NCBI GenBank assembly: GCA_024695935.1
Contig: JAILHH010000003.1
Location: 62,001 to 126,000 of the forward strand
Source: Acetatifactor sp.
GTDB lineage: Bacteria > Bacillota > Clostridia > Lachnospirales > Lachnospiraceae
Length of the DNA stretch: 64,000 bases
Direction: 5' to 3'
Program-made: the position numbers and the translations under genes
Notes under the pieces: generated by a model
The model's input: the letters and a program-made list of their open reading frames with translations, nothing else
Told to the model about the DNA's origin: nothing
The model's database searches: none
Part shown: in pieces, positions 1-64,000 of the stretch
How the letters are laid out: each line of letters begins with the position of its first letter
How positions within the stretch are numbered: the first letter of the stretch is position 1

Positions 1-171
<171 letters not shown>

Positions 172-204
172 AACAGAGTTTGTTTTAACAACTCTTTAAC
201 TGTT

Positions 205-272
205 AAACGGGACAGATTTAGATCGCATTTAAGTTTTATGGCTTTTTTGCATTTTTATCTGTCCCGTTTTAT
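205..272 (+). terminator. Probable terminator of gdhA with long loop
   Basis: A 13-bp inverted repeat (205-217 AAACGGGACAGAT, 258-270 ATCTGTCCCGTTT) flanks a 40-base loop and runs into a short T tract. The arms pair perfectly. The loop is longer than in a standard intrinsic terminator, so folding would be slower. Its position right after gdhA supports a terminator role. Confidence 0.6.
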
Positions 273-310
273 ATTTGCAGGCATTTGGCATGTCTTTGTA
301 ATTCTGTACC

Positions 311-339
311 TTGTTAGGATTCGTATATTTTGGTATAAT
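311..339 (+). promoter_or_regulatory. Sigma-A type promoter for the RNase H gene
   Basis: A -35 box TTGTTA (311-316) and a perfect -10 box TATAAT (334-339) are separated by 17 bp. The site lies 34 bp before the chosen ATG at 373. This argues against the longer upstream reading frame starting at 238, because the promoter would then lie inside the gene. Confidence 0.7.
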
Positions 340-372
340 ACACAGAGTAAAACACAATATTTGGTGGATAAA

Positions 373-1065
373 ATGGCAAATTCAGGTAAGAAAAACTTTT
401 ATGCGGTAAAAAATGGAATAAAGCCCGGAATATACAAAACCTGGGATGAGTGCAAAAAAAATGTGGATGGCTTTGCGGGGGCCTTATACAAAGGTTTTTC
501 CACATATGAGGAAGCTCTTGAATTTATGGGAGAAGATATTGTTTCATCAAATGCCTGTGGAGCCGTTAGCGAAGAAAAAACCGAAAGCCCGTCAGAGAGA
601 CCAAAGGAGGGGGCATTACTTGCCTATGTTGACGGAAGCTATGATGATTCCATAAAGACATATGCTTTCGGATGCGTCTTTATCCTGTCTGACGGTCGGA
701 TATTTACCGCCTGCGGAAACGGTAAAAACCCGGATTCCATCTCCCAGAGAAATGTGACGGGAGAGATGCTCGGAGCCATGTATGCCACCATGACTGCCAT
801 AAAAAACGGCTTTCATGAGCTGGAGATCAAATATGATTATGAAGGTATTGAAAAGTGGGTGAACGGCGCCTGGAAGGCAAAGACCGCCAATACCTCAAAA
901 TATGCTGAGTATATGCGGGCTCAGGCTTCAAAGATAAATATCAGATTTACCAAGGTTCCTGCCCACAGCAATGTTTATTACAATGAGATGGCGGATCGTG
1001 AAGCAAAGCGGGGCCTTACTGAAGGAGACGGCATTCCGGAGGTGATCTTGTTTGATGGAAGATGA
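373..1065 (+). CDS. Ribonuclease H with N-terminal viroplasmin-like RNA-binding domain
   Basis: Predicted to cleave RNA in RNA-DNA hybrids. The N-terminal ~45 residues (KNFYAVKNGIKPGIYKTWDE onward) match the caulimovirus viroplasmin/RNase HI N-terminal domain that binds duplex RNA. After a linker comes an RNase H fold starting at YVDGSYDD, which carries the first catalytic Asp. It ends with the HSNVYYNEMADREAK motif holding the last His/Asp. The frame is open from 238, but the extra 45 residues are hydrophobic and atypical, a promoter lies at 311-339, and ATG 373 has a GGTGG site, so I start there (230 aa). The 3' end overlaps the next gene by about 10 bases, suggesting a shared operon with the pseudouridine synthase. 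Confidence 0.85.
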   Translation: MANSGKKNFYAVKNGIKPGIYKTWDECKKNVDGFAGALYKGFSTYEEALEFMGEDIVSSNACGAVSEEKTESPSERPKEGALLAYVDGSYDDSIKTYAFGCVFILSDGRIFTACGNGKNPDSISQRNVTGEMLGAMYATMTAIKNGFHELEIKYDYEGIEKWVNGAWKAKTANTSKYAEYMRAQASKINIRFTKVPAHSNVYYNEMADREAKRGLTEGDGIPEVILFDGR

Positions 1066-1780
1066 AAAAGTAAGGATAAATAAATATCTGGCTGAGGCCG
1101 GAGTCTGTTCCAGAAGAGGTGCAGACGACCTGATACTGCAGGGAAAGGTCACGATCAACGGTAAAATAGCCGAAAACGGTGACAAGGTTGGGGCCGGCGA
1201 CGAGGTTAAGGTTTCCGGTAAAATTGTTTCAAATAAAAATGAAAAAGTGGTTTTAGCTTATTACAAGCCGGTGGGTGTCACTGTTACGGAAAAGGATGCC
1301 CATGCAAAAAAGACCATAAGGGATGTTATCGATTATCCTGTCAGAGTTACATATGCCGGAAGGCTGGACAAGGATTCTGAAGGGCTTCTTTTATTAACCA
1401 ACGACGGAGACCTTATCAATGCCATGATGCGGGGAAGTAACCGCCATGAAAAAGAATATATTGTAAAGACCGACAGGGAGATAGATCAGACTTTTGCAGA
1501 CAAAATGGGAGCCGGTATGTATTTAAAAGAGCTTAAGTCAAATACCAGGCCCTGTGAGGTTACGATCGTGGGAAAAAACACCTTTAAGATCATCCTGACC
1601 CAGGGACTTAACCGTCAGATTAGGCGAATGTGCGAAAGCCTGGGAGTAAAAGTTAAAAGCTTAAAACGATTGAGAGTTCTGAATGTGGAGCTTGGAAATC
1701 TTAAACCGGGAGAGTACAGAAAAGTCTCCGGCGAAGAACTTAATGAACTTTATGAGATCTGTGGCATGAACAGATCTTAA
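1055..1780 (+). CDS. RsuA/RluB/RluF-family pseudouridine synthase
   Basis: Converts a specific uridine of rRNA to pseudouridine. An S4 RNA-binding domain fills residues 1-60 (INKYLAEAGVCSRRGADDLI). The catalytic domain has the family signature GRLDKDSEGLLLLTNDG, whose Asp is the nucleophile, and a later NRQIRRMCESLG motif. The length of about 241 aa fits RluF/RsuA-type enzymes. The start is ambiguous: a strong GGAGGTGATC site at 1038-1047 serves either TTG 1052 or ATG 1055. It overlaps the RNase H stop, and the ligase gene follows after 14 bp. Sequence resembles RluF (23S U2604) most, but the exact target cannot be read from sequence. Confidence 0.85.
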   Translation: MEDEKVRINKYLAEAGVCSRRGADDLILQGKVTINGKIAENGDKVGAGDEVKVSGKIVSNKNEKVVLAYYKPVGVTVTEKDAHAKKTIRDVIDYPVRVTYAGRLDKDSEGLLLLTNDGDLINAMMRGSNRHEKEYIVKTDREIDQTFADKMGAGMYLKELKSNTRPCEVTIVGKNTFKIILTQGLNRQIRRMCESLGVKVKSLKRLRVLNVELGNLKPGEYRKVSGEELNELYEICGMNRS

Positions 1781-1794
1781 TCTGTGAAATAAAA

Positions 1795-3786
1795 ATGGCT
1801 GGTATCAATATGGAAGAATCAAAAAGAATCGATGAACTTGTGGAGCTTTTAAACAGAGCTTCAGAAAGCTATTACAATGACAAAGACGAGATAATGAGTA
1901 ACTTTGAGTGGGACTCGTATTTCGATGAACTTACAGCTCTTGAGGAAAAGACCGGTTATGTCAGACCGGATTCCCCAACTCAAAAGACAGGAAGCGAGGA
2001 AGAGATCGCTTCCGGAAAAAGAGAGCAGCACGAATATCCCGCGCTTTCTCTGGCAAAGAGTAAGGACGTAAATGTTTTAAAAAAATGGGCCGGAAACAGA
2101 GCAATATGGCTGTCTTGGAAACTGGACGGCCTTACACTGGTTGTGACCTATGATGACGGCGCGCTCACAAAGATAATGACCAGGGGCGGCGGTGTTTATG
2201 GCACAAATATCACTTATATGCGTGGGCATATAAGGGGAATCCCTGAAAAAATAAAGGATAAAGGTCATTTGGTAGTAAGAGGTGAAGCCACCATTTCCTA
2301 TACGGATTTTGAACGCATCAATGAGTTTTCCGAAGATGATGAGAAATATTCCAATCCCAGAAATCTGGTATCCGGAACACTTGCCCTCGATATCCCCAGA
2401 TTAAATGAGGTGGACGAGAGAGGAGTCAGCTTTAATGCGTTTACTCTGGTTCACACGGATGAAGAGATCAATTCCTGGGGCGAAAGGATGAGATACCTGG
2501 AGGACAACGGCTTTACCTGCGTCGACAGGGAACTTACCGATGCACAGCACCTTGAGGAAACCATAGAAAAATGGACAAAGATCGTCAGAGAAAATAAGTT
2601 TGATATACCTGTTGACGGGCTGGTAATAACATATGATGATACAGAATATGCTTCCACGGGATCCGTGACCGGGCATCATGCCACTAACGCAGGAATGGCA
2701 TTTAAATGGCAGGATACATCTGCGGATACTGTCCTGGATCATATTGAATGGAGCTGCGCGGCCAGCACGATTTCGCCCGTGGCAGTCTTTGAACCTGTAT
2801 GGCTTGAGGGCACCACGGTCAAAAGAGCAAGTCTTTGCAATATAAGTGAGATGAAAAGGCTTGGGATCGGGGCTGACAAAAAGACCAGACTCACCATCAT
2901 TAAATCAAATATGATAATCCCCAAATGCATTCAGGCTGATAATAGGGGAACCACATTTGAAATCCCTGATAAATGCCCTGTCTGCGGAGCAGGGACCATG
3001 GTAAAGGTTTCCGAAAAGACAGGAACAGAGACCCTGCATTGCATGAATCCGAAGTGTCAGGCAAAACATGCCAGAGAATACTCGAGATTTGTCAGCAAAC
3101 CCGGCATGGACATAGACGGTCTTTCCATAGAGACCTTGATCAAATTTATGAATATGGGATTTATCACTGATTTTGCGGATATTTACAATATTCATGAGCA
3201 CAAAGAAGCCATAATCGAAATGGAGGGATTTGGCGAAAAATCCTATTCAAATCTTATCGAATCCATTGAGAAGAGCAGAAATGTCACTCCCGTAAAATTC
3301 ATATATGCGCTCTGCATTCCCATGATCGGTACGGATGCTGCCAAAAAGATAGTGGGAGAACTGGGAACAGAGGGCTTTTTTGAGAGATTAAAAAACGGTG
3401 AAGGATTTGCGGATATTGAGGGCATCGGCCCCGAAAAGAGCGGTTCCATTTTAAACTGGTACGAAAATACGGAAAACAAAGCACTTCTTGACAAATTGTT
3501 AAAAGAAGTTAAAGTAGAGGTAATGATGCCTGCCACAAAAAAGGAAGGTTCCTGCATGGGACTTACCTTTGTTATCACGGGTGATGTTCATATTTACAAA
3601 AACCGTGAGGAATTCAAAGCATTTGTGGAAAGCAGTGGTGGAAAAGTGGCCGGAAGCATTTCCGGAAAGACCTCGTTTCTGGTCAATAATGACTTTGAAT
3701 CCACATCAGGAAAAAATAAAAAAGCGAAAGAATTGGGAATACCTATCATCACAGAGGATGAATTTGTGAGCAGGTTTTCCCGATAG
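1795..3786 (+). CDS. ligA: Divergent NAD-dependent DNA ligase (LigA-like)
   Basis: Seals DNA nicks using NAD+. The order matches LigA: domain Ia (1-65, ending DSPTQKTG), adenylation domain with the active-site lysine in KLDG (K109-G112), OB fold, a four-Cys zinc finger (C394, C397, C416, C421), helix-hairpin-helix repeats, and a C-terminal BRCT domain (about 587-663, GLTFVITGDV). The 663-residue length is normal. It diverges from housekeeping LigA at several usually conserved places: the isD-x-eYD motif reads MSNFEWDSY, and the VGRTG motif of the OB region reads CAASTIS. This suggests a second, specialised ligase, with a canonical LigA elsewhere in the genome (inference). ATG 1810 is an alternative start; neither start has a strong ribosome binding site. 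Confidence 0.85.
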   Translation: MAGINMEESKRIDELVELLNRASESYYNDKDEIMSNFEWDSYFDELTALEEKTGYVRPDSPTQKTGSEEEIASGKREQHEYPALSLAKSKDVNVLKKWAGNRAIWLSWKLDGLTLVVTYDDGALTKIMTRGGGVYGTNITYMRGHIRGIPEKIKDKGHLVVRGEATISYTDFERINEFSEDDEKYSNPRNLVSGTLALDIPRLNEVDERGVSFNAFTLVHTDEEINSWGERMRYLEDNGFTCVDRELTDAQHLEETIEKWTKIVRENKFDIPVDGLVITYDDTEYASTGSVTGHHATNAGMAFKWQDTSADTVLDHIEWSCAASTISPVAVFEPVWLEGTTVKRASLCNISEMKRLGIGADKKTRLTIIKSNMIIPKCIQADNRGTTFEIPDKCPVCGAGTMVKVSEKTGTETLHCMNPKCQAKHAREYSRFVSKPGMDIDGLSIETLIKFMNMGFITDFADIYNIHEHKEAIIEMEGFGEKSYSNLIESIEKSRNVTPVKFIYALCIPMIGTDAAKKIVGELGTEGFFERLKNGEGFADIEGIGPEKSGSILNWYENTENKALLDKLLKEVKVEVMMPATKKEGSCMGLTFVITGDVHIYKNREEFKAFVESSGGKVAGSISGKTSFLVNNDFESTSGKNKKAKELGIPIITEDEFVSRFSR

Positions 3787-3798
3787 TGGGTAAATAAA

Positions 3799-4719
3799 AT
3801 GCCGATCCGTACACAAAACGATCTCCCCGCAAAGGAGATCTTGGAAGAAGAAAATATATTTGTAATGGATGAAAATCGAGCAACACATCAGGATATCAGA
3901 CCTCTGCAGCTGCTCATATTAAACAACATGCCCATAAAACAGGACACTGAACTGCAGCTTTTACGCGTGCTGTCCAATACACCTCTTCAGGTTGATGTGA
4001 CATTCATGAATACAAAGCATGTGTCGGCAAATACTTCCGCAAATCATTTAAATAAATTCTATGTGGGATTTGAGGATGTAAAGGACAAATACTTCGACGG
4101 CATGATAATCACCGGGGCTCCCGTTGAGGACATAAGCTTTGAGGAAGTTGATTATTGGGATGAGATGGTAGAGATCATGGACTGGACAAACGAGCATGTG
4201 ACCAGCACCGTGTTTATATGCTGGGCTGCTCAGGCAGCTTTTTATCATTTCTACGGTATCAACAAAAAGCAGCTCCCTCGTAAACTTTTCGGAATCTATG
4301 AGCACAATGTGATGAACAGAAAGGTGCCCCTTGTAAGAGGCTTTGACGATGTGTTTTTGGCACCTCATTCAAGGCATACGGAGACTCCCGCAGATGAGAT
4401 ACATGCCATAAAGGATATAACTGTTCTGGCGGAAAGCGATGTGGCAGGAGTATTCCTTGCTCTGTGCGAGGGTGGAAAAAAGATCTTTATAAACGGCCAC
4501 CCGGAGTATGACAGGATGACTCTTTCAAACGAATATTACAGGGATAAAAACAAGGGACTGGACATCCAGATTCCTTACAATTATTTTCCTGACGACGATC
4601 CGTCAAAGAGACCCCTGTTACAGTGGAGAAGCCATTCAAACGACCTTTATTCCAACTGGCTGAATTATTACGTATATCAGAATACACCTTATGAATTGAA
4701 CAAGATCAGCGAGAAATAA
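3799..4719 (+). CDS. metA: Homoserine O-acyltransferase MetA (probably acetyl-specific)
   Basis: First committed step of methionine synthesis: acylation of homoserine. The 306 aa align end to end with MetA of the class I glutamine amidotransferase-like fold. The catalytic Cys is C141 in FICWAAQAA, and the partner His-Glu motif is GHPEYDR near residue 234. The substrate-selecting position corresponding to residue 111 of characterised enzymes is Glu here (TGAPVE, E110). In Bacillus cereus MetA, Glu at that site gives acetyl-CoA use, while Gly in E. coli gives succinyl-CoA use, so an O-acetyltransferase is predicted despite the name. It follows the ligase by 12 bp. No SAM riboswitch is visible upstream. 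Confidence 0.93.
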   Translation: MPIRTQNDLPAKEILEEENIFVMDENRATHQDIRPLQLLILNNMPIKQDTELQLLRVLSNTPLQVDVTFMNTKHVSANTSANHLNKFYVGFEDVKDKYFDGMIITGAPVEDISFEEVDYWDEMVEIMDWTNEHVTSTVFICWAAQAAFYHFYGINKKQLPRKLFGIYEHNVMNRKVPLVRGFDDVFLAPHSRHTETPADEIHAIKDITVLAESDVAGVFLALCEGGKKIFINGHPEYDRMTLSNEYYRDKNKGLDIQIPYNYFPDDDPSKRPLLQWRSHSNDLYSNWLNYYVYQNTPYELNKISEK

Positions 4720-4733
4720 TATGTCGTTGCTGA

Positions 4734-4970
4734 TGCAACCCGGAAATGGAAAATCGCGATTCCTGTTGCATAGATTGAGGCTTTTGAGCATGAAAATGCA
4801 ACCGAAACTGGGTGAGCCGTGATCTCTGTTGCATAGTTTGCGGTTTTTGAGTATGAAAATGCAACCGAAAATGAGTGAGCCGCGATTTCTGTTGCATAGA
4901 TTGAAATTGGGGGCATGGAATTGCAACTTAAAATGTGAAAACTGTGATTTCTGTTGCATTGATGGATGGT
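4734..4970 (+). repeat. Four tandem copies of a 63-bp intergenic repeat
   Basis: Units begin at 4734, 4797, 4860 and 4922 (periods 63, 63, 62). Each starts with TGCAAC and contains GTTGCAT about 31 bases later, so every unit carries an inverted TGCAAC/GTTGCA pair. Units 2 and 3 are most alike, and the last decays. Because 63 is a multiple of three, short open frames of repeated 21-residue blocks appear on the minus strand. I regard these as by-products, not genes. Together with the terminator and weak promoter downstream, this fills the 394-bp gap between metA and the HAD gene. Confidence 0.85.
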
Positions 4971-4991
4971 GCAATGAAGAAGTAATTGATG

Positions 4992-5037
4992 CGGACCGGA
5001 GTGTTTTGGAATTATCCGAAATGACCGGTCTGTTTTT
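4992..5037 (+). terminator. Intrinsic terminator downstream of the metA repeats
   Basis: CGGACCGG (4992-4999) pairs with CCGGTCTG (5025-5032), allowing one G-U pair, around a 25-base loop. It is followed by a TTTTT run. It probably ends transcripts that read through metA and the tandem repeats. Confidence 0.6.
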
Positions 5038-5113
5038 ATGCGGTTTTTACTGTTTTTTAGGATGAAATTATATTATAATGTATTATAAGATTAAGAGAAA
5101 AAAAGGAGTTTTC

Positions 5114-5725
5114 ATGATAAAAAATCTGATCTTTGACATGGGAGGGGTGCTGATCTCCTACAGATGGAAGGAGGCATTTGCCGATTTTGGCCTTGAAGAA
5201 AAGGATTTCATGCGGATCGGGCAGGAGATATTTGAGTTTCCCATGTGGCATGAGCTTGACCTTGGAAATGTGAGTGTGGAAGAAACCAGGATTGCACTTA
5301 ATGAGGCTTATCCAGAAGACAAAGAGGCCATAGATTATCTTTTGATCAATCATCATCTGATGCATTGTTACAGACCAAAGGTTTATGAACTGGTTCAGAA
5401 ATTGATGGATAAGGGTTATGGCATTTATATTCTGTCCAATTATTGCAAGGAACTGTATGACTCACACACTTCTGAAATCCCCTTTTTAAAAGATGTGGAC
5501 GGAAGTGTAATATCATATCAGATTCACAAGGGAAAGCCTGAGAGGGAGATATACGAGCATCTGTTAAATAAATACAGCCTGGTACCCGAAGAATGTATCT
5601 TTTTCGATGACAGAGTAGAAAATGTGCAGGGAGCTGAGAATGCAGGCATAAATGGATTTTTGGTGGATCATGAAGATGAACAGAGTCTGATAAATAAACT
5701 CGAGGAATTTCTAAGCGCACGATAA
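5114..5725 (+). CDS. HAD-IA family hydrolase (YihX-like phosphatase)
   Basis: A soluble haloacid-dehalogenase-superfamily phosphatase of 203 aa. Motif I is FDMGGVLI with nucleophile D8, motif II is ILSN, the lysine motif lies in HKGKPE, and motif IV is FFDDR. In motif I the usual second Asp is replaced by Gly, as in YihX-type and epoxide-hydrolase-like HAD proteins. The frame is open from 5078, but ATG 5114 has an AAGGAG site 5 bp upstream and places motif I at the N terminus as expected. TATAAT at 5074-5079 may be its -10 box, though no good -35 is seen. Substrate is unknown. Confidence 0.85.
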   Translation: MIKNLIFDMGGVLISYRWKEAFADFGLEEKDFMRIGQEIFEFPMWHELDLGNVSVEETRIALNEAYPEDKEAIDYLLINHHLMHCYRPKVYELVQKLMDKGYGIYILSNYCKELYDSHTSEIPFLKDVDGSVISYQIHKGKPEREIYEHLLNKYSLVPEECIFFDDRVENVQGAENAGINGFLVDHEDEQSLINKLEEFLSAR

Positions 5726-5776
5726 TACTTTGTAACGTTTGCTTTTAAATATTTAACCGGATCAACACTTTTTGTA

Positions 5777-5804
5777 TCATATGGATATGATCATATGGAT
5801 ATGA
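5777..5804. promoter_or_regulatory. Two tandem 14-bp palindromes, operator-like
   Basis: TCATATGGATATGA occurs twice back to back (5777-5790 and 5791-5804). Each copy is itself an inverted repeat (TCATAT, GG, ATATGA). The pair lies 68 bp before the PspC-domain gene, where a paired repressor or activator site would be plausible. The regulator is not identifiable. Confidence 0.45.
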
Positions 5805-5871
5805 TGAGAAACAAATATTTCATCAATTTCCATGGCGCAGTTCTAAAACAAATTTTTAGGAGGAAAACATT

Positions 5872-6105
5872 ATGAGCGAAAAGAAACTTATGAGATCCAC
5901 AAGGGATTGTAAACTTTTTGGTGTATGCGGTGGTCTTGCAGAATATTTTGGAGTTGATTCTACAGTTGTCAGACTGATCGCAGTAATATTGGTAATATTT
6001 GCAGGCATGAGCTTTTGGCTTTATATAATCGCAGCTCTGATAATGCCTGTTGATGACGGAACCTATGATGTTGATTACAAGGAACACGATAACGACAGTT
6101 ATTAG
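5872..6105 (+). CDS. Small PspC-domain membrane protein
   Basis: A 77-residue protein consisting of one PspC domain (RDCKLFGVCGGLAEYFGVDSTVVRLI...) with a hydrophobic helix pair at about residues 38-62 and a short acidic tail. In proteobacteria PspC is an envelope-stress sensor of the phage shock system. In Firmicutes such stand-alone domains are common, and their function is mostly unproven. AGGAGG at 5859-5864 fixes the start. It appears monocistronic, preceded by tandem palindromes that may be its operator. Confidence 0.85.
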   Translation: MSEKKLMRSTRDCKLFGVCGGLAEYFGVDSTVVRLIAVILVIFAGMSFWLYIIAALIMPVDDGTYDVDYKEHDNDSY

Positions 6106-6153
6106 AGACGTTTATCTTTGAATCGTATATCGTTTTTCAGAATTGATCAGGTG

Positions 6154-6170
6154 GTTTCATATATCGAAAC
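6154..6170. promoter_or_regulatory. Operator-like inverted repeat before the GH3 gene
   Basis: GTTTC (6154-6158) and GAAAC (6166-6170) flank ATATATC, 38 bp before the glycosidase start. Position and symmetry suit a repressor site, but the arms are short, so this may be chance. Confidence 0.3.
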
Positions 6171-6207
6171 ATTAAATTTCATATTTTAATTTACAAGGAG
6201 GTTGCCC

Positions 6208-8772
6208 ATGGAAATCTTTGCATCAAAATCCCCTGAAGTAAAAACGCGCGAAACCGAACACGCCAATCTCTCCAGATACATAGCGGGAGAGTGCATGGTA
6301 TTACTTGAAAATAATGGTGTATTACCCATAAAAAAAGGCGGCAGGATAGCTCTGTACGGAAACGGAGTGGACAAGACCGTTCGCGGTGGTACCGGTTCCG
6401 GTGATGTGAACACCAGAAGTGATACTACCATCAGGCAGGGATTTGAAAATGCGGGATTTTCCGTGTCCACCAAGGTTTGGCTGCTCAGACAGAAGGAACT
6501 TATCGAGAAAGCCAAGCAGGATTATTTTGAAATGATAAATCGCATGGCAAAAGAGCAGAACAGGGATATGTTTACCCTGACTTTTGACAATCCCTACAAA
6601 GATCCCGCTCCGTGCCTTATCACAGAGGAAGAAGTTTTAAATGACGGAAGTGAAATAGCGGTTTATGTGATCTCCAGAAACTCAGGCGAAGGTGCTGACA
6701 GATATAACGAAAAGGGAGATTATCAGCTCTTTGATGAAGAACTGGAGAATTTAAAAACAATAAAGAAGCATTACAATAAGTCTGTGGCGGTCCTTAACAT
6801 AGGTGGCGTCATGGACTTAAAGTGTTTGCTGGATATAGGCCTGGATGCGGTGATTCTCATGACTCAGCTTGGAAATACGGGCGGTGATGCTCTGGTGGAT
6901 CTGATCACCGGCGAAGTGGTGCCTTCGGGAAAACTTACTGATACCTGGGCCATAAATTATGAGGATTATCCATCAAGCGCCGAGTTTTCTCATAACGGAA
7001 GTGTGCATGATGAAATGTATACTGACGGTCTGTATGTGGGATACAGGTATTTTGATACCTTTGACAAAGAGGTTCTCTATCCCTTCGGATACGGTATGTC
7101 TTATACCGATTTTTCAATAGATTTCAAAGATATTAAACAGGAAAAAAATAATATTCTGATCGATGTCACGGTGGAAAATACGGGCGATACGTATTCCGGA
7201 AAAGAGGTAGTCCAGGTATACTTAAGTGCTCCTGTCGAGAGAAGCCATAAACCTTTAAAAAAGCTTGTGGCATTTGAAAAGACATTATCAATCGCTCCCG
7301 GAAGAAAGCAGGATATCACTTTGAACTTTGATATATCGGAGCTTGCTTCCTATTGCTATAAATGTGCTTCTTATGTGACGGATAAGGGGGATTATGTTGT
7401 AAGAGTCGGTAATTCGTCGGCGACTACGGTCCCGGTAGCACTGTTAAATGTTGATGAGACCAGAAAGCTTATCCATTGTGCCAATACATTCAAGATCGAT
7501 ACGGATATGATGGAGATCAAACCGGACAAGGAGTTTTTGGAAAACAAGCTCTATGAGGATGTCCCGGAAGATATAAAGACTCTCAATGTGGATTTCTCTT
7601 TTGCAAAGGAGATCACATACAGTTATACGGAAAACAGGACTGAATATTTTGACGGAAAAGATTTTACTGTCACGGCAGATGATATAAAAAACGGAAGGGC
7701 AACGGTTGAAGACATGGTGGCCCAGCTTACCGTGGAGGAATTGGCAACCCTCTGCGTGGGTACTCTTCGAATGGGTGCGGGACAGATCGTTGGAAATGCA
7801 TCAGAGACAGTGCCCGGTGCCGCAGGAGATACTTCTCCCGTTATCAAAAACAGCCGTGGCATAAAGAATCTCATTATGGCTGACGGACCCGCGGGCCTTA
7901 GATTGCAGCCCGTATTTAAAGTGGACAGAAAGACAGGTAAGCTCATACCCGGAGGTGAAATACTGGGGGAGAGCAAAAATCCGTTCCCCGAAGGCCTTGA
8001 TGAAAAAGAGGTCGATACATATTATCAGTTCTGTACGGCGATACCTATCGGATGGGCCCTTGCTCAGTCCTGGAACATAAAGGCAGTTGAAAAAGCCGGA
8101 TATATGGTTGGAAGTGAGATGGAGGAGTTTGGAATAGACCTTTGGCTTGCCCCTGCCATGAACATTCACAGAAACCCTCTGTGTGGCAGAAACTTTGAGT
8201 ATTATTCCGAGGATCCTTTTGTATCCGGAAAGATCGCGGCTGCAATGACCAGAGGAGTACAAAAGCATAAGGGTAAGGGTGTTACCATAAAGCATTTTGC
8301 TGTAAATAATCAGGAGGATAACAGGTATTTCGTCAATGCCCATGTGTCTGAGAGAACTTTAAGAGAGATTTATCTGAAAGGCTTTGAGATCGCAGTTAAA
8401 GAGTCGGATCCCATGTCTGTGATGACATCCTATAACCTGTTAAACGGAATACATACGGCTTGTAATCACGATCTCATCCAAAAGCTTTTAAGAGATGAGT
8501 GGGGATTTAAGGGATTTGTGATGACTGACTGGTTCACATCACAGAATATGACGGCTCTCATGGGTAAATTTGAACCCAAATATCCCATCTCCGCATCCAC
8601 GGGCTGTGTCTATGCAGGAAACGATGTACAGATGCCGGGATGTGACAAGAATGTTTCCGACCTTATTGAGAGTGTTACTTACAGTCAGAAAATTGACGGA
8701 TTTAAAATTACAAAAGCTGATTTACAGTATTGCGCAGCAAACCTCATAAGAGTTATATTAAATACAATGTAA
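6208..8772 (+). CDS. Domain-permuted GH3 beta-glucosidase/beta-xylosidase
   Basis: Predicted to hydrolyse beta-linked glucosides or xylosides. The domains are in the reverse of the usual GH3 order. The GH3 C-terminal (alpha/beta sandwich) domain comes first, from MVLLENNGVLPIKK to YPFGYGMSYTDF at about residue 300. A fibronectin-III-like domain follows (about 310-405). The catalytic TIM barrel comes last (about 500-854), with MADGPAGLR, a KHFAVNNQEDNR substrate-binding motif and the nucleophile D774 in VMTDW. This arrangement is established for Butyrivibrio fibrisolvens BglA and Ruminococcus beta-glucosidases. There is no signal peptide, so it should act on imported oligosaccharides in the cytoplasm. 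AAGGAGG at 6195-6201 sets ATG 6208 over the in-frame TTG 6202. Confidence 0.92.
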   Translation: MEIFASKSPEVKTRETEHANLSRYIAGECMVLLENNGVLPIKKGGRIALYGNGVDKTVRGGTGSGDVNTRSDTTIRQGFENAGFSVSTKVWLLRQKELIEKAKQDYFEMINRMAKEQNRDMFTLTFDNPYKDPAPCLITEEEVLNDGSEIAVYVISRNSGEGADRYNEKGDYQLFDEELENLKTIKKHYNKSVAVLNIGGVMDLKCLLDIGLDAVILMTQLGNTGGDALVDLITGEVVPSGKLTDTWAINYEDYPSSAEFSHNGSVHDEMYTDGLYVGYRYFDTFDKEVLYPFGYGMSYTDFSIDFKDIKQEKNNILIDVTVENTGDTYSGKEVVQVYLSAPVERSHKPLKKLVAFEKTLSIAPGRKQDITLNFDISELASYCYKCASYVTDKGDYVVRVGNSSATTVPVALLNVDETRKLIHCANTFKIDTDMMEIKPDKEFLENKLYEDVPEDIKTLNVDFSFAKEITYSYTENRTEYFDGKDFTVTADDIKNGRATVEDMVAQLTVEELATLCVGTLRMGAGQIVGNASETVPGAAGDTSPVIKNSRGIKNLIMADGPAGLRLQPVFKVDRKTGKLIPGGEILGESKNPFPEGLDEKEVDTYYQFCTAIPIGWALAQSWNIKAVEKAGYMVGSEMEEFGIDLWLAPAMNIHRNPLCGRNFEYYSEDPFVSGKIAAAMTRGVQKHKGKGVTIKHFAVNNQEDNRYFVNAHVSERTLREIYLKGFEIAVKESDPMSVMTSYNLLNGIHTACNHDLIQKLLRDEWGFKGFVMTDWFTSQNMTALMGKFEPKYPISASTGCVYAGNDVQMPGCDKNVSDLIESVTYSQKIDGFKITKADLQYCAANLIRVILNTM

Positions 8773-8795
8773 TAAATGATCGGAGGTTTGGTATT

Positions 8796-9233
8796 ATGCA
8801 GTTGTCAAAGTTACAAAAAGACATGATGGAAGCCATGAAGGCTCACGATAAAGCCAGAAAGGAGTCAATCTCTGCCCTCTATTCCGCAGCAAAGAAACTT
8901 GCTATCGATGAGGGATGCAGAGACGATGTGCCGGATTCACTGGTCGATCAGGCTATCTTAAAGGAATTAAAGAGCGTCAAGGAACAGATAGAGACATGCC
9001 CGGCTGACAGGACAGATCTGCTGGATGAATACAAGGCAAGACTTTCTGTATTTGAAGAGTATGCTCCAAAGATGCTTTCGGCAGAGGAAGTTGAAGCAGT
9101 CATAAAGGATAAATTTGCCGATGTGATCGCTTCCGGTAACAAGGGAGCTATCATGAAAGCCGTGATGGGCGAACTCAAAGGTAAGGCTGACGGAAAAGTG
9201 ATCAATTCAGTTGTATCAAAACTTTGTAATTAA
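8796..9233 (+). CDS. GatB/YqeY domain protein
   Basis: A 145-residue YqeY-family protein related to the tail domain of the GatB subunit of tRNA amidotransferases. It is helical, with the characteristic C-terminal part IASGNKGAIMKAVMGELKGKADGKVIN. The family is thought to bind tRNA but has no proven catalytic role. ATG 8796 with GGAGG at 8782-8786 is preferred to the upstream in-frame start at 8730, which would overlap the glycosidase. It is followed by a clear terminator, so it may be co-transcribed with the GH3 gene 23 bp upstream. Confidence 0.85.
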   Translation: MQLSKLQKDMMEAMKAHDKARKESISALYSAAKKLAIDEGCRDDVPDSLVDQAILKELKSVKEQIETCPADRTDLLDEYKARLSVFEEYAPKMLSAEEVEAVIKDKFADVIASGNKGAIMKAVMGELKGKADGKVINSVVSKLCN

Positions 9234-9238
9234 GAATG

Positions 9239-9274
9239 GTGACTGCCCGGTTTTTTCCGGGCAGCCACTTTTAT
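9239..9274 (+). terminator. Intrinsic terminator after the YqeY gene
   Basis: CTGCCCGG (9243-9250), a TTTTTT loop and CCGGGCAG (9257-9264) form a GC-rich stem, extended by GTG/CAC across one mismatch. A T-rich stretch follows. Confidence 0.85.
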
Positions 9275-9352
9275 TAAAAATCTGTATCAGTTATTATTGA
9301 TTTACTTTATTTTAAGGGGATTTACTACTGTTTTTGGGGGAAGGTCATTTCT

Positions 9353-10333
9353 ATGTTTAAAAGGCTTGGCTTGTTAGGCTTGATTATGGTCATGAGTATC
9401 TCGACATTTGCGGGATGCATTAATGAGGACAATGAGACTGATCCTGCCGGAAATGAAAGTGATTATGTCATTTCCGATGGTCAGGAGGACGAGAAAAAAG
9501 ATGATGAAAAGCCCGTCTCTTTAAAAAAGAGCGATTATATGATGATGCCTGTAAAGGCCATCCTTATGGCTTATTATTGTGAAGAAGATTATCATTATGA
9601 TGCCACTGATCCGGTGTCATTTTGGAAGACCATGGATTATTTTGCCATGTTTTACGGTAATCCTGTAGGGGCCGATGAAGATGGCAGGGAAGTTTATGAT
9701 GAATTTACCATAAAACAATATGCGTCAGTTCTTTTCGGTAAGGGTGGCACACTTGCGGAAATGCCTTCGGATGAAAAGAACTGGGAATATGATCCCAATA
9801 AAAAGATGTATATCAGGGAGACAAGGGTCAGTTCGGAAGAGGATGTGGTGATCTATGATACATATTCTCCCGGTAACGGCTATATTTACGTGCTTTCATA
9901 TGTGGACAGAAAAGATCCGGAGGACATTGTATTTTACAATGTTGTTTTAAATTCAAACAAATATGAAAACCGCGGTGATTTTAAGATGAGTGCCGTGTAT
10001 TCACAGCCCTTGGAGTACAGGAATATTTCACTCGAAGACGGAACCTATTATACTTCCACCAAGGCCATCGCAAAGATCGAGGACACAGACCTTATCCTTA
10101 CTTGCAGGATCGATCAATATGATAATCTCTATCAGAATTACAAATTCGAGGGAAAAAACAATTTCCCGGTGACGCTCATAAACGGTAATGAGAGATATGG
10201 TGATATACTGAGTGCCGAGGAATTTAACGAGATATTTAATGCTCACCACAGTCTGGGTGATTTTAATATGCGTATAGAGATGGAAGATGACAGAGTCGAT
10301 TCCGTCATTGTTGCAGAACAAACCTACGAATAA
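9353..10333 (+). CDS. Uncharacterised lipoprotein
   Basis: A 326-aa protein with a lipoprotein signal peptide: KR near the N terminus, a hydrophobic core and the lipobox STFAGC, with the lipidated Cys at residue 21. An acidic, disordered linker rich in D, E and K follows up to about residue 60. The rest is a mixed globular region rich in Tyr and Asp that I do not recognise. It is expected on the outer face of the cytoplasmic membrane. A G-rich ribosome site (GGGGGAAGG) precedes the ATG. MgtC follows after 10 bp, suggesting co-transcription. Confidence 0.8.
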   Translation: MFKRLGLLGLIMVMSISTFAGCINEDNETDPAGNESDYVISDGQEDEKKDDEKPVSLKKSDYMMMPVKAILMAYYCEEDYHYDATDPVSFWKTMDYFAMFYGNPVGADEDGREVYDEFTIKQYASVLFGKGGTLAEMPSDEKNWEYDPNKKMYIRETRVSSEEDVVIYDTYSPGNGYIYVLSYVDRKDPEDIVFYNVVLNSNKYENRGDFKMSAVYSQPLEYRNISLEDGTYYTSTKAIAKIEDTDLILTCRIDQYDNLYQNYKFEGKNNFPVTLINGNERYGDILSAEEFNEIFNAHHSLGDFNMRIEMEDDRVDSVIVAEQTYE

Positions 10334-10343
10334 GGAGGCGCCT

Positions 10344-11045
10344 ATGGGATTTACGAACTTTTTGGATTATTTGGAGGAGTTTAATACCGCATCGATAATA
10401 TTGCGTCTGGTACTTTCAACTTTGTTTGGAGGTATTATAGGTATCGAGAGAGAAAGTAAGGGCAGAAGCGCCGGTTTCAGGACCTTTACCCTGGTGTGTC
10501 TGGCATCGGCTCTCGGAACCATAGTAAATCTTCATCTCTTTAATCTGACCGGAGCTGCTGACGTGGGACGAATTCCCGCAGCCTTGGTAAGCGGCATAGG
10601 ATTTTTGGGTGTGGGCACCATCATCATCACAAAGAGAAATCACGTAAAGGGTCTTACCACTGCCGCAGGTCTGTGGGTAACGGCTACACTTGGTATATCT
10701 TTGGGCGCAGGAATGATATGGGAAAGTTTGGTAGCCTTTGTGCTTGTGCTCATTACGGTCAGCGTCTTACAGAACATGAGTCATTACATTTCAAATCACA
10801 ACCGCGTCATCAATATATATATAGAGATGGCAAAGGAGAGTGATGCGGGCAAGATAATCAATTATGCCAGAAGCAATGATTTTTCCATTCTAAGTATGGA
10901 GAAAAAACGTGAAAAGATCACCAAGGATTGCGATATGGTGGTGAACCTGTCACTTAATCTTAAAAAGAGTAAGAGCCACGAAGAGATCATAAACGATATC
11001 GGAAAGATAGAAGGCGTTTTGTACATAGAAGAAGTATATAATTAA
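10344..11045 (+). CDS. MgtC/SapB family membrane protein
   Basis: A 233-aa membrane protein. The N-terminal MgtC domain has four or five helices and the signature GGIIGIERESKGRSAGFRTF. A soluble C-terminal domain of about 80 residues (from HNRVINIYIE), resembling an ACT-like regulatory fold, follows. MgtC proteins are linked to growth in low magnesium and, in pathogens, to intracellular survival through effects on ATP synthase. In commensal Firmicutes their role is unproven. AAGGAGG just before ATG 10344 fixes the start. A terminator follows directly. Confidence 0.9.
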   Translation: MGFTNFLDYLEEFNTASIILRLVLSTLFGGIIGIERESKGRSAGFRTFTLVCLASALGTIVNLHLFNLTGAADVGRIPAALVSGIGFLGVGTIIITKRNHVKGLTTAAGLWVTATLGISLGAGMIWESLVAFVLVLITVSVLQNMSHYISNHNRVINIYIEMAKESDAGKIINYARSNDFSILSMEKKREKITKDCDMVVNLSLNLKKSKSHEEIINDIGKIEGVLYIEEVYN

Positions 11046-11051
11046 CGAAAA

Positions 11052-11090
11052 CAAACCCATGGACGAATCCATGGGCCTGTTTTTTATTTA
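11052..11090 (+). terminator. Intrinsic terminator after mgtC-like gene
   Basis: CCCATGG (11056-11062) and CCATGGG (11069-11075) enclose a 6-base loop, extended by ACA/TGT across a small bulge. A run of T residues follows. Confidence 0.8.
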
Positions 11091-11207
11091 TGGGAGTATT
11101 AGGGATAGGGGTTTTTTATATTATGTCTTCTGTCTGAAATTATAATATATCCTTCAAAGAAAAAATTCAAAGGGTTGAGTAAAAGTTCATATCTTTTGCG
11201 TAAAAGT

Positions 11208-12065
11208 TTACCATTTTTTGCGAAAAACAGCCGGACTGATGCCCTCAACACGCTTAAAAGTCCTGGAAAAATAGTACAAAGCTCCCAGACCACAGTCATA
11301 TCCTATCTGCTCAACACTCTTTTTTGTAAAGCGAAGTTCCTCTTTTGCACGGGTTATCCGAAGGTTTAACAGATAATTGTTTATGGTTGTGCCGGTGTAG
11401 GCTTTAAAACGCCTGGTAAGATAATATTTGTTTATGAAAAATCTTTCGGAGAGAGAGTCCAGAGTGATCTTTTCTGAATAATGTTCACCCAGATATTCGC
11501 AGATCAAAGACATGGGCTCAGTATCCTTTGAAATATTATCCGAATCTTTTATCACAGTTTCCTCCATTATGAGGGTTATCAGTTCGTTCAGTTTTTGATT
11601 TATCTTTATATCCTTTATATAATCGCTTCCGGAGGCCAGGTTTTCCAGTTCTGTTTCGCAGTGCCTGAAAAGATATGTGTCGGTCGGTGAAAAGACCGGA
11701 TTCCCACCTCGCTCTTTGTATTTTTCGTAAATTCCTTTTAGATTTATCCCGTTAAAATGGATCCACCCTATGGTCCAGAGGTCCTCACTGCTTTCGTGAT
11801 AATAGTTTTTGCTGCAGTCGATAAAGACGCAGTCACCTGCCTTAAGGTCGTATTTTGACCCGTCATAGAACAGGATTCCTTTTCCTTTGTGCACCTCAAA
11901 AAAAAGATAGGAATTTAAGCCTTTCTTTGAACTTTTGTGAGGTTTAATGGAAGTTGACATGCCTATCTCCTGCAGATGCAGGAGATTTTCTTTTGCAAAA
12001 ACAGTGGGCGTATAAAGGATGCGGTGAGATCTGACAAGCTCACCGCTGTAGTTTTCTATGTCCAT
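11208..12065 (-). CDS. AraC-family transcriptional regulator
   Basis: A 285-aa protein with an N-terminal cupin-like sensor domain (about 20-140, including LKAGDCVFIDCSKNYYHE). The C-terminal double helix-turn-helix of the AraC/XylS type lies at about 185-285, with the second-helix signature GYDCGLGALYYFSRTFKRVEG. Such proteins usually sense a sugar. It is transcribed away from gmd across a 179-bp gap that holds two copies of a TGCAA-TATATTG motif. This supports control of the GDP-fucose operon or of its own gene (inference). The ligand is unknown. Confidence 0.9.
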   Translation of the reverse strand: MDIENYSGELVRSHRILYTPTVFAKENLLHLQEIGMSTSIKPHKSSKKGLNSYLFFEVHKGKGILFYDGSKYDLKAGDCVFIDCSKNYYHESSEDLWTIGWIHFNGINLKGIYEKYKERGGNPVFSPTDTYLFRHCETELENLASGSDYIKDIKINQKLNELITLIMEETVIKDSDNISKDTEPMSLICEYLGEHYSEKITLDSLSERFFINKYYLTRRFKAYTGTTINNYLLNLRITRAKEELRFTKKSVEQIGYDCGLGALYYFSRTFKRVEGISPAVFRKKW

Positions 12066-12125
12066 GATCGTTTATCCTTTTTTTAAAAATCTGTCATGAA
12101 AAGTATAAAACAAATGTCAATATAA

Positions 12126-12205
12126 TGCAAATATATTGCAATATTAGTCATTTATAATGCTTACGCAAAGGTTTATATTAAAACAAGAAAATGCAAGTAT
12201 ATTGG
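12126..12205. promoter_or_regulatory. Repeated TGCAA-N-TATATTG motif between AraC gene and gmd
   Basis: TGCAAATATATTGC (12126-12139) is an inverted repeat (TGCAA, ATATA, TTGCA). A near copy, TGCAAGTATATTGG, sits at 12192-12205, 66 bp downstream, close to six helical turns. AraC proteins often bind such direct repeats, so these are candidate operators for the divergent regulator. Confidence 0.45.
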
Positions 12206-12244
12206 TTTTACAATACAAAATCTATAAAAAGAGAGGTATAAAAA

Positions 12245-13273
12245 TTGAAAAAAGCGCTTATTACAGGAGTTACCGGACAGGATGGTTCATATCTTTCAGA
12301 GTTTTTACTGGAGAAAGGATATGAGGTACACGGAATGATCCGTCGTTCCTCTGTGGATTTCAGAGAAAGGATTCATCATCTGGAAGGAAATCCTGATTTT
12401 CATCTTCACTATGGGGATCTGTCCGATTCCATGTCGATCATGAAGATCATATCAAAGGTAAGACCCGATGAGATATACAATCTGGCTGCTCAGAGCCATG
12501 TTCAGGTTTCTTTTGATGTACCCGAATATACGGCAGATGTGGTTGCCACGGGAGTTCTCAGGATACTGGAGGCCGTAAGACTCTGCGGACTTTCCGATTC
12601 CTGCAGGATATATCAGGCATCCACGTCCGAGCTTTTCGGTAAGGTTGAGGAGGTTCCTCAAAGAGAGACGACTCCTTTTCATCCTTATTCTCCCTATGCT
12701 GTTGCAAAACAGTACGGTTACTGGATCGTTAAGGAATACAGAGAGGCATATAACATGTTTGCCTGCTCAGGTATTTTGTTTAATCATGAATCAGAGAGAA
12801 GAGGAGAGACTTTCGTCACAAGAAAGATCACCTTGGCTGCTGCAAGGATCGCCGCAGGAAAACAGGACAAGCTTTATCTCGGTAATCTGTCCAGTTTAAG
12901 AGACTGGGGATACGCCAAGGATTACGTGGAATGTATGTGGCTCATCCTTCAAAACGAAAAACCCGATGATTTTGTCATCGCAACGGGAGAGCAGCATTCC
13001 GTAAGAGAGTTTGCCACATTGGCTTTTCATTATGCGGGAATTGAACTTGAGTGGAAAGGCGAGGGCATGGAAGAAAAGGGATATGACAAACAGACCGGAA
13101 AGGTACTTGTGGAAGTAAGCCCTGACTTTTACAGACCTACGGACGTGGTAAATCTCTGGGGAGATCCCACAAAGGCAAAGACAGAACTTGGATGGAATCC
13201 CACAAAGACTTCTTTCGATGAATTGGTAAAGATAATGACTGAAAGCGATATTAAAAAGGTCAGCAGAGAATAG
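12245..13273 (+). CDS. gmd: GDP-mannose 4,6-dehydratase
   Basis: Converts GDP-mannose to GDP-4-keto-6-deoxymannose, the first step to GDP-L-fucose. A short-chain dehydrogenase of 342 aa with the NADP-binding motif [14 protein letters not shown] at the N terminus and the catalytic STSELFGK and [10 protein letters not shown] (Tyr-x3-Lys) motifs. [19 protein letters not shown] is a Gmd hallmark. It starts with TTG at 12245 after a GAGAGG site. It is the first gene of a tight gmd-fcl-manC-manA-HAD series, all on one strand. Confidence 0.96.
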
Positions 13274-13306
13274 TTTTATTAAAGTCAAAAAGAGGTAGAT
13301 ACAGTT

Positions 13307-14251
13307 ATGATGGAAAAAGATCCAAAAATATATGTGGCAGGTCACCGAGGAATGGTTGGTTCAGCCATTGTAAGAGAATTAAAAAGACAGGGATATAACA
13401 ATATAATCACCAGAACCCATGCAGAGCTTGATCTTTGCAGACAGCCGGATGTGGAAGACTTTTTTAAACAGGAGAAGCCGGAATATGTGTTTTTAGCTGC
13501 GGCAAAGGTGGGTGGTATCGTAGCAAACCAGGAAGCTTTGGCGGATTTTATGTATTACAACATGACACTGGAGATGAATGTGATCCACTCCGCATGGGAG
13601 AACGGATGTAAAAAACTGGAGTTTCTCGGAAGCAGCTGTATTTATCCCAGGCTTGCTCCCCAGCCCATGCCGGAAAGCTGCCTCCTCACGTCAGAGCTTG
13701 AAAAGACCAACGAGGCATATGCCCTTGCAAAGATATCCGGTTTAAAGTATTGCGAGTTTTTAAACCGCCAGTACGGAACAGACTATATTTCCGTTATGCC
13801 CACAAACCTTTACGGACCCAATGATAATTATCATCCAACCCATTCCCATGTGCTTCCTGCCCTTATCAGGCGCTTCCACGAGGCAAAGGTTTCCGGAGCA
13901 AAATCCGTTACCTGCTGGGGGGACGGATCGCCTTTGAGAGAGTTTTTGTATGTGGATGATCTGGCAAATCTGTGCGTTTTTTTGATGAACAATTACAGCG
14001 GAAACGAGACTGTAAATGCGGGTACAGGTAAGGAATTATCCATAAAAGAGCTCACCATGCTTGTGGCAAAGGTTGTGGGATATGAAGGTGAGATACTTTG
14101 GGATACATCAAAGCCAAACGGCACACCCAGAAAGCTTTTGGATGTCTCAAAGGCTACAAAGCTTGGCTGGACATACAAAACAGAGCTTGAGGATGGTATC
14201 AGACTTTCCTATGATGACTTTTTGAACAATTCCATGCGTGCGGAAAGATAA
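13307..14251 (+). CDS. fcl: GDP-L-fucose synthase
   Basis: Epimerises and reduces GDP-4-keto-6-deoxymannose to GDP-L-fucose. The 314 aa contain the NADPH motif GHRGMVGSA, the SSCIYPRLAPQPMPES region of the WcaG family and the catalytic YALAKISGLKYCE (Tyr-x3-Lys). It follows gmd by 33 bp with an AGAGG site, and manC begins 24 bp later. The neighbouring genes supply its substrate, so the operon assignment is strong. Confidence 0.95.
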   Translation: MMEKDPKIYVAGHRGMVGSAIVRELKRQGYNNIITRTHAELDLCRQPDVEDFFKQEKPEYVFLAAAKVGGIVANQEALADFMYYNMTLEMNVIHSAWENGCKKLEFLGSSCIYPRLAPQPMPESCLLTSELEKTNEAYALAKISGLKYCEFLNRQYGTDYISVMPTNLYGPNDNYHPTHSHVLPALIRRFHEAKVSGAKSVTCWGDGSPLREFLYVDDLANLCVFLMNNYSGNETVNAGTGKELSIKELTMLVAKVVGYEGEILWDTSKPNGTPRKLLDVSKATKLGWTYKTELEDGIRLSYDDFLNNSMRAER

Positions 14252-14275
14252 GAATAAAGAAACTGAGGTAGGAAT

Positions 14276-15586
14276 ATGAATATAATTTTGCTGTCGGGCG
14301 GATCCGGAAAAAGACTCTGGCCTCTGTCAAATGATGTCAGAAGTAAGCAGTTTATAAAGATTTTTAAGGACGACAACGGTGAGTACGAGTCCATGGTACA
14401 AAAAATGTACAGAAAGATAAATGAGATAGACAAGGGCTCAAAGATCACCATTGCAACAAGTAAGACCCAGGTTTCAGCAATTCACAATCAGCTTGGTGAA
14501 AATGTGGGAATTTCCGTTGAACCCTGCAGAAGGGATACTTTCCCCGCCATTGCCTTAGCCGCAGCCTTTCTGAAATACAGGCAGAACGTGGCTGAAGACG
14601 AGGCGGTTGTGGTATGCCCTGTGGATCCATATGTGGAGGACGGATATTATGAGGCCTTAAAGGAACTTGACGAGGAAGCCTTAAAGGGTGAGGCAAATCT
14701 GGTGCTCATGGGAATCGAGCCCACGTATCCTTCCGAAAAATACGGTTATATCATTCCCGAAACCACAGAAAAGATTTCTAATGTGAAATATTTTAAGGAA
14801 AAGCCAAACCTGGAGGTTGCCAGGGAATATTTAAAGCGCGGAGCCCTTTGGAACGGCGGAGTTTTTGCATTTAAACTTAAGTATCTGTTGGAAAAAGCCC
14901 ACGAACTCATAGATTTTACAGATTATGACGATCTTTTTGCAAAATATGAAAGCCTTGAAAAGATCAGCTTTGACTATGCCGTGGTGGAAAAGGAAGAGAA
15001 TATCAAAGTCATCAGATATAAGGGCGAGTGGAAGGATCTGGGAACCTGGAATACTTTGACCGAAGCCATGGATGAGAACATCATCGGCAATGCAAAGATG
15101 AATGAAAATTGTGAAAATGTCCATATCATCAATGAGATGGATGTACCTGTCATGGCTTTTGGATTAAAGGATGTGGTGATCTCTGCTTCGCCGGACGGAA
15201 TACTGGTTTCGGATAAGGGAGAGTCATCTTATATTAAGCCCTACGTGGATGCCTTGGACGGTGAGATCATGTATGCCGAAAAGAGCTGGGGCAACTATCA
15301 GGTACTTGATACGGAAAATGATTCCATGACCATAAAGGTTAAGCTTATGGCCGGACACGGAATGAATTATCATGCCCACGAAAAGCGTGATGAGGTCTGG
15401 GTCGTGACCCACGGTATGGGAACCACCTATGTGGACGGCATGGAGCAGTCCGTAAAGCCGGGAGACGTGATAACCATGCAGGCAGGATGTAAGCACAAGA
15501 TTACTGCAAAGACGGATCTTATTTTGGTGGAAGTGCAGCTGGGTACGGAGATTAGTGTTCATGACAAACAAAAATTTGAGGAGTGA
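14276..15586 (+). CDS. manC: Mannose-1-phosphate guanylyltransferase with C-terminal cupin
   Basis: Makes GDP-mannose from GTP and mannose 1-phosphate. The N-terminal nucleotidyltransferase domain has the pyrophosphorylase motif GGSGKRLWPLS and the FKEKP motif. The C-terminal cupin (about 345-436, with GHGMNYHAHEKRDE and PGDVITMQAG) is the type II phosphomannose isomerase module of ManC/AlgA-type bifunctional enzymes. At 436 aa it is slightly shorter than most. Since a separate class I manA follows immediately, the cupin may be redundant or regulatory. The genes overlap by about 26 bases. Confidence 0.93.
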   Translation: MNIILLSGGSGKRLWPLSNDVRSKQFIKIFKDDNGEYESMVQKMYRKINEIDKGSKITIATSKTQVSAIHNQLGENVGISVEPCRRDTFPAIALAAAFLKYRQNVAEDEAVVVCPVDPYVEDGYYEALKELDEEALKGEANLVLMGIEPTYPSEKYGYIIPETTEKISNVKYFKEKPNLEVAREYLKRGALWNGGVFAFKLKYLLEKAHELIDFTDYDDLFAKYESLEKISFDYAVVEKEENIKVIRYKGEWKDLGTWNTLTEAMDENIIGNAKMNENCENVHIINEMDVPVMAFGLKDVVISASPDGILVSDKGESSYIKPYVDALDGEIMYAEKSWGNYQVLDTENDSMTIKVKLMAGHGMNYHAHEKRDEVWVVTHGMGTTYVDGMEQSVKPGDVITMQAGCKHKITAKTDLILVEVQLGTEISVHDKQKFEE

Positions 15587-16580
15587 TCTTCCTTTTATTC
15601 TGGAGCCGGCCTGCAAGGATTATCTGTGGGGCGGTGACAGGTTAATAAAAGAATTCGGTAAAAACACGGAGTCTCTCCCGCTTGCGGAAAGCTGGGAATG
15701 CTCCACCCACAGAGACGGAGAGAGCCTGGTAAAAACGGGATATTTTAAGGGTATGAGTCTTAGAGATGTGCTGAAAAACAATCCCGGATTTTTGGGAGAA
15801 GCTTATTTTAAGCTTATAGGCATTGGGGATTACGAAGGGGATCTGCCCATTTTGGTAAAACTCATCGATGCAAAGGAAAAGCTCTCTCTCCAGGTTCATC
15901 CGGATGATGATTATGCCTTTGAAAATGAGGATAAGCAGCTTGGAAAAGCAGAAATGTGGTATGTTTTAAAGGCTGAAAAAGATTCTGAGATCCTGGTTGG
16001 ATTTAACAGAAAAATATCGGCCACGGAGTTTGAAAACGCTCTGAAAAAGTCTGACATAAATAAATTTATGAACAGAGTTTCCGTGAAAGAGGACGATGTA
16101 TATTATATTCCGCCGGGAACCGTTCACGCAATCGGAGCAGGGGTGCTTATAGCAGAAATACAGGAAAATTCCAATCTGACTTACAGGCTTTATGATTATG
16201 ACAGACTGGATAAGTCTGGAAACAAGCGTCCCCTCAATATCAAAAAAGCCATGGAAGTCATAAGATTTGATGAGAGCGTTACCACAAGACAGCCTTTACG
16301 AGTTTTAAAATACGAAAAGGGCTGTGCAAGAGAACTTTTAAACAGATGTAAATATTTCGAAGTATACAGGATACTCCTTAATTCCGACAGTGGGGTCAAA
16401 TATGAAACTGATACTATTTCGTACAGAGTTTTGCTTTGTTACGATGGTTGTGGTACAATAAAAAATGACACTGAGGAATTTTCCCTGGACTTTAAAAAAG
16501 GGGATTGCGTATTCTTTGCCGCAAGTAAAATGGATTTTACCATTGCGGGACAGGCATCATTTTTGGATGTCAGAGGCTGA
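15561..16580 (+). CDS. manA: Mannose-6-phosphate isomerase, class I
   Basis: Interconverts fructose 6-phosphate and mannose 6-phosphate, feeding the GDP-mannose pathway. Zinc-site motifs are visible: LSLQVHPDDDYA, KAEMWYVL and the later GTVHAIGAG. The frame opens with GTG 15555; ATG 15561 is preferred, with CGGAG about 10 bp upstream (340 aa). The start lies inside the 3' end of manC, so the two are probably translationally coupled. With manC, gmd and fcl it completes the route to GDP-L-fucose except for a phosphomannomutase. Confidence 0.92.
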   Translation: MTNKNLRSDLPFILEPACKDYLWGGDRLIKEFGKNTESLPLAESWECSTHRDGESLVKTGYFKGMSLRDVLKNNPGFLGEAYFKLIGIGDYEGDLPILVKLIDAKEKLSLQVHPDDDYAFENEDKQLGKAEMWYVLKAEKDSEILVGFNRKISATEFENALKKSDINKFMNRVSVKEDDVYYIPPGTVHAIGAGVLIAEIQENSNLTYRLYDYDRLDKSGNKRPLNIKKAMEVIRFDESVTTRQPLRVLKYEKGCARELLNRCKYFEVYRILLNSDSGVKYETDTISYRVLLCYDGCGTIKNDTEEFSLDFKKGDCVFFAASKMDFTIAGQASFLDVRG

Positions 16581-16594
16581 TCGGAGGCAAAATT

Positions 16595-17428
16595 ATGGCT
16601 TATCTTGATATCTTTGGAAAAGACGCTTCGTCTATTAAAAACAAAAAGCTGTTTCTCCTTGATATGGACGGAACCATTTATCAGGAGGATGATATTTTCG
16701 ACGGAACTCTGCCCATGATAGGGGCCATAATGGAGGCCGGTGCAAAATATCTTTTTATCACCAACAATTCATCAAAGTCTGTGATATCCTATGTGCATAA
16801 GGTTCACGCCATGGATATAGAGGCGACGGAGGACACATTTTTTACATCCTCCCAGGCTACGGCAATGTATATAAAAAACAATTATCCGGGCAGAAAGGTT
16901 TACTGTCAGGGAACTCTGTCTCTGATAAATGAGTTTAAAAACAGCGGTATAGATATCACGGAAGACATAGAGGGTGATATCGGTGTATGCGTGGTGGGTT
17001 TTGATACGGAGATCACGGGAGCAAAGCTCAGAAAGACCAGTGAGGTCCTTACCAGATTTAAAAATATACCCTATATTGCCACAAATCCCGACTACAGATG
17101 CCCCGTTTCCTTCGGATATATTCCGGACTGCGGTTCCATGTGCATAGGGCTTGAATATGCAACCGGCAGAAAACCGGTATTTATCGGAAAACCTGAGCCT
17201 ACCATGATAAATATCGCCATGGAAAAACACGGTGTGAGCAGGGAAGAGACTCTGGTGATCGGTGACAGGCTTTATACCGACATAGCCTCGGGAATCAATG
17301 CAGGTGTTGATACGGTTTGCGTCTTGACAGGGGAGGCAACCCTGGATGATATAAATGCCAGTGAGTACAAGCCCACATATGTACTTAATTCTGTAATGGA
17401 TATATATCAGATACTTAATTCATATTAA
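16595..17428 (+). CDS. HAD-IIA family phosphatase (NagD/AraL-like)
   Basis: A 277-aa phosphatase with motif I LLDMDGTIYQ (both Asp present), the TNNSS motif II, a lysine in FIGKPEP and motif IV GDRLYTDI. The type IIA cap between motifs II and III matches NagD/AraL-type sugar phosphatases. It lies 14 bp after manA with a CGGAGG site and ends the operon. It is not a PMM2-type phosphomannomutase, since the cap type differs. It may remove misrouted sugar phosphates of the pathway (inference). Confidence 0.88.
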   Translation: MAYLDIFGKDASSIKNKKLFLLDMDGTIYQEDDIFDGTLPMIGAIMEAGAKYLFITNNSSKSVISYVHKVHAMDIEATEDTFFTSSQATAMYIKNNYPGRKVYCQGTLSLINEFKNSGIDITEDIEGDIGVCVVGFDTEITGAKLRKTSEVLTRFKNIPYIATNPDYRCPVSFGYIPDCGSMCIGLEYATGRKPVFIGKPEPTMINIAMEKHGVSREETLVIGDRLYTDIASGINAGVDTVCVLTGEATLDDINASEYKPTYVLNSVMDIYQILNSY

Positions 17429-17429
17429 A

Positions 17430-17483
17430 AAAGAAGCTGTAAACACTTTTGTTTTAATTAACGAAAATGTTTGCAGCTTCTTT
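17430..17483. terminator. Bidirectional terminator between converging operons
   Basis: AAAGAAGCTGTAAACA (17430-17445) pairs with TGTTTGCAGCTTCTTT (17468-17483) with one G-U pair. A and T runs on both flanks let it work in both directions, between the HAD gene and the minus-strand activase gene. Confidence 0.8.
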
Positions 17484-17493
17484 ATGTATTTAT

Positions 17494-20400
17494 TTAGCCG
17501 ATCTTTTCTTCGGTAGTTTGATCTTTGTCTACTCTTTTCTGGGCAGTGGAGAGCATCAGTTTGATACGGTTTAACTGGTTTACTTCGCTGGCTCCCGGGT
17601 CAAAGTCGATGGCTACGATATTGGCTTCGGGATAAACTTTTCTCAGGGTTTTGATGACACCCTTTCCCACAACATGGTTTGGCAGACAGCCGAAGGGCTG
17701 CGTACAAACGATGTTTGGAACATCCTCTTTTATGAGCTCCACCATTTCTCCCGTCAAAAACCATCCTTCACCGGTCTGATTGCCGATGGATACGATATCT
17801 TCGGCGTATTTTACAGTAGTCTTTATGGGATTCGGAGGGTCAAAATGTTTACTCTTTTTAAAGGCTTCATTTGAGGCTTTTCTCAAAACATGCTCAATGA
17901 TCCAGATGCCGGCCTTTGAAACAAGGGCGGATTTTTTGCCTGTGCCAAGGTGCTCTGCCTTATAAATCTGATTTTCAAAGCAGTAGAGCATAAAGTCCAT
18001 GAGATCAGGGACCACTGCTTCGGCGCCTTCTTTTTCGAGTAACTCCACGAGGTGGTTATTTCCTGCAGGTGAAAACTTAACCAGGATCTCGCCAACGATT
18101 CCGACTCTGGGCTTCTTTATGTCTAAAACAGGCAGTTCATCAAATTCTTTTATTATCTGACGGCATACTCTGTAATATTTAGAGAGGCTTACATGCTTTG
18201 CGGACACCAGATTCATGCAGACTTTTTTCCACTTGTCATGGAGTGCGTTTGCCGAACCGGGGATTTTTTCATAGGGCCTGGTGCGATATACGACTCTCAT
18301 AAATATATCACCAAAGGAAGCGGCCATGGCTACACGGACCAGCATATCGGCGCTTACCTTAAAGCCCGGATTTGTCTCCATTCCGTTTAAGTTAAGGGAG
18401 ATTACGGGGATCTGTTCCATGCCGGCCTTTTTTAAGGCACGTCTTATGAAGCCCACATAGTTTGAGGCTCTGCATCCGCCACCGGTCTGAGTCATTATGA
18501 GGGCTGTCCTGTCAAGGTCGTATTTTCCGCTTTGAAGTGCCTCCATCATCTGACCCACAACAAGGAGGGAAGGGTAGCAGGCATCATTGTTTACATACTT
18601 AAGGCCCACGTCCACGGAATGCTTGTTGTCATTGTCTAAGACTTTTACCTTATATCCTGCTCCGTTAAAGCCTTTTTCCATGATCTCCATATGGATGGGA
18701 GACATCTGGGGGCAGAGTATGGTATAGTTTTTTTTCATAAGCTTGTCGAATATACGACGATTGATGGCAGTGGGCTTTACATCTGCTTTTTTGCCCTGGC
18801 GTTTTCGTACATTTATGGCGGCGAGCAGTGATCTGATTCGGATCCTTGCGGCACCCAGGTTATTGACTTCATCAATCTTTAAGCATGTATATATCTTGTT
18901 TGAACCTGAAAGTATATCATTTACCTGGTCGGTGGTAACTGCATCAAGACCGCATCCGAAGGAATTAAGCTGAATGATATCCAGATTGTCCACAGTCCTT
19001 ACGTAGCTTGCGGCAGCATAGAGCCTTGAATGGTACATCCACTGATCGCTTACGATAAGAGGTCTCTCAGGGTGACCGAGATGTGATATGGAATCCTCGG
19101 TTAATACTGCCATATCATATCCTGTGATAAGCTCAGGTATACCGTGGTTGATCTCAGGGTCTATATGATAAGGACGGCCGGCAAGGACAATACCGTGTTT
19201 TCCGGTTTCCTTCAGATATCGAAGGACTTCCTCACCCTTTTCGCTAATGTCTTTTCTGACCTTTGCAGCTTCATCCCAAGCCAGGATCACGGCATTTTTT
19301 ATCTCTTTTTCGGGAATCTTATCAAATTCATCCTTTAATGCCTCAGTGATGGTATCAACACTCTTAAATGACATAAAGGGATTTCTGAACCTTACATTGT
19401 TGGCAGTAAGGCTTTCCACGTTATTTTTAATATTTTCGGAGTATGAGGTTACGATGGGGCAGTTGTAGTGATTGCCTGCTCCTTCGACCTCTTTTCTCTC
19501 ATAGAAAACTGCGGGATAAAAAATCTCTTTTACACCGTTTTGGATAAGCCATTCCACGTGTCCGTGAGCCAGCTTTGCGGGGTAACATTCCGATTCACTG
19601 GGAATGGATTCGATACCCATTTCATAGATCTTTCTGGTGGAAGTGGGGGAGAGGACAACTCTGTAACCCAAGGTAGTAAAAAATGTATGCCAGAAAGGAT
19701 AATTTTCGTACATATTGAGGACTCTGGGAAGACCGATGGTGCCTCTTTTTGCCTCAGATTCCGAAAGAGGTTCATAGTCAAAGATCCTCTTTAATTTATA
19801 TTCATAGAGATTTGGAACATTGTTTGCGTTCTTTACTCCGCCGATACCTCTCTCACAGCGGTTTCCGGAAATGTATCTTCTTCCGTCGGAGAATTTATTG
19901 ATGGTTAGACGGCAGTTGTTGGTACATTTACCGCATTTTGCCATGGAAGTCTCAAATTTCAAGGCACAGATGTCTTCAAAGGAGAGCATGGTGGTATTGT
20001 ACCCTTCCTCATATCTGTCTCTTGCGATAAGAGCGGCACCGAAGGCGCCCATGATACCGGCAATGTCGGGCCTTATGGCATTGCAGCCTGCTATCTTTTC
20101 AAAGCTTCTTAAAACTGCATCATTATAAAAGGTTCCGCCCTGGACCACGATGTTACGGCCAAGTTCTGAGGCATCTGAAACTTTGATCACTTTAAACAGA
20201 GCATTTTTTATAACGGAGTAGGCAAGTCCTGCGGATATGTCAGCCACGGAAGCACCTTCCTTTTGCGCCTGTTTAACCTTTGAATTCATGAATACGGTAC
20301 ATCTGGTACCAAGGTCAATGGGATGCTTTGCAAAGAGGGCTTCTCTTGCAAATTCCTGAACAGAAAGTGCCAGGGAAACGGCAAAGGTCTCTATAAAGGA

Positions 20401-21765
20401 TCCGCATCCTGAGGAACATGCCTCATTTAACTGTACGGAATCCACCGTGCCGTTTTTGATCTTTATGCATTTCATATCCTGACCGCCGATATCCAGAATA
20501 CAGTCAACCTTTGGATCGAAAAATGCAGCGGCGGTATAGTGGGCGATGGTCTCAACCTCGCCGTCGTCAAGCTTTAATGCCGCTTTTAACAATGCTTCAC
20601 CATATCCCGTTGAACAGGAGCGAAGGATCTTTACGCCTTCGGGAAGCATGGAATAGATCTCTTTTATGGAACGGATAGCCGTCAAAAGAGGTGAACCGTT
20701 ATTATTTGAATAGAATGAGTAGAGCAGTGTTCCGTCCTCACCCACAAGGGCGATCTTTGTGGTGGTGGAACCTGCGTCAATTCCCAAAAAGGCATTTCCT
20801 TTGTATGTGGACAGGTCCCCTTTTTTTACCTTTGTGAGGGCATGTCTGTCTGAAAAGGTACGATATTCCTCCTCATTTTTAAAGAGGGGATCGAGTCTTT
20901 CCACCTCAAAATCCATTTTGATATCGCCGGAAAGTTTTCCGGTCATATCACTGAGTGAATAATATATATCCTCTTTTGCATTTAGAGCTGAGCCAATGGC
21001 TGCAAAAAGATGAGAATTTTCCAGGTCTATGGTATGCTCTGCATCCAGCTTTAAGGTGCGGATGAAGGCATTTTTTAGTTCGGATAAATAGTGAAGGGGT
21101 CCTCCCAAAAAGGCCACATGTCCGCGGATAGGTTTACCGCAGGCAAGGCCTGAGATCGTCTGATTTACTACAGCCTGAAAGATGGAAGCGGAGAGATCGG
21201 GCTTTGTGGCTCCTTCGTTTATAAGGGGTTGAATGTCCGTCTTTGCAAAAACTCCGCATCTGGCTGCGATGGTATAGAGAGACTGATAGCTTTTTGCATA
21301 TTCGTTAAGGCCTGATGCATCGGTTTTTAAAAGTGAAGCCATCTGGTCGATAAATGAACCCGTACCGCCTGCACAGATACCGTTCATTCGCTGTTCCACG
21401 TTTCCGTTTTCAAAATAGATGATCTTTGCGTCCTCGCCTCCAAGCTCGATGGCCACATCGGTCCGGGGAGCGAAAGTTTCAAGTGAGGTTGCTACAGCTA
21501 TGACTTCCTGAGTAAAGGGGATGTTTAAATGATTTGCAAGTGTGAGACCGCCGGAACCTGTGATCATGGGAAAAACGGTAATATCCCCAAGTTTTTCATA
21601 TGCCTCGTTTACAAGCTCAAACAGTGTTTCTCTGATATTGGCATGATGTCTCTTATAATCGGAGAAAAGAATGTTTTTATCCCCGTCAAGTACTGCGATC
21701 TTTACGGTCGTGGATCCGATATCGATTCCCAGGGATGCCTGTCCTTCTAACAATTTCATAATCAT
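17494..21765 (-). CDS. Giant 2-hydroxyacyl-CoA dehydratase activase-related protein
   Basis: A 1423-aa cytoplasmic protein of the BadF/BadG/BcrA/BcrD family. Two ASKHA ATPase modules are in tandem. The first (about 10-260) has [15 protein letters not shown] and [15 protein letters not shown]. The second (about 325-590) has [25 protein letters not shown] and [16 protein letters not shown] Cys-rich [10 protein letters not shown] segment near 610-640 precedes a DUF2229-like and HgdB-like C-terminal half. Activases use ATP to push an electron from a 4Fe-4S cluster into a dehydratase or double-cubane reductase. Here activator and probable acceptor are fused in one chain, a known but uncharacterised clostridial architecture. 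The substrate is unknown. ATG 21759 is an alternative start. It is transcribed alone. Confidence 0.85.
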
Positions 21766-21790
21766 TTACCACCTTCATCAGTACATAGAT

Positions 21791-21880
21791 GAAAACGCTT
21801 CGCTTTTTTCACCCATGATCAGCAGTCGCCAAATGCCTGCTCGAGTAAACTCGACAGTCACTTGGCTCGTTGCCATAACG
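21791..21880. repeat. Dispersed intergenic repeat, copy 1
   Basis: An element of about 65-90 bp whose core runs GATCAGCAGTCGCC (21817) to GTTGCCATAAC (21879). It includes an internal palindrome built on CTGCTCGAG and CTCGACAG. A second copy lies at 21929-22019 in the same direction, and inverted copies lie near 35.0 kb. It carries no open frame of note. Confidence 0.8.
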
Positions 21881-21891
21881 TTAGTGTTATA

Positions 21892-21921
21892 CAACTTGCA
21901 ATCATGTCTTCTTGCAAGTTG
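21892..21921. repeat. Perfect 10-bp-arm hairpin between the two repeat copies
   Basis: CAACTTGCAA (21892-21901) and TTGCAAGTTG (21912-21921) flank a 10-base loop. No T tract adjoins, so a terminator is less likely than a structural part of the repeat array. Confidence 0.6.
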
Positions 21922-21928
21922 ATCACTT

Positions 21929-22019
21929 CGAATCCGCTGCGCTTCTTCTCAGTGATTAGCAGTCGCCAAATGCCTGCTCGAGTAAACTCGGCAGTCACTT
22001 GGCTCGTTGCCATAACATA
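21929..22019. repeat. Dispersed intergenic repeat, copy 2
   Basis: Core GATTAGCAGTCGCC to GTTGCCATAAC (about 21954-22017), nearly identical to copy 1 and starting 137 bp later. Flanking GCGCTTCTTCTC resembles the CGCTTTTTTCAC before copy 1, so the repeat unit extends upstream of the core. With copy 1 and the hairpin it accounts for most of the 421-bp gap between the activase gene and the rhomboid-like gene. Confidence 0.8.
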
Positions 22020-22117
22020 ATGCTCAATGGTGAAATTATAAATCTTATTTTTTTTATTTGCAACTTTACCACGTCAGATTAGTGATTAAATATTTATAAA
22101 CACCTATTAAAAAATAA

Positions 22118-22146
22118 TTGGGACGTTTACGAAAGAAAGTTAAAAT
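22118..22146 (+). promoter_or_regulatory. Promoter for the rhomboid-like gene cluster
   Basis: TTGGGA (22118-22123), a 17-bp spacer and TAAAAT (22141-22146). It lies 40 bp upstream of the ATG at 22187, with a TAAGGAG site between. Confidence 0.55.
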
Positions 22147-22186
22147 GATAAAATGATTTCAGATTATTTTTAAGGAGTTTTGGTTT

Positions 22187-23086
22187 ATGAAGAGAAAGAA
22201 AACCGCTGAGGATATTTTGGGCAGATTCGCCATACCGAATCTGACAATGGTTCTTATCGTATGCTATATAATAGGTTATATCATCCAGATATTTTCTCCT
22301 GATATCATTGATTTTTTATCCCTTAATCCTTATGCCATAGTATATCATCTGCAGCTGTGGAGACTTGTTTCATGGCTTTTGATCCCACCCGGACAGTTGA
22401 GCATATTTACAGTGATCATGCTGTTTTTCTATTATAGCATAGGTACCACTTTAGAGAGGACCTGGGGAGTCTTCAGATATAACACATTTTTGTGGACAGG
22501 TATGATCTTTACCATTTTGTCCTCATTGTTATGGCTTGCGGTGGTGCTTATATTTAACGGTGATGGAATGGGTAATATTCTGATAAACGGACTTTATTAT
22601 CCTGCAGAGACCTATTTTTATTATATGGCACCGTCATTCAGTACTTATTATATAAACCTTTCAATTTTCCTTGCCTTCGCCATCACATATCCGAACATGC
22701 AGGTACTCTTGATGTTCGTTATTCCCGTAAAGGTAAAATGGCTTGGAATCCTGGATGTGGTAATGCTGGTCTATGAGATGATCACAGGCGGCCTTGCCCT
22801 TAAATTTGTCATTGCGGCAGCCCTTTTAAATGTACTTATCTTTTATCTGACCACAAAGAATCTGTCATATTTAAGGCCTGATCAGATCCGCAGAAGGACA
22901 GAATTTAAGAGAAAAGTTGCAAAGGGTGAGTCCATGAACCCCGCAATAACCAGGCATAAATGCGCCATTTGCGGCATCACAGAAAAGGATAATCCTCATA
23001 TGGAATTCAGATTCTGTTCAAAGTGTAACGGCAATTACGAATATTGCAGTGAGCATCTATTCACACATGAGCATAAATTAAAATAG
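22187..23086 (+). CDS. Rhomboid-like membrane protein lacking the catalytic serine, with zinc-ribbon tail
   Basis: A 299-aa polytopic protein with five or six hydrophobic segments up to about residue 225. The layout resembles rhomboid/derlin proteins, including LQLWRLVSWLLIPPG, the TM1-2 region of that fold. No GxSG motif, which would carry the catalytic serine, occurs in any helix, so it is probably a non-proteolytic relative. The C terminus has paired cysteines (C-x2-C, C-x2-C, then C-x2-H) from CAICGITEKD to CSEH, a likely zinc ribbon. It starts a cluster with the sigma-like protein 11 bp downstream. The function is unknown. Confidence 0.7.
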   Translation: MKRKKTAEDILGRFAIPNLTMVLIVCYIIGYIIQIFSPDIIDFLSLNPYAIVYHLQLWRLVSWLLIPPGQLSIFTVIMLFFYYSIGTTLERTWGVFRYNTFLWTGMIFTILSSLLWLAVVLIFNGDGMGNILINGLYYPAETYFYYMAPSFSTYYINLSIFLAFAITYPNMQVLLMFVIPVKVKWLGILDVVMLVYEMITGGLALKFVIAAALLNVLIFYLTTKNLSYLRPDQIRRRTEFKRKVAKGESMNPAITRHKCAICGITEKDNPHMEFRFCSKCNGNYEYCSEHLFTHEHKLK

Positions 23087-23097
23087 ACGGAGATGTT

Positions 23098-23841
23098 ATG
23101 AATAAAGAAGTTTTATTTGCAAAAAAACTTGAAGAAGTAAGGGCTCTTGCGGGGAGCCAGGGTAACTGCGTTTCTGAACAACAGGTTCAGGAAGCCTTTA
23201 AAGAACTTGATTTTGGCGGCGAGCAGCTACAGATGGTATATGACTATCTGGTGAAGCATAAAGTTGGTATCGGAAAGCCTCTTGATGAAGAGGATTATCT
23301 GACCGATGAAGAAAAAAATTACCTGGACAATTATCTGGAAAGCTTAAATGAGTTAAAGGATTATTCAAAGGGCGAGAGAGAAGCTTTTTTGATCGGAGCC
23401 ATGTCAAAGGATGAATACAGCAGGGGCATGCTCATTGAAAGCTTTTTAAAGGATGTTGTGGATATCGCAAAGATCTATACCGGTCAGGGAGTTTTGCTGG
23501 AAGATCTGATAGGTGAAGGAAATCTGGCACTGACCCTTGGAAGCAGCCTCTTATCTACGGCCGAAAATGTGGAGGAAGCGGAAGGAATGCTCATCAAGAC
23601 CATCATGGACAGAATGGAAGAACTTGTGGCGGAGCAGGAGTCTGCGGATAAGACTGACAAAAAGATCGAAGACAGAGTAAACCGTGTAAATGACAAGGCA
23701 AAGGAGCTCTATGACGATCTGCTCAGAAAAGTCACTGTTTCGGAGCTTGCAAAGGAGATGGGCCTTACTGAAAGCTATATCCGTGAGACAGTTAAGATGA
23801 GCGGACGAAAGATCGAATATATCGAGGACGAAAATGAGTAA
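23098..23841 (+). CDS. Truncated sigma-70-like protein without promoter-recognition region
   Basis: A 247-aa protein. Residues about 100-148 resemble sigma-70 regions 2.1-2.2, the core RNA polymerase-binding part (VDIAKIYTGQGVLLEDLIGE compares well with the RpoD consensus). Residues 190-245 resemble region 3 (TVSELAKEMGLTESYIRE). Regions 2.3-2.4, which melt and read the -10 element, are replaced by an acidic helix (ENVEEAEGMLIKTIMDRMEE). Region 4, which reads the -35, is absent. It may bind RNA polymerase core without acting as a standard sigma factor (inference). The start has a CGGAG site. It overlaps the next gene by 8 bases. Confidence 0.65.
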   Translation: MNKEVLFAKKLEEVRALAGSQGNCVSEQQVQEAFKELDFGGEQLQMVYDYLVKHKVGIGKPLDEEDYLTDEEKNYLDNYLESLNELKDYSKGEREAFLIGAMSKDEYSRGMLIESFLKDVVDIAKIYTGQGVLLEDLIGEGNLALTLGSSLLSTAENVEEAEGMLIKTIMDRMEELVAEQESADKTDKKIEDRVNRVNDKAKELYDDLLRKVTVSELAKEMGLTESYIRETVKMSGRKIEYIEDENE

Positions 23842-24256
23842 TTATTCCACATACGAAGACAACAAATACTGCATTCAGGAAATCAGCACTTTATTTTTGG
23901 GAGTCAAATATACTTTGGAGGAGCTTTTAGAGGATGAGAACATCCCTGCAAAACTCCAGATAATCTTTCAAAGATATATTTTAGAGGATGCGGATCCGGA
24001 GGATACTCTCGAGACAAATATATATTATCTCACAAATAAATCCCCGGCCCTTAGGGTTTACAGGCAGTTAAAATGCAAAGTAAAGATAAATGTCATCGAG
24101 GAAAAGAAGTCATTATTCAAAGGAAAAAGGTCAGAATATGTGACGAAGGTGGTTCCCGTTGACACTATTGCTGCAATGTCTCCCCATGAAAAAGAGAAAA
24201 AAGGTCTTGTGGTGAGTGAACTCTCCATAAGCAAACTTGCCATGATGGCATTTTAA
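23834..24256 (+). CDS. Hypothetical protein, overlaps the sigma-like gene
   Basis: 140 aa, soluble, no recognised domain. The N-terminal half is acidic and Tyr-rich (EDNKYCIQEISTLFLG). The C-terminal half is basic, with KKSLFKGKRSEY, and ends hydrophobic. It begins 8 bases before the stop of the sigma-like gene, implying translational coupling, and ends 24 bp before the M16C peptidase. It could be a partner of the sigma-like protein, but that rests only on position. Confidence 0.7.
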   Translation: MSNYSTYEDNKYCIQEISTLFLGVKYTLEELLEDENIPAKLQIIFQRYILEDADPEDTLETNIYYLTNKSPALRVYRQLKCKVKINVIEEKKSLFKGKRSEYVTKVVPVDTIAAMSPHEKEKKGLVVSELSISKLAMMAF

Positions 24257-24280
24257 AAATACAGGCAAAACGGAGTTTAT

Positions 24281-27199
24281 ATGAAGATAGAAGAATTAAA
24301 GGCATACGAGATCAAAGAACACAGATTTATAGAGGATTTAAACAGTGACTCTTACATCCTGCGTCACAAAAAGACAGGAGCCAGAGTCGCTCTTTTATTG
24401 AATGATGACAATAACAAGACTTTTTATATAGGATTCAGGACACCCAACATGAACTCAACGGGTGTGGCTCATATCCTCGAGCATTCGGTGCTCTGCGGAT
24501 CAAAGCTTTATCCTATTAAGGACCCGTTTGGAGAGTTTGAAAAGACCAGCGTAAACACTTTCCAGAATGCAATGACATACCCTGATAAGACCATTTACCC
24601 TCTTGCAAGCTGCAACGAGACGGATCTGAACAACCTGATGCACATGTATCTGGATGCGGTATTTAATCCAAACATCTATGAGAACGAGATGATCTTCAGA
24701 CAGGAAGGCTGGAGATATGAGATCGATGAAAACACCGGCGACCTTACCATAAACGGTGTGGTATTAAATGAGATGAAGGGAGTATTCTCAAATCCCGACG
24801 AGATTTTTTCAAGAAACATTTTCGATTCCCTCTATCCCGACACGGAGTACGGGTTTGAGAGCGGTGGAGACCCGGAAGTGATCCCCGAGCTTTCATATGA
24901 GGAGTTTCTGGATTTCCACAGAAGATATTATCATCCTTCAAACAGCTATATCTATCTCTACGGAAATATGGACATGGCTGAGAAACTGGATTTCATTGAC
25001 AGGGAATATCTCTCAAAATATGACAGGCTGGAGATCGATTCCATGGTAAAGAGCCAGAAGGCTTTTGACGCACCCAGGAAAATGACTATCCCATGCCCCA
25101 TAAATGACGATGAGGATGAGATCGAAAACACTTACGTATCTCTTAACTACGCATTCCCGGAAGGAACTGATCCCGAGACCTATGTGGCTATGGAGATTCT
25201 GGATTATGCTCTTTGCTCGGCACCGGGAGCATATGTTTACCAGAAACTTATGGACAAGGGCCTTGGAAACGAGATCTACTCAGACTATGAAAACGGCATC
25301 AAGCAGCCTTTCTTTTCATTTGTATCAAGGGGTATCGAAAGAGAGCGGTTCGGTGAATTTGAGGCGGCTGTAAAGGAAGCTCTCACAGATATAGTCAATA
25401 ACGGCTTTGACAAAAAAGCCCTGCTTGCAGGTATCAATACATTTGAGTTTAAATTCAAGGAGGCAGACAGCGGCAGAACTCCCGTGGGACTTATCTACGG
25501 AATCCAGATGCTGGACAGCTGGCTCTACAATGAGGATGCTGTATTTGACCTGTTGGAGATAAATAACGTATTTGAGTCCCTTAAGAAAAAAGTTGACACA
25601 GGATACTTTGAGGGCCTTGTAAAGAAGCATTTCCTGGAAAACAGTCATGCCACACTCCTTACCATGATCCCCGAAAAGGGCCTTCAGACAAAGAAGGATG
25701 AGGAGGAAAGAGCCCGCCTTGAAAAGTTAAAAGCTTCCATGAAGGCAGAGGAACTTGAAAGCATCAGGGAAAAATGCGAAGCCTTGAAAGTATGGCAGGA
25801 AACTCCCGATTCAGAGGAAGCACTTGGCAGGATCCCTCAGTTGAAACTCTCTGACCTTGAGAAAAAGGCGGAAAAGCTTACAAATCAGGTTGTGGAGCAT
25901 GAGAGAGTAAAGATCCTGTTCCATGATCTTTTTACAAAGAAGATCGGCTATATCAGACTGATATTTAGTATTGATGAGATACCGCTTGAGTATTTAAAGT
26001 ACCTGGGAATCTTCAAAGGGTGCTTCAGCGTCATGGATACGAAGAATTATAAATATGCTGATCTTAACAACGAGATCAATTTAAAGACCGGCGGAATCTA
26101 TCCTGTCACAAATATGTATAACAGCTGCGTAAAAAAGGATGAATACAAGCTTACATTTGAGATCAAATTAAAGGCGTTTTATGAAAACATCCATGATGCC
26201 TTTGAATTCGTAAAGGAGCTTATCCTCAATACAAAATATGATGACGGGAAGAGACTTCGCGAGATCATAAGTGAGGGAAAGAGTACCCTGCAGGGACAGA
26301 TGATGCAAAGCTCCCACAGCGTGGCTCTTCACAGATCCGCTTCATATGTTAACAGATATTCAAAGATTAACGAGATCATTAACGGTGTGGATTTCTACGA
26401 ATTTGTATCTGACCTTGATGAGCATTTTGATGAGAAAAAGGAAGAGATCGTTGCAGCATTAAATACTCTGGTAAAAATGATATTCAGAGAAGAGAATCTC
26501 ATGTTTGACTTTATAGGAGACAGGGAAGGACTTGAGATCCTTGAAAAAGAGATCGCTTCCGTAAAGAAATATCTCTTTACCGAGGAAGTTAAAAAGGAAA
26601 GATACGTTCCGGAACTTAAGATCTTAAACGAGGGACTTACCACTTCCGGAAGAGTACAGTTTGTGTGCAGAGGCGGTATGTTTATAGATGACCTTAAGGA
26701 TTACAAGGGTTCTTTAAAGGTATTAAATAACGTTCTGACATACGGCTATCTTCATGAGAGTGTGAGAGTAAAGGGCGGTGCCTACGGATGCTTTGGAGGA
26801 TTTTCCAGAAACGGATACGGATTCTTTATTTCTTACAGAGATCCTAATCTTAAGGGAACCGTTGACGTGTTTGAAAAGGTACCCGAGGCTGTGGAAAACT
26901 TAGAATTAAATGAAAAGCAGCTTGAGGGATTTGTCATAAGTACGGCGGGAGACCTGGATAAGCCCATGACCCCGTCCCTAAAGGGTCTCACGGACTTAAC
27001 GGCATATATGCAGGGACTTACGGATGAGATGCTCCAAAAGGAGAGGGATGAGATATTAAACACTTCCCTTGAGGATTTAAGGGGACTGTCAAAATATATG
27101 AAGGCAATCCTTGATAATAACATCATCTGCGTTGTTGGAAATATCGATGCGATCAACAGGGAGAAGGACCTGTTTGGTACCATCAGAAATCTGGTATAA
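24281..27199 (+). CDS. M16C zinc metallopeptidase (PreP/Cym1-like)
   Basis: A 972-aa peptidase of the pitrilysin family, subfamily C. The inverted zinc motif H-x2-E-H is at residues 64-68 (HILEH), with the third ligand Glu in VVLNEMKGVF. The N-terminal region GSKLYPIKDPFGEFEKTSVN is typical of presequence-protease-like enzymes. A charged hinge near 475-525 separates two peptidase halves, the second inactive, as in the family. There is no signal peptide, so it probably degrades short peptides in the cytoplasm. Confidence 0.92.
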   Translation: MKIEELKAYEIKEHRFIEDLNSDSYILRHKKTGARVALLLNDDNNKTFYIGFRTPNMNSTGVAHILEHSVLCGSKLYPIKDPFGEFEKTSVNTFQNAMTYPDKTIYPLASCNETDLNNLMHMYLDAVFNPNIYENEMIFRQEGWRYEIDENTGDLTINGVVLNEMKGVFSNPDEIFSRNIFDSLYPDTEYGFESGGDPEVIPELSYEEFLDFHRRYYHPSNSYIYLYGNMDMAEKLDFIDREYLSKYDRLEIDSMVKSQKAFDAPRKMTIPCPINDDEDEIENTYVSLNYAFPEGTDPETYVAMEILDYALCSAPGAYVYQKLMDKGLGNEIYSDYENGIKQPFFSFVSRGIERERFGEFEAAVKEALTDIVNNGFDKKALLAGINTFEFKFKEADSGRTPVGLIYGIQMLDSWLYNEDAVFDLLEINNVFESLKKKVDTGYFEGLVKKHFLENSHATLLTMIPEKGLQTKKDEEERARLEKLKASMKAEELESIREKCEALKVWQETPDSEEALGRIPQLKLSDLEKKAEKLTNQVVEHERVKILFHDLFTKKIGYIRLIFSIDEIPLEYLKYLGIFKGCFSVMDTKNYKYADLNNEINLKTGGIYPVTNMYNSCVKKDEYKLTFEIKLKAFYENIHDAFEFVKELILNTKYDDGKRLREIISEGKSTLQGQMMQSSHSVALHRSASYVNRYSKINEIINGVDFYEFVSDLDEHFDEKKEEIVAALNTLVKMIFREENLMFDFIGDREGLEILEKEIASVKKYLFTEEVKKERYVPELKILNEGLTTSGRVQFVCRGGMFIDDLKDYKGSLKVLNNVLTYGYLHESVRVKGGAYGCFGGFSRNGYGFFISYRDPNLKGTVDVFEKVPEAVENLELNEKQLEGFVISTAGDLDKPMTPSLKGLTDLTAYMQGLTDEMLQKERDEILNTSLEDLRGLSKYMKAILDNNIICVVGNIDAINREKDLFGTIRNLV

Positions 27200-27236
27200 A
27201 TTTTTTAGGTCAGGCTGTGAAAGGGGAATTTTTAAG

Positions 27237-28313
27237 ATGAAGAAAAAGTTACTTAGTATTACCGGTCTGTTTTTGGCTGCATCCTTTATTCTTTACGGTT
27301 GCGGCTCGGGGGAAACTTATAAAAGTGCTGATTCAACAAGCTTTGCAGTAACTGAGTCGGCAAATGCATATGATTATGATTATGAGTCCTTTGGCACGGA
27401 TTATGATTCCGGTGATTATACTATGGATTCTCAGGCAGAGATCGAAAAGGATACTTCACAAAAGATCATAACCACAGTCCGTATGGATATTGAGACAAGA
27501 GAATATGACAAACTTTTGGGTGTCATCGACTCCTCCGTAAAAAATGCCGGCGGATATGTTGAATCCTCCAGTGAATACAATTACGGATACAATTATTCCA
27601 CCAGAAGAAACGCAGACCTTACGGTCAGGATCCCTTCCGCAAAGCTTGACGATTTTTTATCCAATGTATCAAACTATGGAAATGTGACATCAAAGCATGT
27701 TGATACCGAGAATGTGACTCTTCAGTATGTGGATCTTCAAAGTCACAAGGCAGCCCTTGTGGCAGAGGAAAGCAGGCTCTTGGAACTTTTGGACATGGCT
27801 GAAACCCTTGAAGATGTCATTACCATAGAGGATAAACTCACCGATGTCAGATACAGGATCGACAGCATGGAGAGTCAGCTTCGGACCTTTGACAACAAGA
27901 TCGATTATTCCACGGTATATATATCAGTTTCTGAGGTTGAGGTATTTACTCCCGTTGAGGAGGAGACCGTTGGAAGCCGTATAAAGAGCGGATTCATGGA
28001 ATCCCTTGACAATGCAACGGACATAGTTGTAAATTCCTTTGTATGGTTTGTATCAAACCTTCCGGAGATCGTTCTCTTTGTAATATGTATTGCCATCGCC
28101 GTATTTGTGATCAGAAAGATCAACAAGAGAAGTTATAAAAAAAGATATGGCGACGCAGGTGCAAAAAAGGAAAAGGCCGGAAGAAAGAAAGCATTTAACA
28201 GGAAAAACACAGAAAACGCAGATGCGGTAGCAAATGCATCAGGTGCAACAAGCGCAGAAACCGCAGTTAAAGATGAGGTAGATAATATTAATGGCTCAGG
28301 ATCCCAAATTTAA
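27237..28313 (+). CDS. DUF4349 lipoprotein with C-terminal membrane helix
   Basis: 358 aa. A lipoprotein signal with lipobox ILYGC is followed by a Tyr/Asp-rich linker. A DUF4349 domain (about 75-275: KIITTVRMDIETREYD, GGYVESSSEYN, a coiled-coil stretch near 180-220) precedes a transmembrane helix at about 275-300. A basic, Ala/Lys/Asn-rich cytoplasmic tail ends the protein. So it is anchored both by lipid and by a helix. ATG 27237 with AAGGGG upstream is chosen over the upstream open frame inside the protease gene. The 3' end overlaps era by 23 bases. Confidence 0.85.
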   Translation: MKKKLLSITGLFLAASFILYGCGSGETYKSADSTSFAVTESANAYDYDYESFGTDYDSGDYTMDSQAEIEKDTSQKIITTVRMDIETREYDKLLGVIDSSVKNAGGYVESSSEYNYGYNYSTRRNADLTVRIPSAKLDDFLSNVSNYGNVTSKHVDTENVTLQYVDLQSHKAALVAEESRLLELLDMAETLEDVITIEDKLTDVRYRIDSMESQLRTFDNKIDYSTVYISVSEVEVFTPVEEETVGSRIKSGFMESLDNATDIVVNSFVWFVSNLPEIVLFVICIAIAVFVIRKINKRSYKKRYGDAGAKKEKAGRKKAFNRKNTENADAVANASGATSAETAVKDEVDNINGSGSQI

Positions 28314-29202
28314 ATCAGGATTTGTAACTCTTATAGGTCGTCCCAATGTGGGAAAGTCCACACTTATGAATACGCTTATCGGTCAAAAGATAGCTATCAC
28401 CAGCAGTAAGCCCCAGACCACCAGAAACCGTATTCAGACAGTTCTCACCACGGAGGAAGGTCAGATAGTTTTCCTGGACACACCGGGAATTCATAAGGCA
28501 AAAAACAAGCTTGGCGACTACATGGTTTCCGCCGCAGAGCGAACCATGAACGAGGTGGATGTGGTGCTCTGGCTCGTGGAGCCCACCACTTTTATCGGCG
28601 CAGGCGAGAGACATATAATCGATCAGTTAAAGGGTGTCCGTACCCCCGTGATCCTGGTGATCAACAAGGTTGATACGGTTAAAAAGGAAGAGATACTTAA
28701 ATTTATCGATGCCTACAAAAATGAGCTGGATTTTGCGGAGATCGTACCGGTTTCAGCGCTAAAGGGCACAAACACGGATGAACTTGTGAGCACTATTTTT
28801 AAATATCTTCCCTACGGCGAAGCCTTCTACGATGAGGATACCATAACAGACCAGCCCATGCGCCAGATCGTGGCGGAGCTTATCAGGGAAAAGGCGCTTA
28901 GACTTTTGTCGGAGGAGATCCCTCACGGAATAGCCGTCACCATCGAGAGCATGAAGGAGCAGGGAAAGATCTGCCACATTGAGGCCACAATAGTCTGTGA
29001 GAGAGATTCTCACAAGGGCATCATAATAGGTAAGGGCGGAGCCATGCTTAAAAAGATAGGCTCCCAGGCAAGACCCGAGATCGAGGACATGCTGGAGATG
29101 CAGGTCAACTTAAAGATCTGGGTGAAGGTCAGAAAAGACTGGAGAGATTCGGATATTCTCCTTAAAAACTACGGATATAATCCAAAGGATCTGAAGATGT
29201 AG
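28291..29202 (+). CDS. era: GTPase Era
   Basis: Ribosome-assembly GTPase that binds 16S rRNA and its anti-Shine-Dalgarno end. G1 is GRPNVGKSTLMN, G3 is DTPGIHK and G4 is NKVD. The C-terminal KH domain contains GIIIGKGGAMLKKIG. Its 303 aa is the normal size. recO follows after 7 bp, the classical era-recO pairing of Firmicutes. Confidence 0.97.
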   Translation: MAQDPKFKSGFVTLIGRPNVGKSTLMNTLIGQKIAITSSKPQTTRNRIQTVLTTEEGQIVFLDTPGIHKAKNKLGDYMVSAAERTMNEVDVVLWLVEPTTFIGAGERHIIDQLKGVRTPVILVINKVDTVKKEEILKFIDAYKNELDFAEIVPVSALKGTNTDELVSTIFKYLPYGEAFYDEDTITDQPMRQIVAELIREKALRLLSEEIPHGIAVTIESMKEQGKICHIEATIVCERDSHKGIIIGKGGAMLKKIGSQARPEIEDMLEMQVNLKIWVKVRKDWRDSDILLKNYGYNPKDLKM

Positions 29203-29209
29203 GTAGATT

Positions 29210-29860
29210 ATGCCTGATTTTATAACTGTCACCGGTATGGTGCTTAAAAATGCCCCCATTGGAGAGGCGGACAACAGAATAACACTTCTCACACTGGAAA
29301 AGGGCAAGATCTCAGCCTTTGTGCGGGGAGCCAGAAAGCCTACGGGAAGGTTTGCCGCTATTTCAAATGTGTTTACCTTCGGAAAGTTTAAACTCTATGT
29401 CAAAGGCGATTCTTACTCCGTGGGAGAATGTAATGTGATCAATTACTTCGAAGATCTGATGAAGGATTACGAAGGGGCATATTACGGCATATATTTTTGT
29501 GAGATCGCCGACTATTATTGCAGGGAAAACAATGACGAAGCTTTGATGTTAAAGCTTTTGTACCAGTCCCTCAGAGCCATACTTTCAGATTCAATACCAA
29601 ACAACCTGGTAAGAGCCATATTTGAACTTAAGAGTATCATGGTAAACGGTGAGTATCCGGGAGCCCCACAGGATATGAAGCTTGGAAATACCACTCTTTA
29701 TACTCTGGAATATATTTTTAATACAAATGTGGAGAAACTTTTCACTTTTACCCTGGAGGATGAAGCCTTAAATGAGGTGGTAAAAGTGGCCGACAAATAC
29801 AGAAAACGCTTTATGGAACGGAAGTTCAAAAGTCTTGAAATACTTGAAACTCTGTGCTAA
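29210..29860 (+). CDS. recO: DNA repair protein RecO
   Basis: Acts with RecR and RecF to load RecA onto single-stranded DNA in gap repair. The N-terminal OB fold (TVTGMVLKNAPIGEADNRI) and ARKPTGRFA segment fit the family. The 216 aa are at the short end of the RecO range, and no C-terminal Cys zinc motif is present. It sits directly after era and is followed by a terminator-like hairpin. Confidence 0.88.
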   Translation: MPDFITVTGMVLKNAPIGEADNRITLLTLEKGKISAFVRGARKPTGRFAAISNVFTFGKFKLYVKGDSYSVGECNVINYFEDLMKDYEGAYYGIYFCEIADYYCRENNDEALMLKLLYQSLRAILSDSIPNNLVRAIFELKSIMVNGEYPGAPQDMKLGNTTLYTLEYIFNTNVEKLFTFTLEDEALNEVVKVADKYRKRFMERKFKSLEILETLC

Positions 29861-29908
29861 AATCTGTTAAGGTTTGTGCAAATGCGCGACCTTAGCAGAT
29901 TCTTTATA
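29861..29908 (+). terminator. Hairpin terminator after recO
   Basis: AATCTGTTAAGGT (29861-29873) pairs with ACCTTAGCAGATT (29889-29901) with one G-U pair around a 15-base loop. It starts directly after the recO stop codon. The T tract is weak. Confidence 0.6.
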
Positions 29909-29923
29909 TAAAGAGGTATTTTG

Positions 29924-30520
29924 ATGAAGAAAAAATGGATATCTTTACTTTCCGTGATATCCTTGTCATTCCTGCTTGCGGGATGCGGAGAGGTTTATCT
30001 GCCTGAAAATGTGACGGAATCTTCCATATATGTAAGCCCCGAAGGCGCCATCACATATTGCCTGGTGGAGAGCTTTGAGGCCGATTACTATGATGTGGAC
30101 GAGCTTTCCGATATGGCAAAGGTGGAGACTTCCGAGTATAACAACGGCAAGGGCAGCGAAAAGGTAAAAATCGATGAGATAAATGCATTTGACGGGAAAA
30201 TTCTTATCAAATATGAATTTTCAGATGTTGATTCCTTCAATGATTTTACGGGACTTAGTCTTACATATACGACTGTCGGAGATTACCTTACTTCTCAGGT
30301 GGTATCCGAGAACATGATCGATCCCAAAAAGGGCAATGCCATGGACGGGAAAATGTTTGATAAGCTCTCCGCAAAACATATCATTGTATCCGAGACGGAC
30401 GCCGCGCTCTACTACGGAGGAAAACTTCTGTATGTGTCAGACAACGGCGGAGTCGGAGATGACGGTGGGGTTCGCCCCTACGAAGAAGGAGAGAAGATCA
30501 CACTTATCATCAATAAATAA
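29924..30520 (+). CDS. Uncharacterised lipoprotein
   Basis: 198 aa with a lipoprotein signal (MKKKWISLLSVISLSFLLAG then Cys), followed by a globular domain I do not recognise. ATG 29924 has AGAGG about 8 bp upstream; TTG 29921 is possible. The domain is predicted outside the membrane. It lies between recO and glyQS, with a hairpin on its upstream side. Confidence 0.8.
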   Translation: MKKKWISLLSVISLSFLLAGCGEVYLPENVTESSIYVSPEGAITYCLVESFEADYYDVDELSDMAKVETSEYNNGKGSEKVKIDEINAFDGKILIKYEFSDVDSFNDFTGLSLTYTTVGDYLTSQVVSENMIDPKKGNAMDGKMFDKLSAKHIIVSETDAALYYGGKLLYVSDNGGVGDDGGVRPYEEGEKITLIINK

Positions 30521-30558
30521 AAAACGAAATTTAACATATTTGAAAGGTTGGAATTATT

Positions 30559-31959
30559 ATGGAAAAGACAATGGACAAAATCGTAGCTCTTGCAAAAGCG
30601 AGAGGATTTGTATATCCCGGTTCAGAGATCTACGGCGGACTTGCAAACACTTGGGACTACGGAAATCTCGGTGTTGAGCTCAAGAACAATGTAAAACGCG
30701 CATGGTGGCAGAAATTCGTGCAGGAGAATCCTTACAACGTTGGTGTTGACTGCGCGATCCTTATGAACCCTCAGACATGGGTGGCTTCAGGACATCTCGG
30801 AAGCTTCTCAGATCCTCTGATGGATTGTAAAGAGTGCCATGAGAGATTCAGAGCCGACAAGATCATCGAGGATTTTGCCGCTGAGAACGGAATCAAGCTT
30901 GAGACATCCGTTGACGGCTGGTCACATGAGGATATGGAGAAGTTTATCACAGACAACAACGTTCCCTGTCCTTCATGCGGTAAGCACAACTTCACCGGAA
31001 TCAGAGAGTTTAACCTTATGTTCAAGACTTTCCAGGGTGTTACAGAGGACGCAAAGAACGTGGTTTACCTTCGTCCCGAGACAGCTCAGGGTATCTTCGT
31101 AAACTTCAAGAACGTTCAGCGTACATCCAGAAAGAAAGTGCCTTTCGGTATCTGCCAGATCGGTAAGTCTTTCCGTAACGAGATCACACCCGGAAACTTC
31201 ACTTTCCGTACAAGAGAGTTCGAGCAGATGGAGCTTGAGTTCTTCTGCAAGCCCGGAACTCAGACAGAATGGTTCGAGTACTGGAGAAAGACATGTTATG
31301 AGTGGCTTCTTTCCCTGGGAATCGCAAAGGAAAATCTTCGTCTTCGTGACCACGATCCCGAGGAGCTTTCATTCTACAGCGATCATACAACAGATATAGA
31401 ATATGCATTCCCGTTCACCGACTGGGGCGAGCTTTGGGGTATTGCTTCAAGAACAGATTACGACCTTACAAGACATCAGGAGACATCAGGTGAGCCCATG
31501 GATTACTTTGATGATGAGCTCAACGAGAAGTACATTCCTTATGTTGTTGAGCCTTCACTCGGTGCTGACCGTGTGGTTCTTGCATTCCTCTGCGAAGCAT
31601 ATGATGAGGAGAATATCGGAACAGAAGAAAATCCCGATATCAGAACAGTACTCAGATTCCATCCCGCACTTGCACCTGTAAAGATCGGCGTGCTTCCTCT
31701 TTCAAAGAAGCTTAACGAGGGCGCTGAAAAGGTATTTGCACAGCTCTCAAAGAAATACAACTGCGAATTCGATGACAGAGGAAATATCGGTAAGAGATAT
31801 CGTCGTCAGGACGAGATCGGTACTCCTTTCTGCGTAACATACGATTTTGATTCTGAGACCGACGGAATGGTAACAGTTCGTTTCAGAGATTCAATGGAGC
31901 AGGAGAGAGTTGCAATCGCGGATCTCGATGCTTATTTCGCTGATAAATTTACTTTTTAA
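30559..31959 (+). CDS. glyQS: Glycyl-tRNA synthetase (single-chain, dimeric type)
   Basis: Charges tRNA-Gly. The 466-aa chain is the alpha2 class II type found in many Firmicutes, archaea and eukaryotes, not the alpha2beta2 GlyQ/GlyS type. Motif 1 is near [14 protein letters not shown], motif 2 is the [21 protein letters not shown] segment, and motif 3 is the [13 protein letters not shown] segment. An anticodon-binding domain ends the protein. A zinc-like C-x2-C pair (CKEC, CPSC) lies near 95-140. Codon use is strongly biased to C-ending codons, fitting high expression. Confidence 0.96.
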
Positions 31960-31973
31960 TATTGGAGTATGTA

Positions 31974-34616
31974 ATGAAGATAACATCTAAAGAATTAAGA
32001 AATGAATGGATCAAGTTTTATGTTGAGAGAGGACATGTGGATGTAGGTGCAGTGTCACTTGTATCGGATGGTTCCACAGGTGCAATGTTCAACGTTGCCG
32101 GAATGCAGCCCCTCATGCCTTATCTTCTCGGCAAGAAACATCCTCTCGGAACCAGACTTTGCAACGTTCAGGGATGTGTAAGAACAAACGATATCGAATC
32201 CATCGGAGACAAGAACCACGTATCATTCTTTGAAATGATGGGATCATGGTCTCTCGGTGATTATTTCAAGGAAGAGAGATGCAAATGGAGCTACGAGCTT
32301 CTGACAGAAGTTTTTAAATTTGACAGAGACCATCTTGCAGCTACCGTTTTTGCAGGAGATGAGGACGCTCCCAGAGATGAGGAGGGTGCAACTTTCAGAA
32401 TCGCATCAGGATTTAAGCCTGAGAACGTGTTCTTCCTTCCAAAGGAAGACAACTGGTGGGGACTTGAGTACGGTCCCTGCGGTCCCGACTCTGAGATGTT
32501 TTATGTAAAGGATGTTCCTGCCTGCGGCCCCGACTGCAGACCCGGATGTCACTGCGGAAAATATACCGAGATCGGTAATGATGTTTTCATGCAGTATGAG
32601 AGACATCAGGACGGAAGTCTCACTCCTCTTGAAAAAAAGAATGTTGATACAGGATGGGGACTTGAGAGAAATCTTGCGTTCTTAAACGGTATGGATGATG
32701 TTTATATGACAGACCTTTTTGCTCCTGTCATCGCATACATCGAAAAGACTTCAAATGTTAAGTATGATACGGATGAAAAGAACACCAGAGCAATGAGGAT
32801 CATTGCGGATCATACCCGTACGGCAGTAATGCTCATCGGTGATGCCGCAAAACTTCTTCCCTCCAATACAGGAGCAGGATATGTGCTCAGAAGACTTATC
32901 CGTCGTGCTGTCAGATACGGACGTTTACTCTCCTTAAAGACAGCAGATTATTTAAATATCGCATCCATCTATATTGATGATGTTTATAATGGCAGTTATC
33001 CGCTTTTGCCTGAAAACAAGGATTTCATCCTGGCAGAACTTGAAAAAGAGATCAACCGTTTCGAGGCAACTCTTGAAAACGGCATGAAGGAATTTAAGAG
33101 GATCCTGGAAGCAAAGAAATCCGAAAAAGCAGATATCATTGACGGAAAAAGTGCTTTCAGACTCTATGATACCTTTGGATTCCCTCTTGAACTTACAATT
33201 GAGATGGCTTCTGAGGAAGGTCTTAAGGTTGATGAAGAGGGATTTAAGGCCGCAAGCGAGGAGGCAAGAGCTCTTGCAAGAGAGAATGCAGCTTTCTCAC
33301 AAAAGACCGAGACAGACGTATTTGATTCCCTGGACGAAGCCGTAAAGACAAAGTATGTCGGATATGAAGAACTTACCGTAAATGCAAAGGTTGTTGCCAT
33401 TTCCGACGGAGAAAAGCTTGTTGAAAAGCTTGGTGCCGGAGAAAACGGTGTTGTGATCACGGATGTTACTTCTTTCTATGCCACAATGGGTGGTCAAAAG
33501 GGTGACAAGGGTGTGATCGTAAACGGCGACAAGGAAGTATTTGGCGTTGAAGAGGCGATCAAGATCCCCGGAGAGAGAGTAGGCCATGTAGGTCTTGCAA
33601 AGAGTGATGTGAAGGTCGGCGACACAGTTGTGATGAAGGTTGACACAAAGGCTCATGCGGCTACTTGCAAAAACCACTCCGCAACACATCTTTTACAGGC
33701 AGCTCTTCAGGAAGTCCTCGGAAAAGATGTTCATCAGCAGGGTTCATATCAGGATACGGAGAGAACACGTTTTGACTTTACATACGGCAATGCTGTTTCA
33801 AAGGAAAATCTTGAAAAGATCGAGAGCATCGTAAATGAAAAGATTGCTGAGAATCTCAATGTAAACACTGATGTTCTCACTATCGAAGAGGCAAAGAAAA
33901 CCGGAGCCATGGCTCTGTTTGGTGAAAAATACGGCGATACCGTGCGTGTTGTTTCGATGGGAGATTTCTCAAAGGAACTCTGCGGTGGTACACATGTTAA
34001 GAATACGGGTGACATTGCCAATTTCAAGATCGTTTCAGAAGGCGGTGTCGCTGCCGGAGTAAGACGTATCGAAGCTCTTACCGGAAGCAATGTTATCGCA
34101 TATTACAAAAAGCTGGAAAAAGAACTTGATGATGCAAGCATGGCTGCAAAGACACAGCCCGCAAATCTTGCTGACAAGGTTAATTCCATGCTGGCAGAGA
34201 TAAAGAAGTTAAATTCCGAATTAGAGTCATTAAAGTCAAAGGCTGCAAAGGCTGCCCTTTCAGATGTTATGAACGATGTAAAGGAAGTTAAGGGCATGAA
34301 GGTTCTGGCCACAAAGGTTGACGGAGTTGACATGAACGGCTTGAGAGACCTGGGTGATTCCTTAAAGGAAAAAATCGGCGAGGGTGTTGTGGTGCTTTTG
34401 TCAAACCAGGATGGCAAGGTAAATATGATCGCCATGGCAACAGACGGAGCAGTCAAGGCCGGAGCTCATGCAGGAAACCTTATTAAGGGTATCGCAGCAC
34501 TTGTAGGCGGTGGCGGCGGCGGACGCCCCAATATGGCTCAGGCAGGAGGAAAGAATCCTGCGGGAATCGATGAGGCCATAAGCAAAGCCTTTGAAGTTGT
34601 TGAAAGCCAACTTTAA
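31974..34616 (+). CDS. alaS: Alanyl-tRNA synthetase, divergent form
   Basis: Charges tRNA-Ala and clears mischarged Ser/Gly. The catalytic domain is N-terminal (motif 2 region FFEMMGSWSLGDYFKEE). The editing domain carries the zinc motif H-x3-H in NHSATHLL and C-x3-H in CGGTHV. The C-Ala domain ends with GGGGGGRPNMAQAGG. Length 880 aa is normal. Motif 1 is atypical (GSTGAMFNVAGMQPLMPY instead of the common DPTLLFTNAGM). The catalytic core has a Cys-rich stretch, CGPDCRPGCHCG, and a short insertion. ATG 31974 with GGAG at 31964 is preferred to TTG 31962. It follows glyQS by 14 bp. Confidence 0.94.
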   Translation: MKITSKELRNEWIKFYVERGHVDVGAVSLVSDGSTGAMFNVAGMQPLMPYLLGKKHPLGTRLCNVQGCVRTNDIESIGDKNHVSFFEMMGSWSLGDYFKEERCKWSYELLTEVFKFDRDHLAATVFAGDEDAPRDEEGATFRIASGFKPENVFFLPKEDNWWGLEYGPCGPDSEMFYVKDVPACGPDCRPGCHCGKYTEIGNDVFMQYERHQDGSLTPLEKKNVDTGWGLERNLAFLNGMDDVYMTDLFAPVIAYIEKTSNVKYDTDEKNTRAMRIIADHTRTAVMLIGDAAKLLPSNTGAGYVLRRLIRRAVRYGRLLSLKTADYLNIASIYIDDVYNGSYPLLPENKDFILAELEKEINRFEATLENGMKEFKRILEAKKSEKADIIDGKSAFRLYDTFGFPLELTIEMASEEGLKVDEEGFKAASEEARALARENAAFSQKTETDVFDSLDEAVKTKYVGYEELTVNAKVVAISDGEKLVEKLGAGENGVVITDVTSFYATMGGQKGDKGVIVNGDKEVFGVEEAIKIPGERVGHVGLAKSDVKVGDTVVMKVDTKAHAATCKNHSATHLLQAALQEVLGKDVHQQGSYQDTERTRFDFTYGNAVSKENLEKIESIVNEKIAENLNVNTDVLTIEEAKKTGAMALFGEKYGDTVRVVSMGDFSKELCGGTHVKNTGDIANFKIVSEGGVAAGVRRIEALTGSNVIAYYKKLEKELDDASMAAKTQPANLADKVNSMLAEIKKLNSELESLKSKAAKAALSDVMNDVKEVKGMKVLATKVDGVDMNGLRDLGDSLKEKIGEGVVVLLSNQDGKVNMIAMATDGAVKAGAHAGNLIKGIAALVGGGGGGRPNMAQAGGKNPAGIDEAISKAFEVVESQL

Positions 34617-34680
34617 TTAAAAAATAAATGGTTTTTCCGGGGGATTTGAATACCCTATGGGAAATTATGATAAAAAGATA

Positions 34681-34708
34681 TTGACGCATTTAGATTTTAT
34701 GCTATAAT
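34681..34708 (+). promoter_or_regulatory. Promoter of rpsU
   Basis: TTGACG (34681-34686), a 16-bp spacer and TATAAT (34703-34708), a near-consensus strong promoter as expected for a ribosomal protein gene. The start codon lies 84 bp downstream, leaving a leader of about 78 nt. Confidence 0.85.
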
Positions 34709-34713
34709 ATCAC

Positions 34714-34772
34714 TTGGTGTATGTTTTAAAGCACCAAAAAATAACCCAATCAGTCATGTAACTATGGGACTG
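34714..34772 (+). promoter_or_regulatory. rpsU leader with two short hairpins
   Basis: TTGGTG (34714-34719) pairs with CACCAA (34732-34737), and CAGTC (34751-34755) pairs with GACTG (34768-34772). The second hairpin ends just before the GGGAGG ribosome site, so it could affect initiation. A regulatory role is inference. Confidence 0.35.
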
Positions 34773-34792
34773 AAGGGAGGTCAGGTGTAAGA

Positions 34793-34969
34793 ATGTCAAA
34801 CGTTATCGTAAAAGAAAACGAAACTCTTGACAGCGCGCTTCGTCGTTTCAAGAGAAGTTGTGCTAAGGCTGGTATCCAGCAGGAGATTCGTAAGAGAGAG
34901 CATTACGAGAAGCCTAGCGTTAAGCGTAAGAAAAAATCTGAGGCAGCTAGAAAGCGTAAATACAACTAA
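34793..34969 (+). CDS. rpsU: 30S ribosomal protein S21
   Basis: 58 residues, fully matching bS21: starts [20 protein letters not shown] and ends in a basic tail [10 protein letters not shown]. bS21 sits near the anti-Shine-Dalgarno end of 16S rRNA and helps initiation. A strong own promoter, a leader with hairpins and a perfect terminator make it monocistronic. GGGAGG at 34775-34780 is rather far (12 nt) from the ATG; AGGTG nearer the start may serve. Confidence 0.97.
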
Positions 34970-34984
34970 TTAAGATTTATCTTT

Positions 34985-35016
34985 AAGACTCTGAACTTTC
35001 GTTCAGAGTCTTTTAT
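34985..35016 (+). terminator. Intrinsic terminator of rpsU
   Basis: AAGACTCTGAAC (34985-34996), a TTTC loop and GTTCAGAGTCTT (35001-35012), a perfect 12-bp stem followed by T residues. Confidence 0.92.
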
Positions 35017-35022
35017 GTTATG

Positions 35023-35088
35023 TTATGGCAACGAGCAAAGTGGCTGCCGAGCTTGCTCGGGCAGACATTTTGCGACTGCTAATCACCG
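35023..35088. repeat. Dispersed intergenic repeat, copy 3 (inverted)
   Basis: GTTATGGCAACGAGCAAAGT to GCGACTGCTAATCAC is the reverse complement of the core repeated at 21.8-22.0 kb, with an internal palindrome on CTGCCGAG and CTCGGGCAG. The changes relative to the other copies keep the palindrome. Confidence 0.8.
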
Positions 35089-35106
35089 AAAGGCGACAGC
35101 CTTCCG

Positions 35107-35160
35107 GTGGCAACGAGCGGGGTGGGGGTCTGTCTTGCTCAGTCAGACATTTGAAATGAT
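35107..35160. repeat. Dispersed intergenic repeat, copy 4 (decayed or partial)
   Basis: GGTGGCAACGAGCGGGGTGG followed by TCTGTCTTGCTCAGTCAGACATTT matches the first part of copy 3 with several changes. The inner palindrome is kept in altered form. Copies 3 and 4 together fill most of the 272-bp gap after rpsU. Confidence 0.6.
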
Positions 35161-35181
35161 CTGTATTTGGTTATTCAAATA

Positions 35182-35210
35182 TTGCTCATTTGCGGAGACT
35201 TTGTTAAAAT
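35182..35210 (+). promoter_or_regulatory. Promoter of the metallophosphoesterase gene
   Basis: TTGCTC (35182-35187), a 17-bp spacer and TAAAAT (35205-35210), 31 bp upstream of ATG 35242. An AAGGAGCGGAG ribosome site lies between. Confidence 0.55.
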
Positions 35211-35241
35211 GTTTAGCGTAGGTGTGTAAAAGGAGCGGAGT

Positions 35242-36108
35242 ATGAATCTGTTAAATATAATTATTTCCATATTTGCATTAATAATTCTGATTCTGCTCTG
35301 GGTTATTGTATTTGACAGTAATCGCTTCGTGGTCCGCACTTACGAGATCAGGGATAAAAAGATAAAAAAGCCCCTTCGGATGGCTGTTGTATCTGACCTT
35401 CATAATAAGGTATACGGAAAAGACAATTATCTTCTTATAGACAGGATCAAAAAAGAACAACCTGATGTAGTGATCCTCGCCGGAGATATCTTAACCGCAG
35501 TTAAAGGAAAGACTCTTGATATTGCCGTTGACTTTACAGACAGGATATCGAAGGAGTTTCATACATATTACGGTTTCGGAAACCACGAGCACAGGCTTTT
35601 GTTATATCCGGAAAGGTTCGGCAACATGGGCGCCGAATATATGGACAGGATTGGAAAGACAAATGCCAGGATCCTTGATAATTCATATGATACTTTTGAA
35701 GATTTTAATATAAGACTCTACGGCTCCAAGGTGGACAGGCGCTTTTATAAAAAGTTTACCAGTATCGTCATGAGGACGGAGGATCTTGAATCCGTAATGG
35801 GGGCTGTGGACGAAGGATATTACAATATACTTCTTGCTCATCACCCGGATTATTTTTATGCTTACGCAGGCTGGGGAGCGGATCTTACGATTTCCGGTCA
35901 TGTGCACGGCGGAGTTGCCAGAATACCTTTTATATGGAAGGGTGTGATCTCACCCGCATTAAAGTTTTTTCCAAAATATGACGGAGGAGAGTTTAATGAA
36001 TATGGTAAGAAAATGATCCTTAGCAGAGGTTTGGGAATGCATACCATACCGATAAGACTTTTTAACCCCGGGGAACTGGTCATAATAGACTTAAAACCTG
36101 TGGAATAA
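35242..36108 (+). CDS. Membrane-anchored metallophosphoesterase (YkuE-like)
   Basis: 288 aa. An N-terminal transmembrane anchor (about 4-24) is followed by a calcineurin-type dimetal phosphoesterase. Metal motifs are VVSDLHN, LAGDIL, GNHEHR, LAHHPD and SGHVHGG. YkuE-like proteins are associated with the envelope, and the natural substrate is uncertain. The catalytic domain probably faces outside. scpA follows within about 20 bp. Confidence 0.88.
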   Translation: MNLLNIIISIFALIILILLWVIVFDSNRFVVRTYEIRDKKIKKPLRMAVVSDLHNKVYGKDNYLLIDRIKKEQPDVVILAGDILTAVKGKTLDIAVDFTDRISKEFHTYYGFGNHEHRLLLYPERFGNMGAEYMDRIGKTNARILDNSYDTFEDFNIRLYGSKVDRRFYKKFTSIVMRTEDLESVMGAVDEGYYNILLAHHPDYFYAYAGWGADLTISGHVHGGVARIPFIWKGVISPALKFFPKYDGGEFNEYGKKMILSRGLGMHTIPIRLFNPGELVIIDLKPVE

Positions 36109-36129
36109 TTAATATATGTGAGGCATTTT

Positions 36130-36879
36130 ATGGCTTTGGAAGTTAAACTTGAAGCATTTGAAGGCCCTTTGGACCTGCTTCTTCATCTCATAGAAAAAAA
36201 CAAGATAGATATTTATGATATTCCTATCGTTGAGATCACCGAACAGTACATGGATTACATTCATGCCATGCAGAAAGCCGATATGAATGTGATGAGTGAG
36301 TTTTTAGTCATGGCGGCTACACTTCTTGATATCAAGTGCAGGATGCTCCTGCCCGTGGAGGTGAACGAGGAAGGTGAAGAGGAGGATCCCAGAGAAGAAC
36401 TGGTGGAGAAACTCCTTGAATATAAGATGTATAAATATATGTCCCAGGAATTAAAGGACAGACAGCTGGATGCGTCTTATAATCTCTACAGAGAACAGAA
36501 CCTTCCCGACGAGGTAAAACAGTATCGCCAGCCCATCGATTATGATGAACTTATCGGGGATATGACTCTTAATAAGCTTCATGAGATCTTCAAGACCATG
36601 TTAAAAAGGCAGGAGTCAAAGATCGACCCCATAAGGAGTCAGTACGGAAATATCGAAAAGGAAGAGATCGATATGGAGGCAAAGACTCTCTATGTTAAGG
36701 CATATGCGGAGAGTCATAAAAGCTTCAGCTTTAAAAAACTTCTGGAAAAGCAAAGGAGCAAAGGTGAACTTATAGTCACATTTTTGATAATTCTGGAGTT
36801 TATGAAAACCGGAGAGATCTCAGTCAGTCAGGAAGAGATCTTTGATGATATCATCATAATTTCTAATATCGCAAAATAA
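36130..36879 (+). CDS. scpA: Segregation and condensation protein A
   Basis: Kleisin subunit that bridges the SMC heads in the bacterial condensin. The N-terminal FEGPLDLLLHLIEKNKIDIY motif is diagnostic, and a winged-helix C terminus follows a charged middle. ATG 36130 with GAGG 7 bp upstream is preferred to GTG 36118. 249 aa is typical. scpB follows after 70 bp on the same strand. Confidence 0.95.
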   Translation: MALEVKLEAFEGPLDLLLHLIEKNKIDIYDIPIVEITEQYMDYIHAMQKADMNVMSEFLVMAATLLDIKCRMLLPVEVNEEGEEEDPREELVEKLLEYKMYKYMSQELKDRQLDASYNLYREQNLPDEVKQYRQPIDYDELIGDMTLNKLHEIFKTMLKRQESKIDPIRSQYGNIEKEEIDMEAKTLYVKAYAESHKSFSFKKLLEKQRSKGELIVTFLIILEFMKTGEISVSQEEIFDDIIIISNIAK

Positions 36880-36949
36880 TGTAACAAAAAAGAACTCCGT
36901 TATTTGCAGGGGTAAACAGTTACAAATAAAACATAAAAAGGAACGGAAA

Positions 36950-37519
36950 ATGGAAAAGGTTAAAGCAGAGGCTGTAATAGAAGCGATCCTGTTTACAATG
37001 GGAGAGTCGGTTGAAATTTCAAGACTGGCCGAGGTAATAGAGGAGGATGTAAAGACTACAAAAGAGATCCTTGATTCTCTTTCGGAAAAATACGAATACG
37101 ATGACAGAGGTATCGAACTTACCTATCTTGAGGACAGTGTACAGCTTTGTACCAAGTCTTCAATGTATGAATATCTGATAAAGATCGCAAAGGCTCCGAA
37201 AAAGATGGCTCTTTCGGATACAGTTATAGAAACTTTATCCATAATTGCCTACAAACAGCCCATAACCAGAGCTGAAGTGGAAAGAGTAAGGGGTGTAAAC
37301 TGTGACTTCCCCATCAACAAACTTTTGGAATATGGTCTGATCACCGAACTTGGAAGACTTGATGCTCCCGGTCGTCCTATACTGTTTGGAACCACTGAAC
37401 AGTTTTTGAGAAGTTTTGGAGTAAAGAGCCTGGACGACCTGCCTGAACTCAACCAGGTTCAGATAGAAGAGTTCAAACAGCAGGCAGAGGCTGAGATCCA
37501 GCTGTCACTTGATATTTGA
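36950..37519 (+). CDS. scpB: Segregation and condensation protein B
   Basis: Winged-helix partner of ScpA in the SMC-ScpAB complex. The 189 aa include EAILFTMGESVEISRLAEV at the N terminus and the conserved TLSIIAYKQPITRAEVERVR and GRPILFGTT segments. AAGGA precedes the ATG. It is followed by an intrinsic terminator, ending the unit. Confidence 0.95.
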   Translation: MEKVKAEAVIEAILFTMGESVEISRLAEVIEEDVKTTKEILDSLSEKYEYDDRGIELTYLEDSVQLCTKSSMYEYLIKIAKAPKKMALSDTVIETLSIIAYKQPITRAEVERVRGVNCDFPINKLLEYGLITELGRLDAPGRPILFGTTEQFLRSFGVKSLDDLPELNQVQIEEFKQQAEAEIQLSLDI

Positions 37520-37552
37520 ACACATAAGTTTATATTTTTATGGAGTGTTTTT

Positions 37553-37583
37553 GCACGGGAGTTTTTGCTTCCGTGCCTTTTTT
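37553..37583 (+). terminator. Intrinsic terminator after scpB
   Basis: GCACGGGAG (37553-37561) pairs with CTTCCGTGC (37568-37576) with one G-U pair around a 6-base loop, followed by CTTTTTT. Confidence 0.85.
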
Positions 37584-37647
37584 ATCCCGCAAAATGACAT
37601 AATGATGATTAATTGGTCTAAATTTTAACTAACTCTTACATTTTGCT

Positions 37648-37675
37648 TTGCGTATGACTTTTTTTGTGTTATAAT
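37648..37675 (+). promoter_or_regulatory. Promoter of the biotin-dependent decarboxylase operon
   Basis: TATAAT at 37670-37675 with a weak TTGCGT (37648-37653) 16 bp upstream. It lies 90 bp before ATG 37766, giving an untranslated leader of about 84 nt. The -10 is perfect and the -35 is poor. Confidence 0.5.
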
Positions 37676-37765
37676 GCACAAGGTATAAAAAGGGGTTGTG
37701 TGGGCAATTACAGCCCTAAACTTTATCGTTTATTTTTATTTATTATATATGGAGGACTAAAAAGC

Positions 37766-39196
37766 ATGAGTATTTCATCAAAAGCTGGACAGAGAATTCT
37801 TTCTTTGCTCGACGAAAACAGTTTCGTTGAAATCGGCTCCCTTGTTACAGCAAGAGCAACTGATTTTAATCTGAAACCCACCGAGATGCCTAATGACGGA
37901 TGTATTACCGGTTACGGCGTTATCGATGGAAATCTTGTGTATGTATACAGCCAGGATGCTTCTGTTTTGGGCGGAACCATCGGCGAGATGCATGCAAAGA
38001 AGATCGCTAATCTTTATGATTACGCAATGAAGATGGGGGCTCCCATCATCGGCCTTGTAGAGAGTGCAGGACTCAGACTTCAGGAGTCAACAGATGCACT
38101 TGAGGCATTCGGCGCTATCTATAAGAAGCAGGTTGAGGCATCAGGCGTGATCCCTCAGATCACTGCCGTATTCGGTAACTGTGGAGGCGGACTTGCACTT
38201 TTCCCCACTCTTACTGATTTCACATTTATGGAAGAAAAGGATGCTAAGCTTTTCGTAAATGCTCCCAATGCACTCGACGGAAACAGAGCAGAGAAGCTTG
38301 ATACCGCAGCTGCTGCATTCCAGGCAAAAGAGTCAGGTATCGTTGACTTCGTTGGAGATGAGGCTTCAATCCTTGCAGGAGTAAGAGAACTTGTTTCACT
38401 TCTTCCCGCTAACAATGAGGATGGAGATGCATTTACAGAGACAAATGACGATCTCAACAGAGCAACTGCAGATATCGCAGGTGCTGTTGGCGATACATCA
38501 ATTGCACTTTCAATCCTTGCAGATGACAACAATTTTGTTGAGGTAAAGAAAGATTACGCAAAGGATATGGTTACCGGTTTCCTTCGTTTGAACGGATCAA
38601 CTATCGGTGCCGTAGCAAACCGTTGCGAGGTTTATGACGAGGAAGGAAAACTTGCCGAGAAGCTTTCAACAACTCTTTCAGCAAAGGGTGCAGAGAAGGC
38701 AGCTGAGTTCGTAAACTTCTGCGATGCTTTTGATATCCCTGTGCTTACACTTACAAATGTTACCGGTTACGAAGCTACCGTAGAGAACGAGAAGGCTATC
38801 GCAAAGGCTGCAGCAAAGCTCACAAGCGCATTTGCAGGTGCTACTATCCCTAAGGTAAACGTAGTGATGGGTAAAGCTTTCGGTACAGCTTATGTTGCCA
38901 TGAACTCAAAGGCAGTTGGCGCTGATATCGTTATGGCTCTCCCTACCGCAGAGATCGGTACAATGGATTCAAAACTTGCAGCAAAGATCATGTATGACGG
39001 ACAGAATGCAGATGTGATCGATGAAAAGGCAAAAGAGTATGCAGCTCTTCAGAACTCAGTTACAAGTGCTGCAAAGAGAGGATATGTTGATCAGATCGTT
39101 GATCCCGCTGATGTAAGAAAGTATGTTATCGGAGCTTTCGAGATGCTTTATACAAAGAGCGAAGTCAGATTTGACAAGAAACACGGAACAATCTAG
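37766..39196 (+). CDS. mmdA: Carboxyltransferase subunit, methylmalonyl-CoA decarboxylase alpha/12S type
   Basis: 476 aa of the acyl-CoA carboxyltransferase fold (crotonase-like, two halves), which moves carboxyl between biotin and an acyl-CoA. MmdA-like features include GYGVIDGNLVYVYSQDASVLGG, GLVESAGLRLQESTDALEAF and, in the second half, GKAFGTAYVAMNSKAVGADI. It is somewhat shorter than typical MmdA (about 510-520). ATG 37766 with GGAGG at 37751-37755 is chosen; the upstream frame covers the promoter and leader. It heads a five-gene operon with a gamma subunit, biotin carrier, beta pump and OadA-type transferase. The acyl-CoA substrate cannot be read from sequence. Confidence 0.85.
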   Translation: MSISSKAGQRILSLLDENSFVEIGSLVTARATDFNLKPTEMPNDGCITGYGVIDGNLVYVYSQDASVLGGTIGEMHAKKIANLYDYAMKMGAPIIGLVESAGLRLQESTDALEAFGAIYKKQVEASGVIPQITAVFGNCGGGLALFPTLTDFTFMEEKDAKLFVNAPNALDGNRAEKLDTAAAAFQAKESGIVDFVGDEASILAGVRELVSLLPANNEDGDAFTETNDDLNRATADIAGAVGDTSIALSILADDNNFVEVKKDYAKDMVTGFLRLNGSTIGAVANRCEVYDEEGKLAEKLSTTLSAKGAEKAAEFVNFCDAFDIPVLTLTNVTGYEATVENEKAIAKAAAKLTSAFAGATIPKVNVVMGKAFGTAYVAMNSKAVGADIVMALPTAEIGTMDSKLAAKIMYDGQNADVIDEKAKEYAALQNSVTSAAKRGYVDQIVDPADVRKYVIGAFEMLYTKSEVRFDKKHGTI

Positions 39197-39210
39197 AAAG
39201 GAATAAAAAA

Positions 39211-40005
39211 ATGAAGAAATTTTTAGCACTGGTTACCACAATTACCTGTGTCCTTGGATTGACCGCGTGCGGCAGCACAGAGACAATATCCGATTATCAG
39301 CAGACCAAGCTTGATTATGCCGAGCAACTCGCAACAGCAAATGTTATTCCTGCAGTTATGAATTTTAACGAACAGGAACCTGATGCTAAATGGTTCGATA
39401 CTTATACTTATGATGAGATCGCATATTTGCTGGAAGCTCAGTACGGTATCAAGATGGGCGGATATATCATGGATAAAGCCTGCGATTCTTTCTCTTCGGG
39501 TATCGAAGAGATGGGTGGGATCGTTGAGGTCGGAGAAGCTACCGCTACAATCGATGATGACACAATTATTGTTAAGGTTGATATAACCGGATCCATAAAG
39601 AATGCCGAGGCAGAGGTTATAGTCTCTAACGACATGTTTATGGAAGTAGAATCTGTGGCACTTAATACTATTTCAACTACAGGCGAACTTATGGCTAAAG
39701 CCGGTCTCAATACCCTGGTTGGTATGGGTACCGTATTTATCATGCTGATAATCATCATGTTCATTATCAGTGCATTTAAGTTTATCGCTCCCATTGAAAA
39801 GTATTTTGCTGACAGAAAGGCTGCAAAAGCCCGCAAGGATGCACCTGTGGTCGAAGAAACCGCAGCTGTTTCAGAGGATACAACAGATTATGCTGATGAT
39901 ACAGAACTCGTTGCCGTTATCGCAGCTGCCATCGCTTCATACGAGGGCACTTCAAGCACAGACGGTTTTGTAGTACGTTCCATCAGAAAAATAAGCAGAC
40001 GTTAG
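39211..40005 (+). CDS. OadG-type gamma subunit fused to an N-terminal lipoprotein domain
   Basis: 264 aa. The first 20 residues form a lipoprotein signal with lipobox LTAC (C20). Residues 21-165 form an extracytoplasmic domain not found in classical OadG. A transmembrane helix at about 166-189 follows. The cytoplasmic tail ends with VIAAAIASYEG and VVRSIRK, the typical end of OadG/MmdD gamma subunits. Gamma subunits hold the decarboxylase complex together. The topology (lipid outside, helix, tail inside) is self-consistent. It lies 14 bp after mmdA with an AAAGGA site. Confidence 0.82.
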   Translation: MKKFLALVTTITCVLGLTACGSTETISDYQQTKLDYAEQLATANVIPAVMNFNEQEPDAKWFDTYTYDEIAYLLEAQYGIKMGGYIMDKACDSFSSGIEEMGGIVEVGEATATIDDDTIIVKVDITGSIKNAEAEVIVSNDMFMEVESVALNTISTTGELMAKAGLNTLVGMGTVFIMLIIIMFIISAFKFIAPIEKYFADRKAAKARKDAPVVEETAAVSEDTTDYADDTELVAVIAAAIASYEGTSSTDGFVVRSIRKISRR

Positions 40006-40037
40006 TGATCTAATAACAATTTATGGAGGAATTAAAA

Positions 40038-40406
40038 ATGAAAAATTATACCATTACAGTAAATGGCAATGTATATGATGTAACAGTAGAAGAGAGCGGT
40101 GCTTCTTCAGCTCCCGTAGCTGCAAAGGCTCCCGTTGCTCCCAAGGCTGCTCCCGCTGCTCCCAAGGCAGCTGCTCCCGCTGCAGGCGCAGGCTCAATCA
40201 GAGTTGAGGCAGGTGCTGCAGGTAAGGTATTCAAGATCGAGGCAAAGGTTGGCCAGGCAGTAAAGAAGGGTGATACAGTAGTAGTTATCGAGGCTATGAA
40301 GATGGAGATCCCTGTTGTTGCTCCTCAGGACGGTACAGTTGCTTCTATCGATGCAAACGTAGGTGACGCTGTTGAAGCCGGTGGACTTCTTGCAACACTT
40401 AAATAA
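40038..40406 (+). CDS. mmdC: Biotin carboxyl carrier subunit
   Basis: 122 aa. An N-terminal segment (MKNYTITVNGNVYDVTVEES) is followed by a flexible Ala/Pro-rich linker at about 30-55. The biotinyl domain follows, with the target lysine in EAMKME. The arm swings carboxybiotin between the carboxyltransferases and the membrane beta subunit. GGAGG at 40025-40029 sets ATG 40038 over the in-frame ATG 40023. This is a stand-alone carrier, like the 1.3S subunit of transcarboxylase. Confidence 0.93.
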   Translation: MKNYTITVNGNVYDVTVEESGASSAPVAAKAPVAPKAAPAAPKAAAPAAGAGSIRVEAGAAGKVFKIEAKVGQAVKKGDTVVVIEAMKMEIPVVAPQDGTVASIDANVGDAVEAGGLLATLK

Positions 40407-40446
40407 AGATAAGCAAGTAAGACACTAAAACAACAGGAGGTCAAAA

Positions 40447-41616
40447 ATGGATTATTTAGTTAATACTTTCAGCAACCTGATCCACCAGACAGCATTTTTT
40501 AATCTGACCTGGGGAAATTACATCATGATCCTGGTTGCATGCTTTTTCCTTTATTTAGCGATCCGTCATGAATTTGAGCCTCTGCTTCTTGTTCCTATTG
40601 CGTTTGGTATGTTATTGGTAAATATTTATCCCGATATCATTCTCTCCGCAGAGGATTCAGCAACAGGTACTGGCGGTCTGCTGTATTATTTCTATGAGCT
40701 GGACGAGCTGGCTATTCTTCCTTCACTTATTTTCATGGGTGTAGGCGCCATGACAGACTTCGGTCCCCTCATTGCCAATCCCAAGAGTTTCCTCTTAGGA
40801 GCTGCTGCACAGTTCGGTATTTTCGCAGCATACTTCGGAGCCCTCGGAATCAACGCTCTCGGATGGGCAGATTTCAATGATAAGGCTGCTGCGGCTGTTT
40901 CCATCATCGGTGGTGCAGACGGTCCTACATCAATTTTCCTTGCAGGAAAACTTGGACAGACAGCTATTTTAGGTCCCATCGCAGTTGCGGCATATTCATA
41001 TATGTCACTGGTACCTATTATCCAGCCCCCTATCATGAAGCTCTTTACCACAGAAGAACAGAGAAAGATCAAGATGGCACAGCTTCGTCCCGTTTCAAAG
41101 CTGGAGAAGATCCTGTTCCCCATCATTATCACTATCGTGGTTTGTCTTGTACTTCCCACAACAGCACCTCTTATCGGTATGCTCATGCTCGGTAACCTCT
41201 TCAAAGAGTCAGGTGTTGTAAGACAGCTTACAGAGACAGCTTCAAATGCTCTTATGTACATCGTAGTTATCCTTCTGGGTACATCCGTTGGTGCTACCAC
41301 CAGTGCTGAGGCATTCCTTAATAAGACTACTCTCTGCATTGTTGCTCTCGGACTTATCGCATTCATGTTCGGTACAGCCGCAGGTGTATGGTTCGGCCAG
41401 ATTATGAGAATCGCTACTCATAACAAGGTTAACCCCCTTATCGGTTCTGCAGGTGTTTCTGCGGTTCCCATGGCTGCACGTGTATCACAGAAGGTCGGTG
41501 CGGAGGCTGATCCCACAAACTTCCTGCTCATGCATGCAATGGGACCTAACGTAGCCGGAGTTATCGGTACTGCCGTTGCTGCAGGATCATTCATGGCTAT
41601 TTTCGGTGTATTCTAA
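40447..41616 (+). CDS. oadB: Sodium-pumping decarboxylase beta subunit
   Basis: 389-aa membrane protein of the OadB/MmdB/GcdB family, which decarboxylates carboxybiotin and exports Na+. The conserved GGADGPTSIFLAGKL segment holds the essential Asp of helix IIIa/IV. GSAGVSAVPMAARVSQ and HAMGPNVAGVIGTAVAAG near the C terminus match the conserved helix VIII region. About ten hydrophobic segments are present. AGGAGG precedes the start. It lies between the biotin carrier and the OadA-type transferase. Confidence 0.93.
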   Translation: MDYLVNTFSNLIHQTAFFNLTWGNYIMILVACFFLYLAIRHEFEPLLLVPIAFGMLLVNIYPDIILSAEDSATGTGGLLYYFYELDELAILPSLIFMGVGAMTDFGPLIANPKSFLLGAAAQFGIFAAYFGALGINALGWADFNDKAAAAVSIIGGADGPTSIFLAGKLGQTAILGPIAVAAYSYMSLVPIIQPPIMKLFTTEEQRKIKMAQLRPVSKLEKILFPIIITIVVCLVLPTTAPLIGMLMLGNLFKESGVVRQLTETASNALMYIVVILLGTSVGATTSAEAFLNKTTLCIVALGLIAFMFGTAAGVWFGQIMRIATHNKVNPLIGSAGVSAVPMAARVSQKVGAEADPTNFLLMHAMGPNVAGVIGTAVAAGSFMAIFGVF

Positions 41617-41664
41617 AGATCGGATACACATACGTTTATTAATAAAAAATGGAGGAAATCTTAA

Positions 41665-43101
41665 ATGACAGAAGTAGTTAAAAAACCTGTTAAGATTACG
41701 GAAACCGTACTTCGTGATGCGCATCAGTCTCTTATCGCAACCAGAATGCCTACCGAGATTATGCTTCCCATCGTTGATAAAATGGATAAAGTCGGATACA
41801 ACACAGTAGAGTGCTGGGGTGGTGCAACATTTGATGCATCTCTTCGTTTCCTCAAGGAAGATCCTTGGGACAGACTCAGAAAACTCCGTGACGGCTTCAA
41901 GAACACAAAGCTTCAGATGCTTTTCCGTGGTCAGAATATCTTAGGTTACAGACCTTACGCAGATGATGTTGTTTACAAATTCGTTGAGAAATCAATCTCA
42001 AACGGTATCGATGTCATCAGAATTTTCGACTGCCTTAATGATATCAGAAACCTTCAGGCTGCAGTTGACGCAACCAACAAGTTCAAGGTACAGGAAGGCA
42101 GAGGAGAGGCTCAGGTAGCTCTTTCCTATACACTTGGTGATGCATATACACTTGAGTATTGGGCAAATATGGCAAAGAAGATCGAAGAGATGGGTGCAGA
42201 TTCCATCTGCATCAAGGATATGGCAGGTCTTCTCGTTCCTTACAAGGCAGCTGAGCTTGTAAAGACTCTCAAAGAGAATACAAAGCTTCCCATCCAGCTT
42301 CATACTCATTACACTTCAGGTGTTGCTTCAATGACTTATCTCAAGGCAGTTGAGGCAGGTGTTGATATCATTGATACAGCTATTTCACCTTTCGCTCTCG
42401 GTACTTCTCAGCCTGCAACAGAGGTTATGGTTGAGACCTTCAAGGGCACAGAGTTTGATACAGGATTTGATCAGAATCTCCTTGCTGAGATCGCTGATTA
42501 TTTCACACCTTACAGAGAAGAGTGCTTAAAGAGCGGTCTTATGTCTACAAAGGTTCTCGGCGTAAACATCAAGACACTCCTTTATCAGGTACCCGGCGGT
42601 ATGCTTTCAAACATGGTTTCACAGCTCAAAGAGCAGCATGCTGAAGACAAATACCGTGATGTTCTCGAGGAGATCCCCAGAGTTCGTAAGGACTGCGGTG
42701 AGCCCCCTCTTGTTACACCTTCATCACAGATCGTCGGTACACAGGCTATCTTCAACGTTCTCATGGGTGAGAGATATAAGATGGCTACAGGTGAGTTCAA
42801 GGATCTGCTCCGTGGTAACTACGGTCAGACCGTTAAGCCTATGAACCAGGAAGTTATCGACAAGGTTATTCCCGGCGAGCCTCGTTCAACAGCTCGTTCC
42901 GCTGAGGCTACAGGCCATGATAAGCCTGAACTTGAGTCAATCGAAGCAGAAATGAAGCAGTACAAACAGCAGGAGGAGGATGTGCTTTCATACGCATTGT
43001 TCCCTCAGGTTGCTACAGACTTCTTCAAATATCGTCAGGCTCAGCAGGAAAAAGTTGATGTCAGCGCAGCTGATACAAAGAACGGTGCTTACCCTGTTTA
43101 A
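41665..43101 (+). CDS. oadA: Oxaloacetate decarboxylase alpha / transcarboxylase 5S-type carboxyltransferase
   Basis: 478 aa with a TIM-barrel carboxyltransferase of the pyruvate carboxylase/OadA family. ETVLRDAHQSLIATRMP and CWGGATFDASLRFLKEDPW hold the metal-binding and active-site residues, and the metal-ligand lysine lies in CIKDMAGLL. HTHYTSG supplies the metal His pair. It lacks the C-terminal biotinyl domain of classical OadA, so it must use the separate carrier encoded upstream. This is the layout of the transcarboxylase 5S subunit. It ends the operon with a terminator 15 bp downstream. The substrate is expected to be oxaloacetate/pyruvate. Confidence 0.92.
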   Translation: MTEVVKKPVKITETVLRDAHQSLIATRMPTEIMLPIVDKMDKVGYNTVECWGGATFDASLRFLKEDPWDRLRKLRDGFKNTKLQMLFRGQNILGYRPYADDVVYKFVEKSISNGIDVIRIFDCLNDIRNLQAAVDATNKFKVQEGRGEAQVALSYTLGDAYTLEYWANMAKKIEEMGADSICIKDMAGLLVPYKAAELVKTLKENTKLPIQLHTHYTSGVASMTYLKAVEAGVDIIDTAISPFALGTSQPATEVMVETFKGTEFDTGFDQNLLAEIADYFTPYREECLKSGLMSTKVLGVNIKTLLYQVPGGMLSNMVSQLKEQHAEDKYRDVLEEIPRVRKDCGEPPLVTPSSQIVGTQAIFNVLMGERYKMATGEFKDLLRGNYGQTVKPMNQEVIDKVIPGEPRSTARSAEATGHDKPELESIEAEMKQYKQQEEDVLSYALFPQVATDFFKYRQAQQEKVDVSAADTKNGAYPV

Positions 43102-43115
43102 TATGAATTTTATGA

Positions 43116-43146
43116 GAATCCCGTGCAATGCGCGGGGTTCTTTTTT
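43116..43146 (+). terminator. Intrinsic terminator of the decarboxylase operon
   Basis: GAATCCCG (43116-43123) pairs with CGGGGTTC (43133-43140) with one G-U pair, followed by TTTTTT. Confidence 0.85.
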
Positions 43147-43147
43147 C

Positions 43148-43190
43148 TTGACTTATTAAGTTTCTCCTATTAAAATAACAAGTGTTGTTA
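43148..43190 (+). promoter_or_regulatory. Promoter with overlapping palindromic operator for the TetR gene
   Basis: TTGACT (43148-43153), a 17-bp spacer and TAAAAT (43171-43176). A palindrome TAACAA-GTG-TTGTTA (43176-43190) overlaps the end of the -10 and the expected transcription start. This is the usual layout of an autorepressed TetR-family gene. Confidence 0.6.
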
Positions 43191-43233
43191 AAAAGCAATT
43201 TTTTTAAAGTATATTTATTAAGTGGGGTTATAT

Positions 43234-43782
43234 ATGCCAAGAAAAGAATCGGTCACCGAAGAAATGATATTAAATACTGCCTTCGAGATGGCCAAAACAG
43301 AAGGATTTGAAAATGTTACCGCCAGAAAGGTATCTGCGGCAGTAGGGTGTTCTACACAGCCTATTTTCAGGGTTTACGAAAATATGGAAGGACTGCTTGT
43401 GGCTGTTTATGAAAAAGCTTCACAGTACTTTCTTGATTATTTTAAAGAATATGACAAGTCTTCTCTGATCCCTTTCGGTGATCTGGGACTTGCTTATATT
43501 TCCTTTGCAAAAGAGGAAAAAAATCTGTTTAAGTTACTTTTTGTATCGGATTTTTCAAAGAAGAAATCCATGTATGAACTGTTAAACGGAAATGAGGGAA
43601 ATGTGGTCAGGGAGATCAATCTCGCAAGACAACGTCAGTGCAAGGATCCGGAGGGGCTGTTTATGAAGATGTGGATATTTATCCACGGAGCGGCCTGCAT
43701 GTCGTTAACGGGAGATTATGATCTGGACAATGCTCAGACATCGGAGCTTTTGGTTGCTTCTTATGCAGCCTTTTCAAGATAA
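43234..43782 (+). CDS. TetR-family transcriptional regulator
   Basis: 182 aa. The N-terminal helix-turn-helix (MILNTAFEMAKTEGFENVTARKVSAAVGCSTQPIFRVYEN, split across residues 10-50) is of the TetR type. The C-terminal ligand domain is unassigned. ATG 43234 has GGGG 6 bp upstream and is preferred to GTG 43222. A palindromic operator overlaps its promoter. A RpiR regulator follows after 12 bp, so two regulators sit in tandem. Confidence 0.88.
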   Translation: MPRKESVTEEMILNTAFEMAKTEGFENVTARKVSAAVGCSTQPIFRVYENMEGLLVAVYEKASQYFLDYFKEYDKSSLIPFGDLGLAYISFAKEEKNLFKLLFVSDFSKKKSMYELLNGNEGNVVREINLARQRQCKDPEGLFMKMWIFIHGAACMSLTGDYDLDNAQTSELLVASYAAFSR

Positions 43783-43794
43783 GGGGAGAATGGT

Positions 43795-44727
43795 ATGGCA
43801 CAGGATTTTGATTTGATCGAGAGAATAAAAGAACGTTTCCCCAAGATGAGTAAGAGCCACAAGATAATTGCGGATTATGTGCTCCAGAATTATGAAAAGA
43901 CCGCTTTTATGACCGCAGCTAAACTGGGAGAAACTTTAAATATCAGTGAGTCCACTGTAGTGCGTTTTGCGACCACACTGGGATATGACGGATATCCGGA
44001 GCTTTTAAAAGCCATGGAAGAGTGTGTCAAGGGAAAGCTAAACAGCATGCAGAGGATCGAGTCCAAGTATGGCAGAAGCTCACAGTCGGAGATCATCACT
44101 TCGGTTTTGTCAGCTGACATCGAAAAGATACAGGATACCATTACAAACCTTGACATCCCGGCATTTGAACAGGCTCTCGATACCATACTGGAAGCTGAAA
44201 ACGTGTACATCATGGGCCTTAGAAGTAATGAACCTCTTGCGGTATTTTTACATTTCTATCTGAACATGATCAGAGGAAATGTTACACTTTTAAATACCAC
44301 CAGCGTATCCGAGACCTTTGAACAGATGATAAGGATCAGCGAAAAGGATTGCTTTATCGGTATTTCCTTCCCAAGGTATTCAATGAGAACCCTGAAGGCC
44401 ATGGAATTTGCCAGGGACAGAAATGCAAAGCTTATTGCCATCACCGATTCCATCCATTCACCCATGAACCTGTATTCATCCTGTAATCTCTTGGCCAGGA
44501 GCGATATGGTTTCCATAGTGGATTCTCTGGTCGCCCCCTTAAGCCTTATCAACGCTCTTGTGGTAGCGCTTTGTTTGAAACGTCCGGAGGCTGTAAGGGA
44601 TAACCTTAAGATGCTGGAGGAAACCTGGAACAATTATCAGGTATATTTAAATGACGAGATCAATTTCATCAATGATGAGCCTATCTTAAACAACCCCCTC
44701 AGAAAACAGGAGGATAAAAATGAGTAA
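43795..44727 (+). CDS. MurR/RpiR-family transcriptional regulator
   Basis: 310 aa. The N-terminal HTH_6 domain (SKSHKIIADYVLQNYEKTAFM and LNISESTVVRFATTLGYDGY) is followed by a SIS sugar-phosphate-binding domain (about 120-260: YIMGLRSNEPLA, CFIGISFPRYSMRTLKAMEF). Such regulators sense phosphosugars. Its 3' end overlaps the flavoprotein gene by 8 bases. The target genes are not evident from context. Confidence 0.92.
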   Translation: MAQDFDLIERIKERFPKMSKSHKIIADYVLQNYEKTAFMTAAKLGETLNISESTVVRFATTLGYDGYPELLKAMEECVKGKLNSMQRIESKYGRSSQSEIITSVLSADIEKIQDTITNLDIPAFEQALDTILEAENVYIMGLRSNEPLAVFLHFYLNMIRGNVTLLNTTSVSETFEQMIRISEKDCFIGISFPRYSMRTLKAMEFARDRNAKLIAITDSIHSPMNLYSSCNLLARSDMVSIVDSLVAPLSLINALVVALCLKRPEAVRDNLKMLEETWNNYQVYLNDEINFINDEPILNNPLRKQEDKNE

Positions 44728-45967
44728 AGTCCTGGTGGTGGGTGGCGGAGCCGCAGGTATGATCGCAGCTTACAAAAGCGCCGCTGACGGTGATGAAGTC
44801 ATTTTACTTGAAAAAAATGAGAAGCTTGGGAAAAAAGTATATATAACGGGAAAAGGCAGATGTAATGTCACAAATGCCGCGGATATGGATGAAGTATTTG
44901 CCAATATTGTGACGAATGCTAAATTCATGTACAGCGCCTTCTCCGGTTTTGACAACAGAGCCGTTATGGAACTCATAGAAAGTGCGGGCTGCCCCTTAAA
45001 GATCGAGAGAGGAAACAGAGTTTTTCCCGTGTCGGACCATTCATCCGATATTTTAAAGGCGTTTTTAAATCTCTTGAACAAAAACCATGTCGATATCAGA
45101 TATGAGCATACAGTCACTGATTTGGTGGTAAAAGACAATGCTTTTACCGCATTGAAAGTAAAGGACGGATCGGGCAGGGAAAGTGTTATCACAGGAGATA
45201 AATGTATTATCTGTACCGGAGGCCTGTCTTATCCTCTGACGGGAAGTAACGGTGACGGACTGAGGTTTGCGGAAAGCCTGGGGCTTAAAGTTACTGAATG
45301 CAATCCCGCGCTGGTGCCATTTAATACAGTTGAAACCTGGCCAAAATCAGTCATGGGTCTCGCACTTAACAATGTGGAACTTACCATGGCCGATGAAAAA
45401 AAGGTTTTATACAAGGGCTTTGGTGAGATGCTCTTTACCCATTTTGGTGTAAGCGGCCCCCTGGTATTAAGTGCAAGCTCTTATTACAAAAAGAGAAAGA
45501 GCGATAATGTAAATCTGTATATTGATCTGAAGCCCGCTCTCGATATAGAGACTCTTGATAAGAGGGTAATAAAGGAATTTGACGAAAACAGAAACAGGAA
45601 TTTCAAAAATGCCATTGCATCCCTGTTTCCTTCGGGGCTTATACCTGTTATGGTGGAATTATCCGGTATAGATCCTGATAAAAAGGTAAACGAGATATCA
45701 AAGGCTGACAGAAGGAGATTTACCGAACTTATAAAAAAAGTTCCGTTAAAGATTCTAAGCCAAAGAAGCTTTTCGGAAGCCATTATCACTCAGGGCGGTG
45801 TCTCCGTAAAGGAGATCAATCCAAGTACGATGGAATCAAAAAAGATAAAAGGACTTTACTTTGCAGGTGAAGTTTTGGATGTGGATGCCCTGACAGGCGG
45901 ATTTAATCTGCAGGTGGCCTGGTCCACGGGCTTTGCTGCCGGAAAGAAACATATTACGGAGGAATAA
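44720..45967 (+). CDS. HI0933-family flavoprotein (YhiN-like)
   Basis: 415 aa. The N-terminal FAD-binding motif is VLVVGGGAAGMIAAYKSA, followed by the family signature KNEKLGKKVYITGKGRCN. The C-terminal GGFNLQVAWSTGFAAG completes the dinucleotide-binding fold. It is a predicted NAD(P)/FAD-dependent oxidoreductase of unknown substrate, widely conserved in bacteria. AGGAGG precedes the ATG. cmk follows after 3 bp, so it is probably co-transcribed with cmk and ispH. Confidence 0.92.
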   Translation: MSKVLVVGGGAAGMIAAYKSAADGDEVILLEKNEKLGKKVYITGKGRCNVTNAADMDEVFANIVTNAKFMYSAFSGFDNRAVMELIESAGCPLKIERGNRVFPVSDHSSDILKAFLNLLNKNHVDIRYEHTVTDLVVKDNAFTALKVKDGSGRESVITGDKCIICTGGLSYPLTGSNGDGLRFAESLGLKVTECNPALVPFNTVETWPKSVMGLALNNVELTMADEKKVLYKGFGEMLFTHFGVSGPLVLSASSYYKKRKSDNVNLYIDLKPALDIETLDKRVIKEFDENRNRNFKNAIASLFPSGLIPVMVELSGIDPDKKVNEISKADRRRFTELIKKVPLKILSQRSFSEAIITQGGVSVKEINPSTMESKKIKGLYFAGEVLDVDALTGGFNLQVAWSTGFAAGKKHITEE

Positions 45968-45970
45968 AAA

Positions 45971-46642
45971 ATGAGTTTTAATGTTGCTATCGACGGACCT
46001 GCCGGTGCCGGAAAAAGCACCATCGCAAAAGCGGTTGCAAAAAAACTTGGTCTTATCTATGTGGATACGGGAGCAATGTATCGCGCAAATGCTTTGAATA
46101 TCATCAGAAACAATGTCGATAAAAATGATAAGGAAAAAATGATCGAGCTCTCAAAAAAAGCAGATATTTCCCTTAAGTTTGAAAACGGAGAGCAGTCAGT
46201 TTTAATAAACGGTGAAAATGTAAATGCCTTTATAAGGACTGAGGAAGTGGGAAACATGGCATCCATATCTTCGGCCATCCCCGAGGTCAGAAAGGCCATT
46301 GTGGATACGCAAAAGAGGATCGCTCTTGAAAATGATATCATAATGGACGGCAGGGATATCGGCACCGTTGTTTTGCCCCAGGCTGATCTGAAGATCTATC
46401 TTACCGCCGGCAGCTACGAGAGAGCGAAGAGAAGATACAGGGAACTGACGGAAAAAGGTATCGAATGCGACTTAGAGACCATTCAAAAAGAGATAGAGGA
46501 GAGGGATTACAGAGATATGCACAGAGAGATGTCACCTTTAAAACAGGCCTTTGATGCTGTGCTTGTTGACAGCTCCGATATGACGATTGACGAGGTGGTG
46601 GATCATATTTACAATCTTTGTCTTCAGAAAAAAGGTGTTTGA
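45971..46642 (+). CDS. cmk: Cytidylate kinase
   Basis: Phosphorylates CMP and dCMP. 223 aa with the P-loop GPAGAGKSTIAK, the NMP-binding YVDTGAMYRA and the DGRDIGTVVLPQAD and KRRYREL segments of the family. It sits 3 bp after the flavoprotein gene and 3 bp before ispH. The cmk-ispH-S1 order is common in Clostridia. Confidence 0.96.
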   Translation: MSFNVAIDGPAGAGKSTIAKAVAKKLGLIYVDTGAMYRANALNIIRNNVDKNDKEKMIELSKKADISLKFENGEQSVLINGENVNAFIRTEEVGNMASISSAIPEVRKAIVDTQKRIALENDIIMDGRDIGTVVLPQADLKIYLTAGSYERAKRRYRELTEKGIECDLETIQKEIEERDYRDMHREMSPLKQAFDAVLVDSSDMTIDEVVDHIYNLCLQKKGV

Positions 46643-46645
46643 TAA

Positions 46646-47518
46646 ATGGAAATAGTATTGGCTGAACATGCCGGTTTTTGCTTTGGCGTAAAAAGAGCGG
46701 TGGATACCGTTGCCCGATCCTTAAGCAGCGGAAAAAAGATATATACCTACGGCCCCATAGTACACAATGAAAGCGTAGTGGCGGAATTGTCTGAAAAAGG
46801 TGTCAATGTCCTTAACAGTAAAGAGGATCTCCTGGACCTCATAAGGGATCCTGATGTAAAGAAAGAGGAATGCGCCGTAGTCATAAGGGCTCACGGGGTT
46901 CCCAGGAGCATCACGGAAATTCTCTCAGAAAGCGGAATAGAATGTATAGATGCCACGTGCCCCTTCGTCAAGAGAATTCACCGAATTGTAGAAAAAGCAG
47001 GTACAGAAGGTAAACATGTTATCATAATAGGGGACAAAAAACATCCCGAGGTGGAAGGCATTGTAGGATGGTGCCTTGGAAAGTGTACCGTGTTTGAAAC
47101 CCCGGAAGAGGTGCTTGAATTTGAACCCGAAAAAGGTGAAAAGTTGTGCATTGTTTCTCAAACCACATATAACTTTAATAAATTTCAATATATAGTTGAT
47201 ATTTTTCGAAAAAAAGGTTACAATGATAGTGTTGTGAATACTATCTGTAACGCTACAGAGGAGCGTCAGCAGGCAGCTCAGGATTTGGCTAAAAAGGCTG
47301 ATGTCATGATAGTGATAGGCGGCAGGCACAGCTCCAATACAAAGAAGCTTTATGATATTTGTAAAGGAGAATGTGAGCAGACCTATTTCATACAGACACT
47401 GGATGACTTGCATTTAGACTTACCTAAAGCTAATCGACTGGTGGGAATTACAGCGGGGGCTTCCACCCCAAACAAATTAATTGAGGAGGTTCAAAATTAT
47501 GTCAGAATTAACTTTTGA
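46646..47518 (+). CDS. ispH: 4-hydroxy-3-methylbut-2-enyl diphosphate reductase
   Basis: Last step of the MEP isoprenoid pathway, producing IPP and DMAPP, with an oxygen-sensitive 4Fe-4S cluster. 290 aa with the three cluster cysteines in AGFCFGVKRAVD, DATCPFVKRIH and NTICNATEERQ. Its last 20 bases overlap the start of the S1 gene. In several clostridia the two are fused into one IspH-S1 polypeptide; here they are separate frames. Confidence 0.96.
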   Translation: MEIVLAEHAGFCFGVKRAVDTVARSLSSGKKIYTYGPIVHNESVVAELSEKGVNVLNSKEDLLDLIRDPDVKKEECAVVIRAHGVPRSITEILSESGIECIDATCPFVKRIHRIVEKAGTEGKHVIIIGDKKHPEVEGIVGWCLGKCTVFETPEEVLEFEPEKGEKLCIVSQTTYNFNKFQYIVDIFRKKGYNDSVVNTICNATEERQQAAQDLAKKADVMIVIGGRHSSNTKKLYDICKGECEQTYFIQTLDDLHLDLPKANRLVGITAGASTPNKLIEEVQNYVRINF

Positions 47519-48647
47519 ACAAATGCTGGAAGGATCATTAAAAACTATACATACAGGAGAGGTAGTCGAAGGCACAGTTATTGATGTAAAGTCTGATGAG
47601 ATCATTCTGAACATCGGTTACAAGTCAGACGGTATTCTTACAAAGAGCGAATACACAAATGACAATAGTGTGGATCTTACCACAGTTGCCAAAGTCGGCG
47701 ACACCATGGAAGTTAAGATCCTTAAAGTAAATGACGGTGAGGGACAGGTGCTTCTCACCTACAAGCGTCTCGCAGCAGACAGAGGAAACAAGAGAATCGA
47801 AGAAGCTTTCAACAACAAGGAAGTATTAAAGGCTACAGTAAGCCAGGTACTTGAAGGCGGCCTTTCGGTAGTGGTTGATGAGGTAAGAATCTTCATCCCC
47901 GCAAGTCTTGTTTCGGACACATATGAAAAAGATTTAAACAAATTCCTCGGCCAGGAGATCGAGTTCGTTGTAACCGAGTACAATCCCAGAAGAAGAAGAT
48001 ACATCGGTGACAGAAGACAGCTCGTTTCAGCAAAGAAGGCTGAACTTCAGAAGGAACTCTTCGAGAAGATCCACGAAGGTGATGTGGTTGAAGGAACTGT
48101 AAAGAATGTAACTGATTTCGGTGCATTCATCGATCTTGGCGGAGCTGACGGACTCCTTCATATCTCAGAGATGAGCTGGGGAAGAGTTGAGCATCCCAAG
48201 AAAGTATTCAAGGTAGGCGATACCGTAAAGGTTCTCATCAAAGAGATCAACGGCAGCAAGATCGCTCTTTCACTTAAGTTTGACGATCAGAATCCCTGGA
48301 AGGATGCAACAGTTAAATATGCTGTAGGCAATGATGTTACAGGTAAGGTTGCACGTATGACTGACTTCGGTGCATTTGTTGAGCTTGAGCCCGGAATCGA
48401 TGCTCTCCTTCATGTATCTCAGATCTCCAAGGATCATATCGAGAAGCCTTCAGATGTTCTTTCAGTAGGACAGGAAGTTACAGCAAGAGTTGTAGACTTC
48501 AATGAAGAAGAGAAAAAGATCTCTCTCTCCATCAAGGCTATGTTTGCTCCCGAGGAGAAGGCTGAAGAGAAGACAGAGGATGAAGGCGATGTTGTAAGCG
48601 TTGACATTCAGGCTGTCATCGATGCAGAGGAAAAGACAGAGGAATAA
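47499..48647 (+). CDS. S1 RNA-binding domain protein (RpsA-like, four S1 repeats)
   Basis: 382 aa. Four S1 domains begin near residues 15, 100, 183 and 269; the third and fourth match S1 best (VTDFGAFIDLGGADGLLHIS, MTDFGAFVELEPGIDALLHV). The tail is acidic. Related to ribosomal protein S1, but Firmicute versions are shorter and their ribosomal role is debated. ATG 47499 with GAGGAGGT 8 bp upstream is chosen. The start lies inside ispH in another frame, consistent with the known IspH-S1 association. High-expression codon bias is visible. Confidence 0.92.
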   Translation: MSELTFEQMLEGSLKTIHTGEVVEGTVIDVKSDEIILNIGYKSDGILTKSEYTNDNSVDLTTVAKVGDTMEVKILKVNDGEGQVLLTYKRLAADRGNKRIEEAFNNKEVLKATVSQVLEGGLSVVVDEVRIFIPASLVSDTYEKDLNKFLGQEIEFVVTEYNPRRRRYIGDRRQLVSAKKAELQKELFEKIHEGDVVEGTVKNVTDFGAFIDLGGADGLLHISEMSWGRVEHPKKVFKVGDTVKVLIKEINGSKIALSLKFDDQNPWKDATVKYAVGNDVTGKVARMTDFGAFVELEPGIDALLHVSQISKDHIEKPSDVLSVGQEVTARVVDFNEEEKKISLSIKAMFAPEEKAEEKTEDEGDVVSVDIQAVIDAEEKTEE

Positions 48648-48658
48648 AAAATAAATTA

Positions 48659-49453
48659 ATGGCAGGTACTTATTTTATGGCATACGACTATGAGTACTTT
48701 AAGAAAGAAATCCTTGCGCTTACTTCTATTGATCTGAATGCTTACAAAGAAAAGCAGATGAAGAGAAGGATCGATACTTTGATATCGAAGAACAAGATCG
48801 ATGGATATAACAATTATGTGTCGGCTTTAAAGACGGACAGAGCTTTGTTTGATGAGTTCATCAACTATATCACCATCAATGTCTCCGAGTTTTACCGAAA
48901 TCCGGAGCAGTGGCAGTTTATGGACTCCACCATCATTCCTGAGGTCATCTCCAAGTTCGGAAAGAATGTAAAGATCTGGAGTGCGGCCTGCTCTACGGGT
49001 GATGAGCCCTATTCCCTTGTCATGGCTTTCTCAAAGCATTTGCCCTTGGCAAATATCAAGATAGTTGCTACAGATATTGACAAGACGGTTATCGGTAAAG
49101 CTAAGGTTGGCCTTTACAATGACAAGAGTATTGAGAATGTTCCTGCTGAATTAAAAAAGAATTACTTTACTCAGGTCGGACCTTCTTTCAAGATTTCCGA
49201 TGAGATAAAGTCAAGAGTTGAGTTCAAAGAGCACAACCTCTTAAAGGATAAATACATGACGGATTGCCCCATCATTGTATGCAGAAATGTTTTGATATAC
49301 TTTACCGAGGAAGCAAAGGATGAGATCTTCAGAAAGTTCTATGATGCTTTGCCGAGCGGAGGAATCCTTTTCATCGGAAGTACCGAACAGATCATGAATT
49401 ATAAGGAGATAGGCTTCGACAGAAAGAGTTCATTCTTTTATGTTAAACCATAG
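48659..49453 (+). CDS. cheR: Chemotaxis protein methyltransferase CheR
   Basis: Methylates glutamates of chemoreceptors with SAM. 264 aa with an N-terminal helical domain and the catalytic domain: INVSEFYRNPEQWQFM, the SAM-binding WSAACSTGDEPYSLVM and CRNVLIYFTEEAKDEIF. No other chemotaxis genes are nearby, so the gene is isolated from its system. ATG 48677 is an alternative start; neither site has a strong ribosome site. Its stop codon falls inside the first unit of a 22-bp tandem repeat. Confidence 0.93.
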   Translation: MAGTYFMAYDYEYFKKEILALTSIDLNAYKEKQMKRRIDTLISKNKIDGYNNYVSALKTDRALFDEFINYITINVSEFYRNPEQWQFMDSTIIPEVISKFGKNVKIWSAACSTGDEPYSLVMAFSKHLPLANIKIVATDIDKTVIGKAKVGLYNDKSIENVPAELKKNYFTQVGPSFKISDEIKSRVEFKEHNLLKDKYMTDCPIIVCRNVLIYFTEEAKDEIFRKFYDALPSGGILFIGSTEQIMNYKEIGFDRKSSFFYVKP

Positions 49454-49513
49454 GTTTAACATTGTTGAGCCGTAGGCTTTACATTGTTGAACCGTAGGCT
49501 TGACGTTGTTGAA
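49448..49513 (+). repeat. Three tandem 22-bp repeats covering the cheR stop codon
   Basis: Units at 49448, 49470 and 49492, consensus CCGTAGGCTT-ACATTGTTGAA with few changes. The first includes the cheR stop codon TAG (49451-49453), so the duplication began within the coding end. Confidence 0.75.
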
Positions 49514-49542
49514 CCCCCAAAACTCCGATCATAAGAAATTTT

Positions 49543-49573
49543 AAGGCCTGCAACCGCAGGCCTTTATTTTTTC
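49543..49573 (+). terminator. Intrinsic terminator downstream of cheR
   Basis: AAGGCCTGC (49543-49551), AACC loop and GCAGGCCTT (49556-49564), a perfect 9-bp stem followed by a T-rich run. Confidence 0.9.
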
Positions 49574-49616
49574 TTTATTTTCGTTTCCCTGTGTACGTAT
49601 TCAAAATTTTTGTAAA

Positions 49617-49645
49617 TTGCTTTTTTTCTTCTTTAATGGTATAAA
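49617..49645 (+). promoter_or_regulatory. Promoter of the acyltransferase gene, placing the start at the ATG
   Basis: TTGCTT (49617-49622), a 17-bp spacer and TATAAA (49640-49645). A transcript starting 7-8 bases after the -10 would begin at or next to ATG 49653, and no ribosome binding site lies between. A leaderless mRNA is implied. Confidence 0.5.
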
Positions 49646-49652
49646 TACTCTT

Positions 49653-50420
49653 ATGGACAGAAAAGTTATATATTATCAAAATGAACTTACGGATGAGTTT
49701 TCAAAAGCAGTGATCACACCCAGGGCAATTGACAAGAATTACAAATATTCAGGTTCCGCCCTCTGGTGGGTGGGACATTTCTTTTTGTACAGAGGATTTG
49801 CCAGACCCTTTGCATATCTTTTTACCAAACTTGTGTGGGGACACAGGATCGTGGGAAGAGAAAAGTTAAAGGGCATAAATAAGTTTTATCTTTATGGGAA
49901 TCATACCAATGCCGCAGCGGATCCTTTTATTCCTTCTGTTTTATGTTACCCGACACAGGTGGATGTCATCGTTCATCCTGCAAATGTGTCCATGCCTGTG
50001 GGCGGCAGGATCACTCCGTTTCTTGGGGCATTACCACTGCCTGATGATCTTGATGCCATGAGGAATTTTCAAAAGGAGATCAAATACAGACTTTCAAAAG
50101 GTCATGCCATTACCATATATCCGGAGGCACATATCTGGCCCTATTATACAAAGATACGTCCTTTTGTTCCCGATTCCTTCGGATATGCCATAAATGATGA
50201 TCTTCCATGTTTTTGCTTTACCAATACTTATCAAAAGAGAAGATTCTTTAAAAAGCCCCGTATGGTTACCTATATTGACGGTCCTTTTTATCCGGATCTT
50301 TCCCTTACAAAGAGGGAAGCAAAGCAAAGGCTCAGGGATCAGGTTTACGAAGCAATGACTGACAGAGCCAAAAACAATAATGTGGAATTAATTGAGTACA
50401 GAAGAGGAGAAGAGTCTTGA
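49653..50420 (+). CDS. PlsC-like lysophospholipid acyltransferase
   Basis: 255 aa with a 1-acylglycerol-phosphate acyltransferase fold: YGNHTNAAADPF as the catalytic motif, GGRITPFLGALPLPD and YPEAHIWPYYTKIRPF. The catalytic His and Asp are spaced H-x5-D (H84, D90) instead of the usual H-x4-D, which may affect activity. ATG 49653 lacks a ribosome site but follows a promoter so closely that the mRNA may be leaderless. It overlaps the GT8 gene by 4 bases. The similar pair fused in the second gene downstream suggests both enzymes act on one glycolipid (inference). Confidence 0.82.
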   Translation: MDRKVIYYQNELTDEFSKAVITPRAIDKNYKYSGSALWWVGHFFLYRGFARPFAYLFTKLVWGHRIVGREKLKGINKFYLYGNHTNAAADPFIPSVLCYPTQVDVIVHPANVSMPVGGRITPFLGALPLPDDLDAMRNFQKEIKYRLSKGHAITIYPEAHIWPYYTKIRPFVPDSFGYAINDDLPCFCFTNTYQKRRFFKKPRMVTYIDGPFYPDLSLTKREAKQRLRDQVYEAMTDRAKNNNVELIEYRRGEES

Positions 50421-51274
50421 ATCTGTTATTTTCAGGAAACATAAAGGTCTTTGACGGTGTTTTGACCTGCCTTTTGTCGGTTTTAAACAGGACAAAGTCA
50501 AAGGAAGCTTTTAATATATATCTGCTTACCATGGATGTGAGTTATCTGAAACCGGAATACCTGGCAATCGATGATAAAAGCGTTGAATTTTTGGACAGGG
50601 TGGTAAAAGGATATAATCCCTTAAACAAAGTGACAAAGATTGATGTGTCTGATTTTTATCAGAGGGAATTTGCCAACTGCCCCAATGAGCAGTGCTATTG
50701 TTCGCCCTATACGCTTCTTAGGCTTTTTATCGATCTGATCCCGGAGATACCGGAAAAGATTTTATATCTGGATTGTGATATAATGTTTAATCGTGAGATC
50801 GAGCTGTTATACGAAACGGATGTTTCGGAATATGAATATGCCGCAGCCAGGGATCATTACGGCAAATATCTGTTAAATCCCAATTATATCAATGCCGGCG
50901 TGCTGTTGTTCAATATGAAAAAGTGCAGGGAGACAGGATTGTTTGAAAAGGCAAGAGAGCTTATCAAGACCAAAAAGATGCTCTTTGCTGATCAGGATGC
51001 CATTTATCATTCCACAGTCAAAAAATTAATGCTCCCCCAGAGATTTAACGATCAGAAGTTTTTACATAAACACACAGTGGTAAGGCATTTTTCAAAAAGG
51101 CTTTTTTATCTGCCATATCCTCATACGGATAATATAAAGCAATGGCATGTTGAAAAAGTGCGAAAGGTTTTTCATTACAGACAATTCGATGATATCTATG
51201 AGATATACTCGGATCTTAGGAGGAAGAGAGAAAATGAAATTTTCCATGAATCTGCTGAGAACGGGCAGGAATGA
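50417..51274 (+). CDS. Family 8 glycosyltransferase
   Basis: 285 aa. A GT8 fold with the metal-binding D-x-D at D119-C120-D121 (ILYLDCDIMFN), NYINAGVLLFNMKKCR and the ADQDAIYH motif. It probably transfers glucose or galactose from a UDP-sugar to an unknown acceptor. It starts with TTG 50417 after AGGAG, overlapping the acyltransferase stop. It ends inside the start of the GT8-acyltransferase fusion. No membrane helix is predicted. Confidence 0.9.
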   Translation: MNLLFSGNIKVFDGVLTCLLSVLNRTKSKEAFNIYLLTMDVSYLKPEYLAIDDKSVEFLDRVVKGYNPLNKVTKIDVSDFYQREFANCPNEQCYCSPYTLLRLFIDLIPEIPEKILYLDCDIMFNREIELLYETDVSEYEYAAARDHYGKYLLNPNYINAGVLLFNMKKCRETGLFEKARELIKTKKMLFADQDAIYHSTVKKLMLPQRFNDQKFLHKHTVVRHFSKRLFYLPYPHTDNIKQWHVEKVRKVFHYRQFDDIYEIYSDLRRKRENEIFHESAENGQE

Positions 51275-53039
51275 GATTCCCATATTTTTTGCCTGTGACA
51301 ATGGTTTCGTAAAATATATGATGGTGACCATGCGTTCCATCATTGCCCATGCAAACAAGAAAAAGACATATATATTTCACGTGCTGCACATGGACATTAC
51401 GGCGGAAAACCAGCTTCTCATAAAGACTATGGAGACCGAAAACTGTAAAGTGGTCTTTGATGATGTCTCCGAGCGCATGTCCAAATTTTCAAAAAAACTT
51501 TCCGTCAGGGATTATTATACGGCAACAACATATTACAGGCTCCTCATTGCCAATATGTTTCCCGAATATGACAAGGTTGTTTACATCGATTCTGATACGG
51601 TTGTCTTAAAAGATATTGCAGAGCTTTACGAATACGAGCTTGACAACAATTACATCGGTGCTGTGAGAGACCAGATCGTCATGGAACAGGAAGTCTTTGG
51701 AGACTACGCCGAGAAGGTTTTGGGTATTTCCAGAGCAGCATATTTCAATGCAGGTGTCGTGCTCATCAACTGTGAACTTTTCAGAAAAAAGAATATGCTG
51801 AAGCAGTTCATTGATCTGCTTAACACTTATTCTTTTGTGGTTGCCCAGGATCAGGACTATCTGAATATGCTTTGTAAAGAGCATGTGAGATGGCTTGACG
51901 GCAGATGGAATGTGCAGATTTCTACCCCTGTGGCATGGCCTGAGGATCAGTTTTGTATAATCCATTATAATCTGGCTGTAAAGCCATGGCATTATAAGGA
52001 TTGCAGATACGGAAATCATTTCTGGGATTATGCCATCCTTTCTCCAAAGTACAAAGAGATAGTGGAGGAGATGGAAAACTATTCGCCCACCAGAAAACAG
52101 CAGGATATATTAAGCGGTGACAATCTGCTGCATCTTGCCATGGGCGAGATCCACAATGAGCATAATTATTTCAATACCTATGGTGATGCGGATTCGCCTT
52201 CTATATACAGGACAAATGTTCTTAACAAGATCCGTGTCTTGGAGAAGGAAGGAAGGTTTGATGTGGACTGTGAGGATGATCCGCCGGGAAGGGAATTAAA
52301 ACCCTGGGAGATCGATTATCTGAAGCACTCTATAAAGCAGAGGACCATGGCAAGGTATGCCTTCAGGATCGCCAGATGGTTTGTTGGCGCCATGATCGCT
52401 AAGCACCAGCTTATCATCAAGGATTATGTGGGACTTGAAAATTACAAGAATCTGAGAAGCGGTGCCATCATAACCTGTAATCATTTTCACCCCATGGACA
52501 GTTTTGCCATGCATATAACATATGAAAAGGCAAAGCAGCGCAGAAAGAGAAAACTTTTCAGAGTCATAAAGGAAGGAAATTACACAACATTTCCCGGATT
52601 TTTCGGATTCCTTATGCGAAACTGCAATACACTTCCCTTAAGTTCCAACAAGGAGACCATGAGAAAGTTTATTTTCGCAACGGATCAGATCCTGCAGAAA
52701 GGCCATTTTATCCTGGTTTATCCTGAGCAGAGCCTCTGGTGGAATTATCGAAAGCCAAAGCCTTTAAAGAAGGGAGCATTTACCATCGCTGCCAGAAACC
52801 ATGTGCCTGTGCTTCCATGTTTTATAACAATGGAGGACAGTGCCTACACTGATTCTGAGGGATTCCCCGTTCAGGAATATACCGTTCATATAGCGCCGCC
52901 CATTTATCCCGATCCCAACAAAAAACTGGGTGAAAACGTGGAGATGATGATGCACGAGAATGAATTGGCATGGAAAAATATATATGAAAAAACCTATGGC
53001 ATTCCACTGGTTTATACATGTGATGAAAAAGATGCGTAA
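51234..53039 (+). CDS. Fused GT8 glycosyltransferase and PlsC-type acyltransferase
   Basis: 601 aa with two enzymes in one chain. The N-terminal GT8 domain (about 10-270) has D119-S120-D121 in VVYIDSDTVVL, AAYFNAGVVLINC and VAQDQDYLN. A linker of about 90 residues, rich in charged residues, follows. The C-terminal acyltransferase (about 370-590) has the canonical H-x4-D in CNHFHPMD (H417, D422) and YPEQSLWWNYRKPKPLKKG. AGGAGG at 51219-51224 sets ATG 51234; the longer upstream frame overlaps the GT8 gene and is rejected. The fusion implies sequential glycosylation and acylation. Product unknown. Confidence 0.85.
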   Translation: MKFSMNLLRTGRNEIPIFFACDNGFVKYMMVTMRSIIAHANKKKTYIFHVLHMDITAENQLLIKTMETENCKVVFDDVSERMSKFSKKLSVRDYYTATTYYRLLIANMFPEYDKVVYIDSDTVVLKDIAELYEYELDNNYIGAVRDQIVMEQEVFGDYAEKVLGISRAAYFNAGVVLINCELFRKKNMLKQFIDLLNTYSFVVAQDQDYLNMLCKEHVRWLDGRWNVQISTPVAWPEDQFCIIHYNLAVKPWHYKDCRYGNHFWDYAILSPKYKEIVEEMENYSPTRKQQDILSGDNLLHLAMGEIHNEHNYFNTYGDADSPSIYRTNVLNKIRVLEKEGRFDVDCEDDPPGRELKPWEIDYLKHSIKQRTMARYAFRIARWFVGAMIAKHQLIIKDYVGLENYKNLRSGAIITCNHFHPMDSFAMHITYEKAKQRRKRKLFRVIKEGNYTTFPGFFGFLMRNCNTLPLSSNKETMRKFIFATDQILQKGHFILVYPEQSLWWNYRKPKPLKKGAFTIAARNHVPVLPCFITMEDSAYTDSEGFPVQEYTVHIAPPIYPDPNKKLGENVEMMMHENELAWKNIYEKTYGIPLVYTCDEKDA

Positions 53040-53058
53040 TGTTTTTATGAAAATAATC

Positions 53059-53092
53059 AAGAGTCGAACAAAAAAAGTTCGACTCTTTTTTG
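53059..53092. terminator. Bidirectional terminator between fusion gene and YprB-like gene
   Basis: AAGAGTCGAAC (53059-53069), an A-rich loop and GTTCGACTCTT (53077-53087), a perfect 11-bp stem with a T run after it. It separates two converging genes. Confidence 0.88.
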
Positions 53093-53107
53093 CGTTTATG
53101 GAAACTT

Positions 53108-54211
53108 TTATAAAATGTGGGAGAGATGCTCCAAAAGGTGTGAAGCGTATTTTGAAAATACGTCCCTGTTTTTTTTGATCTCATCCGTCAGTTCAAAATA
53201 GATCTCTTTTGACTGATAATCCTTTTTAAAGAAGGGAGTAAAGAGAAAATCCCATTCCCTTAAGTACTCAGAATATTTCCTGGTATAGCAATTCTCGGCC
53301 TTTGCTCTTACTCTGTGTTCCTTGTCCACAAAGGTCGCAACCGATCTGTGAAGTGCCACATCCTCATCCGGGAGATAGTAATAATCTTTGTAATTTGAGT
53401 AATAATATTTTAACTCTGCTTCAAAGATGGGGATCTTTACCGTGCCCTCGTGACCGGAGGCTTTGAGGTATATCCCTTCCGCCTGGGCGGATATGGGTTT
53501 CTTTAACAGGTTCTTTATATGGAAGTTTATTAACAGTTCCTTTTTCTTTGACTCATCAAAATCCTTGTAAACATTGGCCTGAACTTTTTTTGCCACCACC
53601 TCTGAATTAAAGAGATCATAATAGGAGAGGATGGGCATTATATTGAGCATTCCCTTCAGATCGTCTTCGTTGTGAAGAAGGAGAGTCTGTTCTCTGAAAC
53701 TGGTAGGGTCCTTGACATATTCATGATAGAGGCTTATGAGCTCACCTCCGGAAAATGTATCTGTTCTGTCAATGCCCAGGTATTGTTCAATGGTCTTTTG
53801 TTTGCAATTTGGTATCTTTAATATGAATTTATACGGAGCGGTACGTCTGTAAATATCGATTCCCGTAAAACTGTCGAAATTGTAGGGAAGATTAAGCATC
53901 CTGCATTTTTGCTCAATATAGGGCAGGTCAAAATTGTTGCCGTTAAAATGAACAAGGTGAGTGTAGAGAGATGCAAATTCAAAGAAATTTGTAAGAAGCT
54001 CTTTTTCATCCTCGTATTTTTCGGCAAACCATTGTATCGTACGCCATTTACCGGCCTGAAAATATGCACAGCCGATGAGATAAAGATTTGAACTTCTGGC
54101 TGTAAAACCGGTGGTCTCTATATCGATAAAAAGAATTCTTTCCGGGTTTGTTATCTCCTCCAGGGGATATTCCACTATAAAATTTTCCAGTGTTTCTTCA
54201 ACTATTTTCAT
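53108..54211 (-). CDS. YprB-like RNase H-fold exonuclease
   Basis: 367 aa. Residues about 25-195 form a DnaQ-like DEDD exonuclease domain: ILFIDIETTGF (first Asp-x-Glu), HFNGNNFDLPYIE and HNEDDLKGM. This is the ribonuclease H-like domain of the Firmicute YprB family, whose role in nucleic-acid processing is poorly known. The C-terminal half (about 200-367) is uncharacterised and possibly a substrate-binding part. It is monocistronic on the minus strand and faces away from the rnf operon. Confidence 0.85.
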   Translation of the reverse strand: MKIVEETLENFIVEYPLEEITNPERILFIDIETTGFTARSSNLYLIGCAYFQAGKWRTIQWFAEKYEDEKELLTNFFEFASLYTHLVHFNGNNFDLPYIEQKCRMLNLPYNFDSFTGIDIYRRTAPYKFILKIPNCKQKTIEQYLGIDRTDTFSGGELISLYHEYVKDPTSFREQTLLLHNEDDLKGMLNIMPILSYYDLFNSEVVAKKVQANVYKDFDESKKKELLINFHIKNLLKKPISAQAEGIYLKASGHEGTVKIPIFEAELKYYYSNYKDYYYLPDEDVALHRSVATFVDKEHRVRAKAENCYTRKYSEYLREWDFLFTPFFKKDYQSKEIYFELTDEIKKNRDVFSKYASHLLEHLSHIL

Positions 54212-54464
54212 GGATATTCCTCTTTATTTTCAAAACTTGTTCACAATTTATCATAACATAAAACGGATAAATAGAAAGTGAAAATTTTCCCTTATTTCAT
54301 ATTTGAAATTATAAAGAGAAAATAATCGGATCTTTACTGATAAGGACACTTACGGGTTAAAAGTCCTGAATAAAAATTTTATTTTTGTGGTAATTTAATC
54401 GGAAAGATTGTATATTAATTATACTACACTGATTTAAAGTGAAAATGTGAAAGGGGCATAGATA

Positions 54465-55796
54465 ATGGCAAGATTAACTTTTACGGGAGGAATACACCCT
54501 TATGACGGTAAGGATCTGTCTAAGAGCAGTCCTATAGAAGATGTTTTACCGGGCAAAGAATTGGTATTCCCCTTGAGTCAACATATAGGAGCACCCGCAA
54601 CCGCACTGGTTCAAAAGGGTGACAGAGTACTGCGAGGTCAAAAGATAGCAGAGGCCGGGGGCTTTGTGTCCGCGCCTGTTTATTCAAGTGTGTCCGGAAC
54701 CGTTAAGGCTCTGGAAAAAAGACGTATTGCCACAGGAGACATGGTGATGAGTATCATCGTGGAAAATGATGAGCAATATGAAGAAGTGGAATATACACCT
54801 CTGGGAACACCGGAAGATGATCTTAAGAGAGAGGATATCATAAATGCTGTAAAGGAAGCAGGTATAGTCGGCATGGGCGGAGCGGGATTTCCCACTCACG
54901 TAAAGCTTTCTCCAAAGGAACCCAAGGATATCGATTATATCATTGCCAATTGTGCGGAATGCGAACCGTATCTGACAAGCGATTACAGAAGAATGCTGGA
55001 GGAACCCGAAAAACTCATAGGCGGCATGAAGATAATACTTAAATTGTTCCCAAATGCCCACGGTATTCTGGCAGTTGAAGACAATAAACCGGACTGTGTC
55101 GGTTTATTAAAAAAGATGGTAAGCACCGAGAGCAGGATCTGTGTCAAAGCCTTAAAGACAAAATATCCTCAGGGCTCCGAGAGACATCTGATCTCTGCCA
55201 CTACGGGAAGAGAGATCAATTCTACAATGCTTCCTGCTGATGCGGGATGCATTGTTAATAATGTTGATACCATCGTTTCCGTATACAGAGCTGTTACTGA
55301 GGGTAAACCCTTAATGGAGAGGATAATAACCGTTACAGGTGACTGCATAAAGGATCCCAAAAACTACAGATGCCATACTGGTATGAACTATGCGGATCTG
55401 TTGGAAAAGGCCGGCGGATTTACCACAGAACCTGAAAAGATCATCTGTGGAGGCCCCATGATGGGATTTGCCATGTTCGATCTTGATATTCCCGTCACAA
55501 AGACATCCACAGCACTTCTTGCATTCAAAAAAGATGCTGTGAGCGCTTCAAAGCCTACAGCATGCATCAATTGCGGAAAATGTGCAGCCGCATGCCCCGG
55601 CAGGATAATCCCCAGCCACCTGGCAATGTATGCTGAGAGAAATGATTTTGAAAATTTTGTGGCCGATGGCGGTATGGAATGCTGCGAATGCGGATGCTGC
55701 AGCTTCGTTTGCCCTGCAAAGAGGCCCCTTACACAGGAGATCAAATCCATGCGTAAACTGGAACTTGCAAACAGAAAGAACAAGGGAGGAAAGTAA
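54465..55796 (+). CDS. rnfC: Rnf complex subunit RnfC
   Basis: Membrane-associated NADH-oxidising subunit of the Rnf complex (ferredoxin:NAD+ oxidoreductase coupled to Na+ or H+). 443 aa: an N-terminal barrel-sandwich domain, an NADH-binding Rossmann segment with VGMGGAGFPTHVKL, and two 4Fe-4S motifs near the C terminus (CINCGKCAAACPGR, CCECGCCSFVCPAKRP). It is the first gene of the cluster C-D-G-E-A-B, typical of clostridia. The 253-bp gap before it holds an AT-rich promoter region but no clear -35. Confidence 0.96.
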   Translation: MARLTFTGGIHPYDGKDLSKSSPIEDVLPGKELVFPLSQHIGAPATALVQKGDRVLRGQKIAEAGGFVSAPVYSSVSGTVKALEKRRIATGDMVMSIIVENDEQYEEVEYTPLGTPEDDLKREDIINAVKEAGIVGMGGAGFPTHVKLSPKEPKDIDYIIANCAECEPYLTSDYRRMLEEPEKLIGGMKIILKLFPNAHGILAVEDNKPDCVGLLKKMVSTESRICVKALKTKYPQGSERHLISATTGREINSTMLPADAGCIVNNVDTIVSVYRAVTEGKPLMERIITVTGDCIKDPKNYRCHTGMNYADLLEKAGGFTTEPEKIICGGPMMGFAMFDLDIPVTKTSTALLAFKKDAVSASKPTACINCGKCAAACPGRIIPSHLAMYAERNDFENFVADGGMECCECGCCSFVCPAKRPLTQEIKSMRKLELANRKNKGGK

Positions 55797-55797
55797 A

Positions 55798-56727
55798 ATG
55801 AGCGAACTTAAAAACGTATCCTCCAATCCACATATAAGATCAAACAATTCCACTCAGTTTATAATGTTAATGGTGATCGTGGCACTATTACCTGCTACAG
55901 GTTACGGAATTTATCATTTCGGTATCAGGGCATTGTTTGTTCTTTGTACCACAGTTGTAAGTGCTGTTGTGACTGAATTTTTATTTGGTCTTTACAAAAA
56001 GGATCAGACAGTACCCGATCTGTCTGCTGTTGTCACGGGACTGCTGCTCGGCTTGAACCTTCCTGTTTCCATTCCTCTTTGGATGGCAGCTTTGGGAAGC
56101 ATTTTTGCGATCCTGGTCGTAAAATGCATCTTTGGTGGTCTCGGACAGAACTTTATGAATCCCGCTTTGGGAGGCCGTGTATTTTTGATCCTTTCATTTC
56201 CCAAAGCCATGACTGACTTTGCATATGATGCGATATCAGGTGCAACGCCCCTTGCAAGATTAAAGGCGGGAGAGAGCGTTGATATCCTTGACATGGTTGT
56301 GGGTAATACACAGGGAACAATCGGCGAGACCAGTGCCATAGCCATACTTGTAGGTGCATGTATACTTCTTTTGTTTGGTATCATAACCTTGAGGGTTCCC
56401 GGGATGTACATCCTGTCATTTGCTCTTTTTACCGCACTTTTTGGCGGTCACGGATTTGACGGTGCATTTATTGCCGCTCAGCTGGCAGGAGGCGGACTCT
56501 TGCTCGGAGCTTTCTTTATGGCAACGGACTATGTCACCAGACCCATCACCGTCAAGGGCCAGTATATATACGGAATTTTCCTGGGTATTTTAACAGGTAT
56601 CTTCAGATTTTTCGGACCCGGAGCGGAGGGTGTTTCCTATGCCATAATCATCGGAAACCTTTTGGTGCCTTTGATCGAGAAATACACCAAACCCACACCC
56701 TTCGGTTACAGAAAAAAAGCCCATTGA
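55798..56727 (+). CDS. rnfD: Rnf complex subunit RnfD
   Basis: Integral membrane flavin subunit of Rnf. 309 aa, about nine hydrophobic segments. DAISGATPLARLK carries the Ser/Thr to which FMN is covalently bound (S-G-A-T-x). GGAGG lies just before ATG 55798, 1 bp after the rnfC stop. The longer upstream frame (from 55630) overlaps rnfC and is rejected. Confidence 0.95.
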   Translation: MSELKNVSSNPHIRSNNSTQFIMLMVIVALLPATGYGIYHFGIRALFVLCTTVVSAVVTEFLFGLYKKDQTVPDLSAVVTGLLLGLNLPVSIPLWMAALGSIFAILVVKCIFGGLGQNFMNPALGGRVFLILSFPKAMTDFAYDAISGATPLARLKAGESVDILDMVVGNTQGTIGETSAIAILVGACILLLFGIITLRVPGMYILSFALFTALFGGHGFDGAFIAAQLAGGGLLLGAFFMATDYVTRPITVKGQYIYGIFLGILTGIFRFFGPGAEGVSYAIIIGNLLVPLIEKYTKPTPFGYRKKAH

Positions 56728-56748
56728 GCTTAGTTTAAGGAGCATATT

Positions 56749-57369
56749 ATGGAAAAAAACAAAGACATATTAACCATGCTCAAAGAGGCCGGCATTTTAT
56801 TCGTGATTACCATTTTTGCCGGAATTCTGTTGGGCTTCATATATGAACTGACAAAGGATCCCATAAAGGTCCAGGAAGAAAAAGCCAAGCAGGATGCCTG
56901 TAAGGCTGTATTTGCAAGTGCATCCGAATTCGAGGAGACGACTGATTTTGATAAACTCATAGGTACCCTTTCATTTGATGAAGGCGTGTCCATAGGAAAG
57001 GTATACCGTGCAAAGAAAGATTCGGGAGAAACCTTAGGATATGTGATCGAGTCCGCATCATCAAAGGGTTATGGCGGAGATATCGATCTTTATATCGGAA
57101 TTGATGTAAGCGGTAAGATAGGCGGGATCTCCATATTAGAGATATCTGAGACTGCAGGTCTTGGTATGAGAGCGGAGGAGGTCTTGTCACCTCAGTTTAA
57201 GGAAAAAAAGGCCGAAAGTTTTGTATTTACTAAATCCGGCGCCGTTGAAAGCAATGAGATCGATGCCATAAGCGGTGCAACAGTTACCACAAAAGCTTAT
57301 ACCGAAGCAGTAAACGGTGCAGTTACTGTGTTTGAAAGAATAAACGAAGGGGGTGGATCGGATGAATAA
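56749..57369 (+). CDS. rnfG: Rnf complex subunit RnfG
   Basis: 206 aa with one N-terminal membrane helix (about 11-31) and an extracytoplasmic flavin domain. DAISGATVTTKAY holds the FMN attachment threonine (SGAT-x-T). Directly after rnfD and overlapping rnfE by 8 bases. Confidence 0.95.
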   Translation: MEKNKDILTMLKEAGILFVITIFAGILLGFIYELTKDPIKVQEEKAKQDACKAVFASASEFEETTDFDKLIGTLSFDEGVSIGKVYRAKKDSGETLGYVIESASSKGYGGDIDLYIGIDVSGKIGGISILEISETAGLGMRAEEVLSPQFKEKKAESFVFTKSGAVESNEIDAISGATVTTKAYTEAVNGAVTVFERINEGGGSDE

Positions 57370-58066
57370 AGCCGCAGAGAGACTTTACAACGGAATATTA
57401 AAAGAAAATCCCACCTTTGTGCTGATGCTTGGTATGTGTCCCACATTGGCAGTTACCACCTCGGCCATAAACGGTCTGGGAATGGGACTTGCCACAGCGG
57501 TGGTGTTGACACTCAGTAACTTTTTGATATCACTCCTCAGGAAAATGATCCCTGACAGAGTGAGGATCCCTGCATTTATCGTTATCATCGCATCTTTCGT
57601 TACAGTGATCGAACTTTTGATGAAGGCATATCTGCCGGCTCTTAACAATGCCCTCGGTGTGTATATTCCTCTTATCGTTGTAAACTGTATCATTCTCGGA
57701 AGAGCAGAGAGTTATGCATATGAGAATCCTCCCATACCTTCACTTTTTGACGGACTTGGAATGGGACTTGGTTTCTCCATGGCCCTTACACTTATCGGTG
57801 CTTTCAGAGAGATCCTGGGTTCAGGCGCAGTATTTGACTATCATTTTATGCCGGAAGGTTTTGTGCCCATCGGAATCTTTGTTCAGGCTCCCGGAGCATT
57901 CTTTGTGCTGGCAGCGCTTGTGGGCATTCAGAATGTGATAAAGATAAAGGGTACAAAAGCAGGAAAAGACATGTCCAAGATCGGATCCGGCTGTACAAGG
58001 GATTGCTCAACCTGTAAAGAGGGCTGCAGTTCAAAATTTTATGGTGAAAAGGAGGATAAAAAATGA
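57362..58066 (+). CDS. rnfE: Rnf complex subunit RnfE with cysteine-rich tail
   Basis: 234-aa integral membrane subunit with six helices: NPTFVLMLGMCPTLAVTT at the N terminus and GSGAVFDYHFMP near the end. After the last helix comes a cytoplasmic tail with four cysteines, C-x3-C-x2-C-x3-C (GCTRDCSTCKEGCSS), which could bind a metal or cluster. Such a tail is not part of the minimal RnfE. ATG 57362 with GGGGGTGG upstream is preferred to GTG 57353. It overlaps rnfA by 4 bases. Confidence 0.94.
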   Translation: MNKAAERLYNGILKENPTFVLMLGMCPTLAVTTSAINGLGMGLATAVVLTLSNFLISLLRKMIPDRVRIPAFIVIIASFVTVIELLMKAYLPALNNALGVYIPLIVVNCIILGRAESYAYENPPIPSLFDGLGMGLGFSMALTLIGAFREILGSGAVFDYHFMPEGFVPIGIFVQAPGAFFVLAALVGIQNVIKIKGTKAGKDMSKIGSGCTRDCSTCKEGCSSKFYGEKEDKK

Positions 58067-58647
58067 ATCAGGTAAAAGATCTGCTCTTGTTATTCATCAG
58101 TTCCTCCCTTGTAAGTAATGTTGTACTCAGCCAGTTTTTGGGACTTTGCCCTTTCCTTGGTGTTTCAAAAAAGGTAAAGACAGCCGCAGGCATGGGTACG
58201 GCGGTTATATTTGTTATCACCCTTGCAAGTGCCGTTGCGGGTGTGATATATGAGTTTGTATTGGTCAGATTTCATATCGAATACCTCCAGACCATCGTAT
58301 TTATCCTGGTGATCGCGGCTTTGGTACAATTCGTTGAAATGTTTTTGAAAAAGGTGATTCCCGGTCTCTATGAGGCATTGGGTGTGTATCTTCCCCTTAT
58401 CACCACAAACTGTGCGGTTTTGGGTACAGCCATCAAAAATGTTCAGAACGAATACGGCATAGTAACAGGTATAGTCAACGGATTTGCAACAGCAGTCGGA
58501 TTTACGATTGCCATTGTGATCCTTGCAGGTATCAGAGAAAAGACAGAATTTAACGATGTGCCTGAAGCTCTAAAGGGCTCCGCCATCGTACTTGTGACCG
58601 CCGGTCTGATGGCAATGGCCTTCACCGGATTCTCGGGACTGATTTAG
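58063..58647 (+). CDS. rnfA: Rnf complex subunit RnfA
   Basis: 194-aa membrane subunit with six helices, sister of RnfE. LFISSSLVSNVVLSQFLGLC and LGVYLPLITTNCAVLGTA are conserved; the paired Cys of RnfA/RnfE coordinate the membrane-buried 2Fe-2S cluster. It overlaps rnfE by ATGA and precedes rnfB by 12 bp. Confidence 0.96.
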   Translation: MNQVKDLLLLFISSSLVSNVVLSQFLGLCPFLGVSKKVKTAAGMGTAVIFVITLASAVAGVIYEFVLVRFHIEYLQTIVFILVIAALVQFVEMFLKKVIPGLYEALGVYLPLITTNCAVLGTAIKNVQNEYGIVTGIVNGFATAVGFTIAIVILAGIREKTEFNDVPEALKGSAIVLVTAGLMAMAFTGFSGLI

Positions 58648-58659
58648 GAGGCGTGTAAT

Positions 58660-59460
58660 ATGGAAATGGCAGGAATCATAACAGCCGCTGCAGTGGTGGG
58701 AATTATCGGTATTTTTGTGGGTATATTCCTCGGAATTGCGGGACTGGTATTTAAAGTAAAAGTTGATGAGAAAGAAGAAGCTGTCCTTAAGGCTCTGCCC
58801 GGTAACAACTGCGGCGGATGTGGCTATCCCGGTTGTGCAGGTCTTGCAAAGGCCATCGCAAGCGGTGAGGCGCCTGTTAATAAATGCCCTGTGGGCGGAG
58901 AGCCTGTCGGTGAAAAGATAGCTGAGATCATGGGAGTTTCGGCAGAAAAAACCGAGAGAAAGGTAGCCTTTGTAAAATGTGCGGGAGACTGTGAAAAGGC
59001 CGGTGAAAACTATGAATACACCGGTGTTCATGACTGCACAAAGATGGCTTTTGTACCCGGAGGCGGTCCGAAAAAATGTGACTATGGCTGTATGGGTTAC
59101 GGAAGCTGTGTAAAAGTATGTGAGTTTGATGCTATTCATGTCGTAAACGGTATCGCAGTTGTTGACAAGGAAAAGTGTAAGGCCTGCGGAAAATGTGTTG
59201 ATATATGTCCAAAGCACCTTATCGAGCTTATTCCTTATTCCGCTGAATTCGTTGTTTCCTGCAGTTCAAAGGACAAGGGACCCGTCACCATGAAGGCCTG
59301 TGACACAGGCTGTATAGGATGTGGTATCTGTGCAAAGAACTGTCCCGTTGATGCTGTGACAGTCACTGATTTTTGTGCGACCATCGATCAGGATAAATGC
59401 GAAAAATGCGGATATTGTGCAAGAAAATGTCCAAAGAATATCATTAAAGAGATTGGTTAA
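58660..59460 (+). CDS. rnfB: Rnf complex subunit RnfB
   Basis: Ferredoxin-accepting subunit. 266 aa: an N-terminal membrane helix (about 5-28), the Rnf-type cluster motif NNCGGCGYPGCAGLAKAIA, and four ferredoxin-like cysteine quartets (CDYGCMGYGSCVKVC, CKACGKCVDIC, CIGCGICAKNC, CEKCGYCARKC). The number of clusters matches the long clostridial RnfB type. It closes the rnf genes; the GH25 gene starts 2 bp after its stop. Confidence 0.96.
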   Translation: MEMAGIITAAAVVGIIGIFVGIFLGIAGLVFKVKVDEKEEAVLKALPGNNCGGCGYPGCAGLAKAIASGEAPVNKCPVGGEPVGEKIAEIMGVSAEKTERKVAFVKCAGDCEKAGENYEYTGVHDCTKMAFVPGGGPKKCDYGCMGYGSCVKVCEFDAIHVVNGIAVVDKEKCKACGKCVDICPKHLIELIPYSAEFVVSCSSKDKGPVTMKACDTGCIGCGICAKNCPVDAVTVTDFCATIDQDKCEKCGYCARKCPKNIIKEIG

Positions 59461-59462
59461 AA

Positions 59463-60572
59463 ATGCGTGGGAATTTTGAAGACAAAGAAAAAAAACAAAT
59501 GAATTCCATGCTCTTTTCTACAGCATTTGCCGTATCACTTTTTGTGATTACCATAGTACTCATGGTGGTGCTCATAAACACTGTCGGAAAGCAGAATGAG
59601 AAAAAAAGGGCAGCCGAAAGAGAGGCTTTAAAGGCGGAGGAAAGTCTTGAAAGTATTGATGAAGAGGAAGAGATAACAGTCGGAACTCTCACTCCTGACG
59701 ACTTTGATTTCTGGGATAAATATCCCGAGGAGCCTCTTACCGAAGAGGATATCAGAAAGCCCTCAGACACTGCCTCAGGCGAAGGAAACAGCGAAAACGA
59801 CGATCCTTCGACGGATGGAAAGCATACGAAGGTGATCAACAGGGACGGCACGGAAGAGTGGGTCCTCATCAGTCAGTATCTTGCAAAAAATGAGTATGAT
59901 TATACAAATCTGGTATCCCAGGACGGCCTCATGAAATATTTTGTGGACGGGAAACAGGTTTCTTACGTTGGTATCGATGTATCAAAGTATCAGGATTATA
60001 TCGACTTTGTAAAGGTTAAAAAGGCAGGCATTGACTTTGTGATGATAAGAGTCGGAGCAAGAGCCTACAGTACGGGGCAGCTTATTTTGGATGAATACTT
60101 TGCCGATAATCTGAAGCGTGCCTCGGATGCGGGACTTATGGTGGGACTGTATTTTTATTCCCAGGCAATTTCCGAGGAGGAAGCCGTGGAGGAAGCCCAG
60201 ATGGTAATAAACAGCATTGGGGATGCAAAGATTTCCTATCCCATAGCAATTGATATGGAGTTTGTCCCCACGGATACCGCCAGGATCGAAGCTTTGTCAA
60301 AAGCTGACAAGACAAAGGTCATCAAAACTTTTCTGGATAATATAGCTGCTGCAGGGTACAAGGGAGCGGTATACGGTGACAAGGAGTGGCTCATAAAGGA
60401 AATAGATATGTCCAAGCTTTCCGATTATGATGTATGGCTTGCCCAGTATGAGGATATCCCGGATTACCCCTACAAGTTTTCAATGTGGCAATATGATACA
60501 AAAGCTTCGGTGGATGGCATATCGGGTTACACTGACCTTAATATCAGTTTTATCGATTATTCCGAGAAATAA
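59463..60572 (+). CDS. Membrane-anchored GH25 muramidase
   Basis: 369 aa. A short cytoplasmic N terminus, one transmembrane helix (about 19-40) and an acidic disordered linker to about 135 precede a GH25 lysozyme domain. The GH25 domain (about 160-365) begins GIDVSKYQ and has the catalytic D-x-E in AIDMEF and WLAQYEDIP. It cleaves the MurNAc-GlcNAc bond of peptidoglycan from outside the membrane. It lies 2 bp after rnfB, so it appears to be expressed with the Rnf complex, with no obvious functional link. A terminator follows. Confidence 0.9.
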   Translation: MRGNFEDKEKKQMNSMLFSTAFAVSLFVITIVLMVVLINTVGKQNEKKRAAEREALKAEESLESIDEEEEITVGTLTPDDFDFWDKYPEEPLTEEDIRKPSDTASGEGNSENDDPSTDGKHTKVINRDGTEEWVLISQYLAKNEYDYTNLVSQDGLMKYFVDGKQVSYVGIDVSKYQDYIDFVKVKKAGIDFVMIRVGARAYSTGQLILDEYFADNLKRASDAGLMVGLYFYSQAISEEEAVEEAQMVINSIGDAKISYPIAIDMEFVPTDTARIEALSKADKTKVIKTFLDNIAAAGYKGAVYGDKEWLIKEIDMSKLSDYDVWLAQYEDIPDYPYKFSMWQYDTKASVDGISGYTDLNISFIDYSEK

Positions 60573-60588
60573 ATGATCTTAAATAAAA

Positions 60589-60655
60589 AACCGGAGGCTT
60601 AAAGTTTATAAACAGCAGATCTGTTGTTTATGCTTTTTGCTTCCGGTTATTGTTT
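60589..60655. terminator. Terminator between the GH25 gene and the AP2 gene
   Basis: AACCGGAGGC (60589-60598) pairs with GCTTCCGGTT (60639-60648) with one G-U pair, with a second inner hairpin around 60608-60631. A-rich and T-rich flanks suggest it works in both directions between converging genes. Confidence 0.7.
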
Positions 60656-60675
60656 TTAAATTGATTTGGAGATGA

Positions 60676-61494
60676 TTAAAATTTTATGTTTCTGATCTTG
60701 TCGGATACATCGAGAGAGGTGTAAATTTCGGCATATTCTCTGGGGGATATGTCCACATAGTTTTCCGTGTAATTTTTGTTTAATCCCTTTGACATGAGGA
60801 TGTCTATGGCTTTGTTATAGGCGATGGCGGCTTCATTTTCGGTCTTATACTTACCGACGATAATATTGCCGTTTACATGTATTCTTGTGACATAGGAATA
60901 GAATCCGTTTTTGTATGCCACCTTTACTCCCTGATATTTGTTCCATATCTCCAGATTCTCACGGCGAAAGTCCGTGGGATCGTTGTTTATGAATTTATAG
61001 TCTTCTCCGGCTACCGCATAATTTTTAATTCCGTAACGGCTGAAGATATTTACCTGCATTCCGTAGTCGGCCACAAAATAGTGTCCACCGCGCTTCATTA
61101 TCTTGTGGGATGAATAATAGAACAGATCCTCGTGATCGAATTTCAGGATCAGCGCAGGGGAGAAGTGGTACTCGAAATATCTTTGCTTAATATAAATGGG
61201 ATGACCGAAGTAGATGTTATTGTCCCTGAAATTTATGATGGAAACCCATTTCTCATATGAAAGAGGAGAACTCTGCCTGTAATCGTCCAGAGTCACAGAG
61301 TCTTTTTCGGAGAGCCGTAAAGCTTCCCTGTAGGCTGCATTAGCCTTTTTTTCAGTGGAGTAGCTCCCCAGGGAAATGTGTTTTCTCCTGTATGTAAAGG
61401 AAGAGCGAAAATACAATGTTCCGTCCTTTTTTCTGGCGGGATAAACACCTTCAAGATGTGTAATTTTTTCTTCAGAAGATTGTTTTGCACTCAT
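60676..61494 (-). CDS. Double AP2-domain protein with HNH-derived centre
   Basis: 272 aa. Two AP2-like DNA-binding domains: residues 15-60 (GVYPARKKDG, then SLGSYSTEKKANAAYREA) and 188-232 (GVKVAYKNG, then VGKYKTENEAAIAYNKA). The region between them, about 140-187, ends with YKFINNDPTDFRRENLEIWN, resembling the tail of HNH nucleases of the AP2-HNH homing-endonuclease type. The catalytic His residues are not seen. It may be a domesticated endonuclease turned DNA-binding protein (inference). The start ATG 61494 directly follows a TATAAT, suggesting a leaderless mRNA. Its promoter abuts that of thrC. Confidence 0.75.
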   Translation of the reverse strand: MSAKQSSEEKITHLEGVYPARKKDGTLYFRSSFTYRRKHISLGSYSTEKKANAAYREALRLSEKDSVTLDDYRQSSPLSYEKWVSIINFRDNNIYFGHPIYIKQRYFEYHFSPALILKFDHEDLFYYSSHKIMKRGGHYFVADYGMQVNIFSRYGIKNYAVAGEDYKFINNDPTDFRRENLEIWNKYQGVKVAYKNGFYSYVTRIHVNGNIIVGKYKTENEAAIAYNKAIDILMSKGLNKNYTENYVDISPREYAEIYTSLDVSDKIRNIKF

Positions 61495-61500
61495 GAGAAG

Positions 61501-61529
61501 ATTATATCATTTATGATAAAATATCGCAA
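61501..61529 (-). promoter_or_regulatory. Promoter of the AP2 gene
   Basis: On the minus strand TTGCGA (61529-61524), a 17-bp spacer and TATAAT (61506-61501). Six bases separate the -10 from the ATG, leaving no room for a ribosome site. Confidence 0.6.
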
Positions 61530-61558
61530 TTGTCAAGCAAAATAAAGTATGCTATAAT
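61530..61558 (+). promoter_or_regulatory. Promoter of thrC with extended -10
   Basis: TTGTCA (61530-61535), a 17-bp spacer and TATAAT (61553-61558), with the TGC extension just before it. The -35 box touches the -35 box of the divergent AP2 promoter, so polymerase binding at one should block the other. Confidence 0.8.
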
Positions 61559-61598
61559 CGTTAAAAATTAGTCATAATACCTGAAAGGATGAAAATAA

Positions 61599-63086
61599 AT
61601 GGAAGTTTTTTACAGTTCTACCCGTGATAAAAATAACCGCGTAACGGCTTCAAAAGCCATTTTGCAGGGGCTTTCAAATGAGGGCGGTCTGTTCGTGCCC
61701 GATCATATTCCCGAGCTTGATATCGAGCTTTCTGACCTTGCAAAAATGGATTACAAACAGATCGCTTTGGAGGTTATGAAGCGTTTCCTCACGGACTTTA
61801 CCGAGGAAGAACTTAAAAACTGTATAGATAATGCATATGATGAGAAATTTGACACAGATGTGATCGCTCCTCTGGTAGAGGCTGAAGGCGCTTATTATCT
61901 GGAACTTTTCCACGGCGCCACCATCGCATTTAAGGATATGGCCCTGTCAATCCTGCCTCATCTTATGATCACTGCAGCAAAGAAAAACAATATAAAGAAC
62001 GAGATCGTGATATTAACTGCCACAAGCGGTGACACGGGAAAGGCTGCACTGGCAGGTTTTGCCGGAGTTAAAGGCACAAAGATCATCGTATTTTATCCAA
62101 AGAACGGTGTAAGCCCCATCCAGGAAAAGCAGATGGTGACACAGACCGGTGATAATACATTTGTGGTCGGTATCCACGGAAACTTCGATGATGCTCAGAC
62201 CGGAGTTAAAAAGATATTCGGCGATGAAGCGTTAAAAAAGGAAATGGATGAGAAGGGATATCAGTTCTCCTCAGCAAATTCCATCAATATCGGTCGTCTT
62301 GTTCCTCAGATCTGTTATTATGTTTATTCATATGCTCATCTGTTAAAGGAAAACAGGATCGAAGAGGGAGATGCCATAAATGTGGTCGTTCCCACAGGAA
62401 ATTTCGGAAATATCCTTGCGGCATATTATGCAAAGAACATGGGTCTTCCCATTGCAAAGCTTATCTGTGCTTCAAATGAAAACAAGGTTTTATATGATTT
62501 CTTTAAGACCGGATATTATGACAAAAACAGAGAGTTCAAGCTCACTACATCACCTTCAATGGATATTCTGATCTCAAGTAATCTTGAGAGACTTATTTAT
62601 CACATCGCAGGCAATGATGACAGCAAAGACAGAGAACTCATGGCTGATCTGTCCGGCAAGGGAATCTACAGGATAAGCGATGAAATGAAGGATAAGCTGG
62701 AGGATTTCTACGGTAATTACGCCACAGAGGAAGAGACAGCTTTGGAGATCAACAGGGTTTACAGATCCTGCGGATATGTTCTTGATACCCACACAGCAGT
62801 TGCTTCAAGCGTTTATCAAAAATATTTAAAAGAAACAAAGGATAACACCGTTACAGTCATCGCTTCCACTGCAAGTCCTTTCAAATTTACAAGAAGCGTT
62901 ATGACAGCCATTGATCCCGCCTACGAAAAACTCGGTGACTTTGAACTTGTGGATGAACTTTCAAAGATCGGAAATGTAAAGGTTCCAAAGGCTATCGATG
63001 AGATCAGAACAGCACCTGTTGTTCATGACAATCAGTGCGACGTGGACAAGATGAAGGATACGGTTAAGTCCTTCCTTGGTATTTAA
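61599..63086 (+). CDS. thrC: Threonine synthase
   Basis: Converts O-phosphohomoserine to threonine with PLP. 495 aa of the long ThrC type, with the PLP lysine K112 in HGATIAFKDMALS, ATSGDTGKAALAGF for phosphate binding and PTGNFGNILAAYYAK. The start has an AAAGGA site. It is transcribed alone from an extended -10 promoter and ends at a strong terminator. Confidence 0.95.
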   Translation: MEVFYSSTRDKNNRVTASKAILQGLSNEGGLFVPDHIPELDIELSDLAKMDYKQIALEVMKRFLTDFTEEELKNCIDNAYDEKFDTDVIAPLVEAEGAYYLELFHGATIAFKDMALSILPHLMITAAKKNNIKNEIVILTATSGDTGKAALAGFAGVKGTKIIVFYPKNGVSPIQEKQMVTQTGDNTFVVGIHGNFDDAQTGVKKIFGDEALKKEMDEKGYQFSSANSINIGRLVPQICYYVYSYAHLLKENRIEEGDAINVVVPTGNFGNILAAYYAKNMGLPIAKLICASNENKVLYDFFKTGYYDKNREFKLTTSPSMDILISSNLERLIYHIAGNDDSKDRELMADLSGKGIYRISDEMKDKLEDFYGNYATEEETALEINRVYRSCGYVLDTHTAVASSVYQKYLKETKDNTVTVIASTASPFKFTRSVMTAIDPAYEKLGDFELVDELSKIGNVKVPKAIDEIRTAPVVHDNQCDVDKMKDTVKSFLGI

Positions 63087-63113
63087 TATACAGATACTAA
63101 AACACGATATTTG

Positions 63114-63152
63114 CCCTCCCTGGTTTTATCAATGACAGGGAGGGTTTTTTAC
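63114..63152 (+). terminator. Intrinsic terminator of thrC
   Basis: CCCTCCCTG (63114-63122) pairs with CAGGGAGGG (63136-63144) around a 13-base loop, followed by TTTTTT. Confidence 0.9.
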
Positions 63153-63280
63153 TTTATAGGAAATTGCTTCGCATTCCTATAAAGTAAAAAGCGCTCCGCT
63201 ATGGATGCGCACTCGCGCGATTGGTATCATGTTGACTGTCGTCAACCGCGCTCGGCGCGAGCATGTCGCAAGCGACATGC
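63147..63280. repeat. Chain of perfect palindromes between thrC and deoC
   Basis: Four inverted repeats in line. TTTTACTTTATAGGAA (63147-63162) with TTCCTATAAAGTAAAA (63174-63189). GTTGAC with GTCAAC (63231-63246). CGCGC with GCGCG (63247-63259). GCATGTCGC with GCGACATGC (63261-63280). GC-rich stretches (GCGCTCCGC, CACTCGCGCGA) between them stand out from the AT-rich surroundings. No gene is seen in this 281-bp gap. Confidence 0.8.
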
Positions 63281-63367
63281 TTTCTTATGTTCTTGTTGTT
63301 CTTGTATTTTTTTCACTTTGAGATTACAATTAAGCGGTAACGCCGATTGATAAGAGGTTATATGCAT

Positions 63368-64000
63368 ATGAAAAAACAGGATATATTGAGCAGAGTGGAT
63401 CACACTCTTTTAAAGCCCACAGCCACCTGGGAAGAAATCAAAAAACTTTGTGATGAAGCGGTAAAATATAAAACCGCAAGTGTTTGTGTTCCTCAGACCT
63501 ATGTGAAACAGATCAGGGAATATTACGGGGACGCTTTGAAAATATGTACCGTGATAGGATTCCCTCTGGGATATAATTCCGGTCCCAGCAAAGTCAACGA
63601 GGCAATGTATTCCATAGCCGAGGGTGCCGACGAGATCGATATGGTCATCAATGTGATCGATGTCAAAAACGGCAATTATAACAAGGTAGAAAAAGAGATC
63701 GCCGCCATCAAAGCCGTATGTGGCAAAAAGATACTGAAGGTCATTGTTGAAACATGTTACCTTACAGAACTTGAAAAGATGAAGATGTGCAATGTGGTGC
63801 AGAATGCAGGCGCAGATTATATAAAGACATCTACCGGATTTGGCACTGACGGAGCTAAGATAGCGGATGTAAAGCTCTTTAAGAGCAGACTAAAAAGTGC
63901 TGTAAAAGTAAAGGCTGCCGGCGGTATTTCCACCATTGAGGATTTAAAGGCCTTTGTGGAAGCAGGCAGTGACAGGATCGGCACATCAAGAGCGGTAGGA
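63368..64000 (+). CDS. deoC: Deoxyribose-phosphate aldolase (partial, runs off the window)
   Basis: Cleaves 2-deoxyribose 5-phosphate to glyceraldehyde 3-phosphate and acetaldehyde. 211 codons are present, with no stop before 64000. VDHTLLKPTATWEEI opens the class I aldolase barrel, DYIKTSTGFG carries the Schiff-base lysine, and VKAAGGIST is the phosphate-binding segment. ATG 63368 has GAGG 10 bp upstream; ATG 63362 is the alternative. The gene belongs to nucleoside salvage. Confidence 0.95.
   Translation, partial: MKKQDILSRVDHTLLKPTATWEEIKKLCDEAVKYKTASVCVPQTYVKQIREYYGDALKICTVIGFPLGYNSGPSKVNEAMYSIAEGADEIDMVINVIDVKNGNYNKVEKEIAAIKAVCGKKILKVIVETCYLTELEKMKMCNVVQNAGADYIKTSTGFGTDGAKIADVKLFKSRLKSAVKVKAAGGISTIEDLKAFVEAGSDRIGTSRAVG

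Follow-up and report, generated by a model that had tools for sequence, protein, structure and literature searches.

Glycolipids of gut and rumen Clostridia can serve as surface antigens and as anchors, and to our knowledge few of the enzymes that synthesize them are known. A described system in which glycosylation and acylation of a membrane lipid are interwoven is the mycobacterial PIM pathway of PimA, PatA and PimB', in which glycosyltransferases of family GT4, operating at the cytoplasmic face, take turns with an acyltransferase of LPLAT fold whose target is a glycolipid sugar; the enzymes are encoded by separate genes and act on phosphatidylinositol. Family 8 glycosyltransferases (GT8) work more often on LPS, glycoproteins or polysaccharides, and we know of no GT8 of the LgtC type that is fused to an acyltransferase. 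As to the acyltransferases themselves, an HX5D variant of the LPAAT motif is known in SalA, the O-acyltransferase of a roseobacter sulfur aminolipid, where it was reported to be distinctive although a model of the enzyme could still be superposed on the active site of PlsC (PMC8319176), and fungal GPATs also carry HX5D (PMC4207751).

The locus described here occupies positions 49653-53039 of the window (the whole stretch of 64,000 nucleotides analysed) and consists of three overlapping ORFs, whose first-pass annotation as a PlsC-like acyltransferase, a GT8 and a GT8-PlsC fusion was confirmed in the sequence. The four domains, hereafter PlsC-A (PA), GT8-A (GA), GT8-B (GB) and PlsC-B (PB), all exist, have retained their catalytic motifs and occur together, with no further gene conserved beside them. 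With moderate confidence, we propose that these three genes form a self-contained cassette, spread by horizontal transfer, whose product is an acylated α-diglycosyl membrane lipid. The initial impression that the set has no described product has held, in that neither a product nor a published description of the gene set was found within the open-licence literature.

Organization of the locus

The three ORFs, all on the plus strand, are the sole occupants of the stretch between two strong intrinsic terminators. The first of these (49543..49564, plus strand; 9-bp stem and T tract, −16.5 kcal/mol, z −5.1) terminates transcription from cheR and sets the cassette apart, and the second (53059..53087, plus strand; 11-bp stem and T tract, −15.6 kcal/mol, z −4.9) closes the unit. 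PlsC-A (49653..50420; 255 aa, ATG start) overlaps GT8-A (50417..51274; 285 aa, TTG start) by 4 nt, and the latter overlaps the GT8-B/PlsC-B fusion (51234..53039; 601 aa, ATG start) by 41 nt; since the unit is bracketed by the two terminators, the three genes are probably transcribed as a single mRNA. The difference in domain order between the single genes and the fusion, to which attention had been drawn at the outset, is true and simply follows from the arrangement PA-GA-GB-PB with the last two members fused. In this 2.64-Mb genome the GT8s of the cassette are the only GT8 genes and, besides the cassette, one further PF01553 gene was found, the housekeeping PlsC.

A TATAAA-like sequence is located ~6 nt 5' of the PlsC-A ATG with no visible ribosome-binding site (window 49617-49653), and a leaderless mRNA for PlsC-A is possible. 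In the gap between cheR and the upstream terminator a 25-30 nt repeat (gttgaaccgtaggctt..., window 49452-49515) occurs three times in imperfect form, and farther downstream a lone 272-aa ORF (window 60676-61494, minus strand), homing-endonuclease/AP2-like by eye, lies among housekeeping genes.

The single acyltransferase

The homologues of PlsC-A begin at the same Met. Motif I of the protein is N-H-T-X4-D, its HX5D running from His84 to Asp90, and motif III is YPEAHIWP, HX5D instead of HX4D being present in 91 of the 91 aligned PlsC-A proteins. With 17.4 bits PlsC-A remains under the curated cut-off (23) of Pfam Acyltransferase (PF01553), and no match was obtained in a search with TIGR00530; with these cut-offs missed, and with HX5D in the place of HX4D, its inclusion in PlsC/TIGR00530 was rejected. 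Because the Pfam score is below the cut-off, the assignment is based on the motifs, on an AlphaFold (AF2) model (pLDDT 86, pTM 0.85) and on the Foldseek matches of this model with PlsC (5kym), PatA (5f31) and LpxM (5kn7), obtained with E values from 4e-5 to 9e-4, probability 1.00 and modest TM-scores (0.43-0.53). Judging from the predicted structure, PlsC-A belongs to the LPLAT fold superfamily (PlsC/PatA/GPAT fold). Its HX5D motif is rare, but already known elsewhere, and since SalA and the fungal GPATs have it no loss of activity is implied; it may instead mark a different acceptor. Among the fold matches, LpxM and PatA are acylators of saccharide lipids, the latter acylating a mannose of PIM (PMC4792965).

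The acyltransferases could also act on glycerol instead of sugar, a GT8-made glycosyl-glycerol(-phosphate) or lyso-glycolipid being acylated at sn-1 and sn-2. Two acyltransferases are the exact number for these two positions, the LPLAT family usually acylates glycerol-based acceptors and the top fold matches of PlsC-A include PlsC (5kym); yet the genome already has a housekeeping PlsC, and both HX5D and YPEAHIWP distinguish PlsC-A from LPA acyltransferases. We regard glycerol acylation as rather unlikely, and the same holds for its corollary, namely that the cassette makes ordinary diacyl glycolipids de novo by an alternative route.

The glycosyltransferases and the fused acyltransferase

GT8-A is a divergent family 8 glycosyltransferase (Glyco_transf_8, PF01501, 62.9 bits with a cut-off of 24.3; profile match with LgtC 3.7e-11) whose DxD, at YLDCD, has both Asp kept in 91/91 cases. 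The GT8-B domain (51261..52193, plus strand) reaches 163.2 bits with the same Pfam model (cut-off 24.3) and has its DxD at YIDSDT, both Asp being kept in 84/85, and a C-terminal HX5KPWHY motif as in LgtC, with which its catalytic core aligns (phmmer 2.5e-22; Foldseek 1g9r, TMt 0.77). GT8 enzymes are retaining, so that α-linked sugars would be expected from both.

The PlsC-B domain, which includes an N-terminal region of its own (52209..53036, plus strand), displays HX4D (NHFHPMD; the Asp is kept in 80/82) and YPEQSLWWNYRKPKP. It exceeds the cut-off of Pfam Acyltransferase (PF01553; 50.7 bits, cut-off 23) and remains under that of TIGR00530 (36.4 bits, cut-off 102.95). In one relative (L059:9297-10214) a single in-frame TGA interrupts PlsC-B, the copies of other relatives being intact. 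The AF2 model of the 601-aa fusion (pLDDT 86, pTM 0.55) consists of two confident domains of uncertain relative placement. A 630-aa version of this protein starting at 51147 was rejected as an over-extension; homology begins only after 51234 and the longer start is therefore unneeded.

Conservation and spread

The three-gene set was sought in other genomes. At least 586 relatives of PlsC-A are present in named genomes, and the nearest 80 loci, nearly all from gut or rumen metagenome bins, were kept for analysis. All four domains are found in 71 of these 80 loci, usually in the order PA-GA-GB-PB, and in 78 of the 80 PA and GA are adjacent on the same strand with a median gap of 11 nt; in Treponema the order is GB-PB-PA-GA and the genes are unfused, but the set is kept. 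The hosts are Lachnospiraceae, Oscillospiraceae, other Clostridia, one member of the Erysipelotrichaceae and 11 Spirochaetota; one carrier, Treponema sp. C6A8, is represented by a genome record in RefSeq and not by a bin. Within the family PlsC-A homologues at E up to 1e-5 occur in 15 and cassette components in 13 of 200 genomes, and a strong PlsC-A orthologue is present in 21 of the 391 genomes of a wider class sample. Partial sets also exist (PA+GA in a few Treponema, GB+PB in genome G189). The cassette is thus real, conserved and widely distributed and, since it sits in two phyla on unrelated backgrounds, its distribution suggests horizontal spread, with the proviso that single bins may be contaminated.

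The presence of only half the set in some genomes might indicate that the genes are functionally unrelated neighbours that merely share an operon. However, dozens of genomes contain this same set, so that co-location goes beyond chance; it is conserved over two phyla and kept despite the rearranged order, and both a GB-PB fusion and a triple fusion (see below) exist. An accidental neighbourhood is therefore highly improbable and already largely excluded.

Clustering of the flanking genes across 93 loci yielded no conserved accessory gene; the recurrent neighbours reflect local synteny only, chiefly among Treponema, and a conserved flippase, nucleotide-sugar enzyme or regulator as a partner was rejected, none being conserved in these flanks. 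Because no further neighbouring gene is conserved, the substrates of the cassette must be housekeeping ones.

Origin of the domains and of the fusion

Among the loci having one GB and one PB (n = 80), the two are fused in 63 and separate in 17. On a tree of GB+PB built with 47 representatives three changes suffice, and the deep branches hold the separate state; the fusion is derived, a single gain followed by reversal in L152 and again in L163 being the most parsimonious and natural reading. L163 (10647-12194) has, after an intact GT8-B, another protein that joins a degenerate GT8 to PlsC-B. Full-length PB occurs as a stand-alone gene in relatives and, since the fused protein holds a full-length PB with its own N-terminal region, the fusion simply unites two genes, GB and PB, that lay next to each other. 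In a metagenome bin (L143:7735-10368) GA, GB and PB are found in one 878-aa frame, where a lost stop is possible; this triple fusion and the GB-PB fusion argue for a single pathway.

In the GT8 tree GA is a single long-branched clade with full support, and GB lies among ordinary Lachnospiraceae GT8s; monophyly of GB is not strict, because it includes, with weak support, another GT8 represented by two identical copies. In the PlsC tree PA and PB each form one clade (support 99) and are not sisters, PA being placed, with modest support (82), near relatives that are tied to other glycosyltransferases. By these trees GA, GB, PA and PB represent four separate ancient lineages and four different enzymes. 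The first-pass annotation had seen acyltransferase and GT8 as occurring both as separate genes and as one fused gene; these genes are indeed present, but they are not two versions of the same pair. Its suggestion of a duplication followed by fusion, for which the phylogeny of the domains was run, is not supported by either tree, the fusion having arisen from a neighbouring GB and PB.

Associated enzymes and nature of the product

Since GT8s more often use other acceptors, the glycolipid reading leans on the acyltransferases, and its main footing is provided by the partners of their relatives. GT4-PlsC fusion proteins, PlsC-A-related and with HX4D, are found in other Clostridia (L169, L174, L175, L176), and PlsC-A relatives lie directly downstream of GT4 genes in L170, L177, L185 and L187, those of L185 and L187 being strong PlsC-A orthologues without GT8-A. 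Furthermore, in L168 (2989-4932) a 648-aa GT8 fused to a diglucosyl-DAG-synthase-like GT28 (156 bits) is followed by a PlsC-A-like acyltransferase. Both the GT4 associations and the GT8-GT28 fusion point to glycolipids. The partner GT4s resemble DAG glycosyltransferases weakly, which speaks against the glycerol as the site of acylation, and in the window genome no dedicated DAG glucosyltransferase was convincingly matched among the five GT4s checked by NCBIfam.

The weak similarity of some partner GT4s to LTA-anchor enzymes, and the use of LPS or glycan acceptors by the GT8 relatives LgtC, WbbM and GlyE, would suit a cassette that makes or modifies a lipid-anchored envelope polymer (e.g., an acylated anchor of a lipoteichoic-acid-like or capsule-like glycan) and not a free glycolipid. 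Against this, the 93 loci show no conserved polymerase, flippase, ligase or sugar-nucleotide gene adjacent to the cassette, and the cassette spans monoderm Clostridia and diderm Treponema, for which we know of no such common polymer. We consider an envelope polymer improbable, somewhat more so than acylation on glycerol.

Two links with other lipid pathways were considered. A UgtP-type MGDG synthase is present in 8 of 21 cassette genomes vs 234 of 391 overall (p = 0.04) and, within the family, in 1 of 13 vs 36 of 200; dependence on such a partner is not borne out, the cassette being if anything rarer alongside it, an independence that would also suit acylation on glycerol. In two genomes, and only there, a large BadF/BadF/DUF2229 protein, plasmalogen-synthase-like, adjoins the cassette: one of 1549 aa ~13 nt after PlsC-B (L063:3385-8031) and its 1563-aa homologue overlapping the PlsC-A start (L065:4439-9130). 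They bear a resemblance to the 2-hydroxyacyl-CoA-dehydratase family, which includes plasmalogen synthase PlsA/PlsR (PMC12838417), and their position in these two genomes would suit a glycolipid product, for which it counts less than the GT4 and GT28 partners. The closer PlsA-like protein occurs in 3 of 13 cassette genomes vs 15 of 200, a difference that is not significant (p = 0.06), and its abutting the cassette in two genomes only led to the rejection of a universal plasmalogen link. Of the 200 family genomes, 194 have a ~1420-aa PlsA-like paralogue, whose mere presence is therefore uninformative. The window's own paralogue of the large protein is located at 19840-21744 on the minus strand.

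The conserved four-domain set, the triple fusion and the GT4 and GT8-GT28 associations favor what had been surmised from the locus itself, namely a single pathway in which glycosylation is paired with acylation, the product being most likely an envelope glycolipid. Such a pathway might, as was also surmised, couple each sugar addition to an acylation of that sugar. In the glycolipid pathway that we envisage, a housekeeping lipid at the inner membrane face would receive two sugars, probably hexoses donated by UDP-sugars, from the two retaining GT8s, and one fatty acyl chain from each of the two LPLAT-fold acyltransferases; within the fusion, GT8-B may pass its product on to PlsC-B. More tentatively, the product may represent an undescribed class of multi-acylated α-diglycosyl membrane lipids. 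The four-enzyme cassette behind them, having spread between monoderm Clostridia and diderm Treponema of animal guts, would then include a bifunctional enzyme for glycosyl and acyl transfer and a subfamily of sugar acyltransferases with HX5D.

The combination of YPEAH[IV]WP and HX5D is a compact marker that matches hundreds of public genome sequences, among them the record of at least one sequenced isolate (Treponema sp. C6A8), and opens the question of which gut bacteria make acylated glycolipids to direct genetic and lipid testing. Furthermore, the recurrent fusion of GT8 or GT4 with LPLAT acyltransferases suggests a general design, the members of such pairs being now split by annotation pipelines into "glycosyltransferase" and "1-acylglycerol-3-phosphate acyltransferase".

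Comparison with known systems

GT8-B has the fold, the DxD and the HX5KPWH motif of the LgtC-type α-galactosyltransferases, from which it differs in sequence (27% identity to LgtC). PlsC (LPA acyltransferase, PF01553) shares its fold with both acyltransferases and HX4D with PlsC-B, which however has YPEQ where the FPEG motif is usual, whereas PlsC-A departs from it in HX5D, YPEAHIWP and the sub-cut-off Pfam score. SalA has the same HX5D variant as PlsC-A but a different acceptor class and lineage, and we know of no glycosyltransferase partner for it. The fusions of L169, L174-L176 and L168 likewise join a glycosyltransferase to, or place it beside, a PlsC-A-like acyltransferase, with GT4 or GT28 replacing GT8-A and with HX4D, and are equally uncharacterised. 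By analogy, and with PatA among the best fold matches of PlsC-A, the cassette would work most like the PIM-type acylation of glycolipids without being a member of that pathway: identity is 13-15%, and the cassette employs GT8s and two acyltransferases, one of which is fused to a glycosyltransferase.
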